Origin: Umbribacter vaginalis
Lineage (GTDB): Bacteria; Actinomycetota; Coriobacteriia; Coriobacteriales; Eggerthellaceae
Assembly: GCA_001552935.1 (NCBI GenBank)
Contig: KQ959685.1
Span: 1 to 64,000, forward strand
Direction of reading: 5' to 3'
Length of the DNA: 64,000 nucleotides
This document shows positions 1-64,000 of the stretch, piece by piece; the stretch's first letter is position 1; every line of letters begins with the position of its first letter. Both the position numbers and the translations under genes were made by a program. Under the pieces are notes generated by a model. That model was not told where the DNA came from and did not search any database. It saw nothing but the letters and a program-made list of their open reading frames with translations.

Positions 1-123
1 CAAATTTCTTTTGGACACCAAAGAATAGAGAATCTCAGCTTAGGTCAAGATCTAACGTTGGTGCGAATTCATTTTGTAAATCCAACTTCAAAATATGCCC
101 GTTATGGAATTATTTCTAAATAG
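1..123 (+). CDS. 3' end of an unrecognised protein (5' truncated by window edge)
   Basis: The first 40 codons in frame 1 are open and end at a TAG at 121-123. The product ends in VNPTSKYARYGIISK, rich in beta-forming and aromatic residues, and looks like a genuine C-terminus. I do not recognise the family. Its last 14 codons lie inside a 68-bp sequence that is repeated at 7039-7106, where the same C-terminal residues (KYVRYGIISK, then TAG) are still readable but are preceded by an in-frame TAG. Only the tail is visible, so the reading frame itself is an inference. Confidence 0.4.
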   Translation, partial: QISFGHQRIENLSLGQDLTLVRIHFVNPTSKYARYGIISK

Positions 124-149
124 AGTTGAATCACATAAGCTTATCCCTC
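82..149 (+). repeat. Left copy of a 68-bp direct repeat flanking a 7-kb block
   Basis: Matches 7039-7106 at 61 of 68 positions by my alignment. It covers the last 14 codons of the gene ending at 123 plus 26 bp downstream. Repeats formed from the 3' end of a gene are typical of attachment sites or of recombination scars, but no integrase or transposase is present between the copies. Confidence 0.75.
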
Positions 150-294
150 GCAATTTACTTAGATTAAGTTCCGAAACGAAAATAATTCTAAATAGAAAAA
201 CGTAGACTCATGGAAATAATGACTCAGTTAAAAAATAATTATCGTAAAAGTGCTGATGGTGCTAGTTGAGCTTTTTTGGGGCTGAGAATTGTGT

Positions 295-328
295 AGTAAT
301 ATTGGTTGGAAGACCGACCAATATTACT
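295..328 (+). terminator. Strong hairpin upstream of the toxin-antitoxin promoter
   Basis: A perfect 12-bp inverted repeat (AGTAATATTGGT / ACCAATATTACT) continues inward with a T-G wobble and two G-C pairs, leaving an AAGA loop: about 15 pairs in all. There is no T tract on either side, so it may be a factor-assisted terminator for the gene ending at 123, or a regulatory structure. It lies just outside the promoter. Confidence 0.5.
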
Positions 329-351
329 CTATGTGTTGTAATGACAATGTG

Positions 352-380
352 TTGAATATAAACTAATATTTGTCTATTAT
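352..380 (+). promoter_or_regulatory. Promoter of the relB-yafQ-type operon
   Basis: TTGAAT at 352-357 and TATTAT at 375-380 are separated by 17 bp, a near-consensus vegetative promoter. An AGAGG ribosome site at 391-395 lies 8 bp before the antitoxin ATG at 404. Confidence 0.65.
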
Positions 381-403
381 AAAAGGAAAAAGAGGTATCA
401 TAT

Positions 404-676
404 ATGGCTACTACGAATTTAAATATTAGAACAGATAAGGAAATTAAAGAACAAGCTGATAAGATTTTTTCAGAACTCGGGCTCAATATGACAACAGCAA
501 TTAACATGTTTTTGCGAACAACTATACGTGAGAACGGGATTCCTTTTTCTCTTAAATTAGAGACACCCAATGACATAACTATTGCTGCTATTGAGGAGGG
601 ACGACGGATTGCATCTGATCCTCATGTAAAGGGTTATCGCAATATGGAAGATTTAAAGACGGCACTTGATTTATAA
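404..676 (+). CDS. RelB/DinJ-family antitoxin
   Basis: A 90-residue protein of the RelB/DinJ antitoxin family. These are dimeric ribbon-helix-helix proteins that repress their own promoter through the N-terminal domain and wrap their C-terminal part around a RelE-fold toxin. The N-terminal part (residues about 3-50) shows the typical order: a beta strand (TNLNIRTD), a helix and a second helix containing MTTAINMFLRTTIRENGIPF, which is highly characteristic of DinJ. The C-terminal part is charged and helical. The gene has a good promoter and ribosome site upstream. Its TAA stop at 674-676 overlaps the toxin start region, so the two are translationally coupled. The adjacent toxin reading frame supports the assignment. 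Confidence 0.92.
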   Translation: MATTNLNIRTDKEIKEQADKIFSELGLNMTTAINMFLRTTIRENGIPFSLKLETPNDITIAAIEEGRRIASDPHVKGYRNMEDLKTALDL

Positions 677-954
677 AATACGAAGTAAAATTCACGAATC
701 AATTCAAAAAAGACCTTAAATTAGCTAGAAAACAAAATAAAAATATAGACAACCTTTTAGAGATAATTGATATTTTAGCTAATGGGGGCACGTTAGAGAA
801 TAAATATTGTGATCACGGTCTGTCTGGAAAATATAGCGGCACAAGAGAATGTCATATTGAATCAGATTGGCTTTTAGTTTATGAAATTAAGAATGAAGTT
901 CTTGTTTTGATGTTATATCGACTGGGTACACATTCAGAATTGTTTAACAAATAA
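673..954 (+). CDS. YafQ-family mRNA interferase toxin, apparent ATA start
   Basis: A 93-codon frame directly overlaps the antitoxin stop and encodes a YafQ-type ribosome-dependent mRNA endonuclease (RelE superfamily). It begins KYEVKFTNQFKKDLKLARKQ, and all residues known to matter in E. coli YafQ have counterparts: His48 in DHGLSG, His61 in ECHIES, Asp65-Trp66 in SDWLL, and His87 with Phe91 in THSELF. No ATG, GTG or TTG start exists in this frame: a TGA at 667-669 closes it upstream, and the expected start position reads ATA. The usual arrangement here is an ATGA overlap; a single G-to-A change would turn the antitoxin stop from TGA to TAA and the toxin start from ATG to ATA. The toxin body is intact, so expression may be weakened rather than abolished. 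Confidence 0.8.
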   Translation: MKYEVKFTNQFKKDLKLARKQNKNIDNLLEIIDILANGGTLENKYCDHGLSGKYSGTRECHIESDWLLVYEIKNEVLVLMLYRLGTHSELFNK

Positions 955-994
955 ACTGATACGTTTTAAAGAAATTGAATTATGCGTTTATTGT

Positions 995-1198
995 ATGAAG
1001 TTGCAGATATTTTTAGATGGGAATAAGAGGGCTTCTGTGATTTTTGCGAATCATTATTTGATTTCTCATGGTAAGGGCTTGTTGGTTATTCCAGAACATA
1101 AGGTTCCTGAGTTTAAGAAGTTGCTTGTTGAATATTATGAGGGTGAAGATTTGCAGGTGATTGCTTCGTTTATGAGGGAATATTGTTGGCGGCATTAA
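995..1198 (+). pseudogene. C-terminal fragment of a Fic-domain protein
   Basis: A 67-codon remnant carries the second half of the Fic active-site loop (FLDGNKRAS) followed by the usual helical segment (VIFANHYLISHGKG...) and a family-like C-terminus. Intact Fic proteins transfer AMP or other groups and need a His-Pro-Phe ahead of the DGN motif plus about 100 residues before that. Here the catalytic histidine and everything upstream are absent. The frame stays open upstream but reads unrelated sequence. It lies 40 bp after the YafQ gene, suggesting a deletion next to the toxin-antitoxin pair. Activity is not expected. Confidence 0.7.
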
Positions 1199-1268
1199 AC
1201 GAGCACGATGGCGCTGGAAGCATAAACGCGCACGATGATTATTGAGGGCAACAGTATAAGTTACAAAA

Positions 1269-2591
1269 CTAGCTTGTTGACTGCGTCAGATACGATATCA
1301 TATGTTCAATTCTTTGCTTACATTCGTCGCTTTGGTCCCAAACACCGCGCCCAACATAAGTTTGTGCCATACGAACGAACGGCCAACTACCATAGGGATG
1401 CTGGAGAGCCGCTACCAATTCGGGATTAGAAACTTTTTCTAACAAGAAATTTTCCAGTTTATGAGTGCTCATAACAATGCGTACATATTTGTTGGTGTAG
1501 CGAGGAATACCGATCGCCGCTACTCGATCATCCCAGTTGGGTGGATGAAGAAATACTTTTGTGCCAGGTCGAAAATGGCGTGTGCCATGGACACGCCGCT
1601 TGTCTTCTCCTATAACATTTTCAGCTCGCACCGTTGCGGTCAAGCACCAAATCCACGCAGGAATTTTTGGCCCGGTAGCAATCAACTGGGAAAACGCCGT
1701 ATAAAACTCTTCTTCGTGAGAGCAACCGAGCACCTCAGACATTTGCCCGTCGAAGATTCGGGTACACACCCACCCTCCACCAGCTATAAGAGTGAAATCA
1801 CATGCATAAAATGTGTTATACGTTATATCTCTAAAGGCATCTATGATCTGCTGAGGCGGCGTTGGCACTTTCTGCGCAGACTCCCGCGCAAGCTCTGTTC
1901 TATCTTCGCTATTATCGTCTTCATACTCCCGCAACGGCTCAGTAGAGGATTGAAAAAAGGGCTCCCCGTAATAATAAAACACGCGGTACACCACAGGACA
2001 ACCCTTATAATATACGCGCGGAGCATATAATTCAAAGAACGCTTCCCCAGTAAACGCGTTTCCCTTTTCTTGTATGAAATCGTTTACGCGCTGCTCATAC
2101 GTACTGGAAGAATGTTCGCTGATGATGAAATACTCTCCCTTAAAATCGGGTAATGGTCCATTGTCATCTCTAATGACATACACCGTTGCCGGCTCATACT
2201 CACCACCGCATGAACCGACCAACGCGCCGACAGTAGTTCTATCAAGCAGGTATTTTGATAAGTTGGGATTATGCACTACCCTGTACTCCCATTTGCCAGA
2301 AAAGGCTGCGCTTACGTCTGTTATGAGTTTATAACCGTGCAAAGACAGATCATGCGCAAGACGCTTATAATTTTCCTCGCTCGTTGAGTGACAACGGAGA
2401 ATGGTTGGCAGATTATGCTGCGAAGCCTGCTCACATTCGAGAGCGTGACCCTTGAGAAAGCTATCATAGTTGAAACAGTGAACTTCAAAAAAAGGATTTT
2501 GACGCGCGACACTCCACTCTCGCATCCAGGCCATTGCAGGAGAAGAATTATCGCGTCGAGACGCCTCAAATAACAATGCGATCGTGTGCAC
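1269..2591 (-). CDS. ATP-grasp-like protein of unknown substrate
   Basis: A 440-residue protein starting at a GTG preceded by AGAGGA. Residues about 240-300 contain a segment (FTLIAGGGWVCTRIFDGQMS) that resembles the metal-binding strand of stand-alone ATP-grasp proteins, which normally reads like 'DVALTEDGRWRLIEINDGQVS'. The upstream part (about 150-230, with EYFIISEHSSS) would then be the nucleotide-binding region. The C-terminal 110 residues (HFRPGTKVFLHPPNWDDRV onward) form a separate beta-rich domain with a conserved-looking RHFRPGTKV motif, seen attached to several bacterial proteins of unknown role. The acidic residue expected in the metal-binding strand is not obvious, so activity is uncertain. 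It is transcribed alone. Confidence 0.55.
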   Translation of the reverse strand: MHTIALLFEASRRDNSSPAMAWMREWSVARQNPFFEVHCFNYDSFLKGHALECEQASQHNLPTILRCHSTSEENYKRLAHDLSLHGYKLITDVSAAFSGKWEYRVVHNPNLSKYLLDRTTVGALVGSCGGEYEPATVYVIRDDNGPLPDFKGEYFIISEHSSSTYEQRVNDFIQEKGNAFTGEAFFELYAPRVYYKGCPVVYRVFYYYGEPFFQSSTEPLREYEDDNSEDRTELARESAQKVPTPPQQIIDAFRDITYNTFYACDFTLIAGGGWVCTRIFDGQMSEVLGCSHEEEFYTAFSQLIATGPKIPAWIWCLTATVRAENVIGEDKRRVHGTRHFRPGTKVFLHPPNWDDRVAAIGIPRYTNKYVRIVMSTHKLENFLLEKVSNPELVAALQHPYGSWPFVRMAQTYVGRGVWDQSDECKQRIEHMISYLTQSTS

Positions 2592-2611
2592 AGTAGTCCT
2601 CTCTATATAAT

Positions 2612-2641
2612 GATGACACCTTCATAAGCGAGGGTGTCATC
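2612..2641 (-). promoter_or_regulatory. Inverted repeat just upstream of the ATP-grasp gene
   Basis: GATGACACC and GGTGTCATC form a perfect 9-bp inverted repeat with a 12-nt loop, 20 bp upstream of the GTG start. A second smaller dyad (GACCCATTCTGGGTC) follows at about 2650. On transcripts of the minus-strand gene both would be 5' leader hairpins; as DNA they could be operators. Confidence 0.45.
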
Positions 2642-2807
2642 ACAGAGCCTGACCCATTCTGGGTCCGAACTAAGCAGTCCGCATATTTATATGTGCAAGT
2701 ATGAGTATATCGAACAAGGGGGAATTTGACAATCACAATGGCGAACAATAATGTCAGTTCGTCCTTGTGCCGTTGTGCCAATGTGGAACAAAAAGAGGCG
2801 CATACCA

Positions 2808-2935
2808 GCTCCTTCCCTTGCCTGCCCGTTCCTGTTCCTGCACACTCCTTTCCTTGCCTTTCTGCTCCTTTTCCGTTCCTGCCCGTTCGTTCCCCGTTCC
2901 TTCCCGTGCTTTTCCTTGCCTGCCCGTTCCTTATA
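2808..2935. repeat. Degenerate pyrimidine-rich repeat tract
   Basis: About 128 bp made almost only of C and T with scattered G, built from variants of CCTGCCCGTTCC and CCTTGCCTTTC. The segment CCTTGCCTGCCCGTTCCT occurs twice, near 2816 and 2914. The complementary strand is a purine-rich GGAACG-type tract similar in flavour to the one near 7938-8050. Confidence 0.6.
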
Positions 2936-3188
2936 CATGTATGAGCTACGTTTGTGCAGATTGCGCACGAGATCACACTGTAACGTGCTCATGAAGCGGC
3001 ACTCCTTGCAGGATCGCTCATAGCGAAATGGCCATTACGTGCAAATGAGACTCGTATGGCTACTATATCCTTGCTATCTTAGCTAAAATTATTCTCGTTG
3101 GTGGTAGTGTAAAACCCTGACATACGAAGGAAGGCATTCTGATTGCAGGGCTACTTGGCTTCCTCCTGAATCCGGAAATGATATATCG

Positions 3189-3222
3189 ATAGGTGTATGT
3201 GGATAGTTTCATAGGTGTATGT
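3189..3222 (+). promoter_or_regulatory. Two direct repeats ATAGGTGTATGT, 22 bp apart
   Basis: ATAGGTGTATGT occurs at 3189-3200 and 3211-3222. Exact repeats spaced by about two helical turns upstream of a surface-protein gene are typical of activator sites. A TATACT hexamer at 3254-3259 could be the -10 element of a promoter. No regulator can be assigned from sequence. Confidence 0.4.
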
Positions 3223-3331
3223 AAGCCATATCGAAAAGTTTTATAAATGAATGTATACTTTAATTCACACAGTATATTGCACTGCCCGGTTGCCTGTCAT
3301 AAAATAAGCCCAAAGAAATTGAACATTATAG

Positions 3332-3349
3332 CGATCAGTTTACTGATCG
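3332..3349 (+). promoter_or_regulatory. Perfect palindrome CGATCAGT-TT-ACTGATCG
   Basis: Eight-base arms with a two-base centre, 76 bp before the ATG of the LPXTG gene. The tight spacing suggests a dimeric repressor site rather than a terminator. Confidence 0.4.
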
Positions 3350-3425
3350 AGGGACGTGTAAATTAAAGTCTACTTTTAAGACGCCTTATTCTTTATACGC
3401 TTCCTATGCTGTATTGGGAGAAACA

Positions 3426-6400
3426 ATGAAACGCAACAAAAAGAAACCATGTGCAGTTTTACCTGTTATTTTAAGTATTGGCATGTGCGCAACCACCGTT
3501 GGCGCAGTAGCAGCAGCTCCTACCCCTGCATATGCGGCAGTAGCTGCCGTTTTGCCGTCTTCTGCAGGGTCGAATGAAAACCCGCTTCCGCCTGTGCGCA
3601 CGAGCTTAACGAAAGAGGAAGCTGAGCAAATGGCAGGTTGCGAAGTCTATATTGATGAAGCTAATCGAGAGTATGTCATTCGTCCTAAAAATGGTGCTAA
3701 CGAGGGCATCATTTCTGATTCATCCAACATTTGGACAGAAGATTTTAAGAGAATGCGAAAGAAGCTCAGCGGACAGGATAATCCTAATACTATTCTTAAA
3801 CGTGATTGGCCAATTCGTTTTGATAAGCGTATTTATTTTTATATGCATGTAAAAGGCGATTACGATTACTCGCCTCTGTTTATGAGCATACAACCTGATA
3901 CCATTAATATGGGAGATAATGTTAGCATTAAATTTATAAAAGATATGGAAAACTTCTTTGCACAAGCTCATATTCTAGACGGATTACATCACATTAATGG
4001 AATAGAGAAGTGGGATACAGCTCACGTAACCATCATGAAAAATATGTTTAGTGACGCCCATCAACTTGAGGGTAAATTAGATCTCTCTAGATGGAATGTG
4101 TCAAAAAACTGGCATTTTGATAATATGTTTTCGTTCGTTGGCAATGATAATGATAGCTTTGTCCTTAATTTCAGTAATAAAAAGTTTATGAATCAGACAC
4201 ATGTTGATTATATGTTCAGTTCGTTCCACGGTGTTTTGATTGCGAATAATTGGACAGTTGAAGATTCAAATGCTCCGAAAAATCCTATTCGAGAGTTGAT
4301 GGACGGTCAAAACTTTCTCCTTACGTATAAGAAAGATAATGAATGGATAGACAAAAGCGCACATCTACTTATTACGGATAACCCAATAATCCTTGAAAAG
4401 AATAAAACCAAACAGTACAAGTACTATAAAAAAGTCAAAGTCATTTACAAAACCAAGGACAAGGAACAGCAGGTAGAGCTCGAACTTCCGGCCGTCTACG
4501 ATTCGCGTATCGACGATAACGGCAAACTTGACGCTTCAAAACCAGCATGCAGCGATCCTATGAAGGTTGTTAAGCCGCAGATTGACGAAGCGATTATAAA
4601 CGCCGTTAAGGAAATGCGCACGAAAAATCCTGCGCTTAACTTGCCTGAAAACGTTATTCCTGTACCTGTGCATGAGGTTAAGGATACTGATTCGCCTACC
4701 GCACTTTTCCAAACGTATTATTTGGCAACCATAAAAGAAGAGGTAACAAAAGCCAAGACGACGTACACAGCTGATCCGAACTTGGAATATAAAAAAGTCG
4801 AATATGACCCTAATCCTCAAGACGGTAAAAAGCAAGTCATAACTGGCGCAATTAAGAACGGCGCTTGGGATCCTGATGCTACTTCGGAAAAAGAAATAAC
4901 AAAGGCTGTGGATGGTAAAGCACGCGTAGGCAATAAAAAAGTTGAAGGAGAGAAGATTCAGCCAGGCGTAATCTATCAAGCCGACAGCTCGCTTGATTAC
5001 AAAAAAGAGCAGACGACAGAAGGAACCGAGGGCACGAAGACCACAACTACAATTTATAAAGTTGATGAGAATACGGGACTGACAAATACTGTTCAGTCTA
5101 GCGAAAGCAAAACAACAACAGCCGCGATAGACAAAGTCATCAAAGTCGGCAACGTAGAGAAAAAGACCGGCAAGATTCCTTTCAAGAAAACTTATGAAGG
5201 AAATCCGGATCTTACTTATCAAAAACAGGAAACAAAAACTGTCGGACAAAACGGCAAAGAAGAAGTTGCTTTGACTTACAAGGTAGATGCTAAAACTGGC
5301 TTAACGTCGGAAGTTGAAGCGAAAAAAGGCTTGTGCACGGAACCGGTTAATGAAGTTATACAAGTCGGCAATAAGGAAGTTATTCAAAACAACGACGGCT
5401 CAACTACGACTAAGACTTATAAAGTCAACCCGGATGACGGCACTTTAAGTGATCCGACGGTGGTAACCTCGCGCCCGTGGACCGATATTGCCAGCGGAGC
5501 AGCAGTCTCTGAAGTTTTAAAGGCTAAAATGACTTATGTGGCCGATGAATCACTGCCTTATGGCCAAACGCAGAAAGTAAGTGACCCTAAAGACGGGGAG
5601 AAGATAACAACCCCGACAGGTAAAGTGGAAAACGGCAAATGGGTCGAAGGTGAACCGAAAGTCGAAATTACGGCAGCCGTAAACGGTGTAACCAAAGTCG
5701 GCAACAAGAAAGTTGAAACCGAGGATATTCAACCGACTACAGTCTATGAGGCCGACAGCACCCTTGATTACAAGAAAGAGCAGCTGACAGAAGGCGCCAA
5801 GGGAACTAAAACCACAACTACAATTTATAAAGTTGATGAGAATACGGGACTGACGAATACTGTTCAGTCTAGTGAAAGTAAAACAACAACGCCCGCTAAA
5901 GAAAAAGTCATCAAAGTCGGCAACGTGAAAACCGAAACTGAAGTTATTAAATGCAAGACTATCTATATTGCGGATGACACGCTTGCTTATGAAGCAAAAG
6001 AAGACAAAACTGCCGGTAAAGACGGTTCCAAGACAGTCACAACCACGTATAAAGTGAATAAAACTACCGGTCTTAGCGCAGACGTTGAAGACACTCAAGA
6101 AAAAAAGGTCGATCCGACAGACCATGTGGTAAGAGTCGGCAATAAGCAGGTTACGCATGAGGGCGATAAGACTATTACTACTACGTACGATGTCGATCCG
6201 AATACAGGTAAATTAACCAATCCGAAAAAGCACACCTCTATGCCAGCAGGTAATTTGACACCGGCTAAGAATTTGCCAAAGACAGTAACCTTCAAAGATG
6301 GTGATAAGCAGGTTGCAAGTGTTAAGGTTGAAAAGGGTCAAGCAATTGCAACTGATAATTTGACCGACCAATCTATGCCAAAAGATCCTATAAAGTCTGG

Positions 6401-6866
6401 TTACACATTCAAAGGTTGGAACACAAAAGCCGATGGTCAAGGTACAGCGTTTACTGGTACAACAACCGTAGATAATGATTTGACCGTGTATGCGATGTAT
6501 ACGCAGAACCCCGTAACGCCACCAGCGCCAACTCCAGGCCCGCTACCAACGCCCACGCCAGCACCCACACCAACGCCCACACCCGAGCCTACACCAGCAC
6601 CCACACCAGTGCCAACCCCTAATCCACCAGCGCCAGCGCCCACGCCAGTGCCCGCGCTGCCTATGCAACCAGCACAAACACTCGCGCCGGAACATCCATT
6701 GGCCAAGACGCACGCACCCAAACACATGCGCGCAGACGTGCTGCCCCAAACAGGCGAAACATCTTTACTTGGCACACTGTTAGCAGCTTTGGGCCTTTCA
6801 ATTACCGGGCTTGGTGTGCTTTACAAGAAGAAAACGCCGCGAAAAGGCAAGCATCTGTCTGAATAG
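3426..6866 (+). CDS. LPXTG-anchored surface protein with DUF285-like, repeated G5-like and Flg_new-type domains
   Basis: A 1146-residue cell-wall protein. The ATG at 3426 is preferred over a TTG 12 bp upstream because GGGAG lies just before it. Order: basic signal peptide (about 1-36); a region around residues 185-265 with MFSDAHQLEGKLDLSRWNVS, the pattern of the DUF285/BspA-like leucine-rich family; two 257-residue units (residues about 443-950) of beta-rich modules with repeated VGNKKV/KVGNV motifs resembling G5 domains; an InlB B-repeat/Flg_new-like segment (about 955-1025, with SGYTFKGWNTKADG); a proline-rich wall spanner of PTPAP/PTPTP units (about 1030-1085); the sortase motif LPQTGE; a membrane segment; and a basic tail. 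The role is probably adhesion or matrix binding. A hairpin terminator follows at 6889-6923. No sortase is encoded in the window. Confidence 0.85.
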   Translation: MKRNKKKPCAVLPVILSIGMCATTVGAVAAAPTPAYAAVAAVLPSSAGSNENPLPPVRTSLTKEEAEQMAGCEVYIDEANREYVIRPKNGANEGIISDSSNIWTEDFKRMRKKLSGQDNPNTILKRDWPIRFDKRIYFYMHVKGDYDYSPLFMSIQPDTINMGDNVSIKFIKDMENFFAQAHILDGLHHINGIEKWDTAHVTIMKNMFSDAHQLEGKLDLSRWNVSKNWHFDNMFSFVGNDNDSFVLNFSNKKFMNQTHVDYMFSSFHGVLIANNWTVEDSNAPKNPIRELMDGQNFLLTYKKDNEWIDKSAHLLITDNPIILEKNKTKQYKYYKKVKVIYKTKDKEQQVELELPAVYDSRIDDNGKLDASKPACSDPMKVVKPQIDEAIINAVKEMRTKNPALNLPENVIPVPVHEVKDTDSPTALFQTYYLATIKEEVTKAKTTYTADPNLEYKKVEYDPNPQDGKKQVITGAIKNGAWDPDATSEKEITKAVDGKARVGNKKVEGEKIQPGVIYQADSSLDYKKEQTTEGTEGTKTTTTIYKVDENTGLTNTVQSSESKTTTAAIDKVIKVGNVEKKTGKIPFKKTYEGNPDLTYQKQETKTVGQNGKEEVALTYKVDAKTGLTSEVEAKKGLCTEPVNEVIQVGNKEVIQNNDGSTTTKTYKVNPDDGTLSDPTVVTSRPWTDIASGAAVSEVLKAKMTYVADESLPYGQTQKVSDPKDGEKITTPTGKVENGKWVEGEPKVEITAAVNGVTKVGNKKVETEDIQPTTVYEADSTLDYKKEQLTEGAKGTKTTTTIYKVDENTGLTNTVQSSESKTTTPAKEKVIKVGNVKTETEVIKCKTIYIADDTLAYEAKEDKTAGKDGSKTVTTTYKVNKTTGLSADVEDTQEKKVDPTDHVVRVGNKQVTHEGDKTITTTYDVDPNTGKLTNPKKHTSMPAGNLTPAKNLPKTVTFKDGDKQVASVKVEKGQAIATDNLTDQSMPKDPIKSGYTFKGWNTKADGQGTAFTGTTTVDNDLTVYAMYTQNPVTPPAPTPGPLPTPTPAPTPTPTPEPTPAPTPVPTPNPPAPAPTPVPALPMQPAQTLAPEHPLAKTHAPKHMRADVLPQTGETSLLGTLLAALGLSITGLGVLYKKKTPRKGKHLSE
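4752..6260 (+). repeat. 771-bp tandem duplication within the surface-protein gene
   Basis: Unit 1 begins at 4752 (AKTTYTADP) and unit 2 at 5523 (AKMTYVADE), exactly 771 bp or 257 codons apart. Most of the two units has diverged, but 5040-5120 and 5811-5891 are nearly identical in DNA over about 80 bp, suggesting recent gene conversion in one block. Confidence 0.8.
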
Positions 6867-6888
6867 CCTGGAGCTTTGCGTAAATGAA

Positions 6889-6923
6889 TTCTGGCCTGTA
6901 AAACTCGCAGTTACAGGCCAGAA
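6889..6923 (+). terminator. Hairpin terminator of the LPXTG gene
   Basis: A perfect 13-bp inverted repeat (TTCTGGCCTGTAA / TTACAGGCCAGAA) with a 9-nt loop lies 22 bp after the stop. There is no clear T run after it. Confidence 0.7.
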
Positions 6924-7225
6924 TCGTATAAACGAACAAGCAAGCACAAGAGGCCAGAAATTGAACGGCTTAACTCAAAGTGGATTGAATGATAAGTGGA
7001 AAAATGGTTATAAGTCGGTTTTATCTGGTGATGTGAAACCAACTTAGAAATATGTCCGTTATGGAATTATTTCTAAATAGAGTTGAATTACATAAGTTGA
7101 TCCTTCAGTCATGCCCCTATAATGGTGTAAAATTCCGCGCCAAAAAGAGCCAAAAAGAGCCAAAAGATCCAAGAACCCCATACCCCTTCCCTTCTTCAAA
7201 TTCTTCGTGACAAGCAAAAAAACGG
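6924..7225 (+). other. Gap holding the right copy of the 68-bp repeat
   Basis: No intact gene. A 54-codon open frame starting at the ATG near 7055 shares its first 12 codons with the alternate frame of the left repeat, but shows no recognisable domain. Two tandem copies of GCCAAAAAGA lie near 7140. Confidence 0.4.
7039..7106 (+). repeat. Right copy of the 68-bp direct repeat
   Basis: Pairs with 82-149 at 61 of 68 positions. The C-terminal codons of the gene ending at 123 are present but preceded by an in-frame TAG, so this copy is the decayed or partial one. The two copies bound 6.9 kb of accessory genes. Confidence 0.75.
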
Positions 7226-7277
7226 TTGACTGTTACTTCAAAAATGGTACTATAAATAGCACCAAGGTACTATAAAT
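7226..7277 (+). promoter_or_regulatory. Promoter and repeated operator of the XRE gene pair
   Basis: TTGACT at 7226-7231 and TACTAT at 7248-7253 are 16 bp apart. The 12-mer GGTACTATAAAT occurs at 7246-7257, covering the -10 element, and again at 7266-7277, about two helical turns later. This layout suggests autorepression by the XRE protein encoded 20 bp downstream. Confidence 0.6.
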
Positions 7278-7296
7278 GTAACCAAAAGGCGTTCAC

Positions 7297-7515
7297 ATGG
7301 AAGTTGTCATCAAAAATAGGATAGCGATATTCCGCAAAGAAAAAGGACTGTCGCAACACCGCCTGGCAAAAGCTGTCGGTCTAAAGCGCAGGTCAATTAT
7401 GGCGTACGAGAACAACATCATTAGCCCCACCTTAGAAACAGCGTACAAAATTTCTCTCGTGTTAGGAAAAGACATCAAAGAAGTATTCATACTCAGTGAT
7501 TGGAGTGAATTATGA
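7297..7515 (+). CDS. Small XRE/Cro-CI-family DNA-binding regulator
   Basis: A 72-residue protein that is essentially one helix-turn-helix domain. The fold runs from residue 5 to 62: NRIAIFRKEKGLSQHRLAKA gives helices 1-2, AVGLKRRSIMAYENN the recognition helix, and SPTLETAYKISLVLGKDIKEVF the last two helices. This length and pattern match single-domain regulators that control an adjacent gene, often in toxin-antitoxin or mobile contexts. Its stop codon overlaps the start of the next gene in an ATGA arrangement. The duplicated 12-mer across its promoter is a plausible target. Confidence 0.85.
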   Translation: MEVVIKNRIAIFRKEKGLSQHRLAKAVGLKRRSIMAYENNIISPTLETAYKISLVLGKDIKEVFILSDWSEL

Positions 7516-7931
7516 GCCTTTTTATGTATGACATGGACGAACTTAGATCGCAGGTACAAGAGGCTTTTGGCGACACGGAACATTATTTGGTGGTCGTGAA
7601 GCACAACAACTGGCAAAGCGACATCATCAAACTCTTCATCAATACACTGTACTACGCAACAGACAGCAGTCGCCAATTCATTGTGTATTTTAGCCCTAAA
7701 GGTATTTACGAAAAGGAACTGGGCACGCCGCTCAAGAGCGATTTTGTTTTAATGCCGTGGCATGAAATTGAGGAATTGAGTCTTAAGCCATGGTGGACGT
7801 ACAAGGTTATCCGTTTCTTGCATCTTGGTAAAAACATGGGTTATGACGTGAGATTCTGGGGAAGAGTCAACAAAGACAATAAAGCTAATTTGGAGAATTT
7901 GGTGGCGAAGAACTGGAGAAGAGATCTCTAA
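7512..7931 (+). CDS. Unrecognised 139-residue protein coupled to the XRE regulator
   Basis: The ATG at 7512 overlaps the regulator's TGA, so the two genes are co-transcribed and translationally coupled. I do not recognise the protein. It is soluble, has no signal peptide or membrane segment, and is rich in aromatic residues (for example LKPWWTYKVIRFLHL and YDVRFWGRV). The N-terminal half alternates charged helix and beta strand (YLVVVKHNN, QFIVYFSPKG). The tight coupling to a single-domain repressor is typical of regulator-effector pairs, so it might be a toxin or a response protein, but nothing in the sequence proves this. Confidence 0.6.
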   Translation: MSLFMYDMDELRSQVQEAFGDTEHYLVVVKHNNWQSDIIKLFINTLYYATDSSRQFIVYFSPKGIYEKELGTPLKSDFVLMPWHEIEELSLKPWWTYKVIRFLHLGKNMGYDVRFWGRVNKDNKANLENLVAKNWRRDL

Positions 7932-8498
7932 CAACCTACGCAAAGCGAACGGGAACAAGAGTACGAACGTGAACACGAACGGGAAGAAGAACGGGAACAT
8001 CACAAGAGAATAGCGAACGCGGTATCAAACGTGAATACGAACGTGAACACTGCACGTTACTTCTGGTCAGCGCATGCACTTGCTTTCGTTTCATAACTCG
8101 ATGACGCTCGCTGTTCATCAATTGTAGTAGCTTTCGTTTCGTAATCCGATGGTTATTTCCGGCCAACGCTCGTAATCACTCTCATCGCATCGCCCGCCGT
8201 TACGTTCGTCGTATCGCCCGATATTACGTTCGTTTTGCCACCATGGGTTTGCCACCATGGGTTTGTCACCATAAGTCGAAACATGTAAGAAAAAGTTTGC
8301 AATAGATATTAGGCGCAACTACGATGCGGTTATATAATAAATGCAAGCTTTCGCGCAGACGACCACGCAGGCCACCGCACACGACCACGCAGGCGCCCAT
8401 GCAGACCACCACACACGACCACGCAGGCGCCCACACTACACATACTCTCAGCGTAGTGGCTTGCAACAGGCATGACATTCGATCTTGGAGGTACCATA
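7932..8498. repeat. Gap filled with several unrelated degenerate tandem repeats
   Basis: No gene is supported. Three kinds of array follow one another: a purine-rich GAACGGGAA/GAACGTGAA tract (about 7938-8050); a 24-bp repeat of ATCGCCCG..TTACGTTCGT (8189 and 8213) followed by two exact 14-bp units GCCACCATGGGTTT (8237-8264); and repeats of ACGACCACGCAGGC at 8359, 8381 and 8415. Units differ in sequence and length from array to array. Confidence 0.7.
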
Positions 8499-9179
8499 AT
8501 GGCCGATCAGGAACATAATTCTCAAAACAAAAACTCTTGCATGCTCACACCTGCAGATTTTGCTGCACTCGCGTCTAAGGACGATGGATATTTTAATCAA
8601 AAGGGTGCTCGCCACTATACCATGTCAAATTATACTGACGCAGTACAGTACTATCATATTGCAGCGGCTATGGGTAACTGTGATGCCATATCAAACTTAG
8701 GTTACTGCTATCTTTATGGCAGAAATATGGAACAAAACACCTCTCTTGCCTTGGCGTACTTCCGCATAGCTGCCTCTCACGGTCATATTGATGCGCTCTA
8801 TAAATTGGGAGATATTTACTCAAGGGATACCTGGGTCACTAAAGATGTGGAACTATCAACATATTATTATCTTAAAGCTGCAAATTTCATTGTTGATCAA
8901 AACTGGGGCACCAATCCAGAAGTTATCTTGGCATACACTGAACTTCAAGACTACCCAAGCTTGTGTTTTGCACTTGGAAGAGAGCTTCTACCAAAAGGCA
9001 CGCTTTTCACCAACGTTGAAGCGGCATATCTTTTTCTTAAGCATGCCGAACAAGGATATCAAACATTTATCACAAATGGTCAAACGATGTATGAAAAAAG
9101 TTATAAGCACGTGCAAGAACTTCTTGCGCAATCACAATTTAACGATTTTCGTAAAAAGTATAGTGACGTACAGGAATAA
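8499..9179 (+). CDS. Sel1-like/TPR repeat protein
   Basis: A 226-residue soluble protein with Sel1-type helical repeats. The ATG at 8499 is chosen over an in-frame ATG at 8472 because GGAGG lies 7 bp before it. Residues about 35-130 show the repeat pattern: A.QYYHIAAAMGNCDAISNLGYCYLYG, then ALAYFRIAASHGHIDALYKLGDIY, then a partial YYYLKAAN unit. Sel1 repeats are protein-interaction scaffolds; the partner here is unknown. There is no signal peptide or membrane segment, so it acts in the cytoplasm. It stands alone between repeat-rich gaps. Confidence 0.75.
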   Translation: MADQEHNSQNKNSCMLTPADFAALASKDDGYFNQKGARHYTMSNYTDAVQYYHIAAAMGNCDAISNLGYCYLYGRNMEQNTSLALAYFRIAASHGHIDALYKLGDIYSRDTWVTKDVELSTYYYLKAANFIVDQNWGTNPEVILAYTELQDYPSLCFALGRELLPKGTLFTNVEAAYLFLKHAEQGYQTFITNGQTMYEKSYKHVQELLAQSQFNDFRKKYSDVQE

Positions 9180-9260
9180 CTTAGTGCTCAAATTACCTCC
9201 TTGCCGTGGTTGTTAACGTGTATTCCCTAGAAGTGCTTTTCAATACGATGCGTGATACCC

Positions 9261-9320
9261 TTTTACGTGGGAATCTTTTTACGTGGTAGCCTTATTGCAC
9301 GGTTTCCTTTTTACGTAGTT
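9261..9320. repeat. 16-bp tandem repeat, about four units
   Basis: TTTTACGTGG or TTTTACGTAG recurs at 9261, 9277 and 9309, that is at 16 and 32 bp, with a degenerate unit (TTATTGCACGG) in the skipped position. Confidence 0.7.
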
Positions 9321-9422
9321 ATCAACACGCATTTCTCGGGAGTAGTACCTCGTGCGATAAGCTGTGCTATGGGCTGGTTTCATACACACACTACGACATG
9401 CACTACGATATGCATCCTCGTT

Positions 9423-9461
9423 TGGGCGTTAAATTCAAGTTGCACTTGAAAATTACGCCCA
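9423..9461. terminator. Long imperfect hairpin
   Basis: Arms of 18 nt (TGGGCGTTAAATTCAAGT / ACTTGAAAATTACGCCCA) pair at 15 of 18 positions around a TGC loop. It may be a terminator for the Sel1-like gene or a palindromic repeat element; there is no T run. Confidence 0.45.
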
Positions 9462-9776
9462 TAATGGGTACTAATGCCCGTGTCGAACAAAACATACAAA
9501 AGCAAATAAACACAAACGCAAGTAACACTGACAGGCAAACTACACGAACGTGCACGAATTGAACGTTTAACAGGAAAAATATAAACACACAAACGGTAGA
9601 GCAAAGCTACGCAAAGAATTTCATGCCAACGTTATAATGTTGATTACCCAATGATTGCGCGCCAGATAAAAACGTTCTTGAACAGATATCTTTGAATGAA
9701 CTGCACTTGTATCAGGTAAGTTAGCGTTACGTTGTGTTAACCTGAACAGTATTTATGCAGATAGGAGTGTACACAT

Positions 9777-10460
9777 ATGAACGTCACAGAAGCGCTATTT
9801 GCGCTGCAAGATACGTCATATGCCGCTTTTCAGGCGAGTTTGGTTCCGACTATTCCGCGCGCAACGGTTATCGGAGTGCGCGTTCCACAGGCCAGGGCGC
9901 TTGCAAAACGGCTTGCCAATACCACCGATGAGCAGCACTTTCTAAAAGATCTGCCGCATACTTACTACGACGAAAACATCCTCCACGCGCTTTTGCTTTC
10001 TGAAATGAAAACCTATGACGCATGTGTTGCAGCAATTGACGCGTTTTTGCCCTACGTCGACAACTGGGCTGTGTGCGATATCTTGTCACCCAAAAGCTTT
10101 AAGACGTATAAGCAGGCGAACGAGGCGGCGTTATTGGCAAAAATTAAGGCATGGACGGCATCGGAAGAAACCTATACGCGCCGCTTCGGTATTGAAATGT
10201 TAATGACGCATTTTCTTGATGAGGCGTTTAAGCCTGATTATTTGGCCATACCGGTTTCTGCGCAGAGTGATGAGTACTATGTTCGCATGATGATTGCATG
10301 GTTTTTTGCAACGGCGCTGGCAAAACAATGGGACGCTACCATACCGTACATCGAAAACCACTGCCTTGACGCGCAAACGCACAATAAAGCGATTCAGAAA
10401 GCGCGAGAAAGTAATCGCATTTCAGCAGCGCAAAAAGAGTACTTAAAGTCGCTTAAATAG
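9777..10460 (+). CDS. AlkD-type DNA alkylation repair protein
   Basis: A 227-residue all-helical HEAT-like protein of the AlkC/AlkD DNA glycosylase family, which removes alkylated bases from DNA. Family signatures include the early IGVRVPQARALAK segment, YYDENILHALLL, and FLPYVDNWAVCDILSPKSF, where the DNW-x-CD motif marks the active-site helix; RFGIEMLMTHFL and YYVRMMIAWFFATAL follow as in relatives. The length is normal. GGAG lies a few bases before the ATG. It is a single gene, probably with its own promoter. Confidence 0.9.
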   Translation: MNVTEALFALQDTSYAAFQASLVPTIPRATVIGVRVPQARALAKRLANTTDEQHFLKDLPHTYYDENILHALLLSEMKTYDACVAAIDAFLPYVDNWAVCDILSPKSFKTYKQANEAALLAKIKAWTASEETYTRRFGIEMLMTHFLDEAFKPDYLAIPVSAQSDEYYVRMMIAWFFATALAKQWDATIPYIENHCLDAQTHNKAIQKARESNRISAAQKEYLKSLK

Positions 10461-10694
10461 AAGCGCGTGCAAACAACCACCGCCATTCACTAGCGCGAGG
10501 AACGGTGCCGCTCTTCCATCGGCACTTCCCGGCTCCCGCCGCGTTCCCCCTGTTTCACCACGCACCGATTGAGCGCTGACGCATTTTCCTAGCCCCACAT
10601 CATACACACCGCTCGCGTTTCCACCGGCGCCCACCGAGTTTCCCTCGCTATCCGTAACCGCCCAGGAGCAGCGCGTCTCCAACACCTGCATGCG

Positions 10695-11459
10695 TTATTG
10701 CATCTCCTTTTTCCCAAAGCGTGTTATAGCTATCAACAATACCAAAGCAGCTATTGCAACAGCGCAAGGCAGAAATGGGAAAAGCGCAAACCCATCCCCT
10801 ACATTCATTGACGAAACAGCATGCAAAGAACGAGAAACCAAGTAGCCGCTATAACAAGGAGGATATGCTACCCACAATGGAGTGTTAGCTGCTAAAATTC
10901 CAGGGATAACAAGCAGTATGTTTAAGCCAACTGATAGCAGCGGCTTGTCAAACAGCACCGTAATTGCCCACATAATTGCTACGCTTGGAATCATCGTTAA
11001 AAACAAAGCGCAACACCATTGCAGCACATAGGGCAAAGGAAGCGTTTCTGTAATGCCACTGCTCTGTGTTGCAAATAATCCTGCTAGCACAAATACTACG
11101 AAAAATACAGCCATTTCCATAAACAGATACCACAGCAATACGCAAAACTTTGCAGCAGAAAGTGCATAGCGGCTTAACGGAAGCGCCAACATCTTTGCTA
11201 TTCCATTATTCGCCGTTTCCCGTCCTGCAATCATCACGCACACAACAATCATGCTCAAAGGAAGAAGATAATAGGCATATACCAATGCGCTTTGAATAAA
11301 CATAGCTGCCCATGCGTTTGTGTATTCAGGAGTGAAATACCTATGAAGGCTTGCTACACCAGATAAAACAACTAACAATGGAGCAATAAAAATTAAAAGA
11401 AAGATTTTACTTCGTTTTACTTTCAGAACTTCAATTTTAAGTAGTTCAAAAAAACTCAT
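10695..11459 (-). CDS. Lantibiotic/bacitracin-type ABC transporter permease
   Basis: A membrane protein of about 254 residues with six predicted membrane segments (residues about 20-40, 60-80, 105-135, 145-170, 178-200, 230-250), matching ABC-2 permeases of the LanE/LanG/BcrB type that remove peptide antibiotics from the membrane. It begins SFFELLKIEVLKVKRSKIF, the usual cytoplasmic start. An in-frame ATG two codons upstream exists, but AAGGAGAGC fits the start at 11459 better. It is the last gene of a three-gene set (ATPase at 12343, permease at 11621, this one). A 155-bp gap carrying 33-bp repeats separates the two permeases. Confidence 0.85.
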   Translation of the reverse strand: MSFFELLKIEVLKVKRSKIFLLIFIAPLLVVLSGVASLHRYFTPEYTNAWAAMFIQSALVYAYYLLPLSMIVVCVMIAGRETANNGIAKMLALPLSRYALSAAKFCVLLWYLFMEMAVFFVVFVLAGLFATQSSGITETLPLPYVLQWCCALFLTMIPSVAIMWAITVLFDKPLLSVGLNILLVIPGILAANTPLWVAYPPCYSGYLVSRSLHAVSSMNVGDGFALFPFLPCAVAIAALVLLIAITRFGKKEMQ

Positions 11460-11530
11460 GTCCATGCTCTCCTTATTCAGAACATCTTCAACTCACTTGC
11501 GTGGCTTATTCATAACACCAACGCCATATC

Positions 11531-11612
11531 GCGCAAACCACCAGTTCACGGTGCCACCATAATGCGCAAACCACCAGCTCACGGCGGCAACGGATAGCAC
11601 AAACCGCCAGTT
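11531..11612. repeat. 33-bp tandem repeat between two permease genes
   Basis: GCGCAAACCACCAG or a close variant starts at 11531, 11564 and 11597, exactly 33 bp apart. The array sits inside an operon, in the only sizeable gap between its genes. Confidence 0.8.
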
Positions 11613-11620
11613 CCCGAAAC

Positions 11621-12346
11621 TTATTCATAGCGACGATGTTGCGCTACCCACAATCCAGCACCTAAAAACAGAAGTATTTCAAAAAGAGCAATTGCTACAA
11701 CGGTGCCATCGGGTTGCGCACTCATAGCAACGGCTGGTTTTAGCATAAGTACGAAAGGCGATACATTAAAAACCAGATTGTTCGACATAGCAAGTGCCAT
11801 ACCACTCAGAAATCCAATAACTCCAATCCCCAGGTTAATCCACATATTTTCAAACCATGACGCCACAAAAAGCATAAAAGACAACACGGGCATCGAAGTC
11901 ACAAACGAATAACTCGCAAAACATATAAAGGTAGTTACCTCAAAACTACCATGCGGTAAGTCGGTAACACCAATAATGGCAAGAGCGGCATTTTGAATAC
12001 AAATAGCAATCAGCAATAATGCTGTCATCAGCAGAAATTTACAAAAATACATAGCAGGAACACTCATAGGCAGCGTATACAGCTTTTTTACAGCGCTTCC
12101 TTTAAATTCCATGTTATATATAATGCAAGCTGCAACGATAATGCCGAACATGTTTAATACCATAATCATGCCGTACAGTTGCGTTAAAAGAATGTCCATA
12201 GGAGCTAACGGTAAGTTTAATAACGTGTCTTTTCGCACGATGAAATTTACAAAAGCATACGCTGCACCCAAAATGCCCACAGCAACCATAAGAGGAATAA
12301 AACCCGCCCGCCTACATTTCTGCAGCTCAATTACTAATGTTTTCAT
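11621..12346 (-). CDS. Lantibiotic/bacitracin-type ABC transporter permease
   Basis: A 241-residue membrane protein with about six membrane segments, the companion of the permease at 10695. It starts KTLVIELQKCRRAGFIPLM, the short cytoplasmic lead typical of LanE-like permeases. Its ATG overlaps the stop of the ATPase gene by 4 bp (ATGA), so the two are translationally coupled. Two different permeases plus one ATPase is the LanFEG arrangement for immunity against lantibiotics or related peptides. Confidence 0.87.
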   Translation of the reverse strand: MKTLVIELQKCRRAGFIPLMVAVGILGAAYAFVNFIVRKDTLLNLPLAPMDILLTQLYGMIMVLNMFGIIVAACIIYNMEFKGSAVKKLYTLPMSVPAMYFCKFLLMTALLLIAICIQNAALAIIGVTDLPHGSFEVTTFICFASYSFVTSMPVLSFMLFVASWFENMWINLGIGVIGFLSGMALAMSNNLVFNVSPFVLMLKPAVAMSAQPDGTVVAIALFEILLFLGAGLWVAQHRRYE

Positions 12347-13107
12347 AATCGCGCCCTCTGTTTTTTGTTGAGATTGTCTTTTTCAATCATCGATAGAAAC
12401 ATATCTTCCAAATTATCCGCAGCAAAACCAGACGCCAAAGCATGCAGGCGCAGATCATCTAAGCTGCCTTCAAACAACAAGCGTCCATGATTAAGTATCC
12501 CAATATCGTCTGCCATGAGCTCAATTTCAGATAGCATATGAGAAGAAATAAGCACCGTGCAATCATATAAATGAGGTAGCGATTTAATCAAATTACGAAT
12601 TTCATGAATGCCCGAAGGATCAAGTCCGTTTGTTGGCTCATCCAAAATTAGAATTGGTGGCCTTCCCAGCAACGCGCCTGCAAGCCCTAAGCGTTGTTTC
12701 ATGCCAAGTGAATATTTCTTTGCAAGCCGATCGCCAAATTCAGAAAGCCCAACCAACTCTAACGCATCATCAACTGCATTGCCCGGCAGCCCTAAAATGC
12801 GGCGAATAATATCAAGATTTTCTCTCCCTGTTAAATTTGCATAAAACGATGGACTTTCAATAAACGAACCTATTTCCTTTAAAATTGCTATGCGATCAGC
12901 AGGAAACTGTTTTGCATCGATAGTAAAACTACCGCTTGTTGGAGCAGTAAGTCCTAACAGCATTTTCATCGTAGTAGATTTTCCTGCTCCATTTGGCCCT
13001 AGAAAACCGTAGATACTTCCTTTCCGAATATGAAGCGAAACATTATTAACAGCAATAAACGATTTGTACTGTTTTGTTAATCGATCTGTTGTAACAATAT
13101 TGTTCAT
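12343..13107 (-). CDS. BcrA/LanF-type ABC transporter ATPase
   Basis: A 254-residue ATPase. The ATG at 13107 follows AAAGGAG and is preferred over a GTG seven codons upstream. Motifs: Walker A GPNGAGKST, signature LGMKQRLGLAGALLG, Walker B LILDEPTNGLDP and a switch histidine in ISSHML. The LGMKQRL signature, in place of LSGGQ, is usual for BcrA/LanF proteins. With the two permeases it forms an exporter that expels membrane-bound peptide antibiotics. The adjacent divergent two-component genes are its likely regulators. Confidence 0.92.
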   Translation of the reverse strand: MNNIVTTDRLTKQYKSFIAVNNVSLHIRKGSIYGFLGPNGAGKSTTMKMLLGLTAPTSGSFTIDAKQFPADRIAILKEIGSFIESPSFYANLTGRENLDIIRRILGLPGNAVDDALELVGLSEFGDRLAKKYSLGMKQRLGLAGALLGRPPILILDEPTNGLDPSGIHEIRNLIKSLPHLYDCTVLISSHMLSEIELMADDIGILNHGRLLFEGSLDDLRLHALASGFAADNLEDMFLSMIEKDNLNKKQRARL

Positions 13108-13168
13108 AGCACTATCTCCTTTCCTCACTTGATGATAGTGCGTGAACCTTGCAACAACATTCTGTGCG

Positions 13169-13220
13169 CCTTACATCTACCTTACATTGGCATACGCAAA
13201 CAAAAAACGCAGCTTTACAT
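13169..13220 (+). promoter_or_regulatory. Three helically phased CYTTACAT repeats in the divergent promoter region
   Basis: CCTTACAT starts at 13169 and 13180 (11 bp apart) and CTTTACAT at 13213 (33 bp further). All lie on the same helix face between the ABC operon and the regulator gene. OmpR-type regulators bind such direct repeats, so this is the probable target of the regulator encoded 30 bp away. A TACTAT at 13225-13230 could be a -10 element. Confidence 0.6.
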
Positions 13221-13249
13221 GGCATACTATAACGAAAGGAGGTAGCGCT

Positions 13250-13957
13250 ATGAATCAGGACAATTATTTATTATGTAAGCACATACTACTTGTCGATGAT
13301 GAGCCAGAACTTCTTAGCATGGTTGTATCAATCTTGAATGAATATGGATTTCACCATATCAGCACTGCTCAAAACGTGAAAACTGCTCTTGTAGAAACGG
13401 AAAAACATTCTCCCGACCTGGCAATTCTTGATGTTATGCTTCCTGATGGAAACGGATTTGCTTTAATGGAGCAATTAAAGCGCTCAAGCGATTGTCCTGT
13501 TTTGTTTCTTACGGCGTGCGGGGAAGATGCCGATAAGCTCAAGGGCTTTGGTTTGGGCGCGGATGACTATATCGTTAAACCTTTTCTTCCAAAAGAGCTA
13601 CTATTTCGCATAAGAGCAATTTTAAGACGCTGCTATAAAGATGAAACCCCTGTGGTGCAGCTAAAAAACAGCCAGATTAACTTTTCGGCTGGTGAAGTAA
13701 TAAAAGGCGGCGAACATATTGCGCTCACCGCAAAAGAATACGATTTACTTTCAGCGCTATACAGAAATGCAGGGCGTATTATAACCATTGACGCTTTATG
13801 TGAAGCAGCGTGGGGCGACAATCCGTTTGGATATGAAAATTCGTTAATGGCACATATACGCCGCATTAGGGAAAAAATCGAGCTTAACCCATCACAACCT
13901 GTTTCACTTATAACAGCCAAAGGACTAGGCTACAAGCTTATTGTGGAAGAAAACTAA
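13250..13957 (+). CDS. OmpR-family response regulator of the ABC transporter module
   Basis: A 235-residue regulator. AAAGGAGG lies directly before the ATG at 13250, which is preferred over longer upstream frames. The receiver domain (about 10-125) has the acidic pair in LVDDEPE, phosphorylation site Asp61 in LAILDVMLPDGNG, and the conserved Lys in DDYIVKPF. The C-terminal winged helix (about 140-235) has LTAKEYDLLSALYRNAGRI and an end typical of the family (LITAKGLGYKL). It is followed by its kinase and diverges from the transporter genes, the usual arrangement for peptide-antibiotic response modules. Confidence 0.93.
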   Translation: MNQDNYLLCKHILLVDDEPELLSMVVSILNEYGFHHISTAQNVKTALVETEKHSPDLAILDVMLPDGNGFALMEQLKRSSDCPVLFLTACGEDADKLKGFGLGADDYIVKPFLPKELLFRIRAILRRCYKDETPVVQLKNSQINFSAGEVIKGGEHIALTAKEYDLLSALYRNAGRIITIDALCEAAWGDNPFGYENSLMAHIRRIREKIELNPSQPVSLITAKGLGYKLIVEEN

Positions 13958-13973
13958 AGAGAAGTGACGAGAA

Positions 13974-15395
13974 GTGACGAGAACTAATATAAAAAGCATG
14001 CCAAAACTGATACGGCGTTTTATAGGCATTTTGCTGCTTAGTTCTATACTCATCCTGCTGATAAACGTTATAACGTGTGTCGTGCTTATCGCTCATTACG
14101 CTACCGATACCAACACTTCTCCCTACAAAATAGCGCAACAAACGGCCAATGCTTTGCATGAACGTCCAGATGGAGTATACGTATTGTCAGAAAACGCAGC
14201 TACTCAATTACACACGTCTGGAGCATGGGCACTGCTTATTGATAACAGCTCGCGTAGCGTAGTGTGGAAAACACACAATGTACCAGCTTCTATTCCATAT
14301 CATTACACGTTGTCGGATATTGCAACTATAAGCACTGGCTATCTTGATAGCTATCCAACGTATGTCGGCGCCCATGACAAGGGCATTGTTGTTCTTGGCT
14401 TTCCACGCGATAGCTTTTGGAAGCACTCTCAGCCAAGTTGGAATTACCGCTTCATCTCAGATTTCCCGCAGATTATTCTTAGTATTCTTTGTATCAATAT
14501 TGTGCTTATTCTTGGGATTTATGTAATAGCTAACATGAAACTTCTCACATCAATCAACCCCATTACAAAAGGAATACAGCGCTTATCAGACGGAGAACGC
14601 GTACACATTCCAGAAACAGGAGCACTTTCAGAAATAGCAGCACACATTAATTCCACGTCCGATATTTTGCAGCAACAAAAAGAACAGTTAAGACGTAAAG
14701 AAACTGCGCGTGCAAATTGGATAGCAGGAGTTTCACACGATATACGAACGCCACTTTCGATGGTTATGGGATACGCTGGTCAGTTAGAAAATTCGAGCCA
14801 TCTTTTACAAGAAGAACGCAACTGCGCAGCAACAATTATGGCACAAAGCGAACGCATAAAAAATTTGATTAACGACCTTAATTTAGCTTCAAAGCTTGAA
14901 TATAATATGCAGCCTCTTATGAAAAAAGAAGAAAATGTGGTTGCTGTTGTTCGACATGTTGTGGTTGATTTTATGAATATGGGGCTACCATCTGGGTTTT
15001 CCATTACGTGGGATACAAAAGAAAGCCTCAGTGTTTGCACCAGTATTATCGATAAAGAATTGTTGCAGCGAGCAATCTCAAATTTGATATGGAACAGCAT
15101 CGTTCATAATGAGTATGGGTGTACGATTTATACATCCGTTTGCAAAGATGATACTCATTGCATTATTCGCGTTGAGGATAATGGTGTTGGTGTTTCAGAT
15201 GAACAGCTGGAAATGCTCAACCATACACCGCACTATATGATCTGTGATACCAGTACTTCCGAACAGCGTCATGGCTTGGGACTTTTAATTGTAGAGCAGA
15301 TTATTGACGCTCATAGCGGATCTGTTGAGATAAGTAAAAGCGAACATGGCGGCTTTATGACTACATTAGAGCTGCCACTGATACTACCGCACTAA
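13974..15395 (+). CDS. Sensor histidine kinase of the ABC transporter module
   Basis: A kinase of up to 473 residues. The start is uncertain: GTG at 13974 or ATG at 13998, neither with a strong ribosome site. It has two membrane segments (about 17-40 and 165-187) enclosing a 120-residue extracytoplasmic sensor, a linker, the H-box GVSHDIRTPLSMVMGY (His255), and an ATPase domain with an N-box (AISNLIWNSIVHNE), G1 (VEDNGVGV) and G2 (GLGLLIVEQII). It probably senses a peptide antibiotic or envelope damage and phosphorylates the regulator upstream. A 10-bp tandem duplication (GAGAAGTGAC twice, 13959-13978) covers the junction between the genes. Confidence 0.9.
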   Translation: MTRTNIKSMPKLIRRFIGILLLSSILILLINVITCVVLIAHYATDTNTSPYKIAQQTANALHERPDGVYVLSENAATQLHTSGAWALLIDNSSRSVVWKTHNVPASIPYHYTLSDIATISTGYLDSYPTYVGAHDKGIVVLGFPRDSFWKHSQPSWNYRFISDFPQIILSILCINIVLILGIYVIANMKLLTSINPITKGIQRLSDGERVHIPETGALSEIAAHINSTSDILQQQKEQLRRKETARANWIAGVSHDIRTPLSMVMGYAGQLENSSHLLQEERNCAATIMAQSERIKNLINDLNLASKLEYNMQPLMKKEENVVAVVRHVVVDFMNMGLPSGFSITWDTKESLSVCTSIIDKELLQRAISNLIWNSIVHNEYGCTIYTSVCKDDTHCIIRVEDNGVGVSDEQLEMLNHTPHYMICDTSTSEQRHGLGLLIVEQIIDAHSGSVEISKSEHGGFMTTLELPLILPH

Positions 15396-15486
15396 CAGCT
15401 AATCCGTCAGATACCATGGATACAACGCGGCGGTTAAACCTGTGTGAGCAAACTGGATCACCATGCCAGTGGAAGTGCACCTCACC

Positions 15487-15558
15487 GTGCAGAGCAAGCA
15501 ACACCCACTGTGCAGAGCAGGCACCACTCATCGTGCAGAACGAGCACCGCTCAACGTG
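15487..15558. repeat. 23-bp tandem repeat, three units and a partial
   Basis: GTGCAGAGCA-type units start at 15487, 15510 and 15533, with a fourth start (GTGC) at 15556. The period is exactly 23 bp although the units have diverged. The array runs up to the stop codon of the carboxypeptidase gene. Confidence 0.8.
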
Positions 15559-16503
15559 CTACCTTTTATTGATAATGGTATTTATAGCAGCCTGAACTGC
15601 TTTATATCTATCTTTATTTGAGTGCGATGCTAAGCAAGTAATTAAATAGTTCTTGCCATTATCCTCGTACAACGCAATAAGATTATATGACGATCCCATA
15701 GTACCTGTTTTTACGCCTTTAATGTGTTCATTGTAAAAGAGCGATGTTGTGTCTAAAAATTCGTTTGTGTTTTTCCACGTAAAATTGCCCTGCTTTGTGT
15801 AAATGGTGAAGGAACTTTTCCCGATACACTCTTTGACAAAATCATGGTCAAGCAGCTTAAGCGTTACCTTGTTGATGTCGTCTAAATTGGTAGACGCTTG
15901 CATTGAAAAACCACTTGGGTCAAATAATTCTGTTTTCCGGTACCCCTCATGCACTAAATGCGAGCTCAGATTCTTCACAAAATGATTTACATAGTCTTTT
16001 GCACTATGACCTGCGCCTAAATACTTTTTTCCAATATTGTATGCTAATACATACGCTGCGTCATTACCAGATGGCACAAGCATCGCTTGCATAATCTGGC
16101 GAGCTGTATACGTTCCAGGTTTTAAATACGCAAGCGATGAGCCAGCAGGAACAAGCTTCAATGTTTCCTCATTAGCTTCAAAAACATCATCCAGCTTTAC
16201 TACCGTAAGCGCATAATCGATAGCAAAAAGCTTCGCTAAACTTGCAATTGTTGGTAGTTGGCCGCCACCTTCATAGAATATATATTTCTTGTTATCCATA
16301 TCGTATATTGAAAAAGAAAGAGCGTCTTCAGGGATTTTAAGCTTGTTGGCATTCACAACAAAATCAATTTTGTCGCTGAAAGTTCTAAAAATATTTGAAT
16401 ACGTAATTCTGTCTTTAAACAAGCCCACAAAAGCAAACACAATTATCAAACAAGCAATAGCGCCTATCAACATCACGGTTCGCTTACGAGGGTTGCGTTT
16501 CAT
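15559..16503 (-). CDS. Serine-type D-Ala-D-Ala carboxypeptidase (peptidase S11, PBP5-like)
   Basis: A 314-residue low-molecular-weight penicillin-binding protein that trims the terminal D-Ala of peptidoglycan stem peptides. A membrane segment (about 10-29) anchors it outside the cell. All three active-site motifs are present: SxxK as Ser88-Leu-Ala-Lys91, SGN at 145-147 (PSGNDAAYV), and KTG in GVKTGTMGSS. It is shorter than classical DacA proteins and lacks their C-terminal amphipathic anchor, using the N-terminal segment instead. It lies next to the peptide-antibiotic module, where removal of D-Ala from cell-wall precursors could help resistance; that link is inference. Confidence 0.88.
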   Translation of the reverse strand: MKRNPRKRTVMLIGAIACLIIVFAFVGLFKDRITYSNIFRTFSDKIDFVVNANKLKIPEDALSFSIYDMDNKKYIFYEGGGQLPTIASLAKLFAIDYALTVVKLDDVFEANEETLKLVPAGSSLAYLKPGTYTARQIMQAMLVPSGNDAAYVLAYNIGKKYLGAGHSAKDYVNHFVKNLSSHLVHEGYRKTELFDPSGFSMQASTNLDDINKVTLKLLDHDFVKECIGKSSFTIYTKQGNFTWKNTNEFLDTTSLFYNEHIKGVKTGTMGSSYNLIALYEDNGKNYLITCLASHSNKDRYKAVQAAINTIINKR

Positions 16504-17334
16504 TGCTCACTTCCAATCTCATGCGCAGAACTAATCCGATATGTTTAACTAATCTAATGTACATAACTGCATTACATGCGATCTATTTACTATGAGACAC
16601 ATAACTTACGGTACATTATATATGAGATAAAACATTTTACGCAACACATTATAACCAGAGACCGTTAAACGGTAAGGACGGTATGAGCACTGGTAGTGTA
16701 CCGCTGGAACAGTCACAAGCACTAAGGGTGGACGCAGCGTTTCCAATGCAGAAACGAATGAGTGTACTCATACATCGGATGTTCAAAACTATGCGTTTAT
16801 CAGGATTTTCCGATGATTGGCGGATGTTTAACCCGATGATTGGCGGAGTTTCAACCCGAAGGTTGGCGCGTAGCAAGCTGTATTGAAGAAAATTGACGCA
16901 AACGGAAAAATCTTCATTGACTTGTACGCAAGCCTCTACTTCGATTGTAGTGCGCAATCTCATGGAAGAAAATGCCGTATACGGAAGTTTTCTTCAACGC
17001 ACACGTTCTTCACCACACGATGGAAGATGCAGCGCGTCCACGACGAAGGCGCAAAATTTCTTTGCGGGTTGTTTTCAATATATACTTTTTTATTTATAAT
17101 GGTTTATCACGCTTTCATCAAAACTATAAATGATGAATAGAAAACACAATACTGTTGCAAAGCAAAGTTGTAACTGAACGATGCTGTTGTAACTGCACAT
17201 TGCAACTGCACAAACAGAAACTGGACGCGATACCGTAAGACAGCGCGTCGGCGAGCAGCCAAGCGGCAATTGCAGGCGAACATGCGCGCTTACCGCACCG
17301 CGCTTTGAGATTATGTGGGAGGATTTCCCGTTTG
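16504..17334. other. Gap of about 830 bp without a supported gene
   Basis: It contains a 23-bp tandem array (16811-16869) and a region near 17165-17215 with loose GTTGTAACTG repeats. Short open frames exist but lack ribosome sites and recognisable domains. Confidence 0.5.
16811..16869. repeat. 23-bp tandem repeat, about 2.5 units
   Basis: CGATGATTGGCGGA starts at 16811 and 16834, and the variant CGAAGGTTGGCGCG at 16857, each 23 bp apart. The period equals that of the array at 15487, but the sequence is unrelated. Confidence 0.8.
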
Positions 17335-19707
17335 ATGAGCACACATACAAAGAAACTGCGTCGACGCCACCGCAAGCAAGCGCGTTGGATGTTTCCCATA
17401 TTACTTAGCGTAGCTGGGCTTATATCGGCATCCCTCTTTAATCCATGGAATGTTGCAAGCGCTTTTGATTTTTTCTCAAACGCATCTCCAAGCCAGTCAC
17501 CTGCAGCCACATCACCTGCAACCGCAGCTTCATCTGCGAGAACCTCGTCATCAATCGACCTGAGCGGTATACCTGGCCCTTTTTACGGCGGCCTTAATGT
17601 AAATAGCCCGCTTTTAGAAGTAGGAAAATATGCATCACTCCAGGTAAACGCTACAAACGCAGCAGGAGCTGAGGTAAGCGCTACAAGCGACGAAGCCCAA
17701 CATTTTTCAGGCAAACTTACGCTTGATATTCCAGTCAGCGAAATGCTGAAAGCTACTAAAGAAGCAATGGAGCGTGATTATAAAGATGAAACAGCCAAGC
17801 TTGATTTCAGCTATTCGATCTCGTTGCCTGAGCCTCTTAGCTGGGAAAACACTGCCAGCGTTGACAAGCAATCGTCGCTGGTAACATCGGCACGTGCGAA
17901 CATTTCTAAACGGCATACGAACACCATTACGCTGAACATGAAGTTCAAGGAAGCTGCCTGGAAAGAGCTCTACGGATCAACCGATACTAACACCGTAAAG
18001 CTTACTGCTCACGTTTCGTTCACAAAAAGCCAGCTTGAACAGGTTAAAAACAAAAAAATTACAGGAACTGGTATTTTAAACTTACAAAAAAATGATCATG
18101 GCTCCTGGGTGCCCGGTTTTGGTGGCGCGTATATTACACACGAACTTACTATGCCGCTTCTTGGTGGGAAATCGAGCATAAGCAATCCCCTTGATACCAC
18201 TAAAAACGACTATCATCAGCTTATACACAGCAACACCCTAACGGCCGACAGCAAAAACACCAGTATTCCAGCCATCGGGAAATTTACCTTTTCCAGCACA
18301 GCACAAAAGGTTGTCTACGAAGATTACAGCGCACCGCTCCTTACGCGCGATGGCCTTGAAATAAACTCCAAAATTAGCACCGCACCGTTCAAATCGTCCC
18401 TTGTCAGTATTGAAAATTGGCTCAAAACTAACATCAATGACGTTTCGCGTGTGTATATTTCAGGCTTAAACCTTTCGATCAAACTTACCTTTACGCTTCC
18501 ACAAGAAATATCCTTATCGCCTAGCAGAGAATTACCTGATGAACCGCACAAACACTACCCCATGAAAATTGGCGGTGTTCGCAACGATCCAACGTCACTT
18601 TTGGGAAGCTTTGACGGTTTTGAACTGAAAGATGTTCAAGAAAAAGGCAATGTGATAACTGCAACGGCTTCATTAAAAGATTGGTATCGCGGCAATGAGC
18701 TGATGAGGCCCTATGCCTATTCATATGACGAAATTAAGGAGCGCATAAACGCTTTGGCTGATGAACTTACTATTAAGTTTATTCCTGTGTGGTTTAACAC
18801 CGATGCGCAAGCTGGTAAAACGTACCAAATTGAAGGCTCGGCGCAAGGCACGCTTTCGGGAAAGATGAATTACGTGTATCGACAGCTTGGAGGAAATGAT
18901 ACCGACAAGCTTATTCCTTTCAACATTTCCTTTGGCGAAGAAAAAATAGAGGTTCCCGCAGAAGTTCCTTACGACATAACGTTTAAGTTTATAAGCGGTA
19001 CACCTGGTCAAACACTGCCCGATTACATAAGCAAACAATATGCGCTAAAACCGATTAACGTTTATAACGGCAAGAGTTTCACCATCGATACCGCCAGCCT
19101 GCGCACAACAGATGACGCACCGTTTGAGCCGTATCCAGAGGTAGTTGGTGATGGCACAAAACAAACAGGAACGTGGGTTTTTGATAGTGCCGCTGGTTGG
19201 AAAGTCGACGGAAAAGGCGAAGCTGTAACAACAATTGGGAATGTGAACAAGAATCTCACATTAGTTGGAACATGGAAGTTTATGCCTGTTGATACCTCGG
19301 GCAAGCTTCCACAGATAAGCCCGCTTATCCCAACGCCACCGAACATTAAGCCTCAACAGCCGGAAATGCCTTCTATCGAGCCAAATCCGCTGCCCCATAC
19401 TTCGTTGCCCACGCAAACCCCTGCGCATACCGCAACACCTCAGACAGTCACGCCGCTAGCTCTAACGCTGGATAATCCAACGCTGCAATCTCCAACGGTG
19501 TCGGCGCTGGCGTTTAGTTACGATCGCGCGCGAACAGCGTTGCCCCATACAGGAGATACAAGCTCTTTTGGTGCGCTGACGAGCATAAGTGCGGTGGCGA
19601 TTACCACATGCGCCGCATGTTCTGCATGTGCTATCTATGCTGCACGCAAGGCGCTTCGTTCGCGAAAAGAGGGTCTGCAAAAGACAAGCAAACAGCCAAA
19701 ACGCTAG
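17335..19707 (+). CDS. LPXTG-anchored surface protein (LPHTG sorting motif)
   Basis: A protein of about 790 residues. It has a very basic N-terminus (KKLRRRHRKQARW), a signal/membrane segment, a Ser/Ala/Pro-rich stretch, a long beta-rich ectodomain (about 75-560), a segment of about 90 residues resembling Flg_new/SHIRT-type repeats (ITFKFISGTPGQTLPDYI through LVGTWKF), a Pro/Thr-rich wall spanner, the sortase motif LPHTGD, a membrane span rich in Cys and Ala, and a basic tail. The start at 17335 (ATG) has GGGAGG 12 bp before it; a TTG one codon earlier is equally possible. The ectodomain family is not recognised. The likely role is a fibrillar or adhesive surface protein. Confidence 0.8.
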   Translation: MSTHTKKLRRRHRKQARWMFPILLSVAGLISASLFNPWNVASAFDFFSNASPSQSPAATSPATAASSARTSSSIDLSGIPGPFYGGLNVNSPLLEVGKYASLQVNATNAAGAEVSATSDEAQHFSGKLTLDIPVSEMLKATKEAMERDYKDETAKLDFSYSISLPEPLSWENTASVDKQSSLVTSARANISKRHTNTITLNMKFKEAAWKELYGSTDTNTVKLTAHVSFTKSQLEQVKNKKITGTGILNLQKNDHGSWVPGFGGAYITHELTMPLLGGKSSISNPLDTTKNDYHQLIHSNTLTADSKNTSIPAIGKFTFSSTAQKVVYEDYSAPLLTRDGLEINSKISTAPFKSSLVSIENWLKTNINDVSRVYISGLNLSIKLTFTLPQEISLSPSRELPDEPHKHYPMKIGGVRNDPTSLLGSFDGFELKDVQEKGNVITATASLKDWYRGNELMRPYAYSYDEIKERINALADELTIKFIPVWFNTDAQAGKTYQIEGSAQGTLSGKMNYVYRQLGGNDTDKLIPFNISFGEEKIEVPAEVPYDITFKFISGTPGQTLPDYISKQYALKPINVYNGKSFTIDTASLRTTDDAPFEPYPEVVGDGTKQTGTWVFDSAAGWKVDGKGEAVTTIGNVNKNLTLVGTWKFMPVDTSGKLPQISPLIPTPPNIKPQQPEMPSIEPNPLPHTSLPTQTPAHTATPQTVTPLALTLDNPTLQSPTVSALAFSYDRARTALPHTGDTSSFGALTSISAVAITTCAACSACAIYAARKALRSRKEGLQKTSKQPKR

Positions 19708-19747
19708 AAGTTGCTAGAGACTGCAAGAGGATTCTAGAAGTGGCTAA

Positions 19748-19850
19748 AAGTTTAGGGAACGAATAACCCAAACTTTCCAAAATCAGAAGTTTAGGGAGTA
19801 AACTACTTAAACTTTCCAAAATCACAAATTTAGAGTATAGTTTCATTAAA
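19748..19850 (+). promoter_or_regulatory. 39-bp repeated dyads upstream of the DUF4143 ATPase gene
   Basis: AAGTTTAGGGA starts at 19748 and 19787, with a degenerate AAATTTAGAG at 19826, 39 bp apart each time. Each full unit contains a hyphenated dyad with AAGTTTA at one end and TAAACTT or CAAACTT at the other. The array lies 130 bp before the ATPase start and after the LPXTG stop. It may be a multi-copy operator or a minisatellite that happens to contain a dyad. Confidence 0.55.
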
Positions 19851-19981
19851 AGATACCGATACAACGTTGCGCGCTCCTATTCTGCTTCGTCACACTGCAA
19901 AACCCCATAGTACAGCACGTAAGCAGTGCGCCACCACAACAAGGATCAACCACAATACACGTCCAAAGGGGGTACCACTCC

Positions 19982-21298
19982 ATGGTGCAGTCACACACTT
20001 TAAAAGCACGTTCGATATACTTAGAACGCTTAATTGCATTTCAAGACACTCCGCTTGTTAAAGTAATAACTGGCATTCGCAGATGTGGTAAATCAAGTCT
20101 TCTTGTGCTTATGCAAGAATATTTGTTGAAATCTGGCATCTGTAAAGAATGTATCATTGCAATGAATTTTGAGTCGCTGCAATTCCAACGCATGAGCTAT
20201 AACGATCTATACGAATACGTAAGCAAGCAAATACACCCACATAAGCACTACTATTTATTTTTTGACGAACTGCAACGAATTGCTGGATGGGAAAACGCAA
20301 TTAATTCGTTTCGAGTTGATTTTGATTGCGATATCTACATTACAGGTTCAAATTCATACCTTTTATCGTCTGAATACTCCACCTATTTATCGGGACGGTA
20401 TGTAGAAATTAAAATGTATCCTTTGTCATTTGCTGAATTTATTGCCTTTTTAGGCTACCACCTTACGAACTACAAAACCCCTTTAGGGGAAATAAAAAAA
20501 AGAGTAATCAATACACACGGCGATATCGTTGAACTTCGTGAGTTATTTGATGCGTATATGCGCTACGGAGGAATGCCAGGAATTGCAGATATAGCACTTG
20601 AACAGGATAAAGTAATGACACTACTCGATGGAATTTATTCAACAGTTGTCGTACGTGACATTCTTGAACGCGAAAAACGACGAGGACAAGCGCGCATAAA
20701 CAATGCGGAATTGCTACGAAAAATCATCTCGTTTCTTGCAGATAATATTGGCAACACGACATCACTTAATTCTGTCAGTAATACACTTGTAGCCGAAAAC
20801 ATGCTCAAAAATCAGCACAAACGGTGCACGCCAGCAACGCAGACAATAGCGTCCTATGTAAGAGCACTGCAAGAGTCATATCTGTTTTACGAAGCAAAGC
20901 GCTTTGATATTAAAGGTAAAGAGCACTTAAAAACACTGGGTAAATACTACATCGTTGATATTGGACTGAGAAATTATGTACTGGGATTTAGAGACAGAGA
21001 TCGAGGCCACGCCCTAGAAAATGTGATGTATTTTGAACTGCTTCGTCGTGGCTACGATGTGTCGGTTGGCAAATTTGATAGCTTCGAAGTAGACTTTGTT
21101 GCCACGAACGCCACAGAAACGCTCTATGTGCAAGTGACGGAAAGCATGCGTGAAGAAAGCGTTAGAAAGCGCGAGCTGCGGCCACTTCAAAAAATTCCCG
21201 ATAATTATAAAAAAATAGTCGTTACCTTAGATACTGCGCTGAATGACGATTATGATGGTATTTTGGTAAAAGATATAATGCAGTGGTTGCTGCATTAA
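19982..21298 (+). CDS. AAA-family ATPase with DUF4143 C-terminal domain
   Basis: A 438-residue protein. AAAGGGGG precedes the ATG. The N-terminal AAA domain has Walker A GIRRCGKSS (31-39), Walker B YLFFDELQR, and a sensor-1 strand (CDIYITGSNSYLL), followed by LSGRYVEIKMYPLSFAEF, which is diagnostic of this family. The C-terminal domain ends with a nuclease-like core (ALENVMYFELLRRGYDVSVG, then FEVDFV and LYVQV) similar to DUF4143/DUF234 proteins. The function is unknown; these ATPases are widespread and often occur in many copies. The next gene starts at or near its stop codon. Confidence 0.9.
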   Translation: MVQSHTLKARSIYLERLIAFQDTPLVKVITGIRRCGKSSLLVLMQEYLLKSGICKECIIAMNFESLQFQRMSYNDLYEYVSKQIHPHKHYYLFFDELQRIAGWENAINSFRVDFDCDIYITGSNSYLLSSEYSTYLSGRYVEIKMYPLSFAEFIAFLGYHLTNYKTPLGEIKKRVINTHGDIVELRELFDAYMRYGGMPGIADIALEQDKVMTLLDGIYSTVVVRDILEREKRRGQARINNAELLRKIISFLADNIGNTTSLNSVSNTLVAENMLKNQHKRCTPATQTIASYVRALQESYLFYEAKRFDIKGKEHLKTLGKYYIVDIGLRNYVLGFRDRDRGHALENVMYFELLRRGYDVSVGKFDSFEVDFVATNATETLYVQVTESMREESVRKRELRPLQKIPDNYKKIVVTLDTALNDDYDGILVKDIMQWLLH

Positions 21299-21339
21299 CG
21301 CGCCCGCCCACACGACGCGCCACACCAAAGGAGATTGTA

Positions 21340-23913
21340 ATAGAGTTCATTCTCACACAACACAGCTTTCAGTATTTTGGCACCGCAGAAGAATTACAGC
21401 CTTGGGAACAGAACAAATACCAAGCATGGTATGCTATGCCATGGCGCGAGCGCAAAGCTGTCAACTCAAAAAGCAGTTCAGAGCGCCTATTTGCAACGCT
21501 CAGCCTATTCTTCCACAAACGTATCAGTGCAACGCGCGACATCAACTTTCTGCGCGAGAACGTAGTGTTTACGTACAAGCGCAAACATGTGAATCAAGAA
21601 CTGGAACGTGCTTCCCTTGCCTCTTACTTAGACGAGCTATCAAGCAATTGGCTGGACGAGCAATTCGCGCAACTAACGCGGCTATTCAAGAAGGAAATTG
21701 CGCACTACCCGCACACGATTGCCGACTACTACCAGGAAAAAGGCCTGTCGTTTGCAGTATCGGGGCAGATATTTTTTCACCTTGCAGAAAGTAAGCGCGC
21801 GCAGTATCCGTTTGCGTTTATGGCAAGCTACACCGAGCTTGAAAACGGGTACGTTCAACATTACGCGCTTGCTCATGCGCTGGAAAAATACAAGGATGAT
21901 CAGTCATATATCTTGCAGCTGATAAGCTCGCTTTCAACGCTTGAGAAAGAATCGAGCCTTATTCGCAAGCTGATGAGCACAGGCGAGCTTTTCCAGCCCA
22001 TTTACTTTACCGACGAGGAAGCAAACCAATTTTTACACGAGCTTGACCTGTATGAACGTGTGGGCATTCGCGCAAAGGTGCCGCGATGGTGGACGCGTGT
22101 GCATCAACCGGCAAAAGTGCAGTTAAAAGTTGAAACAGGAGCCGCATTTAGCAAAGACAAGTTGCTGTCGTTTCGCCCTGAAATCGAGTACAATGGAATT
22201 ACTGTTTCTCCTGATGAACTGGAAGAATTCTTGCGCATGAGTGAAGGCTTGCATGCGTTTAGGGGCACATGGATTGACGTTGACCACAAGCGCATCACCG
22301 AGCTACTAACAAAAGCGAACGACCTGCGCAAGCAAACACGTGAGGGCTTAAGCCTGCTTGACTCGTTGCAGCTGGCAACTAAAAACCAAGACTTCCTGGA
22401 CATCAGTTGCGTTTTAAACTATTTCAAAGAGGCCTTGCACAAGCTTACGAAGTGCGAAAACTACACGCTTCCGGCAAGCGTGCACGCGAACTTGCGCACC
22501 TATCAGCTGCAAGGCTACCTGTGGTTGCGCGCGATGGACGAGCTGAATTTAGGCGTCATTTTAGCTGATGACATGGGGCTTGGCAAAACGCTGCAAATTA
22601 TTGCATACCTTGATGCGCTGCGAACACAGAAACAATGTGGCGTACCTGCGCAAACGGCCACGGTGCGTTCTCAACGAACCGTGCTCATCGTAATGCCTAG
22701 TTCACTGCTTGCAAATTGGGAAGAAGAGCTTAAGAAATTTGCGCCATACACTCCTTTTGTTACGTATCATGGCAAAACGAGAACCATCGGACCATTCATA
22801 ACACTTACCAGTTATGGCATGCTCAAACGTGAAGCAGCATTACTGCAACAACAATGGGATGTTGTTATTCTTGACGAAGCGCAAGCAATAAAAAATACCA
22901 GCTCACAACAAGCAAAAGCCGTAAAAGTGCTGCACAGTCGCATGAAAATTGCACTCACGGGTACGCCTATCGAAAACGATCTGATGGATTTGTTCTCGAT
23001 TTTTGACTTCATATTGCCTGGTTATCTTGGCACCGCGCACAGCTTTCAAAAATATGCGCGCACACTTGAAAGCAAAACCCATGGCTATCAACAGCTGCAA
23101 CAAGCAACATCACCCTTTATCATGCGCCGTGTAAAAACCGATAAGGCGATTATTCACGACCTGCCAAAAAAATTGGAGCACAAGGAGTACATCGATCTAA
23201 CACCCAAACAAGCTGCGCTTTATCGAAAAACGCTGGCGGCATTTAAAAAAGCTATTGAAGATACCACGAGCCAAACCGATAGACGCGGCATGATTTTTGC
23301 AACACTTACGCACCTGAAGCAAATTACCAATCATCCCAGCCAGTACAGCGGAAACGACATTTACAAACCAAGTGAAAGCGGCAAATTTATACGTCTGGCG
23401 CAGCTGGTTGAAGAAATTTATAACGCACGTGAACGGGTGCTTATTTTCACACAATACAAAGAAATTATTCCACATCTGTCGGCGTTTTTGTGCGATACGC
23501 TAGGAAATTCCGTTCAACCGCTGGTGCTGCACGGCGGTATAAACCCCAAAGAGCGCCAAAAGGTAGTGGACGCGTTCAACGGAGATAGCTACCATCCTTT
23601 CATGATATTAAGCCTGCGAGCTGGGGGTGTTGGTCTTAACTTAACGGGCGCGAACCACGTTATTCACTTCGATAGATGGTGGAATCCGCAAATTGAGAAG
23701 CAGGCCAGCGACCGCGCGTATCGCATTGGACAAACAAAAGATGTAATGGTGCATTATTTCATTTGCCGCCAGACACTGGATATGAGTATCGATGAACTTC
23801 TTGAAAAGAAAAAGTACCTTTCTGCCAGCGCAATTGCAGAAAATAAAGCACCAAGCCTGACCACATTAAGCAATAAAGAGCTGTTTGAGTTTTTTGCTCT
23901 ACGTAAAGGATAG
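21340..23913 (+). CDS. SNF2-family DNA helicase/ATPase, start codon uncertain (possibly ATA)
   Basis: A SNF2 ATPase of about 857 residues. Helicase motifs: I in LADDMGLGKTLQI, Ia in VLIVMPSSLLANW, II as DEAQ (VILDEAQAIKN), III in ALTGTPIEN, IV in VLIFTQYKEII, V in LRAGGVGLNLTGANHVIHFD, and VI in QASDRAYRIGQ. Such proteins use ATP to move along or remodel DNA-protein complexes. The frame is open from a GTG at 21283, which overlaps the upstream gene by 16 bp (876 residues). However, the only good ribosome site, AAAGGAG at 21327-21333, is followed six bases later by ATA at 21340, with no ATG, GTG or TTG at suitable spacing. The SWIM protein begins 5 bp after its stop. Confidence 0.88.
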   Translation: MEFILTQHSFQYFGTAEELQPWEQNKYQAWYAMPWRERKAVNSKSSSERLFATLSLFFHKRISATRDINFLRENVVFTYKRKHVNQELERASLASYLDELSSNWLDEQFAQLTRLFKKEIAHYPHTIADYYQEKGLSFAVSGQIFFHLAESKRAQYPFAFMASYTELENGYVQHYALAHALEKYKDDQSYILQLISSLSTLEKESSLIRKLMSTGELFQPIYFTDEEANQFLHELDLYERVGIRAKVPRWWTRVHQPAKVQLKVETGAAFSKDKLLSFRPEIEYNGITVSPDELEEFLRMSEGLHAFRGTWIDVDHKRITELLTKANDLRKQTREGLSLLDSLQLATKNQDFLDISCVLNYFKEALHKLTKCENYTLPASVHANLRTYQLQGYLWLRAMDELNLGVILADDMGLGKTLQIIAYLDALRTQKQCGVPAQTATVRSQRTVLIVMPSSLLANWEEELKKFAPYTPFVTYHGKTRTIGPFITLTSYGMLKREAALLQQQWDVVILDEAQAIKNTSSQQAKAVKVLHSRMKIALTGTPIENDLMDLFSIFDFILPGYLGTAHSFQKYARTLESKTHGYQQLQQATSPFIMRRVKTDKAIIHDLPKKLEHKEYIDLTPKQAALYRKTLAAFKKAIEDTTSQTDRRGMIFATLTHLKQITNHPSQYSGNDIYKPSESGKFIRLAQLVEEIYNARERVLIFTQYKEIIPHLSAFLCDTLGNSVQPLVLHGGINPKERQKVVDAFNGDSYHPFMILSLRAGGVGLNLTGANHVIHFDRWWNPQIEKQASDRAYRIGQTKDVMVHYFICRQTLDMSIDELLEKKKYLSASAIAENKAPSLTTLSNKELFEFFALRKG

Positions 23914-23918
23914 CTATA

Positions 23919-24629
23919 ATGGTACATAGGAACACCCATACTACGAACACCCATAATGAATTCGGTAAAATACCTGATAAAACACCTACTAACAAGCAAT
24001 CTGAAGTTTACACCATTGCTATAACGGGAAACAAAATTACGCGAAACTGGTGGGGTATGGCGTGGCAAAATAAAATCTTAAGCTACTCTGATTATGCAAA
24101 TAGGTTGCCACGTGCTCGTTCCTATGTGAGAACAGGCAAAGTACAAGAGCTTACTGTTATGCCAAATTGCGTAACTGCAAAAGTAAAAGGATCGCACGAG
24201 CATAGTTACAACGTTACTATCACAATCGATCCGCTCAGCAAAGAGGCTAAATCGCAGCTTATTTCTTTATTTACAGAACATATAAGCTCAATGCACGAAT
24301 TATTAACAGGTGCGTTTCCGAAAAGCTTTGCCGATGAACTCCTAGGTGGAGCGCATCCGCTGTTCCCTACCGATACAGAACTGCACTTACAATGTACCTG
24401 CCCCGATTGGGCATGTTTGTGCAAACACGTTGGGGCAGTATTGTATGGTATAGGAGTCGTGTTTGACAGTAATCCCAGTATGTTTTTTACCTTGCGCGAC
24501 TTAAAGCTTTCAAACCTTATGCAATCAACCATTGACGAACATCTTGATTTCTATCTGGAAAAAGCAGCACTCAAAAGCACGCGGCATATTGACGAAAACG
24601 CCATCACCAGCATATTTGGCGAACTGTAA
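23919..24629 (+). CDS. SWIM zinc-finger protein, partner of the SNF2 helicase
   Basis: A 236-residue protein with an early motif typical of the family (TRNWWGMAWQNKIL, then RARSYVRTGKV) and a SWIM zinc finger CTCPDWACLCKH (Cys-x-Cys ... Cys-x-His) around residue 160. SWIM domains are proposed to bind DNA or protein. In many Actinobacteria and Firmicutes a SWIM protein is encoded next to, or fused to, a SNF2 helicase; here the genes are separate but only 5 bp apart, with the ribosome site inside the helicase's last codons. The two probably act as a complex on DNA, perhaps in repair, but this is inference. Confidence 0.88.
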   Translation: MVHRNTHTTNTHNEFGKIPDKTPTNKQSEVYTIAITGNKITRNWWGMAWQNKILSYSDYANRLPRARSYVRTGKVQELTVMPNCVTAKVKGSHEHSYNVTITIDPLSKEAKSQLISLFTEHISSMHELLTGAFPKSFADELLGGAHPLFPTDTELHLQCTCPDWACLCKHVGAVLYGIGVVFDSNPSMFFTLRDLKLSNLMQSTIDEHLDFYLEKAALKSTRHIDENAITSIFGEL

Positions 24630-25082
24630 GGGCGAACGGTACCGGCGGGCTGTAAGGGCGAAGCGTGCGGACGTGTGATGGCGCAAAAGGCGCACGATAA
24701 GGGCGAACGGTACCAGCGAACGGTACCGGCGGGCTGTAAGGGCGAAGCGTGCGGACGCACGGCTTCGACCAACCGCACGAGCGAGGCGCACGGGCAAGCC
24801 TAAGCAAGCACGCACTTGGCGCTCAGTTGTCGCACAGGCTCGCGTATCGCTTGGCACTTAGTGCTCCGCACCCGTTTCCGCGTTCGTTGCAGCGTTCGTC
24901 CCCGCACCCGTTCCAACGCCCGTTCCTGCGTGCGTTCCCGCGTTCGTTGCCGCACCCGTTCCCACACAAAAAAGTTCTTGAAAGTAAGTATAAGCTAATT
25001 TATACTGCTTATATCGACGCAACCGTCGATATAAGCATCCACGCACAACGCACCACACGTTCCAACAGCAAGGGAGCAGCCT
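24630..25082. repeat. Gap dominated by GC-rich direct repeats
   Basis: A 41-bp sequence (CGAACGGTACCGGCGGGCTG...) is present at 24633-24673 and 24717-24757, 84 bp apart. A second, unrelated array of CGTTCGTTGC/CACCCGTTCC units fills about 24860-24965. No gene is supported. A promoter for the tetR gene is likely near 24990-25060 but no clear hexamers stand out. Confidence 0.7.
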
Positions 25083-25865
25083 ATGGTTCGCAATAAGCGC
25101 CTCAGCTTCGACGAGCGCAAACAGCAAATCAAGCGTGTAGCAGCACGTATTTTTGTGGAAAAGGGCTTCGACAACACGACGATGGAAGATCTGGTTAAAG
25201 AAACCGGCCTTTCAAAAGGTGGTTTGTATCACTATTACAAAAATACAACCAGCGTGCTGTACGACATCATGCTGGACGGCATCATCTATCGCAATACCAT
25301 TATTGCTCAATCGCTTGCAAGCGGTAAAACATGGACTGTGGAATTTTTTGCTGATGAAATGGCAAAAAAGGCTGTTGATACAAATGAGCTTATGCCCGTT
25401 TACGTTGAATTGCTGCTAGCTAAAAAAAGAAACTCCCAGCTTGACGAAGTATATAAGCAACTTGAGCGCACAACATTGGAAATGTTTAAGACCCAAAACA
25501 TCGAAACAGAAACGCTCAATATCGCCCCAAATCGAGTTGCGTTTATGGCATTTTTTTTAAATGCAATTATTCTTTCTGCAAACGTATTGAAAGCACACGA
25601 GCTTGTACAAGACAATCAAGACCTTATAAAAGACATCATTTTACGTATTCTGGAGCAAAGTGATTCTGAAAACATCACGTCACAAGCAGAACGTGCGCAC
25701 GCACAGGAACCGTGCGAGCCGCGCGCGGACGAAAGCAAGCCGCTTGATCCACACCCGCAGCAACCGCACCAACATGCAAGCAAGCCCCAACCGCACCCGC
25801 CGCAACCGCACCAGCGCAAGCAGCACCACGCAACACCTTCCCCATCAACAAAGGAACGCTTATGA
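25083..25865 (+). CDS. TetR-family regulator with a repetitive C-terminal tail
   Basis: A 260-residue TetR regulator. The helix-turn-helix (residues about 13-58) is clear: FVEKGFDNTTMEDLVKETG then LSKGGLYHYYKNTTSVLYD. Residues about 60-200 form a helical ligand-binding domain. Beyond about residue 200 there is a hydrophilic tail rich in Gln, Pro and His (QPHQ and PHPP units), absent from ordinary TetR proteins and similar in character to insertions in neighbouring genes. AAGGGAG precedes the ATG. Its stop overlaps the start of the next gene, so it probably regulates this transporter operon, which runs to 32477. Confidence 0.9.
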   Translation: MVRNKRLSFDERKQQIKRVAARIFVEKGFDNTTMEDLVKETGLSKGGLYHYYKNTTSVLYDIMLDGIIYRNTIIAQSLASGKTWTVEFFADEMAKKAVDTNELMPVYVELLLAKKRNSQLDEVYKQLERTTLEMFKTQNIETETLNIAPNRVAFMAFFLNAIILSANVLKAHELVQDNQDLIKDIILRILEQSDSENITSQAERAHAQEPCEPRADESKPLDPHPQQPHQHASKPQPHPPQPHQRKQHHATPSPSTKERL

Positions 25866-27607
25866 ACACCTACCGAAAACTGTTCGCCTACATTCCCCAG
25901 CTTAAAGGCTTAGCCATACTGGCAGTTATTATATCGTGCGTATCGTGCATCCTTATTACGGGCGGATACTATACCATCTATCGTTTTTTGGACGCGCTTA
26001 TCGTTGACAGCAACCTGCAGCGCGCGCAAAGTTTTGCGTTCGTGATTGTGCTGTTATTGCTGGCAGGAAGCATATTTCTAGGAATTTCGGCGCTCATAGC
26101 GCATCACGTGGGCTTCAGCTTAGAAACCGCGCTGCGCAAACGCGGCGTTGAAGGGCTGAACACAGCAAGCTTCAGGTTTTTTGATACCCATTCATCAGGC
26201 ACAATTCGTAAAACCATCGACGACAACGCAGCGCTGACACACACGATTGTAGCGCACATCATCCCCGATGCCACCAGGGCATTCCTTATGCCCATTTTTA
26301 TCATTGTTGTAAGTTTCTTGGTAAGCATACGTGTTGGATTATGCGTTACCATCCTTACGCTTGTTACGGGAGGCATCCTGGCAAGCATGATGGGCGGCAA
26401 CCAATTTATGAAAGTATATCAGGACGCCCTTGACAAGCTATCAGCGGAAACGGTTGAATACATTCGCGGAATTGCCGTCATTAAAATTTTCGGCGTGTCA
26501 ATTAGTTCGATGAAAAAGCTGTTTACGCTTATTCACACCTACTCCGACTACGCGTACCAGTACTCGAGGCATTGTAAAAAAAGTTATGTTTTATATCAGT
26601 GGCTGTTCTTTGGCGTGGCGGCAATTCTTGTTCTCCCGATTGTATTTTTCCTACCTGAACTGGGAAGTCCTTCCATCCTTGCGCTCGATTTAATAATGGT
26701 GCTGTTCTTGTCGGGCGTGATGTTTGCTGCATTCATGGGCGTTATGTACATTGGCATGTTTGCGTTCCAAGGCAACTACGCGGTTGATTCGCTTGAAGCG
26801 CTGTACAAACAAATGGCTGATGAATCTATGCATTTTGGAAACGAAACGCATTTTGAGCACCACTCCATCGAGTTTAAGGACGTGTCATTTTCCTACGGCG
26901 ACAAACACGTTCTTCAAAATTTGTCGTTCACGCTTAAAGAAAACAAGATATATGCGCTGGTAGGTGAGTCGGGCTCGGGCAAATCGACCATTGCGAAGCT
27001 TATTTGCGCGTACTACCCGCTTGATTCGGGCGCGGTGCTGATTGGCGGAAAACCACTTTCCTCCTACACGCAAGAGGCACTCATTCGTGAAATCGCCTTC
27101 GTGTTTCAGGACGCCAAACTGTTCAATGACACGCTGTTCAACAACGTTCACTGCGCTAAGCCCGATGCATCGCATGAAGAAGTGATGGCGGCGCTGTCGG
27201 CAGCAGGGCTTGATAGCGTCATCAACAAGCAGGAGAAACGCGAAAATACGCTTATTGGAACGAAAGGCGTGTACCTGTCGGGTGGCGAAACGCAGCGCGT
27301 TGCTATTGCGCGCGCCATCTTGAAAAACGCGCCCATCGTCATTATGGATGAAGCATCGGCTTCTGTTGACGCCGATAACGAATACGAACTGCAAAAAGCG
27401 TTCAAGCAGCTGATGCGCGACAAAACGGTAATCATGATTGCGCATCGCTTGTCGTCCATCACGGGCGTTGACGAAATTTTGCTTGCTGAAAAGGGAAAAA
27501 TCGTCGAACGCGGCTCGCACGCGCAGCTTATCGCGCAAAACGGAAAGTATAAACGGCTTTACGCGCTCTATACTCAGGCGAACGAATGGAGAGTAAGCAA
27601 TGAATAA
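25862..27607 (+). CDS. ABC exporter half-transporter (membrane plus ATPase)
   Basis: A 581-residue protein with a six-segment type I exporter membrane domain (about 15-310) and an ATPase domain (about 335-580): Walker A GESGSGKST, Q-loop VFQDAKLF, signature LSGGETQRVAIARA, Walker B IVIMDEASA and H-loop IAHRLS. Its ATG overlaps the tetR stop, and it overlaps the following exporter gene by 8 bp, so the two are co-expressed and probably form a heterodimer. The pair resembles YbtP/YbtQ- or IrtA/IrtB-like proteins, some of which import metallophores despite the exporter fold. The substrate is unknown. Confidence 0.9.
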   Translation: MNTYRKLFAYIPQLKGLAILAVIISCVSCILITGGYYTIYRFLDALIVDSNLQRAQSFAFVIVLLLLAGSIFLGISALIAHHVGFSLETALRKRGVEGLNTASFRFFDTHSSGTIRKTIDDNAALTHTIVAHIIPDATRAFLMPIFIIVVSFLVSIRVGLCVTILTLVTGGILASMMGGNQFMKVYQDALDKLSAETVEYIRGIAVIKIFGVSISSMKKLFTLIHTYSDYAYQYSRHCKKSYVLYQWLFFGVAAILVLPIVFFLPELGSPSILALDLIMVLFLSGVMFAAFMGVMYIGMFAFQGNYAVDSLEALYKQMADESMHFGNETHFEHHSIEFKDVSFSYGDKHVLQNLSFTLKENKIYALVGESGSGKSTIAKLICAYYPLDSGAVLIGGKPLSSYTQEALIREIAFVFQDAKLFNDTLFNNVHCAKPDASHEEVMAALSAAGLDSVINKQEKRENTLIGTKGVYLSGGETQRVAIARAILKNAPIVIMDEASASVDADNEYELQKAFKQLMRDKTVIMIAHRLSSITGVDEILLAEKGKIVERGSHAQLIAQNGKYKRLYALYTQANEWRVSNE

Positions 27608-29318
27608 GTTTCTGAAACGCAGCTTCGCCCTAACTGACCAGGGAGTTCACGGCGCTCTGAAGGCAGGCATGTTCAGCTTCTTGGTATTTGTTATAACGAT
27701 GTGCCCGGCAATGTTACTGTTGCTGTTGGTTGATCAACTGCTGCTGCAACACATGCACGACACGCTTACCTACGTGCTATTTTCGCTGGTCACGCTTATC
27801 GTAATGGCAGTGTTGCTAAGCTTTGAATATGAATCGCAATACAACGAAACCTACAAGGAAGCGGCGAACTTGCGCATCGAAATTGCGCAGAAGCTCTCGC
27901 AGCTTGAGATGTCGTATTTCTCGAAGCACGACCTTGCCGATCTTGCGCAAAGCATTATGGCCGACGTAGCGGCAATCGAGCACGCAGGCAGTCACGCCAT
28001 CCCCAAAGCGCTTGGGTTTTGCCTGTTCTTACCCGTAATTACGATACTGATGCTTATCGGCAACTGGAAAATGGCGCTGCTTGCTATTGTGCCAACCTTG
28101 GTGTCGTTTGGTCTGATTGTGCTGGGAAAAAACTACGCACGCGCGCAGTTCAACAAACATTACGTGCGCCTGCGCGAAAATTCGCAAGCGTTTCAAGAGC
28201 GCATCGAGATGTCGAAAGAAATTACCGCGTTCAACTTAACAGAGCACGTCAAAAGCAGTTTATACGCACGACTTGAAGATACGCAGCGCGTACATTGGAA
28301 AACCGAACGCAATGCGGCGTTCCTGATAATGGGCTCGGGAATTTTTGACCACTTCTCGCTTGCATTTACGATTGTGGGCGGCATTTTCCTTATGCAAACG
28401 GGAGAAATTTCGATATTGCACCTGATAGGCTACGTGCTTGCTGCCATGAAAATCAAAGAAGCAGTCGATGCGAACATAGAGTTTTTCATGGAAATTTTCT
28501 ACATCAATTCGGCAGTGGAACGTATCAACGAAATCCGCAACGCAAAGGCGCTCAGTGGGCGCGATGTAAGCTTTTCGTCCTTCGACATGAGCATCGAGCA
28601 CCTGAATTTTTCCTACGATTCAGACAAACCGGTGCTCAAAGACGTTAGCTTTACGGTGCCGCAAGGCAGCGTATGCGCGTTGGTGGGTGAGTCGGGCTGC
28701 GGCAAAACGACGCTGTTGCACCTGATAGCGCGCCTGTACGACTTCGATTCGGGCAGCATTTCCATTGGCGGTGTGAACATTAAAGACGCGTCGGCTGAAA
28801 GTTTGTATCGCAACGTATCAATTGTGTTTCAAGATGTTGTGCTGTTCAACACAAGCGTTCTTGAAAATATTCGCATTGGGCGCGAAGGTGCAAGCGATGA
28901 TGAAGTGAAGCGCGCCGCGCAGCTTGCGCAGTGCGACTTTATTGACAAGTTGCCCGAGGGTTTTGATACGCTCATCGGGGAAAATGGCCAGCAGCTTTCG
29001 GGCGGTGAACGCCAGCGTATCTCCATTGCACGCGCGTTTTTGAAAAATGCACCAATTCTGATTTTGGACGAAATTGCATCAAGCTTAGATGTTGACAACG
29101 AGCGAAAAATTCAAGAATCCCTGAATGAACTAATGAAAAACAAGACCGTCATCATCATTTCGCACCGCATGAAGTCGATTCAGAACGCAGCGCGCATTGT
29201 GGTGCTGAAAGAGGGTCACGTTGAAGCGTGCGGCACGCATAGCGAGCTGCTCCGTTCCAGTTCAAGCTACCAAAAGCTGATCGAGAAAACACAGGCAGCA
29301 GATGAGTTTGTGTACTGA
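27600..29318 (+). CDS. ABC exporter half-transporter, second subunit
   Basis: A 572-residue partner of the gene at 25862 with the same layout: six membrane segments (about 25-310) and an ATPase domain with Walker A GESGCGKTT, Q-loop VFQDVVLF, signature LSGGERQRISIARA, Walker B ILILDEIAS and H-loop ISHRMK. A Glu precedes the Ile-Ala-Ser in Walker B, so the catalytic base appears intact; both ATP sites of the heterodimer look functional. It is followed, after a repeat-rich gap, by ECF importer genes on the same strand. Confidence 0.9.
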   Translation: MNKFLKRSFALTDQGVHGALKAGMFSFLVFVITMCPAMLLLLLVDQLLLQHMHDTLTYVLFSLVTLIVMAVLLSFEYESQYNETYKEAANLRIEIAQKLSQLEMSYFSKHDLADLAQSIMADVAAIEHAGSHAIPKALGFCLFLPVITILMLIGNWKMALLAIVPTLVSFGLIVLGKNYARAQFNKHYVRLRENSQAFQERIEMSKEITAFNLTEHVKSSLYARLEDTQRVHWKTERNAAFLIMGSGIFDHFSLAFTIVGGIFLMQTGEISILHLIGYVLAAMKIKEAVDANIEFFMEIFYINSAVERINEIRNAKALSGRDVSFSSFDMSIEHLNFSYDSDKPVLKDVSFTVPQGSVCALVGESGCGKTTLLHLIARLYDFDSGSISIGGVNIKDASAESLYRNVSIVFQDVVLFNTSVLENIRIGREGASDDEVKRAAQLAQCDFIDKLPEGFDTLIGENGQQLSGGERQRISIARAFLKNAPILILDEIASSLDVDNERKIQESLNELMKNKTVIIISHRMKSIQNAARIVVLKEGHVEACGTHSELLRSSSSYQKLIEKTQAADEFVY

Positions 29319-29536
29319 GGCAGCGCGAAGCCTGGGCGAAAACGGCGTCACGGCACCACCACACGCGGCACCACGCGAGCTGCACGCATCACCGCACCAT
29401 GCATCGCGGCACAACGGCACCACGGTTTCACAGCGGCGCGCACCACGCACGGCTGCACAGCGACACAAAGCACCATGCATCGCGGCACCACACGCGACAG
29501 ATAAGTTCGCGTTATCCATAAAGTAAGGAGATTAGT
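29319..29536. repeat. Repeat-rich gap inside the transporter operon
   Basis: Degenerate CGGCACCAC/GCACCATGCATCGCGGCAC units fill about 29345-29500; the 17-mer GCACCATGCATCGCGGC occurs twice (near 29395 and 29472). An AAGGAG ribosome site at about 29525 serves the next gene. Confidence 0.65.
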
Positions 29537-30145
29537 ATGAAACAACAAAACGCCACGTCAAATCAGCGTTCCTCACTTATGTTGAAAGATTTAGTTCTTA
29601 TCGGCATTTTCGATGTGCTTTACCTTGTCATTACCATGGCATGCGGCTGTATGGGGATTGTGCCGATTATGTATTTGATCTACCCCACCATTGCCGCCAT
29701 TATTGCTGGGCCATTGGTGCTGCTATTTATGGCGAAAGAACAAAAGGCATTTGCGTTTGCAATTTTTGGCATCATACCGCCCGCTCTCATGTTCTTGCTG
29801 GGTTGCACGTACGTTGTTTTGGTGATTGGCATTATCACGACCCTGCTTGCCGAAGTGCTGCGCAAAATTGGCAACTACTCAAGCTTCACCTGGAATACGC
29901 TGGCATATGCAGTGCATTCGCTATGGATGCCTGGCGTATTAAGCCAGATGATTTTCATGCGCGAGCGTTTTCTTGAACTGTGTCAGCCGATGGGAGACGC
30001 TTATATAGCGCAGCTTGTTCAAATTCTTACATGGCAAAGCATGATTTTAGTAGCTATCGGGGCAATGGTGGGTGCGATTATCGGGGCGCTTATCGGTAAA
30101 AAGCTCTTAAAGAAGCACTTTGTAAAAGCCGGAATTGTTGCGTAA
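29537..30145 (+). CDS. ECF transporter substrate-binding S component (Trep_Strep/MptD-like)
   Basis: A 202-residue integral membrane protein with about six membrane segments, beginning SLMLKDLVLIGIFDVLYLVI. Its organisation and its place directly upstream of EcfT and EcfA genes fit an ECF S component, the subunit that captures the vitamin or metal-related substrate. It most resembles the Trep_Strep/MptD group of unassigned specificity. AAGGAG precedes the ATG. The EcfT gene follows 2 bp after the stop. Linkage to a YbtPQ-like ABC pair hints at uptake of a metal complex, but this is inference. Confidence 0.8.
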   Translation: MKQQNATSNQRSSLMLKDLVLIGIFDVLYLVITMACGCMGIVPIMYLIYPTIAAIIAGPLVLLFMAKEQKAFAFAIFGIIPPALMFLLGCTYVVLVIGIITTLLAEVLRKIGNYSSFTWNTLAYAVHSLWMPGVLSQMIFMRERFLELCQPMGDAYIAQLVQILTWQSMILVAIGAMVGAIIGALIGKKLLKKHFVKAGIVA

Positions 30146-30147
30146 AA

Positions 30148-30999
30148 ATGCCTGCTCAAATGCATATATCAACCAAGAACGAAAGCACCAGCGCCACGTC
30201 GTGCGAAGCTAACGCGCAAGCAGCCGCAAATGATACCGAACGCGCGAATATACCAGCAGCCGCACATGAAACCGCGCAATCAGCCGCAGAAATCGTCCGT
30301 TCGTTCTGCGACTCGCACGCGCACCCGTTCAACCCGAACCCCATCAGCAAATTCGTGGTACTAGTGCTTGCAGGTCTGTGCATCTTTAAGCACCTTCCTA
30401 CTGACACTCCACTGGTTATTACGCTGCTGGTATTTCTGTATTTGAACGACTACCGCGCAACCGTGCTAAAAGCGCTCATTGTGTACACGGTGCTCTGGTT
30501 TGTGCCGAATTTTGACGCGCTTTCGAGTCTGCCTGATGTGGCGAAGATGTTCTTGTGTTTCGCCTTCATGATAAAATTGTTCATACTGCCGTATTTAGCA
30601 GGAAAGTTCCTGGTGAAAGGCTCAAGCGTGAGCGCCATCCTTTCCTCACTTTACCTGTTGAAAGTACCGCAATGCGTCTCAATTCCCCTGGCGGTGATGT
30701 TTCGCTTTTTCCCAGCGTTCAAAGAAGAAAGCGCCGCCATTACCACCGCTATGCGCATTCGCAACATTTCTAAACGCCACCCAGCCCGCTACTTAGAATA
30801 CGTATTCGTGCCGCTGATGATTGTGTCGTGCAATCTTGCTGACGACATTACCAAAGCCGCAGAGTGCAAAGCTATATCCAACCCCGGTACCAAAACGCGC
30901 TACACCACCATTCGCTTTCGCGTGGTTGATTTTTTGTATATGGGCATTGTTGCGGCACTATTTGCAGGAGGAATTGCATGCTTACACTACGCAATCTAA
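30148..30999 (+). CDS. ecfT: ECF transporter transmembrane component EcfT
   Basis: A 283-residue protein with an unusual hydrophilic N-terminal extension of about 65 residues rich in Ala, Thr and Ser, followed by the EcfT membrane domain (about 68-280). The coupling helices carry the two expected motifs: AMRIRNISKR (Ala-x-x-x-Arg-type) and ADDITKAAECKAI. EcfT joins the S component to the two ATPases. It overlaps the ATPase gene by 22 bp. The N-terminal extension has the low-complexity character seen in many proteins of this window. Confidence 0.87.
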   Translation: MPAQMHISTKNESTSATSCEANAQAAANDTERANIPAAAHETAQSAAEIVRSFCDSHAHPFNPNPISKFVVLVLAGLCIFKHLPTDTPLVITLLVFLYLNDYRATVLKALIVYTVLWFVPNFDALSSLPDVAKMFLCFAFMIKLFILPYLAGKFLVKGSSVSAILSSLYLLKVPQCVSIPLAVMFRFFPAFKEESAAITTAMRIRNISKRHPARYLEYVFVPLMIVSCNLADDITKAAECKAISNPGTKTRYTTIRFRVVDFLYMGIVAALFAGGIACLHYAI

Positions 31000-32477
31000 G
31001 CGTGTTTTACGATGAAAACCAGGTGGTTCATTCTATCAACCTTAACGTATCGCCAGGTGAATGCGTTGTTTTGACGGGCGAAAGCGGAAGCGGCAAATCG
31101 AGCATCATAAATGCCGTGAACGGATTGGGCGCACGCTACGATAATGCGCGCATCGAAGGCACCATCGCCCTTGATGGCGACGAACTTACTCAAAAGCAAA
31201 TCTACGAAATTGCAATGCTTGCCTCGTCGGTGTTTCAAAATCCCAAAACGCATTTTTTTAATGTTGATACAACGCAAGAGCTGCTATTCTTCCTAGAAAA
31301 TACTGGGGTGCCTAAACAGAACATGCAAAAGCGCTTGCAAGACTTACTTTCCTTGTTTCCGATTGCTCACTTGCTTAACAGAAGCATTTTTGAGCTGTCG
31401 GGCGGCGAAAAGCAAATTCTATGCTTGGCCAGCGCTTATATTTCAGGTTGTAAACTGATACTGCTTGATGAGCCTACCTCGAATTTGGATCACATCTCAA
31501 TTGCGCTGCTTACTGACATGCTCAAATGCTTAAAACAGCAGGGCATTACTTTGCTTATTGCCGAGCATCGCTTGTATTACCTGCGCGACATACTGGATCG
31601 GCTTATTCACATTCAGAAAGGGGAAATACAACGCTGCTATACACAAGAGGAATTTGCCCACTTAACCTGCGATGAGCTGCATGCGCGCGGGCTTAGGAGC
31701 AATAGCGACAACGCGCTTACGGTACCTGAATTGCTGCCGTACGCGGCAAACACGAGCGCCGAGCCTGGTACGGAAGCTGGTACGGAGCTACACTCGGAGC
31801 CTGGTACGGAAGCTGGTACGGAGCCTGGTGCGGAAGCTGGTACGGAGCTTCGCATAGAGAAGCTTGCGCTGAGCTTCTCAACGCAGCGTAACGTTCGCGC
31901 AAACGGCCTGTTCATAAGCGGCCTTACGTTCCAAACGAACAACATTTATGGCATTGTTGGAAAAAACGGCTGCGGCAAATCGAGCTTCATCAAAAGTCTG
32001 ATAGGCGTTATGAAGCGCTCCAAAGAAACCGTCTTCTACCAGGGAAAACAATGCAACAAACGAAGGCGGGTTGCACTGTCGTCGCTGGTAATGCAAGATG
32101 TGAATAGCCAGCTTTTTAGCGAGTCGGTTGAACACGAGCTTACGCTTACTCACACAAACATGACGGAGGCTTCCCTTGATGCGCTTTTAGAACAGTTGAA
32201 CATCCGCGCATTTAAGCAGGCGCACCCCATGAGTTTGTCGGGAGGCCAAAAGCAGCGCGTTGCCATTGCCACCAGCGTCGTTGATGGCGCGGCGCTGATG
32301 TTTTTCGATGAGCCAACCAGCGGCATGGATTACAAAAACATGCTTGCCATTTCGCGCTGCATTCAAGCACTTAAAACCCGTAAGCGCATCATTTTCATCG
32401 TTTCGCATGATGTGGAATTTCTAAATCTCACGTGCGATTATGCCTTAAATATAGAACGCTTCGCGGCGGTGCAGTAA
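30978..32477 (+). CDS. Fused double ATPase of the ECF transporter
   Basis: A 499-residue protein containing two ATPase domains that are usually separate EcfA1 and EcfA2 subunits. Domain 1 (about 1-230): Walker A GESGSGKSS, signature LSGGEKQILC, Walker B LILLDEPTSNLD. Domain 2 (about 291-499): Walker A GKNGCGKSS, signature LSGGQKQRVAIA, Walker B MFFDEPTSGMD. The hinge (about 261-290) is a minisatellite of four-residue units (EPGT, EAGT and variants). AGGAGG lies 6 bp before the ATG. It powers the S-component/EcfT complex at the membrane. Confidence 0.92.
   Translation: MLTLRNLSVFYDENQVVHSINLNVSPGECVVLTGESGSGKSSIINAVNGLGARYDNARIEGTIALDGDELTQKQIYEIAMLASSVFQNPKTHFFNVDTTQELLFFLENTGVPKQNMQKRLQDLLSLFPIAHLLNRSIFELSGGEKQILCLASAYISGCKLILLDEPTSNLDHISIALLTDMLKCLKQQGITLLIAEHRLYYLRDILDRLIHIQKGEIQRCYTQEEFAHLTCDELHARGLRSNSDNALTVPELLPYAANTSAEPGTEAGTELHSEPGTEAGTEPGAEAGTELRIEKLALSFSTQRNVRANGLFISGLTFQTNNIYGIVGKNGCGKSSFIKSLIGVMKRSKETVFYQGKQCNKRRRVALSSLVMQDVNSQLFSESVEHELTLTHTNMTEASLDALLEQLNIRAFKQAHPMSLSGGQKQRVAIATSVVDGAALMFFDEPTSGMDYKNMLAISRCIQALKTRKRIIFIVSHDVEFLNLTCDYALNIERFAAVQ
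31758..31847 (+). repeat. 12-bp coding minisatellite in the EcfA hinge
   Basis: About seven and a half consecutive 12-bp units (GAGCCTGGTACG, GAAGCTGGTACG and variants) encode EPGT/EAGT tetrapeptides between the two ATPase domains. The 24-bp pair GAGCCTGGTACG-GAAGCTGGTACG recurs, which shows expansion by doubling. Confidence 0.88.
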
Positions 32478-32531
32478 AGCTCATGTATCTGATACAATGA
32501 CGGTGCATGAATCAGAAAGGAAGTATGCACC

Positions 32532-33083
32532 ATGGCAAGCATTTACGACTTTACCGTGCGCGATCAGGCGGGAAACGATGTTGCGCTTGATAGGTATAAA
32601 GGCAAGGTTTTGCTGATTGTAAATACGGCTACAGGCTGCGGTTTTACGCCGCATTACGAACCGCTTGAGGCAATGTATAAAGAGTTTCATGACAAAAATT
32701 TTGAAATCCTCGATTTTCCTTGCAACCAGTTTGCAAACCAAGCGCCCGGATCAGAGAGCGAAATTCACTCGTTTTGCACGCTTAAATATGGCACCGAGTT
32801 TCCGCAATTTGCAAAAATTGACGTCAACGGAGAAAACGCCGACCCGCTGTTTGTATATCTGGCAAGCGAAAAACCGTTTAGCGGCTTTGGTAAGGGCTTA
32901 AAGAGTGCAGCTCTGAACGTTTTTGCAAAAAAGAACAATAAAACATTTGGCGATCGCGCTTACATTAAGTGGAATTTCACGAAGTTTTTGGTTGATCGCA
33001 AAGGGCACGTAATTGCGCGTTTTGAGCCTACTGCCAGCATGGATGAAGTTCGCAACGCCGTTATAAAAGCCTTGCAAGAATAG
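32532..33083 (+). CDS. Glutathione peroxidase family peroxidase
   Basis: A 183-residue thiol peroxidase that reduces hydrogen peroxide and organic peroxides, in bacteria usually with thioredoxin. The peroxidatic Cys36 lies in NTATGCGFTPHY (usually NVAS-CG), Gln66 in FPCNQF, and Trp with Asn in IKWNFTKF. Cys64 and Cys82 are also present. GAAAGGAAG precedes the ATG. It is a single cytoplasmic gene, 54 bp after the ECF operon, probably with its own promoter (TGATACAATG near 32489). Confidence 0.93.
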   Translation: MASIYDFTVRDQAGNDVALDRYKGKVLLIVNTATGCGFTPHYEPLEAMYKEFHDKNFEILDFPCNQFANQAPGSESEIHSFCTLKYGTEFPQFAKIDVNGENADPLFVYLASEKPFSGFGKGLKSAALNVFAKKNNKTFGDRAYIKWNFTKFLVDRKGHVIARFEPTASMDEVRNAVIKALQE

Positions 33084-33180
33084 CGTTCTTACAACTCGTG
33101 CGCGTTTCGCACGCAGTCTGCCCTCGCAGCTGTTCTGAACGATGATGAGATGTTACGATATTGAGCGCCTGAGCGTGTGG

Positions 33181-33975
33181 TTACACGCCAGGCGCGTCGT
33201 TTTCTTCACGCAAAGCAACACACTCGGCAAAGCTTGGATTATCGCAGCTAACGGTAATGTTTCCACCCGCAAGCTCACGCAAGGCACGCTGAACAGCACT
33301 CACCGTTTCGTCGATAACGCAAGGCTGCGCCTCACCGGCTTCGCAACGCGTTTCCTGAGCCTCATCGGCAGCACAAGATGCCTGAGCGCTTAACTTGGTG
33401 CACGCAAAACGCGCTGTAACGTGCACGTCTTGCAGAAATTCAGCGTGTTCGATGCTGCCTTTATTGCTGCATATACAATAACGCACCTGGTTATACAGCG
33501 CATACGAGCACACAATGTGCAGCCGTTGTACCAAGCGCCACTCACTTAACGCTCCCGCTTGTTCCAGCGTACGCAACGCAAGCTGTGCAGCCTCGGTATA
33601 GGCCCTGGTAAGACCACCTGTTCCCAGCAGGATGCCCCCAAAATAGCGAACAACACACAACGCAACATCTTTCATATGTTGATGCTGCAAAAGTGTATAA
33701 AGCGGCAAGCCTGCCGTTTGAGCAGGTTCACCATCATCGGAGAACTGATACGCACCGTCAGCAAGTACCCACGCAAAGCAAACGTGGCGTGCATCGTGAT
33801 GCTTTTTCGCAACCTGTGCACAAAATGCACGAGCTTCATCTTTGCTGGTCACATGCGCCCCATACGCTAAAAAGCTACTTTTCTTCACATCAAGCTTGCT
33901 AATAAGTTCGCGTGCGTCGTGCTGCGTTGCAATGCTGCGATATTCTTGAATGCTTGAATGGGGATTGCGCTGCAT
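33181..33975 (-). CDS. yigZ: YigZ/IMPACT family protein
   Basis: A 264-residue member of the YigZ family. The N-terminal domain (about 20-150) has the hallmark KSSFLAYGAHVTSKDEA, DARHVCFAWVL, SDDGEPAQTAGLPLYTLL, and VVRYFGGILLGTGGLTRAY. The C-terminal part (about 165-264) corresponds to the small alpha/beta domain but contains an acidic, Ala/Glu-rich stretch (around 215-235) with repeated DEAQETRCEAGEAQ-like wording, probably an inserted low-complexity segment. The family is linked to translation regulation and stress but its exact activity is not established. Confidence 0.92.
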   Translation of the reverse strand: MQRNPHSSIQEYRSIATQHDARELISKLDVKKSSFLAYGAHVTSKDEARAFCAQVAKKHHDARHVCFAWVLADGAYQFSDDGEPAQTAGLPLYTLLQHQHMKDVALCVVRYFGGILLGTGGLTRAYTEAAQLALRTLEQAGALSEWRLVQRLHIVCSYALYNQVRYCICSNKGSIEHAEFLQDVHVTARFACTKLSAQASCAADEAQETRCEAGEAQPCVIDETVSAVQRALRELAGGNITVSCDNPSFAECVALREENDAPGV

Positions 33976-34219
33976 AAACTCTCATTTCATCATCGTAAGG
34001 GCACACATTAAAAACGTACCCCATCAAACGTATCACCTTAAACATGCCGCATTACAGGTACCATACCAAAGGCACTAAACTAAAGATACTATAAAAGAGT
34101 ACGATACTATACAGCTTTTCTACCAAAGCATAATACTATCCAGCATCACTACACGTTTGCGCAGCAATGCTGAACAGCAACAATATACTTCAGACTGTTC
34201 GGTTGCTTACGATGGACAG

Positions 34220-37200
34220 TTACTTACGATGACGTGGTAAAGAAGCACGGCGATGTTTTACCGATCTGCACAGTAGTAATCCTGCTAACAGCCCTATCTG
34301 TGAGAAGAATACCACCCACAAAGACGTATCGGCTGTTGATGGTAACGATGCATGGCGTGCATGAGCATACACAGACGGCGTTGTTATGCGAGGTTCGTGG
34401 GTAGATATATACGAAGCTTCATCGGAGTGCTGCACTACACTTTGATCAGCGCTACTCTGAGCGTTGTATTCAGGCACTACATGCTGTGGATGAACAGTAT
34501 GCTGATGTGGCGTTATCGGCGTTTCATTATGCTGTACGCTGGGTGTTATCGTAGTATGTGACGGGGGCGTTTTATGCGCCACACCATCTAAAGCGCCTCG
34601 TGCGTGTTTTAGTACTTCTAGCATACTGTCAACTTTAATCTGCTCTTTTTCCACGTCTTCCATCGTCTGCGGATGCGCTGCTAATGCAGCTTGTAAACTT
34701 TGTTGCGCTTGAGCAAGTGCCCTATCGAACGCTTCCTTTTTTTGTGGTGTCGCATTACGATACACAACATCTCCAGCTCGTACGGGATCTGTTTCACTTG
34801 GAACAAGAAGCACATCACGCTGAATTTCTTCACTGAGCTGCTGTGTGTCAACCGAAGCGCCGCTTATCGTAGCATCAAGCGCCTGCATTGACTTAAGCAA
34901 GCTCGTATACACATCATTTACTTGTTCGTGGCTCTTATCTGCGCCTGTTTCTTTATTCAACAGCGCGTCTGCTTGAGCTTTACACGTGTCAAAGGTAGCT
35001 TTTTTATCTGCAAGAGCAGTGGTATAAGCAGGCTGCGTTAGCAATTGCTGCGCTTTTGCATCAAGCGATAGCAAACTTCTCATAGCCTGATTAGTAACAC
35101 GCGCATCTAACAGCGTTAGATCAATTTCGTCTGTTTCAGGATTACCACTTTGCTTATCAGCCACAAGGTCGACCTGCGTTGAATCAAGGATACGTTTATA
35201 GGCGCTGCGTTGCGCATTGTTCAAATAGCTTAGCTGGGTCAATTCTGCATACGCATCGTTTAATTTCTGCGCTTTTTCAGCACGATTGGCGATGGCCGTT
35301 GGATCACCCACCTGGTGTGTAGCGTTAATGGCCTGTTCCAGCTTCTCTTTTTCAGCGTCTGGTAACGTAAGCTTTTTGATACGCTCAAGAGCAGCTTGTT
35401 TCTCGCGTGCCAAAACAGCAGGATCGTCATGGGTATTGGACGCTGTATCGCGTGGTGCTGGAGGGATTGAGGGCGCAACATTATCGTGTTGTGCACTTTG
35501 CAACGCAGTAAGAATTTCAACAGGTGTCGCAGCGTTCATAATCGCTTTCTGCGCTGTTTCACGTTTTTCTACTGAAAGATAGTGCAAATGGGAAAGAGCA
35601 TCAAGAGCATGCTGTTGGGCAGTGTGCATATTGGCGGTATTTTCATCTTGCAAAGCACGTAATGCAAGCGTAAGCGCTGCATAATCGTATGATGAAGCAT
35701 TCAGTGCATCATTAAAAGCTGACAGGCGCTCACTTGCGTTTGGCTGAGAATGTAACAGCGTATTAAGCACTGCATCGTTTGTATGGTGTTTGTTTTGCGC
35801 ATGGTTTGCAGCACCCATACCATGATCGACAAACGAAAAACTAAAAGGCTCGCTAGACAACTGTTTAGCCTGTTCAAGTGCCTGTGCGTCGGCAAGAATA
35901 GCCGCAAGATCAGCACAACTATGTGGCGTTTCTATATTCGCAAACTCATTTCCATCCAAACGCTGAAACAATTGCGTGCGATCCGATTCGCTCAGATGAG
36001 CCATCGCATTGATAGCTGTTACAATGCGCGCCTTTTCTTCAAGAAACGCCGTGTCACTTTTTTGTTTCGCAATATCATACGGATCGGTTGATGGCGCTTG
36101 CGTCCAAAGATCTTCTTGAGGAATAGTGAAGAGAGGCTTATAATCATGCGGCATGCTCTCACCATACACATCGATGTCTAAGCCATTTCCATTACATGCG
36201 AATTTCATAATGCCAGCTGGATTATCTTGATCTGCTAAATCGAGCCCTACCGTTCCTACTTTTGGCTTAAGAGTTGGAATAGCGTGCGTATAAGTATTGC
36301 CCGCTTTAGTCACTAATACAAGATCATTATTCGTAGCAAGAAGCGCTTCAAGCTGCTCTTTTGTTACTCCATCATAATTTTGCAGTATAAAGTTTACTAA
36401 TGCCTGCGTATAATTGAGCTTTGATTTCTTAGTTTGAATGTCGGAAAGTTTATCGTTATCATTTTCGTATTGAAGAGCTTCATCATGAGATGGCCATACA
36501 CTTGGTAAACTCAATGGTTGAGAGTTCCACTTCACGCTATGGTGCATATTACTGAGCGTATAAATCATCTGCTGCAACTGTGCTTCATCCATTGCGTTAA
36601 CAGCAGCTTCACTAACGTCTCGTATGCCACACGCTTTATATTCGCTTGGTGTTATTCCTTCAGCTCGTTTCTGCATAAGCAGACTCTTTACCAGTTTTTG
36701 CAGTGATGTGCGCACTGTTGCACTGTGTTTTTGCTTCAGAAATGCCGCCATAGGGTATAAGCGCTTTTGGTACCCATCTATATTAAATTCAATTCTATCT
36801 TGATAGAGCTGAAAATCGACACTGCCAAGAGAAAGCGATACAGAAGGATCTTTTGTATCACGCGCCTTCAACAATTTAAACTGCTGTTTTATAGCATCGA
36901 GTTGCTGCTTATTTCTTGCAAAATCTTCGCTTGATGCGTTAGTAGGATCAAAATCCACTTCAGGTAAGGTTTCCGGCAGCGCTACATCAAAGGTTTTCTT
37001 TGGATGTAAGAACTCGCTTGACCATATAAAGCTTACAGAACCATCGCTCCATTGTATTTTGACATTTCCATTGCGTGTAACACTAACAGGGCTTTTATTT
37101 CCAGCATGCGCCCTTGCTTCCTGATAAATACCAAGTGAAGCATTTGCCTTATCAAATTCACGCTGAATAGCAACAACATCAGCTGGCGTAAGATGATCAG

Positions 37201-38881
37201 GCTGATCGACATAAACAGACGGCGCAGTATAGGGCGCCCATCCGGCAATTGCAAGGTTAGAATCTAACTGAATAAGACGCTCGGCAGGTGTCGTGCTGCT
37301 TGTATTATCTAAAAAGGTAAATGTGACATCGCCCGTATTACTAACAGCAATATCGTAGTGCGTGCCATCAGATTTTTTCAGGTGTTGCAATACGTCATTT
37401 TTCTTGCCACCTGGTGTATTAGCGGCAATAATAGCTTGAACAAGCTGTGTTTTCTCGGTATCAGTAAGCCATTGAACACTCTTAACAATCTGCCGTTCAG
37501 GAATACGCGGTGTAAAACGCTTATTCATGGTCTGTTTTTGTGTTACTAAACGCACAGCAATAATAGTATCAATCGAATTATCTTGATACGTAATTGTCGC
37601 GCTCCCATCGTCAGCAATCTGTATACCTGCATCACCTGGTTTTATAAAGGTTTCAAATGCAGTGGGCGCATCGGGCGATTGTGTACTATTGGCTTTTTTA
37701 ATAGCAGCAATAATGTGCTGTTTTTCTGTTGTCGACACGTGAGTTATATCAGCAACTTCAATTGCTTGTGGGCACTGCACGCTTATATGGTCTGTAATAC
37801 GCGAAGCATACACCGTTTGCGCAGTTGCATAGCGAATTGCACCTGTAGAACGATACATTCCTGAAGCCAACAACAAAGGATGTTTATCGCGCTTTTTCCA
37901 TGCTTCTTCTGTAAGCTGCGCAACATATGAGAAGCGATAATACCGTTTACCTGCAGTTTCCTGATCTATAAACATTCCTTGCAAGCCACGAGACGCTGTT
38001 CCAGCTGAAGCTGCTTGAGGCTTATAGGCGTCCCATTGCTGTGCCGTATCACCTTTATTGTCATAATTATCGCCCTCACCAATAAAATCGTTCCACAACT
38101 TTTGCTGTAACTTGGAATCGTTATTTGATACGTAACGTGTCGAAATACCGTTCCATTGCTGAGGATTGTCATAGACGTGCTCACTTGCAACCACATAATG
38201 AGGTCTGTCAGCGCATTTCTTGGGCACAGCGCTTGATGATGCTGGTGCAGCAACATGGACTGTTGACGTGCGCGGCGATACGCTTGGTGTTGTTGTACCT
38301 GATGCTGTTGCAGCACCCGACAATGTTGTTGGTGGCTTTGTTGTACCTGATGACGGCGTTGTTGTATTGCCGGCAAGCGTATGGGTAGTTCCAGATGATG
38401 CTGATGCAACAGCTGCAGCTGGCGCACCATCACACGCACCTTCTTCGTTGCGTTGAAGGGTAATTCCCGTGATTGTTGTTGGGTCTATGCCGTGTGGAAC
38501 GCCATACCACCATTGTGGACGCCCCGACCAATCGGCAGGATCTTTTTGTACAAAAGGATTATTCGACACAAATTCTATACGAACATACCGTCCAAGCGGA
38601 TCTTCGTTTTGTTGTTTAATTGCGTCATCAGCCGTTTTGTAATACTTTACGTAAACGTGAAAGTTATCTTTACTGTAATCGGCATTCGTCTTAAAACCAT
38701 AATAGACCGCATGCCCATCGTTACTTACATAACCATCAGCAAATGCTTGTGATGCAAGCAATCCGCCTCCGCACAGCATTGAACTCGCTAATAAAGCTGC
38801 GTATGCTCCTTGCGACAAGGAATTATGTGTATGAACAGTGCGAACATTGTAAGAAGCATGCTTTGGCAACCTTTTGCTCAT
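34220..38881 (-). CDS. Very large sortase-anchored surface protein with LPSTAD motif
   Basis: A 1553-residue protein. Its signal peptide is about 1-48, with likely cleavage after SQAFA. Residues about 150-215 are Ser/Thr/Ala-rich. A series of modules of about 75 residues follows (about 370-630), each with a helical KxxIxxAIxxAN-like start and a strand pair such as VTRNGNVKIQWSDGSVSFIW. The second half is mainly helical, with several GA/FIVAR-like units (for example LTLPDAEKEKLEQAINAT and YLNNAQRSAYKRIL). The C-terminus has a His/Pro/Thr-rich spacer, LPSTAD, a membrane segment and a basic tail. LPSTA differs from LPXTG at the last residue. It is probably a host- or matrix-binding protein. It has an AGGA site before the ATG. 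Confidence 0.82.
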   Translation of the reverse strand: MSKRLPKHASYNVRTVHTHNSLSQGAYAALLASSMLCGGGLLASQAFADGYVSNDGHAVYYGFKTNADYSKDNFHVYVKYYKTADDAIKQQNEDPLGRYVRIEFVSNNPFVQKDPADWSGRPQWWYGVPHGIDPTTITGITLQRNEEGACDGAPAAAVASASSGTTHTLAGNTTTPSSGTTKPPTTLSGAATASGTTTPSVSPRTSTVHVAAPASSSAVPKKCADRPHYVVASEHVYDNPQQWNGISTRYVSNNDSKLQQKLWNDFIGEGDNYDNKGDTAQQWDAYKPQAASAGTASRGLQGMFIDQETAGKRYYRFSYVAQLTEEAWKKRDKHPLLLASGMYRSTGAIRYATAQTVYASRITDHISVQCPQAIEVADITHVSTTEKQHIIAAIKKANSTQSPDAPTAFETFIKPGDAGIQIADDGSATITYQDNSIDTIIAVRLVTQKQTMNKRFTPRIPERQIVKSVQWLTDTEKTQLVQAIIAANTPGGKKNDVLQHLKKSDGTHYDIAVSNTGDVTFTFLDNTSSTTPAERLIQLDSNLAIAGWAPYTAPSVYVDQPDHLTPADVVAIQREFDKANASLGIYQEARAHAGNKSPVSVTRNGNVKIQWSDGSVSFIWSSEFLHPKKTFDVALPETLPEVDFDPTNASSEDFARNKQQLDAIKQQFKLLKARDTKDPSVSLSLGSVDFQLYQDRIEFNIDGYQKRLYPMAAFLKQKHSATVRTSLQKLVKSLLMQKRAEGITPSEYKACGIRDVSEAAVNAMDEAQLQQMIYTLSNMHHSVKWNSQPLSLPSVWPSHDEALQYENDNDKLSDIQTKKSKLNYTQALVNFILQNYDGVTKEQLEALLATNNDLVLVTKAGNTYTHAIPTLKPKVGTVGLDLADQDNPAGIMKFACNGNGLDIDVYGESMPHDYKPLFTIPQEDLWTQAPSTDPYDIAKQKSDTAFLEEKARIVTAINAMAHLSESDRTQLFQRLDGNEFANIETPHSCADLAAILADAQALEQAKQLSSEPFSFSFVDHGMGAANHAQNKHHTNDAVLNTLLHSQPNASERLSAFNDALNASSYDYAALTLALRALQDENTANMHTAQQHALDALSHLHYLSVEKRETAQKAIMNAATPVEILTALQSAQHDNVAPSIPPAPRDTASNTHDDPAVLAREKQAALERIKKLTLPDAEKEKLEQAINATHQVGDPTAIANRAEKAQKLNDAYAELTQLSYLNNAQRSAYKRILDSTQVDLVADKQSGNPETDEIDLTLLDARVTNQAMRSLLSLDAKAQQLLTQPAYTTALADKKATFDTCKAQADALLNKETGADKSHEQVNDVYTSLLKSMQALDATISGASVDTQQLSEEIQRDVLLVPSETDPVRAGDVVYRNATPQKKEAFDRALAQAQQSLQAALAAHPQTMEDVEKEQIKVDSMLEVLKHARGALDGVAHKTPPSHTTITPSVQHNETPITPHQHTVHPQHVVPEYNAQSSADQSVVQHSDEASYISTHEPRITTPSVYAHARHASLPSTADTSLWVVFFSQIGLLAGLLLCRSVKHRRASLPRHRK

Positions 38882-39283
38882 ATTTCGTATCCTATCCGCT
38901 ACGTCGATATCATACGTCTATCGTATATGTATTTTACGTAGGCTATACATGTATTACGCCTTATGAGAGTGTATTTCGATTGTACGCCACTTTTGTTGAT
39001 AATCAATATTGTAAATGTATAAGCATACAAGTTCCAAATGAACTGAACCAAAAAACGCATCAAAGCTTCAACAAAACTAAGAAGCACCTGATAAGACACA
39101 TCAGGTGCTTTACACTTTTTATAATCACTTCTTTTACTATGCGCAGCATTTGTCATCGCCAACTACGCAGCACGCACCAAGGTATACACCACGTGCGGCA
39201 AGCTCTCGCACCACGTGCGGCACCACATGCAGCTTCTTCTTGCAACGCGTCCGACAGCACACGCACACACTTCTTGCAGCACG
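38882..39283. other. Gap with promoter region of the large surface protein and a terminator
   Basis: No gene is supported. The first 100 bp upstream of the surface-protein start is AT-rich with several TATACG/TACGTA dyad-like words; a hairpin terminator lies at 39082-39110. The part at 39180-39280 has loose CGTGCGGCA repeats. Confidence 0.5.
39082..39110 (-). terminator. Hairpin terminator after the BceAB-type operon
   Basis: A perfect 11-bp stem (AAGCACCTGAT / ATCAGGTGCTT) with a 7-nt loop. T-rich sequence follows on both strands (CTTAGTTTTG on the minus, TACACTTTTT on the plus), so it may act in both directions. Confidence 0.75.
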
Positions 39284-41521
39284 CTAAGAGGCTTGCTTAA
39301 GACAAATGCTCCGCGAAATAATATAGCAGATAACGAAATACCCAATATAGCCTACGAGTACCACAGCTAAAATCTGAGCAAGAATACCACCTGCCTGGGA
39401 AAGTGAACCAATTTCTACTTTGATAGCAGTAATAAATTGCAAGGCGTGCACCAACGCAAGCGCAGCAGGAACAAAGAAATAGAAGCATACCTGCGCAAAC
39501 AGCGCGCGGCTTGCCATGCCCGTTGTAGCACCAAGCTGCAGCAGTTTTGTATAATCATGGCGCGTGTCAAGGGCTTGCGTGAGCTGTTGTATTGCAAGCA
39601 AACACGCAGCTGCAACCAACAAAATAAGCCCCAGGTATATCGCCATAAACGAGCCAATACCCTTCAAAACACTTCCCATAACAACAACCTGATACAAGTT
39701 GACAATAGATATTTTGTTCCACGGTGCTTGAATATTATTTTCCCAGGTGGCCGGATGTTTACTGGTGCCAAGAACATCGCGAATAAAGCTCTGCTGTGCT
39801 TCGCGTGATGTATCTTTCAAAAAGCCAATCGCACTACATCCATACAATTGCGAGCTATTATCGATAAAACTATCAGGCACAACAAGGGTTATTGGGTATC
39901 CTGTAAAAATTCCTACAAAATCGTTATAGTCCAGCAGCGTCGTAAGTGTTATGTTGTGCCCACCAACCCCAACAGGAATATCGCCGGTAACGTAAGGGGC
40001 AAGCGCCTTATAGCTTGGCTCCATCAACGCAAGCAAGGCAACCTGATTATCCGCAAGCGATACGGTAGGCTTTCCTAAGTGCTGGAGCAGGGCATTCACT
40101 TCAGAAACTTTCATATACAAAATGTTTGTGTACCCTTTTAATTCGCTGGGGATGGCAGCGCTTTCTGCATCATTATCGTTGCTGCTATCTGCGGGTGTTG
40201 AAAAAATGGAAAAACCATGTTCAGACTGATTTTGTGCAGATGCATCGGTGTTATGTGCTGGACGTACCGTAGGAGCTGCCGTTTCACTGTGATGTGCAAT
40301 GATTTGCTTGAACAGCGTTTTTGCGGCATCCTTAGCATCGCTGTTTTCAAACTCCTTTCCAAGCGTTGAGTAAAACCGAAAACCTGCTGTATACGCAACA
40401 TAGTCGTTCCAATGGTCAACATGAGTTGATACATAGCGTGCAATATCGTAATCGGCTGCTGAGGTACTATCAGCAGCAAGCGCGCCTTCGCCAGCACTAA
40501 GCTTGTCGTTATCTACGGTATCAGCCATTACCATAACGCGCGAAGTATCGATATCTTTTAGCTGCCCGTCGATACTACTTACCACAGCAAAACCAAGTGA
40601 TAGGCCGCACAAAGCAACAAATACCGTTGCACACACCAGCGTAAGCGATGCCCACGCGCTGTTCACAGATTTTGCAAATTGACGCACAACGTAGCAGTTC
40701 AGCCCGCGCAAATAGAGCGGCTTTATCGATTTGGTAATCACCACAATAAAGCCCGAAAGCGAAAAGAAAAAGAGCGCTGTCCCGAGTGTTACAAACAGCG
40801 TTGCCTGCGCAAAAACGGAACTATCTGCATGGGTGCTCAGCCAAAATTTCAGCAACGAATACGAGTAGCCAATGCACACCAACGACACCACAAACAGCGC
40901 AAACAGCACGTAGGGGTTTCGCAATTTGAAGCGATCGCTAACCAGCGACGACTTGAACAATATCGCTAAGCGAACGCGTGAAATGCACAGCGACGTTATC
41001 AGCGATGACACAGCAAAAATTACGCAGAACAGCTCCGTTGTAAACAGCAGCGCTTCCTGTGAAATGCTAAACGTGAACATGTCGGGCGGAAAGTCGAACA
41101 GCGAGGAAATGTACGGCGATGTGAACTGCGATACAAGAATGCCCAGGCCCAAGCCAACAATCAGCGACACCACGGCACACAGCACGTTTTCAATAAGAAT
41201 GATAAGCGCCAGGTGCATTTTTTTCATGCCAAGCAGGATATAAGTTGCAAATTCTCGCCGGCGACGCTTCATAAAAAATAAATTTGACGACACCACCAAA
41301 AACATCACAATAACGCCAATCAGAACAGAAAGCGCCTGAATAAACATCTTCATCAGCTGATACATGCGACCCATATCGGGGGAAAGATCGGTGTAAAACC
41401 CCTGGCTGAGCAGCGCGTTGAAGCTGTAAAACATCATGATGGAAAGGCTGAGCGTTACAAAATAAATGGAAAAATCGCGCAGGGAGCGCCGCACATTTCC
41501 AAAAGCAATTTTAATGAACAT
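39284..41521 (-). CDS. BceB-type ABC transporter permease (FtsX family)
   Basis: A permease of about 745 residues with ten predicted membrane segments and a large extracytoplasmic domain (about 320-570), the layout of BceB/VraG permeases that free lipid II-cycle intermediates from peptide antibiotics and signal to the kinase. It begins MFIKIAFGNVRRSLRDFSIY, typical of the family. The ATG at 41521 lies inside the end of the ATPase gene (overlap 11 bp) with a GGGGGTGAAG stretch before it. The external domain contains a low-complexity Ala/Ser/Asp-rich piece (around 395-455). It works with the ATPase at 41511 and the kinase at 42600. Confidence 0.88.
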   Translation of the reverse strand: MFIKIAFGNVRRSLRDFSIYFVTLSLSIMMFYSFNALLSQGFYTDLSPDMGRMYQLMKMFIQALSVLIGVIVMFLVVSSNLFFMKRRRREFATYILLGMKKMHLALIILIENVLCAVVSLIVGLGLGILVSQFTSPYISSLFDFPPDMFTFSISQEALLFTTELFCVIFAVSSLITSLCISRVRLAILFKSSLVSDRFKLRNPYVLFALFVVSLVCIGYSYSLLKFWLSTHADSSVFAQATLFVTLGTALFFFSLSGFIVVITKSIKPLYLRGLNCYVVRQFAKSVNSAWASLTLVCATVFVALCGLSLGFAVVSSIDGQLKDIDTSRVMVMADTVDNDKLSAGEGALAADSTSAADYDIARYVSTHVDHWNDYVAYTAGFRFYSTLGKEFENSDAKDAAKTLFKQIIAHHSETAAPTVRPAHNTDASAQNQSEHGFSIFSTPADSSNDNDAESAAIPSELKGYTNILYMKVSEVNALLQHLGKPTVSLADNQVALLALMEPSYKALAPYVTGDIPVGVGGHNITLTTLLDYNDFVGIFTGYPITLVVPDSFIDNSSQLYGCSAIGFLKDTSREAQQSFIRDVLGTSKHPATWENNIQAPWNKISIVNLYQVVVMGSVLKGIGSFMAIYLGLILLVAAACLLAIQQLTQALDTRHDYTKLLQLGATTGMASRALFAQVCFYFFVPAALALVHALQFITAIKVEIGSLSQAGGILAQILAVVLVGYIGYFVICYIISRSICLKQAS

Positions 41522-42326
41522 CGGCGTCTTCACCCCCAAGGTAGCTTACAACGTCCATGATACTGGCGAAGAATTCTTTGCGGCTTTGAGTGCCGCGCTC
41601 CATCTGCGAAAATATAAGGCCGTCTTTGATAAACACCACACGCGATGAATATGATGAGGCAACTGAATCGTGAGTGACCATGATAATGGTTGCTGCTTCC
41701 GCCTGGTTAAGCTGCACAAATGCCTCTAGCAGATTGCGCGAATTTTTGGAATCGAGCGCTCCTGTTGGCTCGTCAGCCAAAATAAGAGCAGGACGCATAA
41801 TAATGGCACGCGCCGCCGCCACGCGCTGGCGCTGACCACCGCTCATTTGCTGGGGAAACTTATGCAACACGTCGCTTATATTAAGGCGCAGCGCAATTTG
41901 CGTAACACGCCCTTTAATATCTGACGTGCGGAATTTTGCAATCGTCAGCGGCAATGCAATGTTCTCATAAGCGGTAAGCGACTCAATAAGATTGGCATCT
42001 TGGAATATAAATCCCAGTTCATCATGGCGAAAACGCGCGAGTTTTTTGCCTTTCAGCGCATCAACGGGCGTGTTGTTGATGCTAATTGAGCCGGCAGTTG
42101 GTTTGTCAATGGTTGAAATGCAGTTCAGTAAGGTTGTTTTACCTGATCCTGAAGGACCCATGATGCTTACGAATTCGCCCTGTTTAACGCGTAAATCAAT
42201 GCCGTTTAATGCCTTGGTGATGCTTTTGCGTGAACCAAAATATTTTTTCACGTGCGAGCATTCGAGAATACATGGTTCAGAATCGGTGTGCTGGTTATCA
42301 GCACGTTCAGTGTCAACCAGTGACAT
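41511..42326 (-). CDS. BceA-type ABC transporter ATPase
   Basis: A 271-residue ATPase of the MacB/BceA type. Walker A GPSGSGKTT, Q-loop FIFQDANLI, signature MSGGQRQRVAAARA, Walker B LILADEPTGALDS and switch His in VTHDS. GGAGG lies close before the ATG. The last residues overlap the permease start. With the BceB-type permease it forms a resistance transporter against cell-wall-active peptides, and it is probably induced by the two-component system upstream on the same strand. Confidence 0.93.
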   Translation of the reverse strand: MSLVDTERADNQHTDSEPCILECSHVKKYFGSRKSITKALNGIDLRVKQGEFVSIMGPSGSGKTTLLNCISTIDKPTAGSISINNTPVDALKGKKLARFRHDELGFIFQDANLIESLTAYENIALPLTIAKFRTSDIKGRVTQIALRLNISDVLHKFPQQMSGGQRQRVAAARAIIMRPALILADEPTGALDSKNSRNLLEAFVQLNQAEAATIIMVTHDSVASSYSSRVVFIKDGLIFSQMERGTQSRKEFFASIMDVVSYLGGEDADVH

Positions 42327-42387
42327 ATTTCCTCCTTGATGGTAAGGCGAACACGCGCTATCAAGAGTCGTGAGGCATGGTAGCTAG

Positions 42388-42435
42388 CTTGTGTTTTACC
42401 TAACTTGTGTTTATTGTGCCTAGGTTTATTGTGCC
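42388..42435 (-). promoter_or_regulatory. Direct repeats in the BceAB-type promoter region
   Basis: TTTATTGTGCC occurs at 42410-42420 and 42425-42435 (15 bp apart) and CTTGTGTTT at 42388 and 42404 (16 bp apart), within 110 bp of the ATPase start. They could be regulator sites or another young tandem repeat. GTCAC/GTGAC half-sites near 42488 and 42520 are weaker candidates for the regulator's target. Confidence 0.4.
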
Positions 42436-42599
42436 GAAAATATCGAATTTCAACCATTGATTTAGCTAACTAAAACCTTACGTTTTTGTCACATTGCGAA
42501 CATGCAGCAGTACGAAGATGCAGTGACGCAGTGCAAAGATGCAACGTTGCAAAAGAGGCTTGCGAACGTGTGGCGCTGCTGTTCAGCAACGGAGCAACA

Positions 42600-43748
42600 C
42601 TACATTACGTCATGAAGCGCCGAACTAAAGCACAAGCACACGGTAGTTCCCTTCCCTACCTGCGATGATAATCGAACCGACATGTTCATCTTGCGCGCTA
42701 ACTTGTCAACCAAAAACAATCCAATGCCTGTTGACTTCGCATATGCGCGGCCATTTTCACCTGTAAATGCCTGTTCAAACACACGAGAACAATCGCTTGC
42801 AGGAATGCCAATGCCTTCGTCACGTATCGACAGGACGGTTGTTTTCACACCAAAATCATTGGTCTGCTGAGTGGCACTAATGTCGATGTATGAAGCTTCT
42901 GCCTGCGGTTTTCTGTATTTGATGGCATTCGAAATAATTTGCTCTATCATAAACTGCACCCATTTCGCATCGCCGCGCACGTTCACGTTCAAATTGCTTA
43001 AGCGCGGGTACACTTTCGCAAGAATCATGTGGCGGCTATACCGGTGAATGGCGGCTTTAACAACCTGGTCAAGTTGAATATTTTTGATAATGAAGTCGTT
43101 TTCAAGATTGCCGCTGCGCGCATAATACAGTGTTTGGTCAACCAGCTCTTCGATGCGTTTGATTTGTAATCCAAGACGCTGATTCACTGATGCAGTAGCA
43201 GAAAAGGAGAAATCGCCTGCTTGTTTACATTCCCCTGCTTGCGCACGTTCTCCAGCTGGCATACAATCCCCTGTTTGCAAAGACATTTCCCCTGCTTGCA
43301 GCGGCACGTCGCTGTTGCGTAACAACAATTCACACGCAGCAAGCGGAGTTTTAATTTCGTGCACCCACAGTTCCGTATATTGACGATAATCACCCTGTTC
43401 TTGCTTGGTTTTTTCAATTTGAGAAACCATCGCTTGCGTCATCGTTTTCATAAGGGAAAGCACAAAAGCCTGCTCACGCGTGTGTGGACTTGATGTAAGC
43501 GTACTGCACAAATACGCCTGCGAACTCAGTGAGCGCGAAAGGTCGCTTAGTTCGCGATAAAAAGAACGAATGCGCAGGTAATCGGCCACAAGCACCAGCA
43601 CTGTTACCAGTGCAATTACTCCAAGAATCAAAATCAGCACGCCAAGCGCCACGCGGGCAATAAGCATCCCCAGCACCGATAACAGCAGCGCAAAACACAG
43701 CAGCAACAGCCATGCTAAGCGATCAATGACGTAGTTTGCAAACGTCAT
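42600..43748 (-). CDS. BceS-type sensor histidine kinase with a minisatellite insertion
   Basis: A 382-residue intramembrane-sensing kinase. The ATG at 43748 follows AAAGGAG and is preferred over a longer frame. Two closely spaced membrane segments (about 12-30 and 35-55) with almost no external loop are the hallmark of BceS. The H-box is ELWVHEIKTPLAACELLL (His130). Immediately after it, residues about 149-180 consist of six-residue units of the type QAGEMS/QTGDCM, which separates the H-box helix from the second helix (LGLQIKRIEELVDQTLYYARS). The ATPase domain has an N-box (QIISNAIKYRK), RDEGIGIP and KSTGIGLFLVDKL. It partners the regulator at 43954. Confidence 0.88.
   Translation of the reverse strand: MTFANYVIDRLAWLLLLCFALLLSVLGMLIARVALGVLILILGVIALVTVLVLVADYLRIRSFYRELSDLSRSLSSQAYLCSTLTSSPHTREQAFVLSLMKTMTQAMVSQIEKTKQEQGDYRQYTELWVHEIKTPLAACELLLRNSDVPLQAGEMSLQTGDCMPAGERAQAGECKQAGDFSFSATASVNQRLGLQIKRIEELVDQTLYYARSGNLENDFIIKNIQLDQVVKAAIHRYSRHMILAKVYPRLSNLNVNVRGDAKWVQFMIEQIISNAIKYRKPQAEASYIDISATQQTNDFGVKTTVLSIRDEGIGIPASDCSRVFEQAFTGENGRAYAKSTGIGLFLVDKLARKMNMSVRLSSQVGKGTTVCLCFSSALHDVM
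43216..43300 (-). repeat. 18-bp coding minisatellite in the kinase gene
   Basis: On the plus strand, CCTGCTTG or variants start at 43216, 43234, 43252, 43270 and 43291, that is spacings of 18, 18, 18 and 21 bp, all multiples of three. On the coding strand they give hexapeptides such as QAGEMS, QTGDCM and QAGECK. Confidence 0.88.
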
Positions 43749-43953
43749 ACGGTACTCCTTTGAACCAATACGTGCAGATGAGAAGCGTGCTAACAAACAA
43801 GAGTGTTCACTTCGCGCTGAACGAAAGCGTTTGCACATGAAGTGCGCTCGCGTTCAAGCGCCATCACATTGCTGCGTTCCTACATTACCGCATTACCTTA
43901 TACCAAAACTACGCCGCCATGGTTCCTTGATCCATCATTTCTGCATGCCAACG

Positions 43954-44760
43954 CTACACCAGACAATAGCCAATACCGCGATGCGTCACAATTGCTCCCT
44001 GCGCTCCGATGCGATCGAGTATCTGGCGAACGTGGCTGATATTAACCGTTAGCGTGTTGTCGTCGATGAACTCGTCGGTTTGCCACAGCTCCTCTTGTAT
44101 GCGCTGACGTGGGACAACAACCCCTGCATTGCGCATCAGTAAGGCAAGAATTTTCATCTCGTTTTTGGTGAGCGTTGCCGTAGAACACGCCGCGTTGCGC
44201 TCGGACGTGTTGGCGGCGGATGCCGATGCCAACTCCGAAGCGCCACCGTTCGCAGATGTCAATGCCGAAGTGGCAGAGAGCGCAGTTGGGCTGGTCACGG
44301 GCGCGTTTTCATGATGCGAAATAGTGCAGGTACTTAAATTCAACACCAGCGATTTATGACGCAGAATCGATGAAGTACCTGATGAATTGGCATACACGCG
44401 ATTTAAGACGCGTTCGATACGCGCAAGCAACAACTGCGGATTGTAAGGTTTGGCAACAAAATCATCCGCCCCCATCGTAAGCAACATGAGCTCGTCAAGT
44501 TGAGAGTTTCTGCTGGTAACCACAATAATAGGTACGCTCGACTTTTCGCGCAGGGCACGGCAGAGCACCTGCCCATCAACACCAGGAAGCCCTAAGTCAA
44601 GCAGCAATAAATGCGGTTGCTGTGCAAAAATTTCATCGAGCGCCGCATCCAAGCTATGCAACGCGCGCACTACATACGCCTGATAACCTTGCGAAACAAG
44701 CAAATGCTGCAACTGAAACGCAACTTCTGAATTGTCCTCAACGATGCACAGCTTATACAT
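43954..44760 (-). CDS. BceR-type response regulator with a low-complexity insertion
   Basis: A 268-residue OmpR-family regulator. The ATG at 44760 (MYKLCIVEDN) is chosen because the receiver domain begins there. Asp55 in LLLLDLGLPG is the phosphorylation site and Lys104 is in DDFVAKPY. The winged-helix domain starts at about 130, but residues about 152-195 are an Ala/Ser/Thr/Asn-rich insert between the small beta sheet (LNLSTCTISHHE) and the first helix (LTKNEMKILALLM); the domain then continues normally to GIGYCLV. Typical relatives are about 225 residues long, so the insert accounts for the excess. It probably activates the transporter genes downstream. A 205-bp gap separates it from the kinase gene. 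Confidence 0.9.
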   Translation of the reverse strand: MYKLCIVEDNSEVAFQLQHLLVSQGYQAYVVRALHSLDAALDEIFAQQPHLLLLDLGLPGVDGQVLCRALREKSSVPIIVVTSRNSQLDELMLLTMGADDFVAKPYNPQLLLARIERVLNRVYANSSGTSSILRHKSLVLNLSTCTISHHENAPVTSPTALSATSALTSANGGASELASASAANTSERNAACSTATLTKNEMKILALLMRNAGVVVPRQRIQEELWQTDEFIDDNTLTVNISHVRQILDRIGAQGAIVTHRGIGYCLV

Positions 44761-45101
44761 AACACCACCGTTCAACAGGGAATTTGCCGTTCGCGTACGA
44801 AACGTCTTCGCGACCAGCGCATAAAAGTATCGACATACGCACTTATATGTGGGAGTATACAGGTACGAATGATAAACGCGCAAGGTCAAATTCCCCACGG
44901 GAACGCAAGCGAGCAGCGCCGTTGGTGGCGGGTTTGGATGCGGAACGCGTGCGAGCAGCGTGGTTGTATGCGCGCGAGCATGGAATAAGCGCGAGCAACA
45001 TGAACGTTCCCCCAGTTCACCGCATCAATCAGCCATGAGGCATGCCTCAGCAAAAAACGTGAGCCTTGATACGCGCGTTTCACCAGCAAAAGGGATATGC
45101 A
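44761..45101. other. Divergent promoter region between regulator and MocR genes
   Basis: No gene is supported. It contains a pair of about 20-bp repeats (GGAACGCAAGCGAGCAGCG near 44900 and GGAACGCGTGCGAGCAGCG near 44942, 42 bp apart) and, close to the MocR start, AAAAGGGA at about 45088. Confidence 0.5.
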
Positions 45102-46736
45102 GTGCTAACGTACGACTTACATAACGCAGGCAAACTGCCCTTATACGAATACTTGTACCACTGTATCCGCCGCGACATTGCGCACGGCGTGCTTCCTGCG
45201 CACACGCGCCTTCCCGGAAAGCGCCGTTTAGCTGCGAATTTGGGCGTGAGCGTGAACACGGTGCAGCGCGCGCTTGAGCTGTTGCTTGCGGAAGGCTTCG
45301 TCTATTCCTCAGAGCGCAAAGGGTATTTTGTAGAGGCGCTCGATTACCACATAAAGCCTGATATACGCGGGGAACATGACGCACTTGACGCATATGACGC
45401 ATTGGCTACACGCGACGCACGAGCCGCACGCAACGCAACGAAGCTGACACCTCTGGAAGCGCACACGCACGCGTCATCGCAGGTAGCAGCACAAACAGCG
45501 CAACGGGCACAAACAACAGACAAACCGCTCGCAACCGCACTCCACACGCCGCACACAGCCGCGTGTGCACCCGCGCTCCACACACCGCGCGAAACGCCAC
45601 GCGCAACGACGCACGCACCCGTTCCACACAAGCAGCAACAGCAGCAAAAAACCAGCTTGGAACTGTTCCCCGTAAGCGTTTGGCACAAATGCATGCGCGA
45701 GGCGCTTATGCTTCCGAACAATAAATTGCTGCAAGCGCTTCCCTTCAAGGGCCTGCTTGCGCTGCGAGAAGCGCTGGCACGTTCGCTGTATGAAACGCGC
45801 GCGCTAAGCGTATCGCCGCACAATATCGTCATCGGCGCGGGCAGCGAATTGCAGTTTGACCAGCTGTTATGGGTTCTTGGAGCAAACACGCGCCTGGTGT
45901 TTCAAAAGCCGGGCTACACCAAACTTGCCGCCATTGCGCGCGGGCGCGGCGTGTCGTGGGAAGGTATCGAGGCGCGAGAAAATGCGCTTGACATCGAGCA
46001 ACTGGAACGCATGCACGCAAACGCGGTGCGCGTAACGCCCGCCAATTTGTTCCCCAGCGGTGCCGTGATGCCCATCAAGGAGAGAATTAAGCTGTTCAAC
46101 TGGGCAAATAAGCAGCCATCACGCATCATTATCGAAGACGACTACGACAGTGAACTGCGTTACGGCTCAAAACCCTTTGCGCCGCTGTTTGCCGAAGATG
46201 TGCGCGGGCGCGTGGTGTACATGAACACGTTCAGCAAAACGCTGGCGCCGTCGTTTCGCATTAGCTATATGATTTTGCCTGATGATTTGCTTAAACGCTA
46301 CGAATGCTTATTTGCGGAATTTTCCAGCACAGTGTCGAGTTTCGAGCAATATGCTCTGGCGCGCTTCATTGAACAGGGGTTTTTCGAACGCCACGTGTTT
46401 CGCCTGCGCAAATACTATCGCAAAGTGTACGAGCAATGGGAATACGCGTTGCATCACTCGGCGTTGGCGAGCGTCATGCGCGTTGAACCGTGTGAAGCAG
46501 GAACGCATCTGCTGGTACGCATCCATACAAAACAGCAGGTAGAAAATGCAAAACTGCACGCGCGAAGCTACGGCGTGCCACTTGTTTTTCTGGAAGACTA
46601 CATGGCAGATGAGCGCGGCGCAAGCTCTGACGCAAACGGATATTGCAACATTGTGATTAACTTTGCAAGCATCCCAACACAAGGGATACAAAATTACATT
46701 TCCGCACTTGAGCAGATATTTTTGCACACTACGTAA
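45102..46736 (+). CDS. MocR-type regulator (GntR domain fused to aminotransferase-like domain)
   Basis: A protein of about 544 residues. The GTG at 45102 has AAAAGGGA 7 bp before it. The N-terminal GntR winged helix (about 10-80) has LPLYEYLYHCIRRDIAHGVL and VSVNTVQRALELLLAEG. A linker of about 100 residues (82-185), rich in Ala, Thr, His and Gln, is far longer than the usual 20-60. The C-terminal domain is a fold-type I aminotransferase fold: IIEDDYDSELRY, then NTFSKTLAPSFRISYM, whose Lys should bind pyridoxal phosphate. MocR proteins regulate vitamin B6, GABA or other amine genes; no such target is adjacent, so the regulated pathway is unknown. Confidence 0.88.
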   Translation: MLTYDLHNAGKLPLYEYLYHCIRRDIAHGVLPAHTRLPGKRRLAANLGVSVNTVQRALELLLAEGFVYSSERKGYFVEALDYHIKPDIRGEHDALDAYDALATRDARAARNATKLTPLEAHTHASSQVAAQTAQRAQTTDKPLATALHTPHTAACAPALHTPRETPRATTHAPVPHKQQQQQKTSLELFPVSVWHKCMREALMLPNNKLLQALPFKGLLALREALARSLYETRALSVSPHNIVIGAGSELQFDQLLWVLGANTRLVFQKPGYTKLAAIARGRGVSWEGIEARENALDIEQLERMHANAVRVTPANLFPSGAVMPIKERIKLFNWANKQPSRIIIEDDYDSELRYGSKPFAPLFAEDVRGRVVYMNTFSKTLAPSFRISYMILPDDLLKRYECLFAEFSSTVSSFEQYALARFIEQGFFERHVFRLRKYYRKVYEQWEYALHHSALASVMRVEPCEAGTHLLVRIHTKQQVENAKLHARSYGVPLVFLEDYMADERGASSDANGYCNIVINFASIPTQGIQNYISALEQIFLHTT

Positions 46737-47425
46737 GGCGCGTGTGTTGCATATGTCGTGCAACGTGCAGCGTGCATGAGGCTTCATTTTAGCGGAATAA
46801 TACTGGCAATAACGGAATATCATGTAGCATGTAGCGGAACAATACGCAGAAACGAGAACGAAAATACGTGTAGCATCACACGCAAGGTACGAAACATCCA
46901 CGAAAAGCAAACGAAAAGCAAACGAAAACAAACGCAAAAGCAAACGCAAATTTTTACGTCACCATGCAAATTACCTGCGAAAACGAGCATGGCACGCACT
47001 GCAAACAAGCGAACAGCAAACGAAAACAAACGCAAAAGCAAACGTATTCTTTTTCGTTTTTTTTTGGCAAAAATAAAACGCTGAAACTACTTGGGCAGCT
47101 TACAGAAAAAGGCTACATCACTAAATTTGGAAATGGACGCGGAACAAGGTATAAGCGTAATGCCTGATGGTAACGCTAGTATGCAAGAACGGGGCGCGAA
47201 ATAGAAACACCGCGCCTTTTAGCAACCTTATCCCTCATCGCTATGCTGCGTCCAATCGCAATACCGCATTCAATGGAAACATAAAACCAGCTAGGAACGC
47301 ATCCCATAGTAACGATGCTGTGTATAAGAGCGATACCGTTACACGCACGAGCAACATTGTTCCTGATAGTAACGCTGTACCCATGCGCGGCACTGTGTCC
47401 ACTGCGTCCAATCGCAACGCTGCGT
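46737..47425. repeat. Repeat-rich gap with a gene remnant
   Basis: An A-rich array of GCAAACGAAAA/CAAACGCAAAA units runs from about 46905 to 47043, including a long direct repeat near 46917 and 47015. A winged-helix gene remnant lies at 47075-47167. Beyond it, degenerate repeats of GTCCAATCGCAA/AGTAACGCTG fill about 47240-47440. A dyad (CGCTGCGT 47418-47425 / ACGCAGCG 47443-47450) overlaps the hypD stop. Confidence 0.6.
47075..47167 (+). pseudogene. C-terminal remnant of a winged-helix protein
   Basis: Thirty codons ending at a TGA encode KTLKLLGQLTEKGYITKFG then NGRGTRYKRNA. This is the typical C-terminus of AAA_4/AlbA-2-type ATP-binding or Fic-like proteins, whose final winged helix reads like 'L..LVE.G.I...G.GRGT.Y'. 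Everything upstream is A-rich repeat sequence, so only the tail of the gene survives. Confidence 0.6.
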
Positions 47426-48556
47426 CTAATAGTAGCGATAATACGCAGCGCAACTGCCTTCGCTGGAAACCATGCACGGACCAACAGGATTTTCCGGCGT
47501 GCACAGGCGTCTAAAATGCGGACACTGATTAGGTGCCATAATACCGCGTAACACATCGCCGCAGCGGCACCCGTGCGGATTTTGCGTGGGTTCAACATCA
47601 GGATGAAAGCGCTTCAATGCATCGAAAGCCGCGTACTTTTCGCGCAACTTATAGCCCGAACCAGGAATAGGTCCTAGTCCACGCCACGTTGACGTGCAGG
47701 TTTCAAACACTTCGTCAATCGCAGCACGCGCAACAGGATTTCCCTCAGGCATAACGCCACGCGCATACGCAATTTCGATAGACGCCGTTTTATCGTGCAG
47801 CTGCTTCATGATCATGGCAATGCCTTGCAGCATGTCAACAGGCTCGAACCCTGTAATAACGCCAGGAATGCCGTATTTCTTCGCAAGGAACTGATACGGC
47901 TGCGCACCGATGATCGTGCTTACATGACCAGGCAAAATAAGTGCCGACACCTTCAGGCGCGGGTCGGAGATAATCGCTTCAAGCGCGCCGGGCATGTTCT
48001 TATGAGCGGCAAATACGCTGAAGTTTTTCAGTTTCATGTCGGCGGCGCGTTTCACGGCCATTGCAACAAGCGGTGTGGTAGTTTCAAAACCAACACCCAC
48101 GAAAACAATCTGTCTATCAGGATTTTTACGAGCAAGCGTAAGCGCGTCAAGCGGCGAATACACAATGCGAACCGACTTGCCCTTCGCTTGTTCTTTCAAC
48201 AAACTTGACGTTGAACCAGGTACACGTGTCATATCGCCAAAGGTAGCAATTGTCACTTCTGGTATACGCGCAAGCGCAATAACAGTATCGATGTCTTTAT
48301 TAGCGGTAACACATACTGGACACCCTGGTCCAGACGCCAAGCGAATACCTTTCGGCATAAGATCACGAATGCCGTTACGCGCGATGGATACGGTATGCGT
48401 TCCACATACTTCCATCAGCACAGCCTCAGGTGGCGCATAATAACGAATAATCTCAAGCTCTTTTTTTGCAAGCTGCGGATTCTTAAACTGCGCCAGTTCA
48501 CTTTCCATCGAAAGTTGCTGAACAGGCTGTATTTTCGGTTCAACCAAAATGCTCAT
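47426..48556 (-). CDS. hypD: Hydrogenase maturation protein HypD
   Basis: A 376-residue HypD, the iron-sulfur scaffold that, with HypC, receives cyanide from HypE/HypF and assembles the Fe(CN)2CO unit of [NiFe] hydrogenases. Conserved elements: MEVCGTHTVSIARNGI, ASGPGCPVCVT, FVGVGFETTTP, LILPGHVSTIIG, GFEPVDMLQGI, and the C-terminal cysteine cluster (GCRCGDVLRGI ... CPHF ... C). The ATG overlaps the last base of the hypC stop (TAATG). The length is normal. No hydrogenase structural genes, hypE, hypA or hypB lie in the window. Confidence 0.97.
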   Translation of the reverse strand: MSILVEPKIQPVQQLSMESELAQFKNPQLAKKELEIIRYYAPPEAVLMEVCGTHTVSIARNGIRDLMPKGIRLASGPGCPVCVTANKDIDTVIALARIPEVTIATFGDMTRVPGSTSSLLKEQAKGKSVRIVYSPLDALTLARKNPDRQIVFVGVGFETTTPLVAMAVKRAADMKLKNFSVFAAHKNMPGALEAIISDPRLKVSALILPGHVSTIIGAQPYQFLAKKYGIPGVITGFEPVDMLQGIAMIMKQLHDKTASIEIAYARGVMPEGNPVARAAIDEVFETCTSTWRGLGPIPGSGYKLREKYAAFDALKRFHPDVEPTQNPHGCRCGDVLRGIMAPNQCPHFRRLCTPENPVGPCMVSSEGSCAAYYRYY

Positions 48557-48816
48557 TACAGCGCCACCCCTGACGCACTCATAAGCTCTTCAGTATCAAC
48601 CACATCGCCCATTTCTTGAATAACTGCCAAAGTTTCACGCGCATACTGCTCATCGACAATCTCGATGGCAAAGCCTGCATGTACTAACACATAATCGCCC
48701 TGATGAGCGCTTGGTGTTAAATCAAGCGAAATTTCGCGCGTAGTACCCATAATGGAAACTTGCGCCATGTGATCATCTAGAAGTTCTAGAATCTTTGCTG
48801 GAATTGCTAAGCACAT
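48556..48816 (-). CDS. hypC: Hydrogenase maturation chaperone HypC
   Basis: An 86-residue HypC/HupF chaperone. It starts MCLAIPAKILELL, with the invariant Cys2 that binds the iron centre; VLVHAGFAIEIVDEQYA is the second family motif. GGGAGGGGG lies before this ATG, so the longer upstream frame is rejected. It shuttles the cyanated iron from HypD to the hydrogenase large subunit. It sits between hypF (49 bp gap) and hypD (1 bp overlap). Confidence 0.96.
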   Translation of the reverse strand: MCLAIPAKILELLDDHMAQVSIMGTTREISLDLTPSAHQGDYVLVHAGFAIEIVDEQYARETLAVIQEMGDVVDTEELMSASGVAL

Positions 48817-48865
48817 AATTAAGCCCCCTCCCGGCGAGTGCAAACGTGCTGCAACTATGTTTGTA

Positions 48866-51574
48866 TTACCACTTCTGTTTACGTAATGCAACAACCGCCT
48901 GTCCAAATGAAATACAGCCGTCATTTGGTGGAAGATTTGCATTAAGCGCAACCGTAAGCCCTGCATTATTGAGATATTCAACCAGGTATTCCACCAGAAA
49001 GCGATTCATAAACACGCCACCTGATAACGCCACTGTTGAAAGCTGATACACATTTGCTACCATACGTGCAATCAGCACACTTACCTCAAGAAGCGCCGTG
49101 TGGAAACGCGTTGCGATAACGGAAAGCTCAACCCCAGCTTCCATATCGTCGAGCAAAGCACGAAATGCAGGAGCAGCATCGATTACCACAACCGAGGTAT
49201 CCTGCGCGGTTGCTTGCGCTGAAGCGGTATTTTTTACTACTTCCATACGATACCGCTTATCGAAATCAGGTTCAAGGGTACCGCGTGCAGCGTCAAACAA
49301 AATAGCTGGCTCGCCCTCATACGAGGGGTGGCAACAAACTCCTGTTATCGCAGCTGCAGCGTCAAAAAGCCGTCCAACTGATGACGTATACGGACAGTTG
49401 ATGTCTTTCTCTATCATTTCTGCACAAATGCGCGATTGCGCACCCATCGCTTGCACGATGCGCTTGGCTGCTGGATGTTCAAGCAAGTCAAATGCCCACA
49501 ATACACCATAGGCACAGCGCAGCGGTTCGCGAATGGCCTTGGCGCCACCAGGCAGCGGAACGTACGCGAAGTTGGCAAAGCGCTCGAAGGCCTGCTGTGT
49601 TGCTACCAAAATTTCGCCACCCCAAATGCGGCCATCGGTACCGTAGCCTGTACCGTCGTACGCGATGCCGCACACCGCGTGCGTGATGTTGTGTTCTCCC
49701 AGTACAGAGGCTATATGCGCGTGGTGATGCTGAACCTCAACAAGCGGAAGCTGGCTTGCGCGGTGTTCATCGCGCGCCCATTTCGAGGGAAGATACTCGG
49801 GGTGTTTGTCGCAGGCGAAAGCGGTGGGGTGCATGGAAAATAGCTGTTCATAGCGCGAAGAAGCCGCAAGCCATGAATCGTATGTTGCTGCGTTTTCAAC
49901 ATCTCCAATGTGCTGCGATACGAATGCGCGCGTGCCGCTAACCAATGTGATGGTGTTTTTCTGCTCAGCTCCCAGCGCCAAGAGTGTTTCGTTGGCGTGA
50001 TGCTCGTGTTTAAGAGAAAGGGGCAGTGGCGCGTACCCGCGTGCGCGGCGGATGAACTGCACGGCGGTGGTTGTTTGCGCTGGTGAATAGGCAGATTGCG
50101 CGGGTTCTGGTTCGGGAACAGGCGCAGGCGCGGTGGCGTTGGCGATTGCGGGCTCGGGTTTGGCGGACACGGACGCAGGCGCAGTGGCGTTTGCGGTTGC
50201 GGGTTCGGAAACAGGCGCAGTTGACGCACGCGACGCCGTTTCTTCTTCTGCATTGGGAAGCGAAGCAGCTTCCTCCCCTTCATCGGCAATCGATGCCGCA
50301 GACCCCGTGGACGCCGCAGACGCAGTGACTGTGGGGGCACATTCAGAGGGTGTGACGTGCGTAAACGATAAAACGCGCACCACCGAATCGTCAATACGAA
50401 CGCGAATGTCACGATTGTTGCTCACAAACGCATCAGCAATGACTCCAAGTTCGCGCAATGCTTCTTCATCGGTAATAACAAGCGGATTATTGTGCACATT
50501 TCCCGACGTCATAACCAACATATCACGCCCCGATACCGCACAAAAATCATGCAGCAGCAAATGGTGAAGTGGTGTTTGCGGAAGCATAACACCCAGTTCA
50601 GGCAATGCATCGGCAAGTCCTTGAGCAAATTGCACGTGCGGCTTTTTTTTCAGAAGCACAATAGGGCGCGCCGGCGACAAAAGCACTTTCGCCTCTTCAG
50701 CGCTTACGTCGCACACACGCTGAACGCTTTCAAGCGACGGCATCATCACCGCAAATGCTTTCCCCTTGCGATGTTTACGCGCACGCAAAGTTGCAAGAGC
50801 ACGTGCATTCAACGCATCAACTGCCAAATGAAAGCCACCTAAACCCTTAACAGCTACAATACCGCCCGCAGCAAGCAGCTGCACAGCACGTGCAAGAATA
50901 GCGTCGCTTTCTTCGCGCGTTGTTCCCCAACTCCAGGAAACGGATGCACTGGTGGTGGGCTCATGTGCGGAAGATGATGCGGAAGTGACGCGAGGCACTT
51001 CATACCAACTGATATGCGGCCCACACTCGAAGCATGCGTTTGGCTGCGCATGAAAGCGCCTGTCAAGAGGGTTTTCGTACTCATACTCGCACGCATCACA
51101 CAGCGGAAACACCTTCATCGAGGTATTCGGCCTGTCGTAAGGCAGCTTCTCAATAATGGTATAACGCGGCCCGCAATTGGTGCAGTTAATAAAGGGGTAG
51201 CGATAGCGCCTGTTCATAGGGTCAAACAACTCACGCGTGCAATCGTCACACGTTGCAAGATCAGGTGAAACAAGTGTCGTTTCACGTGCGTCTTCTTTAT
51301 CGGAATGACGAATCTCAAAGCTCGTAAAATGCTGAAGCGCACACGGCTCGATAGTAATATGTTGCACCAAAGCCGCAGGTGGCGCTTCATTTGCAATCGC
51401 TAGCACGAACGCATCAAGATGCTCAGCACTTCCCTCACAGTGAATCGTCACGCCATCAATCGCGTTCAAAACCCAACCTGTAAGTTGGTAGGTGTGTGCA
51501 AGGCGATAAATAAATGGTCGAAAACCGACACCTTGTACCACTCCTGTTACTTTAACGCGCTGTGCCTCGATCAT
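48866..51574 (-). CDS. hypF: Carbamoyltransferase HypF with a large loop insertion
   Basis: A 902-residue HypF (usual length about 750), which converts carbamoyl phosphate to the thiocarbamate that supplies cyanide ligands of [NiFe] hydrogenase. Domains: acylphosphatase-like (1-90, GVVQGVGFRPFIYRLA); two zinc fingers (about 109-186, CDDC, CTNCGPRY, CDAC, CFECGPH); YrdC-like (about 225-400, KGLGGFHLAVDA, KHRKGKAFAVM, MTSGNVHNNPL); and the Kae1-like C-terminal domain (about 525-900, VQHHHAHIASVLGEH, GIAYDGTGYGTDG, ALSGGVFMNR). Residues about 404-505 are an Ala/Pro/Thr/Glu-rich repetitive insert between VVRVLSF and FIRRARGYAP, normally a few residues. A smaller insert lies at about 193-222. Upstream is the pgi-like gene, 18 bp away. 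Confidence 0.96.
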   Translation of the reverse strand: MIEAQRVKVTGVVQGVGFRPFIYRLAHTYQLTGWVLNAIDGVTIHCEGSAEHLDAFVLAIANEAPPAALVQHITIEPCALQHFTSFEIRHSDKEDARETTLVSPDLATCDDCTRELFDPMNRRYRYPFINCTNCGPRYTIIEKLPYDRPNTSMKVFPLCDACEYEYENPLDRRFHAQPNACFECGPHISWYEVPRVTSASSSAHEPTTSASVSWSWGTTREESDAILARAVQLLAAGGIVAVKGLGGFHLAVDALNARALATLRARKHRKGKAFAVMMPSLESVQRVCDVSAEEAKVLLSPARPIVLLKKKPHVQFAQGLADALPELGVMLPQTPLHHLLLHDFCAVSGRDMLVMTSGNVHNNPLVITDEEALRELGVIADAFVSNNRDIRVRIDDSVVRVLSFTHVTPSECAPTVTASAASTGSAASIADEGEEAASLPNAEEETASRASTAPVSEPATANATAPASVSAKPEPAIANATAPAPVPEPEPAQSAYSPAQTTTAVQFIRRARGYAPLPLSLKHEHHANETLLALGAEQKNTITLVSGTRAFVSQHIGDVENAATYDSWLAASSRYEQLFSMHPTAFACDKHPEYLPSKWARDEHRASQLPLVEVQHHHAHIASVLGEHNITHAVCGIAYDGTGYGTDGRIWGGEILVATQQAFERFANFAYVPLPGGAKAIREPLRCAYGVLWAFDLLEHPAAKRIVQAMGAQSRICAEMIEKDINCPYTSSVGRLFDAAAAITGVCCHPSYEGEPAILFDAARGTLEPDFDKRYRMEVVKNTASAQATAQDTSVVVIDAAPAFRALLDDMEAGVELSVIATRFHTALLEVSVLIARMVANVYQLSTVALSGGVFMNRFLVEYLVEYLNNAGLTVALNANLPPNDGCISFGQAVVALRKQKW
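50060..50365 (-). repeat. Repetitive coding insertion in hypF
   Basis: About 100 codons of low-complexity sequence. It includes two copies of an approximately 57-bp unit that encode EPATANATAPASVSAKP and EPAIANATAPAPVPEPE, and the frame is kept throughout. Confidence 0.8.
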
Positions 51575-51592
51575 AAAAACCCCACTACATGC

Positions 51593-53596
51593 CTAGTTTT
51601 TGGCTTCATGTTCAAGTGCAGAAGCGGAAACGGGTATGGCAGCTGGAACGTTGGTGGTAGCCTCTTGCGCGAGAACAGGTGCAGGTTCAGATACAACTGC
51701 TTGCACGGGAACAGGTGCGGGCGAAGATACGTCGGCAGAACAGGTAACGTCACATACGTTGTCACGTACCATATCAGCGACAACTGCTGATTCAGCGTTG
51801 TGCGCTGGCGCGGAAACAGGTACAACTCCAGATGCAGCATCATGTGCCGTATCAGTCGCAGCTCCAACCGCAACCCCAGTCGCAGCATCGGTAGCGTGTT
51901 TCACAACATTCTGTTGAATTACTTTTGCAAGCGCACCTAAGGTAACGCCAGAATTATCGGGTAAATGCAGATGCATAACGCGTCGTCCACGTGCAGACAG
52001 CGTTACTAAATCGCCCATAGCTTGCGCTTTTGCAAGCTCGCCTAAACTCGGTGCGCCTTCTTTCAGCGGAATATCCTTCAGCTCGTCAGCCGATAAAATA
52101 AGGAACACGCCGTTGTTCTGACCACCTTTTTGCAACTGACCTGTTGAATGCAAATAACGTGGCCCTACTTCCAAACACGAAGCAATATCAAAGGTTTGCG
52201 CTACAAAAAAACGAATGCTTTCAAGCGCTTCGCGACGTCCTTCACCTGTAAACGGCAAAAACGCGTTCAGCGCAAAGAAATCTCCTTGCTGAATGCTTCC
52301 AAACAGCGCTTTTAGAGCTTCAATAACGGATGTTTGCTGCTGAAAGGTAGAACCCATACGCACTTCAACTTCGCCCATATTCCACGGCCCAATATACGAG
52401 TCAACAAGGTCGGGGGCAGGAGCACCCTTGTGAAGAATTTCTAACACTTCAGCTTTTGCAGATGCGACATCAGGCTGATCAAACGGACAAATTTTCATAA
52501 GGTAACCGCACATAGCAATGGCGTATTCCCACATCACAAAGTGCTCAGCCAAATCTTGTACCGTATCAATGCGAAAAATTGAACGCGGAATATTGGGATC
52601 AACATACGACAAGCTCATCTCAAAATTGCATGTTTCATCCCACGAATCGTTTTTTGTTTTATACATCACAACGCAACGATCGCCTGGGTCGCGCGACAAC
52701 AACAAGGAATCAACCTCGATATTTGGCAAAATTCCCTTGCCTTCTTTACCTAAACTTTCAGCAACAAGTTGCTCGATCCACAAGCCCAACACACGTCCAC
52801 GCTTTTGTGTAAGCAGAGAAAACTTATTGCGATTTGCCAGATAATTGTCAAAGAGAAACGACGCTAAGCCGATAGCGGGATTATCAATGGAATCTTCGCT
52901 GCATGCACGTTCAGCCTGCGCAGCGCGTTCCATCAGTTCCGCAATGTCAATTCCCACAAGCGCAGCAGGCAATAAACCAAAGATTGAAAGTGCAGAATAC
53001 CGCCCACCAACACTTGGTTCTCCTGGGAAAATAGCAAGCCACCCCTCGCGTTGTGCTTGCGCTTCTAATTCTGAGCCTGGATCGGTAATAGCTACTAAAT
53101 GCCGCACAATATCTTCTTCAGGCAAAAACTCTTTCAGCGCTTCACGAAATGCCTGCAACATAAGACGCGGCTCGATCGTTCCACCGCTTTTTGACGAGAT
53201 AATTACCAGCGTAGAGGCAGGTTTAATACTACCCATCACTTCACGCAAGCGCACGGGAGAATCGGAATCGAGCGTACGAAACCGTATGGAGCCAGAATTG
53301 GGTTTATTGTATTTGGTGATTGTCATCGATGCCTGTGTAGAACCACCCTGGCCAATAAGCACCACGTCAGTTACGTTACTGCGGCGTGCTTCCTGCGCAA
53401 ACGCCATAATGCGCTCAAGAGGATACGGTGGATTTGATGCAAGCGTCGTCCAACCCATATATTCCTGCGCGATTGCTTGCGCTTCAGGGGAGAAATTATA
53501 TACTGTTGCATCTTGAGCATGTATGCGACTTGCAATATGTTCTTTTACGAGAAGCTTGCCCGAAGGATATAACTTCTCCATTTCTACTGAAATCAT
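51593..53596 (-). CDS. Glucose-6-phosphate isomerase-like protein with a long C-terminal tail
   Basis: A 667-residue protein of the phosphoglucose isomerase fold. The ATG at 53596 follows AGAGGAA. The sugar-phosphate-binding core is visible: VVLIGQGGSTQAS, LVIISSKSGGTIEPRLM, FPGEPSVGGRYSALSIFGLLP, and GVFLILSADEL later. The sequence is closest in style to the isomerase half of the actinobacterial transaldolase/isomerase fusions rather than to classical Pgi, so the exact substrate is likely but not proven to be glucose 6-phosphate. The last 90-100 residues are an Ala/Val/Pro/Ser/Thr-rich tail not expected in this family. HypF starts 18 bp downstream, giving a pgi-hypF-hypC-hypD transcription unit. 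Confidence 0.85.
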   Translation of the reverse strand: MISVEMEKLYPSGKLLVKEHIASRIHAQDATVYNFSPEAQAIAQEYMGWTTLASNPPYPLERIMAFAQEARRSNVTDVVLIGQGGSTQASMTITKYNKPNSGSIRFRTLDSDSPVRLREVMGSIKPASTLVIISSKSGGTIEPRLMLQAFREALKEFLPEEDIVRHLVAITDPGSELEAQAQREGWLAIFPGEPSVGGRYSALSIFGLLPAALVGIDIAELMERAAQAERACSEDSIDNPAIGLASFLFDNYLANRNKFSLLTQKRGRVLGLWIEQLVAESLGKEGKGILPNIEVDSLLLSRDPGDRCVVMYKTKNDSWDETCNFEMSLSYVDPNIPRSIFRIDTVQDLAEHFVMWEYAIAMCGYLMKICPFDQPDVASAKAEVLEILHKGAPAPDLVDSYIGPWNMGEVEVRMGSTFQQQTSVIEALKALFGSIQQGDFFALNAFLPFTGEGRREALESIRFFVAQTFDIASCLEVGPRYLHSTGQLQKGGQNNGVFLILSADELKDIPLKEGAPSLGELAKAQAMGDLVTLSARGRRVMHLHLPDNSGVTLGALAKVIQQNVVKHATDAATGVAVGAATDTAHDAASGVVPVSAPAHNAESAVVADMVRDNVCDVTCSADVSSPAPVPVQAVVSEPAPVLAQEATTNVPAAIPVSASALEHEAKN

Positions 53597-53638
53597 GTAT
53601 ACGAAATTCCTCTCTAAAGAAAAACGCACGTCATAGCA

Positions 53639-54352
53639 TTACATACCAAGGGCGCGTTTGAGGGCAGACGCTCGACGTCGTGAAACAGGAATAGGCTCAT
53701 CAAAGCCACGCATGTTTACAAGAAGCGTACCACCTTGCTGCGTGGAAACCGACTCTACATGCGAAACGTTAATTAAATAGCCACGATGCACGCGAAAAAA
53801 TCCATGTGATTCGTAGCGTTTTTCAAACAGCGTTAAACTCATAGGCGAATAGAAACGCTCGGTTTCAGTTTGAAGCAGCGAATAATCATCTCGTGCCATT
53901 ACGTAGCGAATACTATCAATGGGAATAAAAATCTTGCCACCATTTTTTTCAACAGCAATGCGCTGTGATTTTTGTGCCGCTATACGCAAATTTACATTAT
54001 CACGCACGTGAGTAAGCGCCTGAGCAAGACGATCGGTTTCAACAGGTTTTACCAGGTAATCAACGGCTTTCACCTGAAACGCTTCGAGAGCATATTCGCT
54101 GTATGCACTTACAAAAACCACCGCAGGCGGGCTGGTAAGGCACTGCAAACCAGCAGCAAATTTCAAACCATTAACCTCTGGCATATTGATATCAAGAAAT
54201 ACCACATCACACGGATATTCCTTCAATTTCTCAATAGCTTCGCTCACACTTGCTGCTTCAGCAACAACCTCAGTATTTCCTTCTTCATCAAGAAGAAACC
54301 GCAGTTCAGAGCGCGCAGGTGCCTCGTCATCAACGATCATAGCCTTTAACAC
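53639..54352 (-). CDS. LytTR-family response regulator
   Basis: A 237-residue regulator with a GTG start, AAAAGGAG 6 bp before it. Receiver domain (1-120): DDE at 8-10, phosphorylation site Asp54 in VVFLDINMPEV, VSAYSEYALEAFQVKAVDYLVKP with Lys102. LytTR DNA-binding domain (about 135-237): IAVEKNGGKIFIPIDSIRYV, YESHGFFRVHRGYLINVSHV and PVSRRRASALKRAL. LytTR regulators bind direct repeats and often control cell-wall, bacteriocin or carbon-starvation genes. No sensor kinase is next to it, so its partner is elsewhere. The isomerase gene starts 42 bp downstream and may be co-transcribed. Confidence 0.95.
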   Translation of the reverse strand: MLKAMIVDDEAPARSELRFLLDEEGNTEVVAEAASVSEAIEKLKEYPCDVVFLDINMPEVNGLKFAAGLQCLTSPPAVVFVSAYSEYALEAFQVKAVDYLVKPVETDRLAQALTHVRDNVNLRIAAQKSQRIAVEKNGGKIFIPIDSIRYVMARDDYSLLQTETERFYSPMSLTLFEKRYESHGFFRVHRGYLINVSHVESVSTQQGGTLLVNMRGFDEPIPVSRRRASALKRALGM

Positions 54353-54483
54353 ACAAAACTCCTTTTAAAGCCTACAAAACGTACACGTAGCACGCAAGGT
54401 AGCACTAACAACGTGTTCTCTATTATATAACAAAGCATTGCGCGCTGCTGTGACAGCACTGCAATGAGGAGCGCCGCCATTAC

Positions 54484-54546
54484 ACGATGCACTCCTCGTA
54501 AACAGACGACGCACTCCTTATGAAAAATACGATGCACGCCTCGCGG
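54484..54546. repeat. Short tandem repeat of ACGATGCACTCCTCG-type units
   Basis: ACGATGCACTCC, ACGACGCACTCC and ACGATGCACGCC start at 54484, 54505 and 54529 (spacings 21 and 24 bp). It lies in the 200-bp gap between the regulator and the peptidase genes. Confidence 0.6.
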
Positions 54547-54553
54547 AAATACA

Positions 54554-55990
54554 CTACACAACTGAGCCTAAATTGCACAAGCCATAGACGTACGCCTTAA
54601 ATGCACGCTTAAGCGACTCTTCAGAAATTGCTTCATTAGCTCCATGCATTGTACCTGCCCATTCAGGCAATGCTTCGCCTTCAACTTCCGCACCAAAGCT
54701 AACAGCACGTGGGAACTTACGTGCATACGTACCACCTTTAATAGTGAAAGGTTTAGGAGTGTCTTCCAATTCAGCAGCTTTTTTATACGCATCGTTCAGT
54801 GCTTTTACATACGGAGAATCAGGGTCGATGCGATAAGGATTTTTATTTTGTTCAAGCGTAAAATGCGCGCCAAATTTCTCGGCAAGCGCTTCAAACGTCT
54901 TGCTGATAGCCTCAGCATTCGTTGATGAAGGATAGCGCACGTCAACGTATACTTTAAGCGCATTATCTTCCTTGCGTAATAAGGTTGCACTACTTACCAA
55001 CGAGCCAAAGCTTTCGTCGCTTGCAGCAATACCAACAGCTGCTCCATCAGTCGACTCGGTAAGTTTTTCAATAAGCTCAAAAAACGCGCTTTCAGCTTTG
55101 CTTCCCACTTCATTATCAAGCAAGTAACGCACAAGGATACCCAACGCGTTTACTCCCTGTTCAGGCTGAGATGCATGCGCACTTTTGCCCTGTGCTTGAA
55201 TGAGGAAGCAACCGCCATCACGCGTAACGCTAATGCCCTCAGCAGCCTCAAATTCTTGCCCTAAATCGAGAATGCGTGCACACGCAGACGCAGGAACGGC
55301 ATTGCTTGCAACCCCTGCCTCAATGGATTGCACAACGCTCCCTGTTTGCGCAGGTAGTGCAAATGATGCCGATAGAATACCCGCCTCACCGTATGCAACA
55401 GGAAACGCAGCATCGGGTGTAAATAAAAACAGCGGATCAGAGAAGCGCTTACGATAATAATCGACATCGCGCATTTTTGTTTCCTCATCACAGCCGAAGA
55501 TAAAACGAGTGCGGAATGGAAGCGTAGGTGTAAATTCGCGCCAAAATTTCATAGCAAACAACGCCATAACAAGCGGCCCTTTATCGTCAGCAACACCGCG
55601 ACCAACCAGATAACCTTCCTTGCGCGTCATTTCATACGGAGGGAAATCCCAACCTGAACCAGCAGGCACAACATCAAGATGAGCTATAATTCCTACTTCT
55701 TTAGTATGAAAACTATCCTCAGCTTGTGCTCCGTATAAATCAGCATACCCAATATAGCCGTTACAATTGTGCGGCTCCATACCAAACTTATACGCAAGCT
55801 TTAGCACATAATCGAGCGCACGAGCAGGACCAGGGCCAAACGGCGCACCTGGCGCTGCTTTGTCAGGCTCAGCATAACTGGGAATAGCGACAAGTGCAGC
55901 TACCTCATCAAGCATTGATTCCCAATTTCGATCGATAAATTTACGCAGCTGAAATGCTAATTTACGTTCGTTGATACAAAAATCTGCCAT
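54554..55990 (-). CDS. M20 family dipeptidase (PepV/Sapep type)
   Basis: A 478-residue metallopeptidase. GGAGG precedes the ATG. Metal-site motifs: IIAHLDVVPAG (first His and Asp), GRGVADDKGPLVMALFAMK (bridging Asp), and FGCDEETKMRDVDYY (general-base and metal Glu residues). The length and the FGPGPARALDYVL segment match PepV-type dipeptidases, which split unspecific dipeptides and some beta-Ala dipeptides in the cytoplasm. The C-terminal KGGTYARKFPRAVSFGAEV and GTMHGANEAISEESL are also characteristic. It supplies amino acids from peptides; the gene is probably transcribed alone. Confidence 0.93.
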   Translation of the reverse strand: MADFCINERKLAFQLRKFIDRNWESMLDEVAALVAIPSYAEPDKAAPGAPFGPGPARALDYVLKLAYKFGMEPHNCNGYIGYADLYGAQAEDSFHTKEVGIIAHLDVVPAGSGWDFPPYEMTRKEGYLVGRGVADDKGPLVMALFAMKFWREFTPTLPFRTRFIFGCDEETKMRDVDYYRKRFSDPLFLFTPDAAFPVAYGEAGILSASFALPAQTGSVVQSIEAGVASNAVPASACARILDLGQEFEAAEGISVTRDGGCFLIQAQGKSAHASQPEQGVNALGILVRYLLDNEVGSKAESAFFELIEKLTESTDGAAVGIAASDESFGSLVSSATLLRKEDNALKVYVDVRYPSSTNAEAISKTFEALAEKFGAHFTLEQNKNPYRIDPDSPYVKALNDAYKKAAELEDTPKPFTIKGGTYARKFPRAVSFGAEVEGEALPEWAGTMHGANEAISEESLKRAFKAYVYGLCNLGSVV

Positions 55991-56460
55991 TGTTACTCCT
56001 CCACTGTGCTCCTGTAACAGAAAGCACGATCACCCGAATAACCCTTATGTTCTTGCAAAAAGAGAACAAAAACATATACGTTGCAGAAACGTTTTCCCCT
56101 TCAGCTCCTACAACCTAACATGTTCCATTGTAATGAAATTGAAAAAATCTGCTACTAAAAAATGTAAAGAAGTAAGTATTGAGCGATAAATGCGGTATGG
56201 AGGCGCCGTGTACATGAATGTATGTCATATAAGCTTTTCGTGTCATGTATACCGTATGAAGGCGCCGTATGCATGGGTATATGTCGTTCACGATTCATTG
56301 TGCATACAGCCACCGTGCGCAAAGTTCATCACTTTCATACGAGAATGCACTATAATCATCCTGACACCTATCAAAGTTTCTGTAGCACGCGAACATTACG
56401 CACGTACACGGTACATACATAGCAGATATACCGCATACATCGTAAGAAAAGGAACAAGCA
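55991..56460. other. Divergent gap with a 59-bp-spaced imperfect repeat
   Basis: No gene is supported. CGGTATGGAGGCGCCGTGTACATG (about 56193) is repeated as CCGTATGAAGGCGCCGTATGCATG (about 56252). AAAAGGAA at about 56448 serves the exonuclease gene. Confidence 0.5.
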
Positions 56461-57438
56461 ATGAATCTTGTAGAAGCACTCAATCACGCACATTCTATTC
56501 CTCTCCCGTCAATGTTTATCAACAATCCATCGCATTTTATGGGGCAAATTGTACAAAACGAAAATGCACTGTTTGAAATTATTCATGCGATGAAAGTAGG
56601 TGCTGAATTACCTGTTCCTGTAAACGAAGCAACACGCGATCTCCTTGATTTATGCGACCGCAACCGAGCAGATTGCGATAGTGTTCCCGAATTTGAACTG
56701 CGAAAACTGCTTCCTAAGCGCCTTGAATGGCTTACTGAAAACGATGTCATTGCTGGTGTAGCAAAACTGCAGAACAGACGTAAAGAAACAATTCACAAAG
56801 AAACTATCGAACGTAGCCGCTCAGCGGCATCAGGATTTTCACTTGCGCCGATGAAAGGATGTGTGCTTGGTATCGACATTGAAACAAGCTCACTTCGCCC
56901 TGAACGCGGCTACATTCTTAATGTGGGTTGGGAGCTTATGGAACTAACGCCCACCGCTACACCCTTTGATGGTTGTACCGAATTTTGTAACTTGCCAGCA
57001 TGCTATCGCAATCGTCCTGTGCCATTATCACATATCCACCATATTACGTGGCAAAATCTTAATGGTACACTTCCATTTCGCGAAAATACTGCGCTTCACA
57101 AAACCTTGCTTTCGCTGTTCAAGAAATATCCCGTATTAGCGCACAATGCTGCTTTTGAAGATTCGTGGTTTTCTCTTCATTTACCAGGGTATTTAGAAGA
57201 GCGTCTTAAGGGCAAGATTATCATCATTGATACGCGTGATATATGCCGTGCACTCGATTCAGAAGTAGCGCGTATGTCGTATCGCGATAAGCCAGCAGCA
57301 CTTGAAAATTGGGCGCGCAGACGTGGCGTGCTTGCTGAACATGAAAATGAAGTGCACCAAGGATTAGACGATACCGATTTAATGCTGCGGTGCGTTCAGG
57401 CACAATTAGCAGTGTGCGACCTTTTCAAAGAAAAATAA
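56461..57438 (+). CDS. DEDD-type 3'-5' exonuclease (DnaQ-like)
   Basis: A 325-residue protein. The exonuclease domain occupies about 135-325: ExoI CVLGIDIETSSL (Asp and Glu), ExoII LAHNAAFEDSWF (His, Asn, Asp) and ExoIII HQGLDDTDLMLRCV (His and Asp). These are the metal and catalytic residues of the DnaQ/epsilon group. The N-terminal 130 residues are helical and unrecognised; they may be a separate binding domain. It is soluble and could act in DNA repair or RNA turnover. AAAAGGAA precedes the ATG; a tRNA gene follows 55 bp downstream. Confidence 0.85.
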   Translation: MNLVEALNHAHSIPLPSMFINNPSHFMGQIVQNENALFEIIHAMKVGAELPVPVNEATRDLLDLCDRNRADCDSVPEFELRKLLPKRLEWLTENDVIAGVAKLQNRRKETIHKETIERSRSAASGFSLAPMKGCVLGIDIETSSLRPERGYILNVGWELMELTPTATPFDGCTEFCNLPACYRNRPVPLSHIHHITWQNLNGTLPFRENTALHKTLLSLFKKYPVLAHNAAFEDSWFSLHLPGYLEERLKGKIIIIDTRDICRALDSEVARMSYRDKPAALENWARRRGVLAEHENEVHQGLDDTDLMLRCVQAQLAVCDLFKEK

Positions 57439-57493
57439 CGTGTTCCTACCTATACACGCACACGCTGATAGGTTATAATTGCAATTCGATCGT

Positions 57494-57577
57494 GCCCGAG
57501 TGGCGAAATGGCAGACGCGGCGGTCTCAAAAACCGTTGAGGAAACTCGTGCGAGTTCGACTCTCGCCTCGGGCACCA
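57494..57577 (+). tRNA. tRNA-Leu (anticodon CAA)
   Basis: GCCCGAG at 57494-57500 pairs with CTCGGGC at 57567-57573; the 3' ACCA is encoded. The anticodon stem GCGGT/ACCGT holds the loop CTCAAAA, giving anticodon CAA (reads UUG). A long variable arm (TTGAGGAAACTCGTGC region) and the TTCGA T-loop confirm a class II leucine tRNA. Confidence 0.97.
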
Positions 57578-57640
57578 CTTTTATGCTGATATAAGTGATG
57601 TACAGCTCTTATGAACTGCACATCTCCCTTACATCACTAT

Positions 57641-58585
57641 CTATTCAATGCTAAATTCTTTTCTTCCTTCATAAATGGCAACCGCTTCATCAACAGAAGC
57701 ATCCGCAAGGGTAAGAGCGCTAATTGCTTTCGTTAAACGCACGGCTTCATCAAGTGATCGCTGGTGAATATTACGTCCCGTAGCATTGCCAAGCGCATGT
57801 CCCACATGAATTTGATCATGCAGCTGCTCCAAAAAACTGCGCGCATCAACAGTAGAACCGCCAGCACAAACAAGCCCACATCTACCTGCTGCTTCTGATG
57901 CAATGGCTAAAGCACGAGCACTTGCATGAGCATCACCGTCCACTTTAGGTGGGTTTACTTTCACAAAATCGGCGCCTAAGCACAGCGCAACACCTGCTGC
58001 ACCTGCAATAAGCGCTGGATCTTTTTCTGCTTTTACAGCTGCGCCACGTGGATAAACCCAGAGCACTACCAGCAAACCCTCGGCATGAGCGCGCGCAATA
58101 AGAGCGCCTGCCTCAGAGAGCATACTTGCTTCATAATCACTGCCCAAATATACCGTATAACCAAGCCCTACCACATTTACGCCAGCATCGCGCATAAGTA
58201 AAATGTCATCTAAATCGTAGAGCATGCCTGAATAAGGATCGCTTTGTGCTGTTTTTACTAAATTGGTCTTTGAATTCATCTTAACGAGATAATTCAATTG
58301 AGGATAGCTCGCAGCATAATGCGCAATAAGTCCACGCTGACCTGCAAGAACTCCACAACATCCCTGTGAAGCAATGCGAAAAAAATGCTCGGGATTATTA
58401 TCGGCTGGATCAATACCTTCACCATAAAAATCGGCATTCAAATGTTCAACCTTTTGATCGCATGCAAAAAGCATCAAACGACCTGTTGAACGCGTTGCAG
58501 CAAGATAATTGCTGATATACGTTTCACGTACATCAGCAGGTACATCCATCGGCACGCGAACGTCATTTCGAGAAATTGACAGCAT
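57641..58585 (-). CDS. Class I fructose-bisphosphate aldolase of the archaeal (DhnA) type
   Basis: A 314-residue TIM-barrel aldolase. GGAG lies before the ATG. The family pattern includes FACDQKVEHL near the N-terminus, GLGYTVYLGSDYEASML, VVLWVYPRGAAV, GADFVKVNPP (the Lys forming the Schiff base) and a phosphate-binding end CAGGSTVDARSFL and GHALGNATGRNIHQ. It probably splits fructose 1,6-bisphosphate in glycolysis, or condenses trioses; related DhnA-type enzymes handle other sugar phosphates, so the substrate is not certain. It is transcribed alone, convergent with the tRNA gene. Confidence 0.82.
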   Translation of the reverse strand: MLSISRNDVRVPMDVPADVRETYISNYLAATRSTGRLMLFACDQKVEHLNADFYGEGIDPADNNPEHFFRIASQGCCGVLAGQRGLIAHYAASYPQLNYLVKMNSKTNLVKTAQSDPYSGMLYDLDDILLMRDAGVNVVGLGYTVYLGSDYEASMLSEAGALIARAHAEGLLVVLWVYPRGAAVKAEKDPALIAGAAGVALCLGADFVKVNPPKVDGDAHASARALAIASEAAGRCGLVCAGGSTVDARSFLEQLHDQIHVGHALGNATGRNIHQRSLDEAVRLTKAISALTLADASVDEAVAIYEGRKEFSIE

Positions 58586-58926
58586 AGTTACTCCTTTGTT
58601 GATATGCTACGTGGGCTTATAAAGCTCGATATGCGCAGGTACACGCATACTAAAAGCACAACGGTATACAGCACAAACGTTTAAGCGTATAGCTGTATTG
58701 TAACGAAAAGACATGCACTCTGGAGCAATGCACCGTATTATGGCAAAAACGAACACGCAAGCGGTATTGCGGGCAATACGGCTCGAGTACATGCCCCGTG
58801 TGTCGCTTGTGCGGTGGTATGCATAAACACACGCGCGGTAGCGTACGCCTGCACCCGTACGATTGAGGTTCAGCGTACCTATAAGCGTAGAGGTAAACGC
58901 ACAATTGTAGCTGTTATATCACGCAT
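58586..58926. other. Gap of 340 bp upstream of the aldolase
   Basis: I see no gene, clear promoter or terminator. The sequence has many ACACGC/GCGTAT words but no regular array. Confidence 0.4.
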
Positions 58927-59220
58927 CTAAAACCATGAGCGCTCATGCAGCACATACGTTTGCTGAAACGCATCTGGTTTACGCAAGCAATAAACAATAC
59001 CTTCAACAATACTAATAAGCCACATTACACAACTTGCAATACCAAATGTTACAATTCCACCAATAACGCTGATAGCAAGCATAATAAACCCTGTTTGATA
59101 ATAACCTAAATAGAACTTATGAATGCCAAATATACCAAGGAAAAATGCATATAAAGCTGCTGCGTATTTTGTTTTACGCGGACGATACGTAGCGGCATCA
59201 AAATGATTATTCATGATCAT
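58927..59220 (-). CDS. TM2 domain membrane protein
   Basis: A 97-residue protein with a short basic lead (YRPRKTKYAAAL) and two membrane segments joined by the TM2 signature (GIFGIHKFYLGYYQTG). TM2 proteins are small inner-membrane proteins of unknown function. The start is chosen at 59220 because AGGAAAG lies 8 bp before that ATG; ATG 59214 is possible. The gene overlaps the 3' end of the VTT-family gene by 14 bp, so the two are co-expressed. Confidence 0.83.
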   Translation of the reverse strand: MIMNNHFDAATYRPRKTKYAAALYAFFLGIFGIHKFYLGYYQTGFIMLAISVIGGIVTFGIASCVMWLISIVEGIVYCLRKPDAFQQTYVLHERSWF

Positions 59221-60085
59221 GGGAGTGGCTTTCCTGCGTTTTGTGGGTGGCGGTGGTGTCGTGCGTTGCAGACGCATGCGACGTAAAACGACCGAGCGCA
59301 CTTACAATTTGCTTCTGGAATATAATTCCTACCACCGCAATAATAACCACAACAGCAACGATAATAACTGCCTCAACGATATTCCCGTTCACAAAACCAG
59401 CCGTTGCATACGTTGATGCAACAATTCCAGGTGTGCGCGCGAGCGTCGTGATAACCAAAAAAGGCACCAGCTTCATACGCGTGAGTGGCAACAGATAGGT
59501 AAATGCGTCTTTTGGCATGCCAGGCAGGAAAAATAAAATGAATACAATCACTTCAAATTTATTGCTTTCCTCAAACTTCTGTATTTGGTTCATATATTTT
59601 TCTGGAACCATTTTTTGAACGAAAGGCGCGCCCAATTTATGCACCATGATATACACAATCGCAGACGAAAGTGCTGCGCCTACCACAATAATCAACGCGC
59701 CAAGCGCGGGTCCATACATCAGTCCAGCCGCTACTTGCACTACTTCACCAGGAATAAATGCCACAATTACTTGCAGCAGCTGCAAACCAAGTAAGCACAA
59801 CACACCCCACGAACCTGCTTGCTGCACTCTATCGACAAGCCTATTAACGCCACCCTCTGAAAACAAATCCATAATTTGAGGCCACAGCGCAATAACGCAC
59901 GCTACACCAACGCACCCAATCCCAATAAGAATTAAAAACTTGATGATTTCATCTTTTTGAAGACGCGGGCGTGATGATCCTTGTACAGAAGCGGCAGATG
60001 GGGTTGGTGTTTCTTGGGAACGTGACGATGCGCGCGCGGTGCTGGTAGCATTAGTGCTGGTACTATCAGACTGTTTATGAGACAT
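59207..60085 (-). CDS. VTT-domain membrane protein (TVP38/TMEM64/DedA-like)
   Basis: A 292-residue protein with a hydrophilic Ser/Thr-rich N-terminus (1-45), a membrane segment (about 50-70) and the VTT domain (about 90-260): FIPGEVVQVAAGLMYGPALGALI, a re-entrant motif FFLPGMPKDAFTYLLPLTRM, and FLVITTLARTPGIVASTYAT. The His/Thr-rich C-terminus (HDTTATHKTQESHSHDHE) may bind metal or be another low-complexity tail. DedA/VTT proteins are thought to move lipids or lipid carriers across the membrane, which fits an envelope-related role. AAGGAATATT lies before the ATG. Confidence 0.85.
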   Translation of the reverse strand: MSHKQSDSTSTNATSTARASSRSQETPTPSAASVQGSSRPRLQKDEIIKFLILIGIGCVGVACVIALWPQIMDLFSEGGVNRLVDRVQQAGSWGVLCLLGLQLLQVIVAFIPGEVVQVAAGLMYGPALGALIIVVGAALSSAIVYIMVHKLGAPFVQKMVPEKYMNQIQKFEESNKFEVIVFILFFLPGMPKDAFTYLLPLTRMKLVPFLVITTLARTPGIVASTYATAGFVNGNIVEAVIIVAVVVIIAVVGIIFQKQIVSALGRFTSHASATHDTTATHKTQESHSHDHE

Positions 60086-60128
60086 AATATTCCTTACGTG
60101 CGAAACGAGCAGTACAATTCACTCTATA

Positions 60129-61022
60129 TTAGTCGCGTGATGCTTTCTCGTACTCTTCCTTAAATGCTGCAAACATACCTTTTGCACGTTTAAGCTGCTG
60201 TTGTGTTGCCTGCGCACCCTTATACGCTGCTTTAGTAGCTTCACGCGCAACGGTTTTAGTAGCGTCTTGTAACGGCGGCGTAATATCTTTGACGTTTTGA
60301 ACGACACGCTGTTGTACTTTACCGACACCTGTACCAAGCGCAACAGCTGCTCCACCTGCTTCTTCAAGCTGTTCTGCAGCATCGTCAATCATAATAGCGC
60401 CCAATAATTCAGTATCTGAACTGCCATTTTGCGTAAGCGATTGATTTGATGCCGCGCTATCACGCAAGCGAGCGCCTTTGCCAAAACGAAAGCCAACAAG
60501 TAAGTTTGCAGGAATCGTGCGTGTTCCAATCAGTGCGTCTGTGCCAGCTCCTTGTGTAGCAACTACCTGTATAACGCTCCCTGTATTTACACTGAACAGC
60601 ACATCACCCACGCTGCCAATATGCTGGCCGTTACGCGTAATAAGCGGCATACCTTCCCAAAGTACACATTTTTCATAATCGAACAGCACTGCATCGTCTT
60701 CGCACACATCACCAGATGGAGGAGCTTGTTTGAGTGCCTTTTTACCCCAACGCAATCTGTCGGAAGAAAGTTTTATACGCCCGTCTTCAATAGAAAACGC
60801 ATCGCGCCATACAAAAATATCGCTACGGTGCACCATAAATGCAAGATCAGGACGTCGCACTAACAATCCCATAACCAGAGGTTTTTCTGGATGAAATACG
60901 CACATATGCACTTTACCAACACGATGTTCGCGCCCCTGTTTGTCACAATAAAACACACGCTTCCCTTTAAGAAAGCGTGTTGATAGTTGCTCTACATTAT
61001 GTTCAAAAACAGAAGATACCAT
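60129..61022 (-). CDS. PRC-barrel domain protein
   Basis: A 297-residue soluble protein. Two PRC-barrel-like modules are visible: about 10-85 (FLKGKRVFYCDKQGREHRVG ... VMGLLVRRPD) and about 118-180 (WEGMPLITRNGQHIGSVGDV ... GSVIQVVA). The last 90 residues form a helical stretch rich in Ala, Gln and Lys, likely amphipathic or a coiled coil. PRC-barrel proteins are adaptor or binding modules; this one probably works at the membrane with the YtxH protein 84 bp downstream on the same strand. Its precise role is unknown. Confidence 0.75.
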   Translation of the reverse strand: MVSSVFEHNVEQLSTRFLKGKRVFYCDKQGREHRVGKVHMCVFHPEKPLVMGLLVRRPDLAFMVHRSDIFVWRDAFSIEDGRIKLSSDRLRWGKKALKQAPPSGDVCEDDAVLFDYEKCVLWEGMPLITRNGQHIGSVGDVLFSVNTGSVIQVVATQGAGTDALIGTRTIPANLLVGFRFGKGARLRDSAASNQSLTQNGSSDTELLGAIMIDDAAEQLEEAGGAAVALGTGVGKVQQRVVQNVKDITPPLQDATKTVAREATKAAYKGAQATQQQLKRAKGMFAAFKEEYEKASRD

Positions 61023-61105
61023 AACCCGATATAAGTCCTTACGTTTAACGCAGTGCAGTATATAGAATCATTTTTCTAGCTACACGTATAGGTAAACCCG
61101 TGTGC

Positions 61106-61645
61106 TTATTGTTCGCTTGATTCGTCACGTTCAGCGCTGGTGTAGTGTTCTACATTTTGTGCAGGAGTGCATGTTGATTCTTCTGCGTTGCGAATTACCT
61201 GATCGGAAATGCGCTGACGTGCAGCTTCAATCTTTTCGCGCAGCTCGTCGTTTGCATCATCAAACGATGCAGGAGCACCCGTTACGCGCGATGTAACTGC
61301 GCTATATGCCTGCTGTCCTTTTTCGCGAGCAGTTTCAGCAAATTGCGCTCCCCGTTCACGAGCGTTCTCGGCAAACTGCTGCCCCCGTTCACGAGCGGTT
61401 TCTGCAAACTTCTGACCTTTTTCAGACATATCATGAAGCAGGCTGTCACCACGAGAAACTGCCGTTTGAAATGCATCATGCACGCCCGCAGGAGCTGATG
61501 ATGTCCAATCTTTCGCTTCTCCCCATACAGCATTTACTTTTTCGCACACCAATTCGCGCGATTCTTTACCAGTGCGAGGCGCATACAGCAAAGCAATTGC
61601 ACCGCCCACTAAACCACCGAGGATAAATGCTCCCAGCTTTTTCAT
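61106..61645 (-). CDS. YtxH-domain protein with 11-residue repeats
   Basis: A 179-residue protein. An N-terminal membrane helix is followed by the YtxH motif (FILGGLVGGAIALLYAPRTGKE). Residues about 75-115 are three and a half 11-residue repeats of the form KGQKFAETARE (KGQQ/RGAQ variants), an amphipathic coiled-coil-like block. AAGGAGG precedes the ATG. YtxH proteins are envelope-linked and often stress-induced. The repeat is encoded by a 33-bp tandem unit. Confidence 0.88.
   Translation of the reverse strand: MKKLGAFILGGLVGGAIALLYAPRTGKESRELVCEKVNAVWGEAKDWTSSAPAGVHDAFQTAVSRGDSLLHDMSEKGQKFAETARERGQQFAENARERGAQFAETAREKGQQAYSAVTSRVTGAPASFDDANDELREKIEAARQRISDQVIRNAEESTCTPAQNVEHYTSAERDESSEQ
61310..61420 (-). 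repeat. 33-bp coding repeat in the YtxH gene
   Basis: Units such as CGAGCAGTTTCAGCAAATTG, about 33 bp apart, encode the 11-residue KGQ(K/Q)FAE(T/N)ARE blocks. Confidence 0.75.
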
Positions 61646-61864
61646 GGTGTCCTCCTTCTTGTGTGTACATTTGTATTACTTTATTATACCTGTGATAAGC
61701 ACACGCTACGCTACCATCATATGAAACTTGCAAAAATGTAAGATTGGCGGCACCCATGAAGGAACCCCATAGAGGAAGCCCCCAAGAATCAGGCAGGAAT
61801 CAGGCTTGCTTTAATGCTGCCGGCGCTTGCTATGAATACTATCGTATGTGCTATGAATGCTGCC

Positions 61865-62284
61865 TTACGAACATTGTTTCAAAACTTTATTCAAGAATGC
61901 CGTTTGTGTGCGCAAAGCCCGTAACAATACAAGGTCATCGTAAAACATAACACGAATAAGCGCGCTCGTGTGTTCATCGTTATTCCATGTGGTACACCCT
62001 ACAAGGCGCAATGCTGATGAGGCACAATACGCATACGCGCATTGTAAAAGTTGTTCGTGAATAATGAGATGCTCGAGTACGTGAGGCACCGATGTTCCTT
62101 GAATAACCTGTCCAAATACGCGCGCACCCCCGCTAAAACAAGCATGATTGGCAAGCTGAGGATATTGCTGCAAAATATACTGCGCACACGCAGACGATAC
62201 CGTTTTTGGAAACGCATTACCTATACTTACACAAATATGGGCTTCACGCGGAAAAATATCAATACTGTTAATACGCAATGCCAT
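61865..62284 (-). CDS. Small protein resembling the N-terminal domain of cyanophycin synthetase
   Basis: A 139-residue protein, probably translated from the ATG at 62284, which lies 3 bp after the stop of the upstream gene. Its layout follows the N-terminal domain of CphA-like ligases: a strand-rich start with SIDIFPREAHICVSIG, LPQLANHACFSG-like wording, FGQVIQGTSVPHVLEHLIIHEQL (comparable to RLREGTWLGHVAEHVALEL), CTTWNNDEHTSALIRVMFYDD (comparable to Y.V.F.YEEE) and a helical end. The ATP-grasp and Mur-ligase domains are missing, so it cannot polymerise cyanophycin. It may be a stand-alone regulatory or binding domain. This resemblance is from pattern recall and needs a profile search. Confidence 0.5.
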   Translation of the reverse strand: MALRINSIDIFPREAHICVSIGNAFPKTVSSACAQYILQQYPQLANHACFSGGARVFGQVIQGTSVPHVLEHLIIHEQLLQCAYAYCASSALRLVGCTTWNNDEHTSALIRVMFYDDLVLLRALRTQTAFLNKVLKQCS

Positions 62285-62287
62285 GCG

Positions 62288-63757
62288 TTACTCTTTCGGC
62301 GCAGGTACGTGAATAGGCCGCTCGAACACGCTTACTGGTGCTTTTTTCTGGCTGATAATATCGTCCATAATATCAGGATGCAGCATATCATCAATATCGT
62401 CGCGCAATGTTGATACCGGCGAAAACGTTGCACCATCTAAAATAACAAGCTGCGTGCGATTGTGCCTGAACATATAGCGTCCGCTTCCTTGAAATTTCCC
62501 AAATGAGAATGTGAGTGTTTTAGCAACTGGATCAATCTTATAATCGTACGGTAACTTCTTGGTAAGCAAGATTTTATCGTTAGTAAAGAAAACGGATACT
62601 GATGAGCCTTGTACCACCCATTCACCCTGAATATCTTGAACATCGTTGAATCGCCACCAACGATTCCATGCAAATATACCGCTGATAAGCGTAACAAGAA
62701 CCAGCACCACAAGCGAACCTGTGATAATAAACCGAGCGCCATGGAGCGTGTCGTTTGCTCGTGGGCGCACGTTTGAGCGCGCGTGTGAACGGCTAGCTGC
62801 ATGCGAGCGTGTGGACAATCGCGAAGTTGTACGCGAGTGCACGGATGTGTGCGAGTTAGTACGTAGGTGCGATGTACGTGCTGGTTGGGTTTGGGCTGCT
62901 GGTGCAGACCCCTCAGCTGATTGCATTGCTCGCGTTGCACGACTTCTATAGTTTGTGCGCGCTGATGACGCTTCTGTTTGCTGTGCTGATGCCAATCGCG
63001 CTGCAAAACGCACCTGCTCGGTTGTGTTATGTGAACGGTGTACGTATGCATTCGCTGTTGCATGCACAGCATGACGCACAGCCTGTGATGAAGTATTATC
63101 ACGTGCAGCATCGCCTTTCACCAGCGAAAACTGAGGCATGTGCGGTTTAATATCCTGAGGTGCAGAGAATGCAGAATGCTCACTATTCTGCTGCGCAGCC
63201 ACGGGTGCGGTGGGTTTACTGTTGTGCGGAACAGCGGTGGGTGTGGCATGCTTACTCTCTTGAGACACAGATGGCGCATGCGCCGTATCGGTACGCGTAT
63301 CAATACGCGGCACTCTCGAGCTATCAAGCTTGCGTAAGTTTGCTGTTTCGTGCTGCAAACTACTAATGGACTCGCTCCAATGTTCGCTGCGTGCACTACG
63401 CTCATACGGAATAGAAGCTTGCTTTACAGCGTGTTCTTGCTGAATACGTTCATGTATTGCAGAATGTGCAGAATCGGCATGCTCATCAGCAAAAATTGCA
63501 GGAACACGTGGTAGCGCACCGGTAGTAGAAACACGACAAACAGCAGGTACGCCAGCCAAACGCGATGCATCAGGCACAGTATCAGCACGCGACACATCGG
63601 GAACGGGAGGCTGCACAACAGGAATATCGTTCTGTATGTCATGAAACACTCGTGCATGCTTCATACGAACAGCAGGCACAGTGCATGGTATTTCGAAAGC
63701 TTCGTTATCGTGCGCATCCGAACTAAACGATCCACTGGTATGTCGCGGTGCCGTCAC
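62288..63757 (-). CDS. Single-pass membrane protein with a low-complexity cytoplasmic half
   Basis: A protein of about 489 residues. I prefer the GTG at 63757, for which AGAGGT is well spaced; a GTG at 63769 is possible. Residues 1-325 are a low-complexity region rich in Ala, Ser, His, Arg and Thr, ending with a very basic Arg-His stretch (SHARSNVRPRAND). One membrane helix (about 335-360, ITGSLVVLVLVTLISGIF) is followed by a compact beta-rich external domain of about 120 residues (IQGEWVVQGSSVSVFFTND..., KIDPVAKTLTFSFGKFQG) that resembles small lipocalin-like or DUF-type beta folds without a clear match. It lies between serS and the CphA-like gene in one transcription unit. Confidence 0.65.
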   Translation of the reverse strand: MTAPRHTSGSFSSDAHDNEAFEIPCTVPAVRMKHARVFHDIQNDIPVVQPPVPDVSRADTVPDASRLAGVPAVCRVSTTGALPRVPAIFADEHADSAHSAIHERIQQEHAVKQASIPYERSARSEHWSESISSLQHETANLRKLDSSRVPRIDTRTDTAHAPSVSQESKHATPTAVPHNSKPTAPVAAQQNSEHSAFSAPQDIKPHMPQFSLVKGDAARDNTSSQAVRHAVHATANAYVHRSHNTTEQVRFAARLASAQQTEASSARTNYRSRATRAMQSAEGSAPAAQTQPARTSHLRTNSHTSVHSRTTSRLSTRSHAASRSHARSNVRPRANDTLHGARFIITGSLVVLVLVTLISGIFAWNRWWRFNDVQDIQGEWVVQGSSVSVFFTNDKILLTKKLPYDYKIDPVAKTLTFSFGKFQGSGRYMFRHNRTQLVILDGATFSPVSTLRDDIDDMLHPDIMDDIISQKKAPVSVFERPIHVPAPKE

Positions 63758-63771
63758 GCTAACAAACACCT

Positions 63772-64000
<229 letters not shown>

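Follow-up and report, generated by a model that had tools for sequence, protein, structure and literature searches.

A degenerate tandem-repeat insert between the DHp helices of a BceS-type histidine kinase, in an Eggerthellaceae genome rich in tandem arrays

In BceS, the turn that joins the two helices of the DHp bundle is right-handed, which implies autophosphorylation in trans (PMC10314905), and a passage of PMC5956149, citing Ashenberg 2013, holds that the choice between cis and trans depends on the length and handedness of the loop. Short variable segments of bacterial genomes have been attributed to replication slippage between short repeats (PMC2884548). Our search of the literature found no relevant paper on tandem repeats, whether in DHp turns or in the genomes of Eggerthellaceae. 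Here we describe a histidine kinase, P0001, encoded in a 64,000-nucleotide stretch of DNA (the window) from the Eggerthellaceae genome G000, in which this turn carries a long, worn tandem repeat.

The host kinase and its neighbours

P0001 lies in a module with the gene order regulator, kinase, ATPase, permease, the OmpR-type regulator being immediately upstream of the kinase (Table 1). Its identity as a histidine kinase, proposed in the first-pass annotation, is borne out by a HATPase_c match (1e-19), by a match to BceS among PDB sequences (1.2e-25) and by Foldseek, in which the best match of the AlphaFold2 model (mean pLDDT 84.8) is 8g3a, also BceS. The phospho-acceptor is His130, within the sequence HEIKTP. 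Helices 11–30 and 35–73 of the model, separated by a 4-residue linker, correspond to the two transmembrane helices and very short extracellular loop of BceS-type kinases, and the transmembrane topology is predicted on this basis. P0001 shares with this type a BceS-related H-box and HATPase_c domain, and neighbours comprising an OmpR-type regulator and a BceAB-like ABC transporter; it lacks the short DHp turn of constant length that is usual in homologues and serves as an informal mark of the type. The nearest homologues found are only 36–39% identical. Matches to BceB, PsdB and BceS place the module in the antimicrobial-peptide (Bce) type, in agreement with the earlier link to peptide antibiotics. 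Antimicrobial-peptide sensing can reasonably be inferred from the family, and by analogy P0001 probably detects peptide antibiotics.

Table 1. Positions in the window of the kinase, its repeat units and the neighbouring genes
Feature	Position	Strand	Size	Basis or detail
FtsX-type permease, BceB-like	39284-41539	minus		FtsX; BceB 1.8e-17, PsdB 4.5e-13
ABC transporter ATPase (BceA position)	41511-42326	minus		ABC_tran 3.6e-34
BceS-type intramembrane-sensing histidine kinase P0001	42603-43748	minus	382 aa	HATPase_c and BceS matches
Whole insert between DHp helices, residues ~148-187	43188-43307	minus	38 aa extra	Spacing and AlphaFold2
Five-unit degenerate tandem array	43206-43301	minus	7, 7, 6, 6, 6 codons	Core CAAGCAGGGGAA
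Unit QAGDFS	43206-43223	minus	18 bp	
Unit QAGECK	43224-43241	minus	18 bp	
Unit PAGERA	43242-43259	minus	18 bp	
Unit LQTGDCM	43260-43280	minus	21 bp	
Unit LQAGEMS	43281-43301	minus	21 bp	
OmpR-type response regulator	43954-44760	minus	268 aa	Response_reg 3.4e-21, Trans_reg_C 7.3e-22

A worn repeat at the DHp turn

The first-pass annotation described an 18-bp minisatellite at this site. The array exists essentially where it was placed, but its period is not uniform, two units being 21 bp long and three 18 bp. At a lag of 18 the array matches itself at 35 of 54 bases, a value reached by 0/2000 codon shuffles (maximum 32) and 0/2000 dinucleotide shuffles (maximum 31). The five units have in common a 12-base core, CAAGCAGGGGAA, with pairwise identities of 7–12 bases out of 12; outside the core, the six to nine further bases of a unit have diverged. 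With tandem units in the range of ~10–100 bp and a self-match above chance, the array is a minisatellite, though a degenerate one. The degree of wear is shown by its invisibility to Tandem Repeats Finder (TRF), which does not report it even at a score of 30.

The same annotation had read the array as a possible contingency locus, a hypermutable tandem repeat in which changes in unit number could tune the response of the kinase to peptide antibiotics. The tandem units, with lengths in multiples of three, and the surrounding Bce-type module are consistent with such a role, as is the site, a turn to which the passage of PMC5956149 cited above ascribes control of the autophosphorylation mode. Contingency loci have near-identical units, however, whereas here the cores differ at up to five of 12 bases, the tails are little alike, periods of 21 and 18 bp are mixed and the array escapes TRF. 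Tandem arrays as impure as this should be stable. Gain or loss of whole units, moreover, keeps the reading frame, so that the gene cannot be switched on and off by frameshift, and like inserts are found in essential enzymes (below), where tuning makes little sense. We regard a tuning role as quite improbable.

The insert as a whole extends a few residues past the repeats on either side. In agreement with the first-pass annotation, it follows the H-box helix and precedes the second helix of the DHp bundle when P0001 is aligned with 29 homologues of related genomes, and in the AlphaFold2 model it is flanked by helices 91–146 and 188–212. From the H-box to the second DHp helix P0001 has 66 aa. 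Among the 84 kinases scored (the loci in which both landmarks were found, P0001 included), 77 have a spacing of 28 aa, one of 25 aa and five of 32–44 aa. The insert was found in no other kinase of this set, in keeping with the earlier remark that loci of this kind are rare inside kinase cores. A paralogous kinase of the same genome, at 26 kb of contig C11, has an ordinary DHp turn. In the five kinases of intermediate spacing, one of which is from Collinsella, the extra sequence is unrelated to the repeat, indicating that the DHp turn tolerates length.

Values of pLDDT fall below 50 at insert residues 150–163 and 170–183, and the model predicts a disordered insert with the kinase core intact. 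Among the units, conservation is higher in the core codons (Q A G E/D) than in the two-codon tails, a difference that could reflect selection on the peptide and would run counter to neutrality. The QAGE/QAGD repeats might then be a selected loop, a flexible spacer or a docking site through which cis or trans autophosphorylation, or the interaction with the response regulator or transporter, is altered. Given the right-handed turn of BceS and its trans autophosphorylation (PMC10314905), a long loop could matter, and the same turn has been lengthened independently in five other kinases, by 4–16 aa. Against this, the insert is disordered in the model and without counterpart in homologues, the tails are unconstrained, and like inserts occur in unrelated proteins; a selected function thus seems unlikely, if less so than a tuning locus.

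The insert DNA is single-copy in the genome. Derivation from a dispersed element was considered and rejected, there being no second genomic copy of this DNA, and GCAGGGGAA-type words occur elsewhere only singly. The kinase is absent from the three congeners searched, and no close P0001 orthologue was found among 138 genomes of the family. A scan of GTDB contigs, which possibly left out the window's own genome, gave no orthologue from the same or a close species, and viral contigs gave none for comparison of unit number. An error of assembly or binning is very improbable: G000 (1.70 Mb) is a draft in 50 contigs, ~92% complete, and repeats are error-prone in assembly, but the array spans only ~96 bp, its units differ and are therefore easily assembled, and the frame is open across 417 codons on a 163-kb contig.

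Arrays and inserts elsewhere in the genome

Tandem arrays are abundant in G000, with 20.5 per 100 kb in a 464-kb sample searched with TRF, compared with 3.0 and 3.9 in the congeners G002 and G003 (540 kb each). A third congener, G001, is array-rich too (17.1 per 100 kb in the 140 kb sampled), and the relatives G022, of the same family, and G011 have 5.7 and 7.5 respectively; Markov nulls give 0–2.9 over all genomes and 0.6–1.1 in the comparison of G000 with G002 and G003. Within ORFs of at least 250 aa, array periods are divisible by three in 27 of 29 cases, as against 16 of 37 in intergenic DNA (p = 2e-5), a contrast which suggests that arrays form throughout the genome and persist within genes only if they keep the frame. 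The G+C content of G000 is 46.7%, that of the sampled congeners 60–65%. Clusters of minisatellites, mostly intergenic and rich in GGGAACG/CGTTCCC-like words, are also seen in the window at 24618–24962 and 7962–8434.

A search of 25 genomes from the same family and the same order gave no match to canonical MutS (MutS1). Because array-poor genomes are among these, its absence cannot by itself explain the array excess, and loss of mismatch repair was rejected as a special cause.

Comparison of orthologues reveals a similar asymmetry in conserved proteins. In pairs at least 45% identical, drawn from partial genome samples in which the congeners are more GC-rich than G000, inserts of at least 10 aa number 11 to 1 for G000 against G002 and 10 to 2 against G003; G002 against G003 gives 3 to 3. 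Compared with control segments from the genes that carry them, the G000 inserts have a more tandem-like character (p = 0.0016). Only ~5% of them score strongly as tandem and most are not clearly repetitive, so slippage may not be the source of all of them.

In leucyl-tRNA synthetase (L135:931–3732; contig C39, ~101–104 kb) a repeat insert of ~35 residues rich in glycine and alanine, SAGAAGGAGTAGGASDAGVAGSAGV..., lies near residues 813–856. No relative with a correctly extracted synthetase has it at that position, several extracted frames having been excluded because they are not the synthetase. Other array-bearing ORFs match uroporphyrinogen-III methyltransferase, 5-formyltetrahydrofolate cyclo-ligase and ABC ATPases. 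We left out of the insert count the arrays before a GatB match and near the N-terminus of a TatD-family ORF, since these may precede the actual start codon.

Several further arrays were observed in coding sequence. An ABC ATPase (L139:18148–19212, minus) has two adjacent 18-bp arrays near its C-terminus, of DTLLQK-type (two units) and AEKISP-type (four units), with the same unit length as the kinase array. An RlmD-like methyltransferase (L130:13223–15124, minus) is 633 aa long compared with a 432-position model and has three separate tandem arrays. A 45-bp-period array lies near residues 234–285 of a 532-aa glutamyl-tRNA reductase (L141:16179–17777), and one of 36-bp period, with PGTEAGTE-type units, is in the inter-domain linker of a fused ECF-type double ATPase (window 30978–32477).

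Origin of the insert and comparison with known systems

The presence of like inserts in housekeeping proteins of G000 points to a general mutational process, and the best-supported conclusion is that the kinase array is one case of this genome-wide process and not likely a special switch. We propose, with a probability of roughly two in three, that the insert is a minisatellite born of slippage, which the DHp turn tolerates and which is now wearing away; any effect on autophosphorylation would be modest at most. Tandem duplication by replication slippage would have created it, in a lineage that generates such arrays throughout its genome, and the array would have landed between the DHp helices of a kinase of BceS type, in a turn that is one of the few sites in a kinase core to tolerate extra length. 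There it would form a disordered 38-residue loop at the membrane-distal end of the DHp bundle, leaving the core foldable. Purifying selection would hold the insert in frame while point mutation now erodes its units. Such an insert may be nearly neutral; if it acts at all, it would mainly do so by slackening the tight turn on which the choice between cis and trans autophosphorylation depends.

A broader and more tentative proposal joins two ideas: that this Eggerthellaceae lineage, divergent in G+C content from its congeners, is seeding conserved proteins with slippage-born inserts, signalling cores and translation enzymes included, a bacterial parallel to the low-complexity inserts in certain eukaryotic parasites; and that the kinase insert has changed the DHp turn and the mode of autophosphorylation. 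This is possible, though we would not favour it. If the main proposal, of a decaying insert of slippage origin, is right, what had been supposed to be a hypermutable antibiotic-sensing switch gives way to a lineage that lengthens the loops of conserved proteins by tandem duplication. Natural inserts of this kind would then map where essential enzymes and kinase cores accept length, and they would raise the question of why one species makes and keeps many of them when its near relatives do not.

Of the systems described to date, BceS of Bacillus subtilis (BceRS-BceAB) is the closest to P0001, with two transmembrane helices, a very short linker, H-box, DHp and HATPase domains, and P0001 likewise adjoins an OmpR-type regulator and a BceAB-like transporter; it differs in that its tight DHp turn is expanded by the 38-aa disordered insert. 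The same turn is lengthened in the five kinases L109 (Collinsella sp. BA40), L015, L018 and L020 (one family of the same order) and L017, but there the added sequence is non-tandem. The serine-aspartate repeats of staphylococcal adhesins, which are contingency loci or VNTRs (PMC3324548), resemble the P0001 array in being intragenic in-frame minisatellites, whereas the P0001 units are few, uneven and strongly diverged. The survey of slippage in PMC2884548 concerns variation within species; our comparison is between species, with an array density that is unusually high in one lineage.
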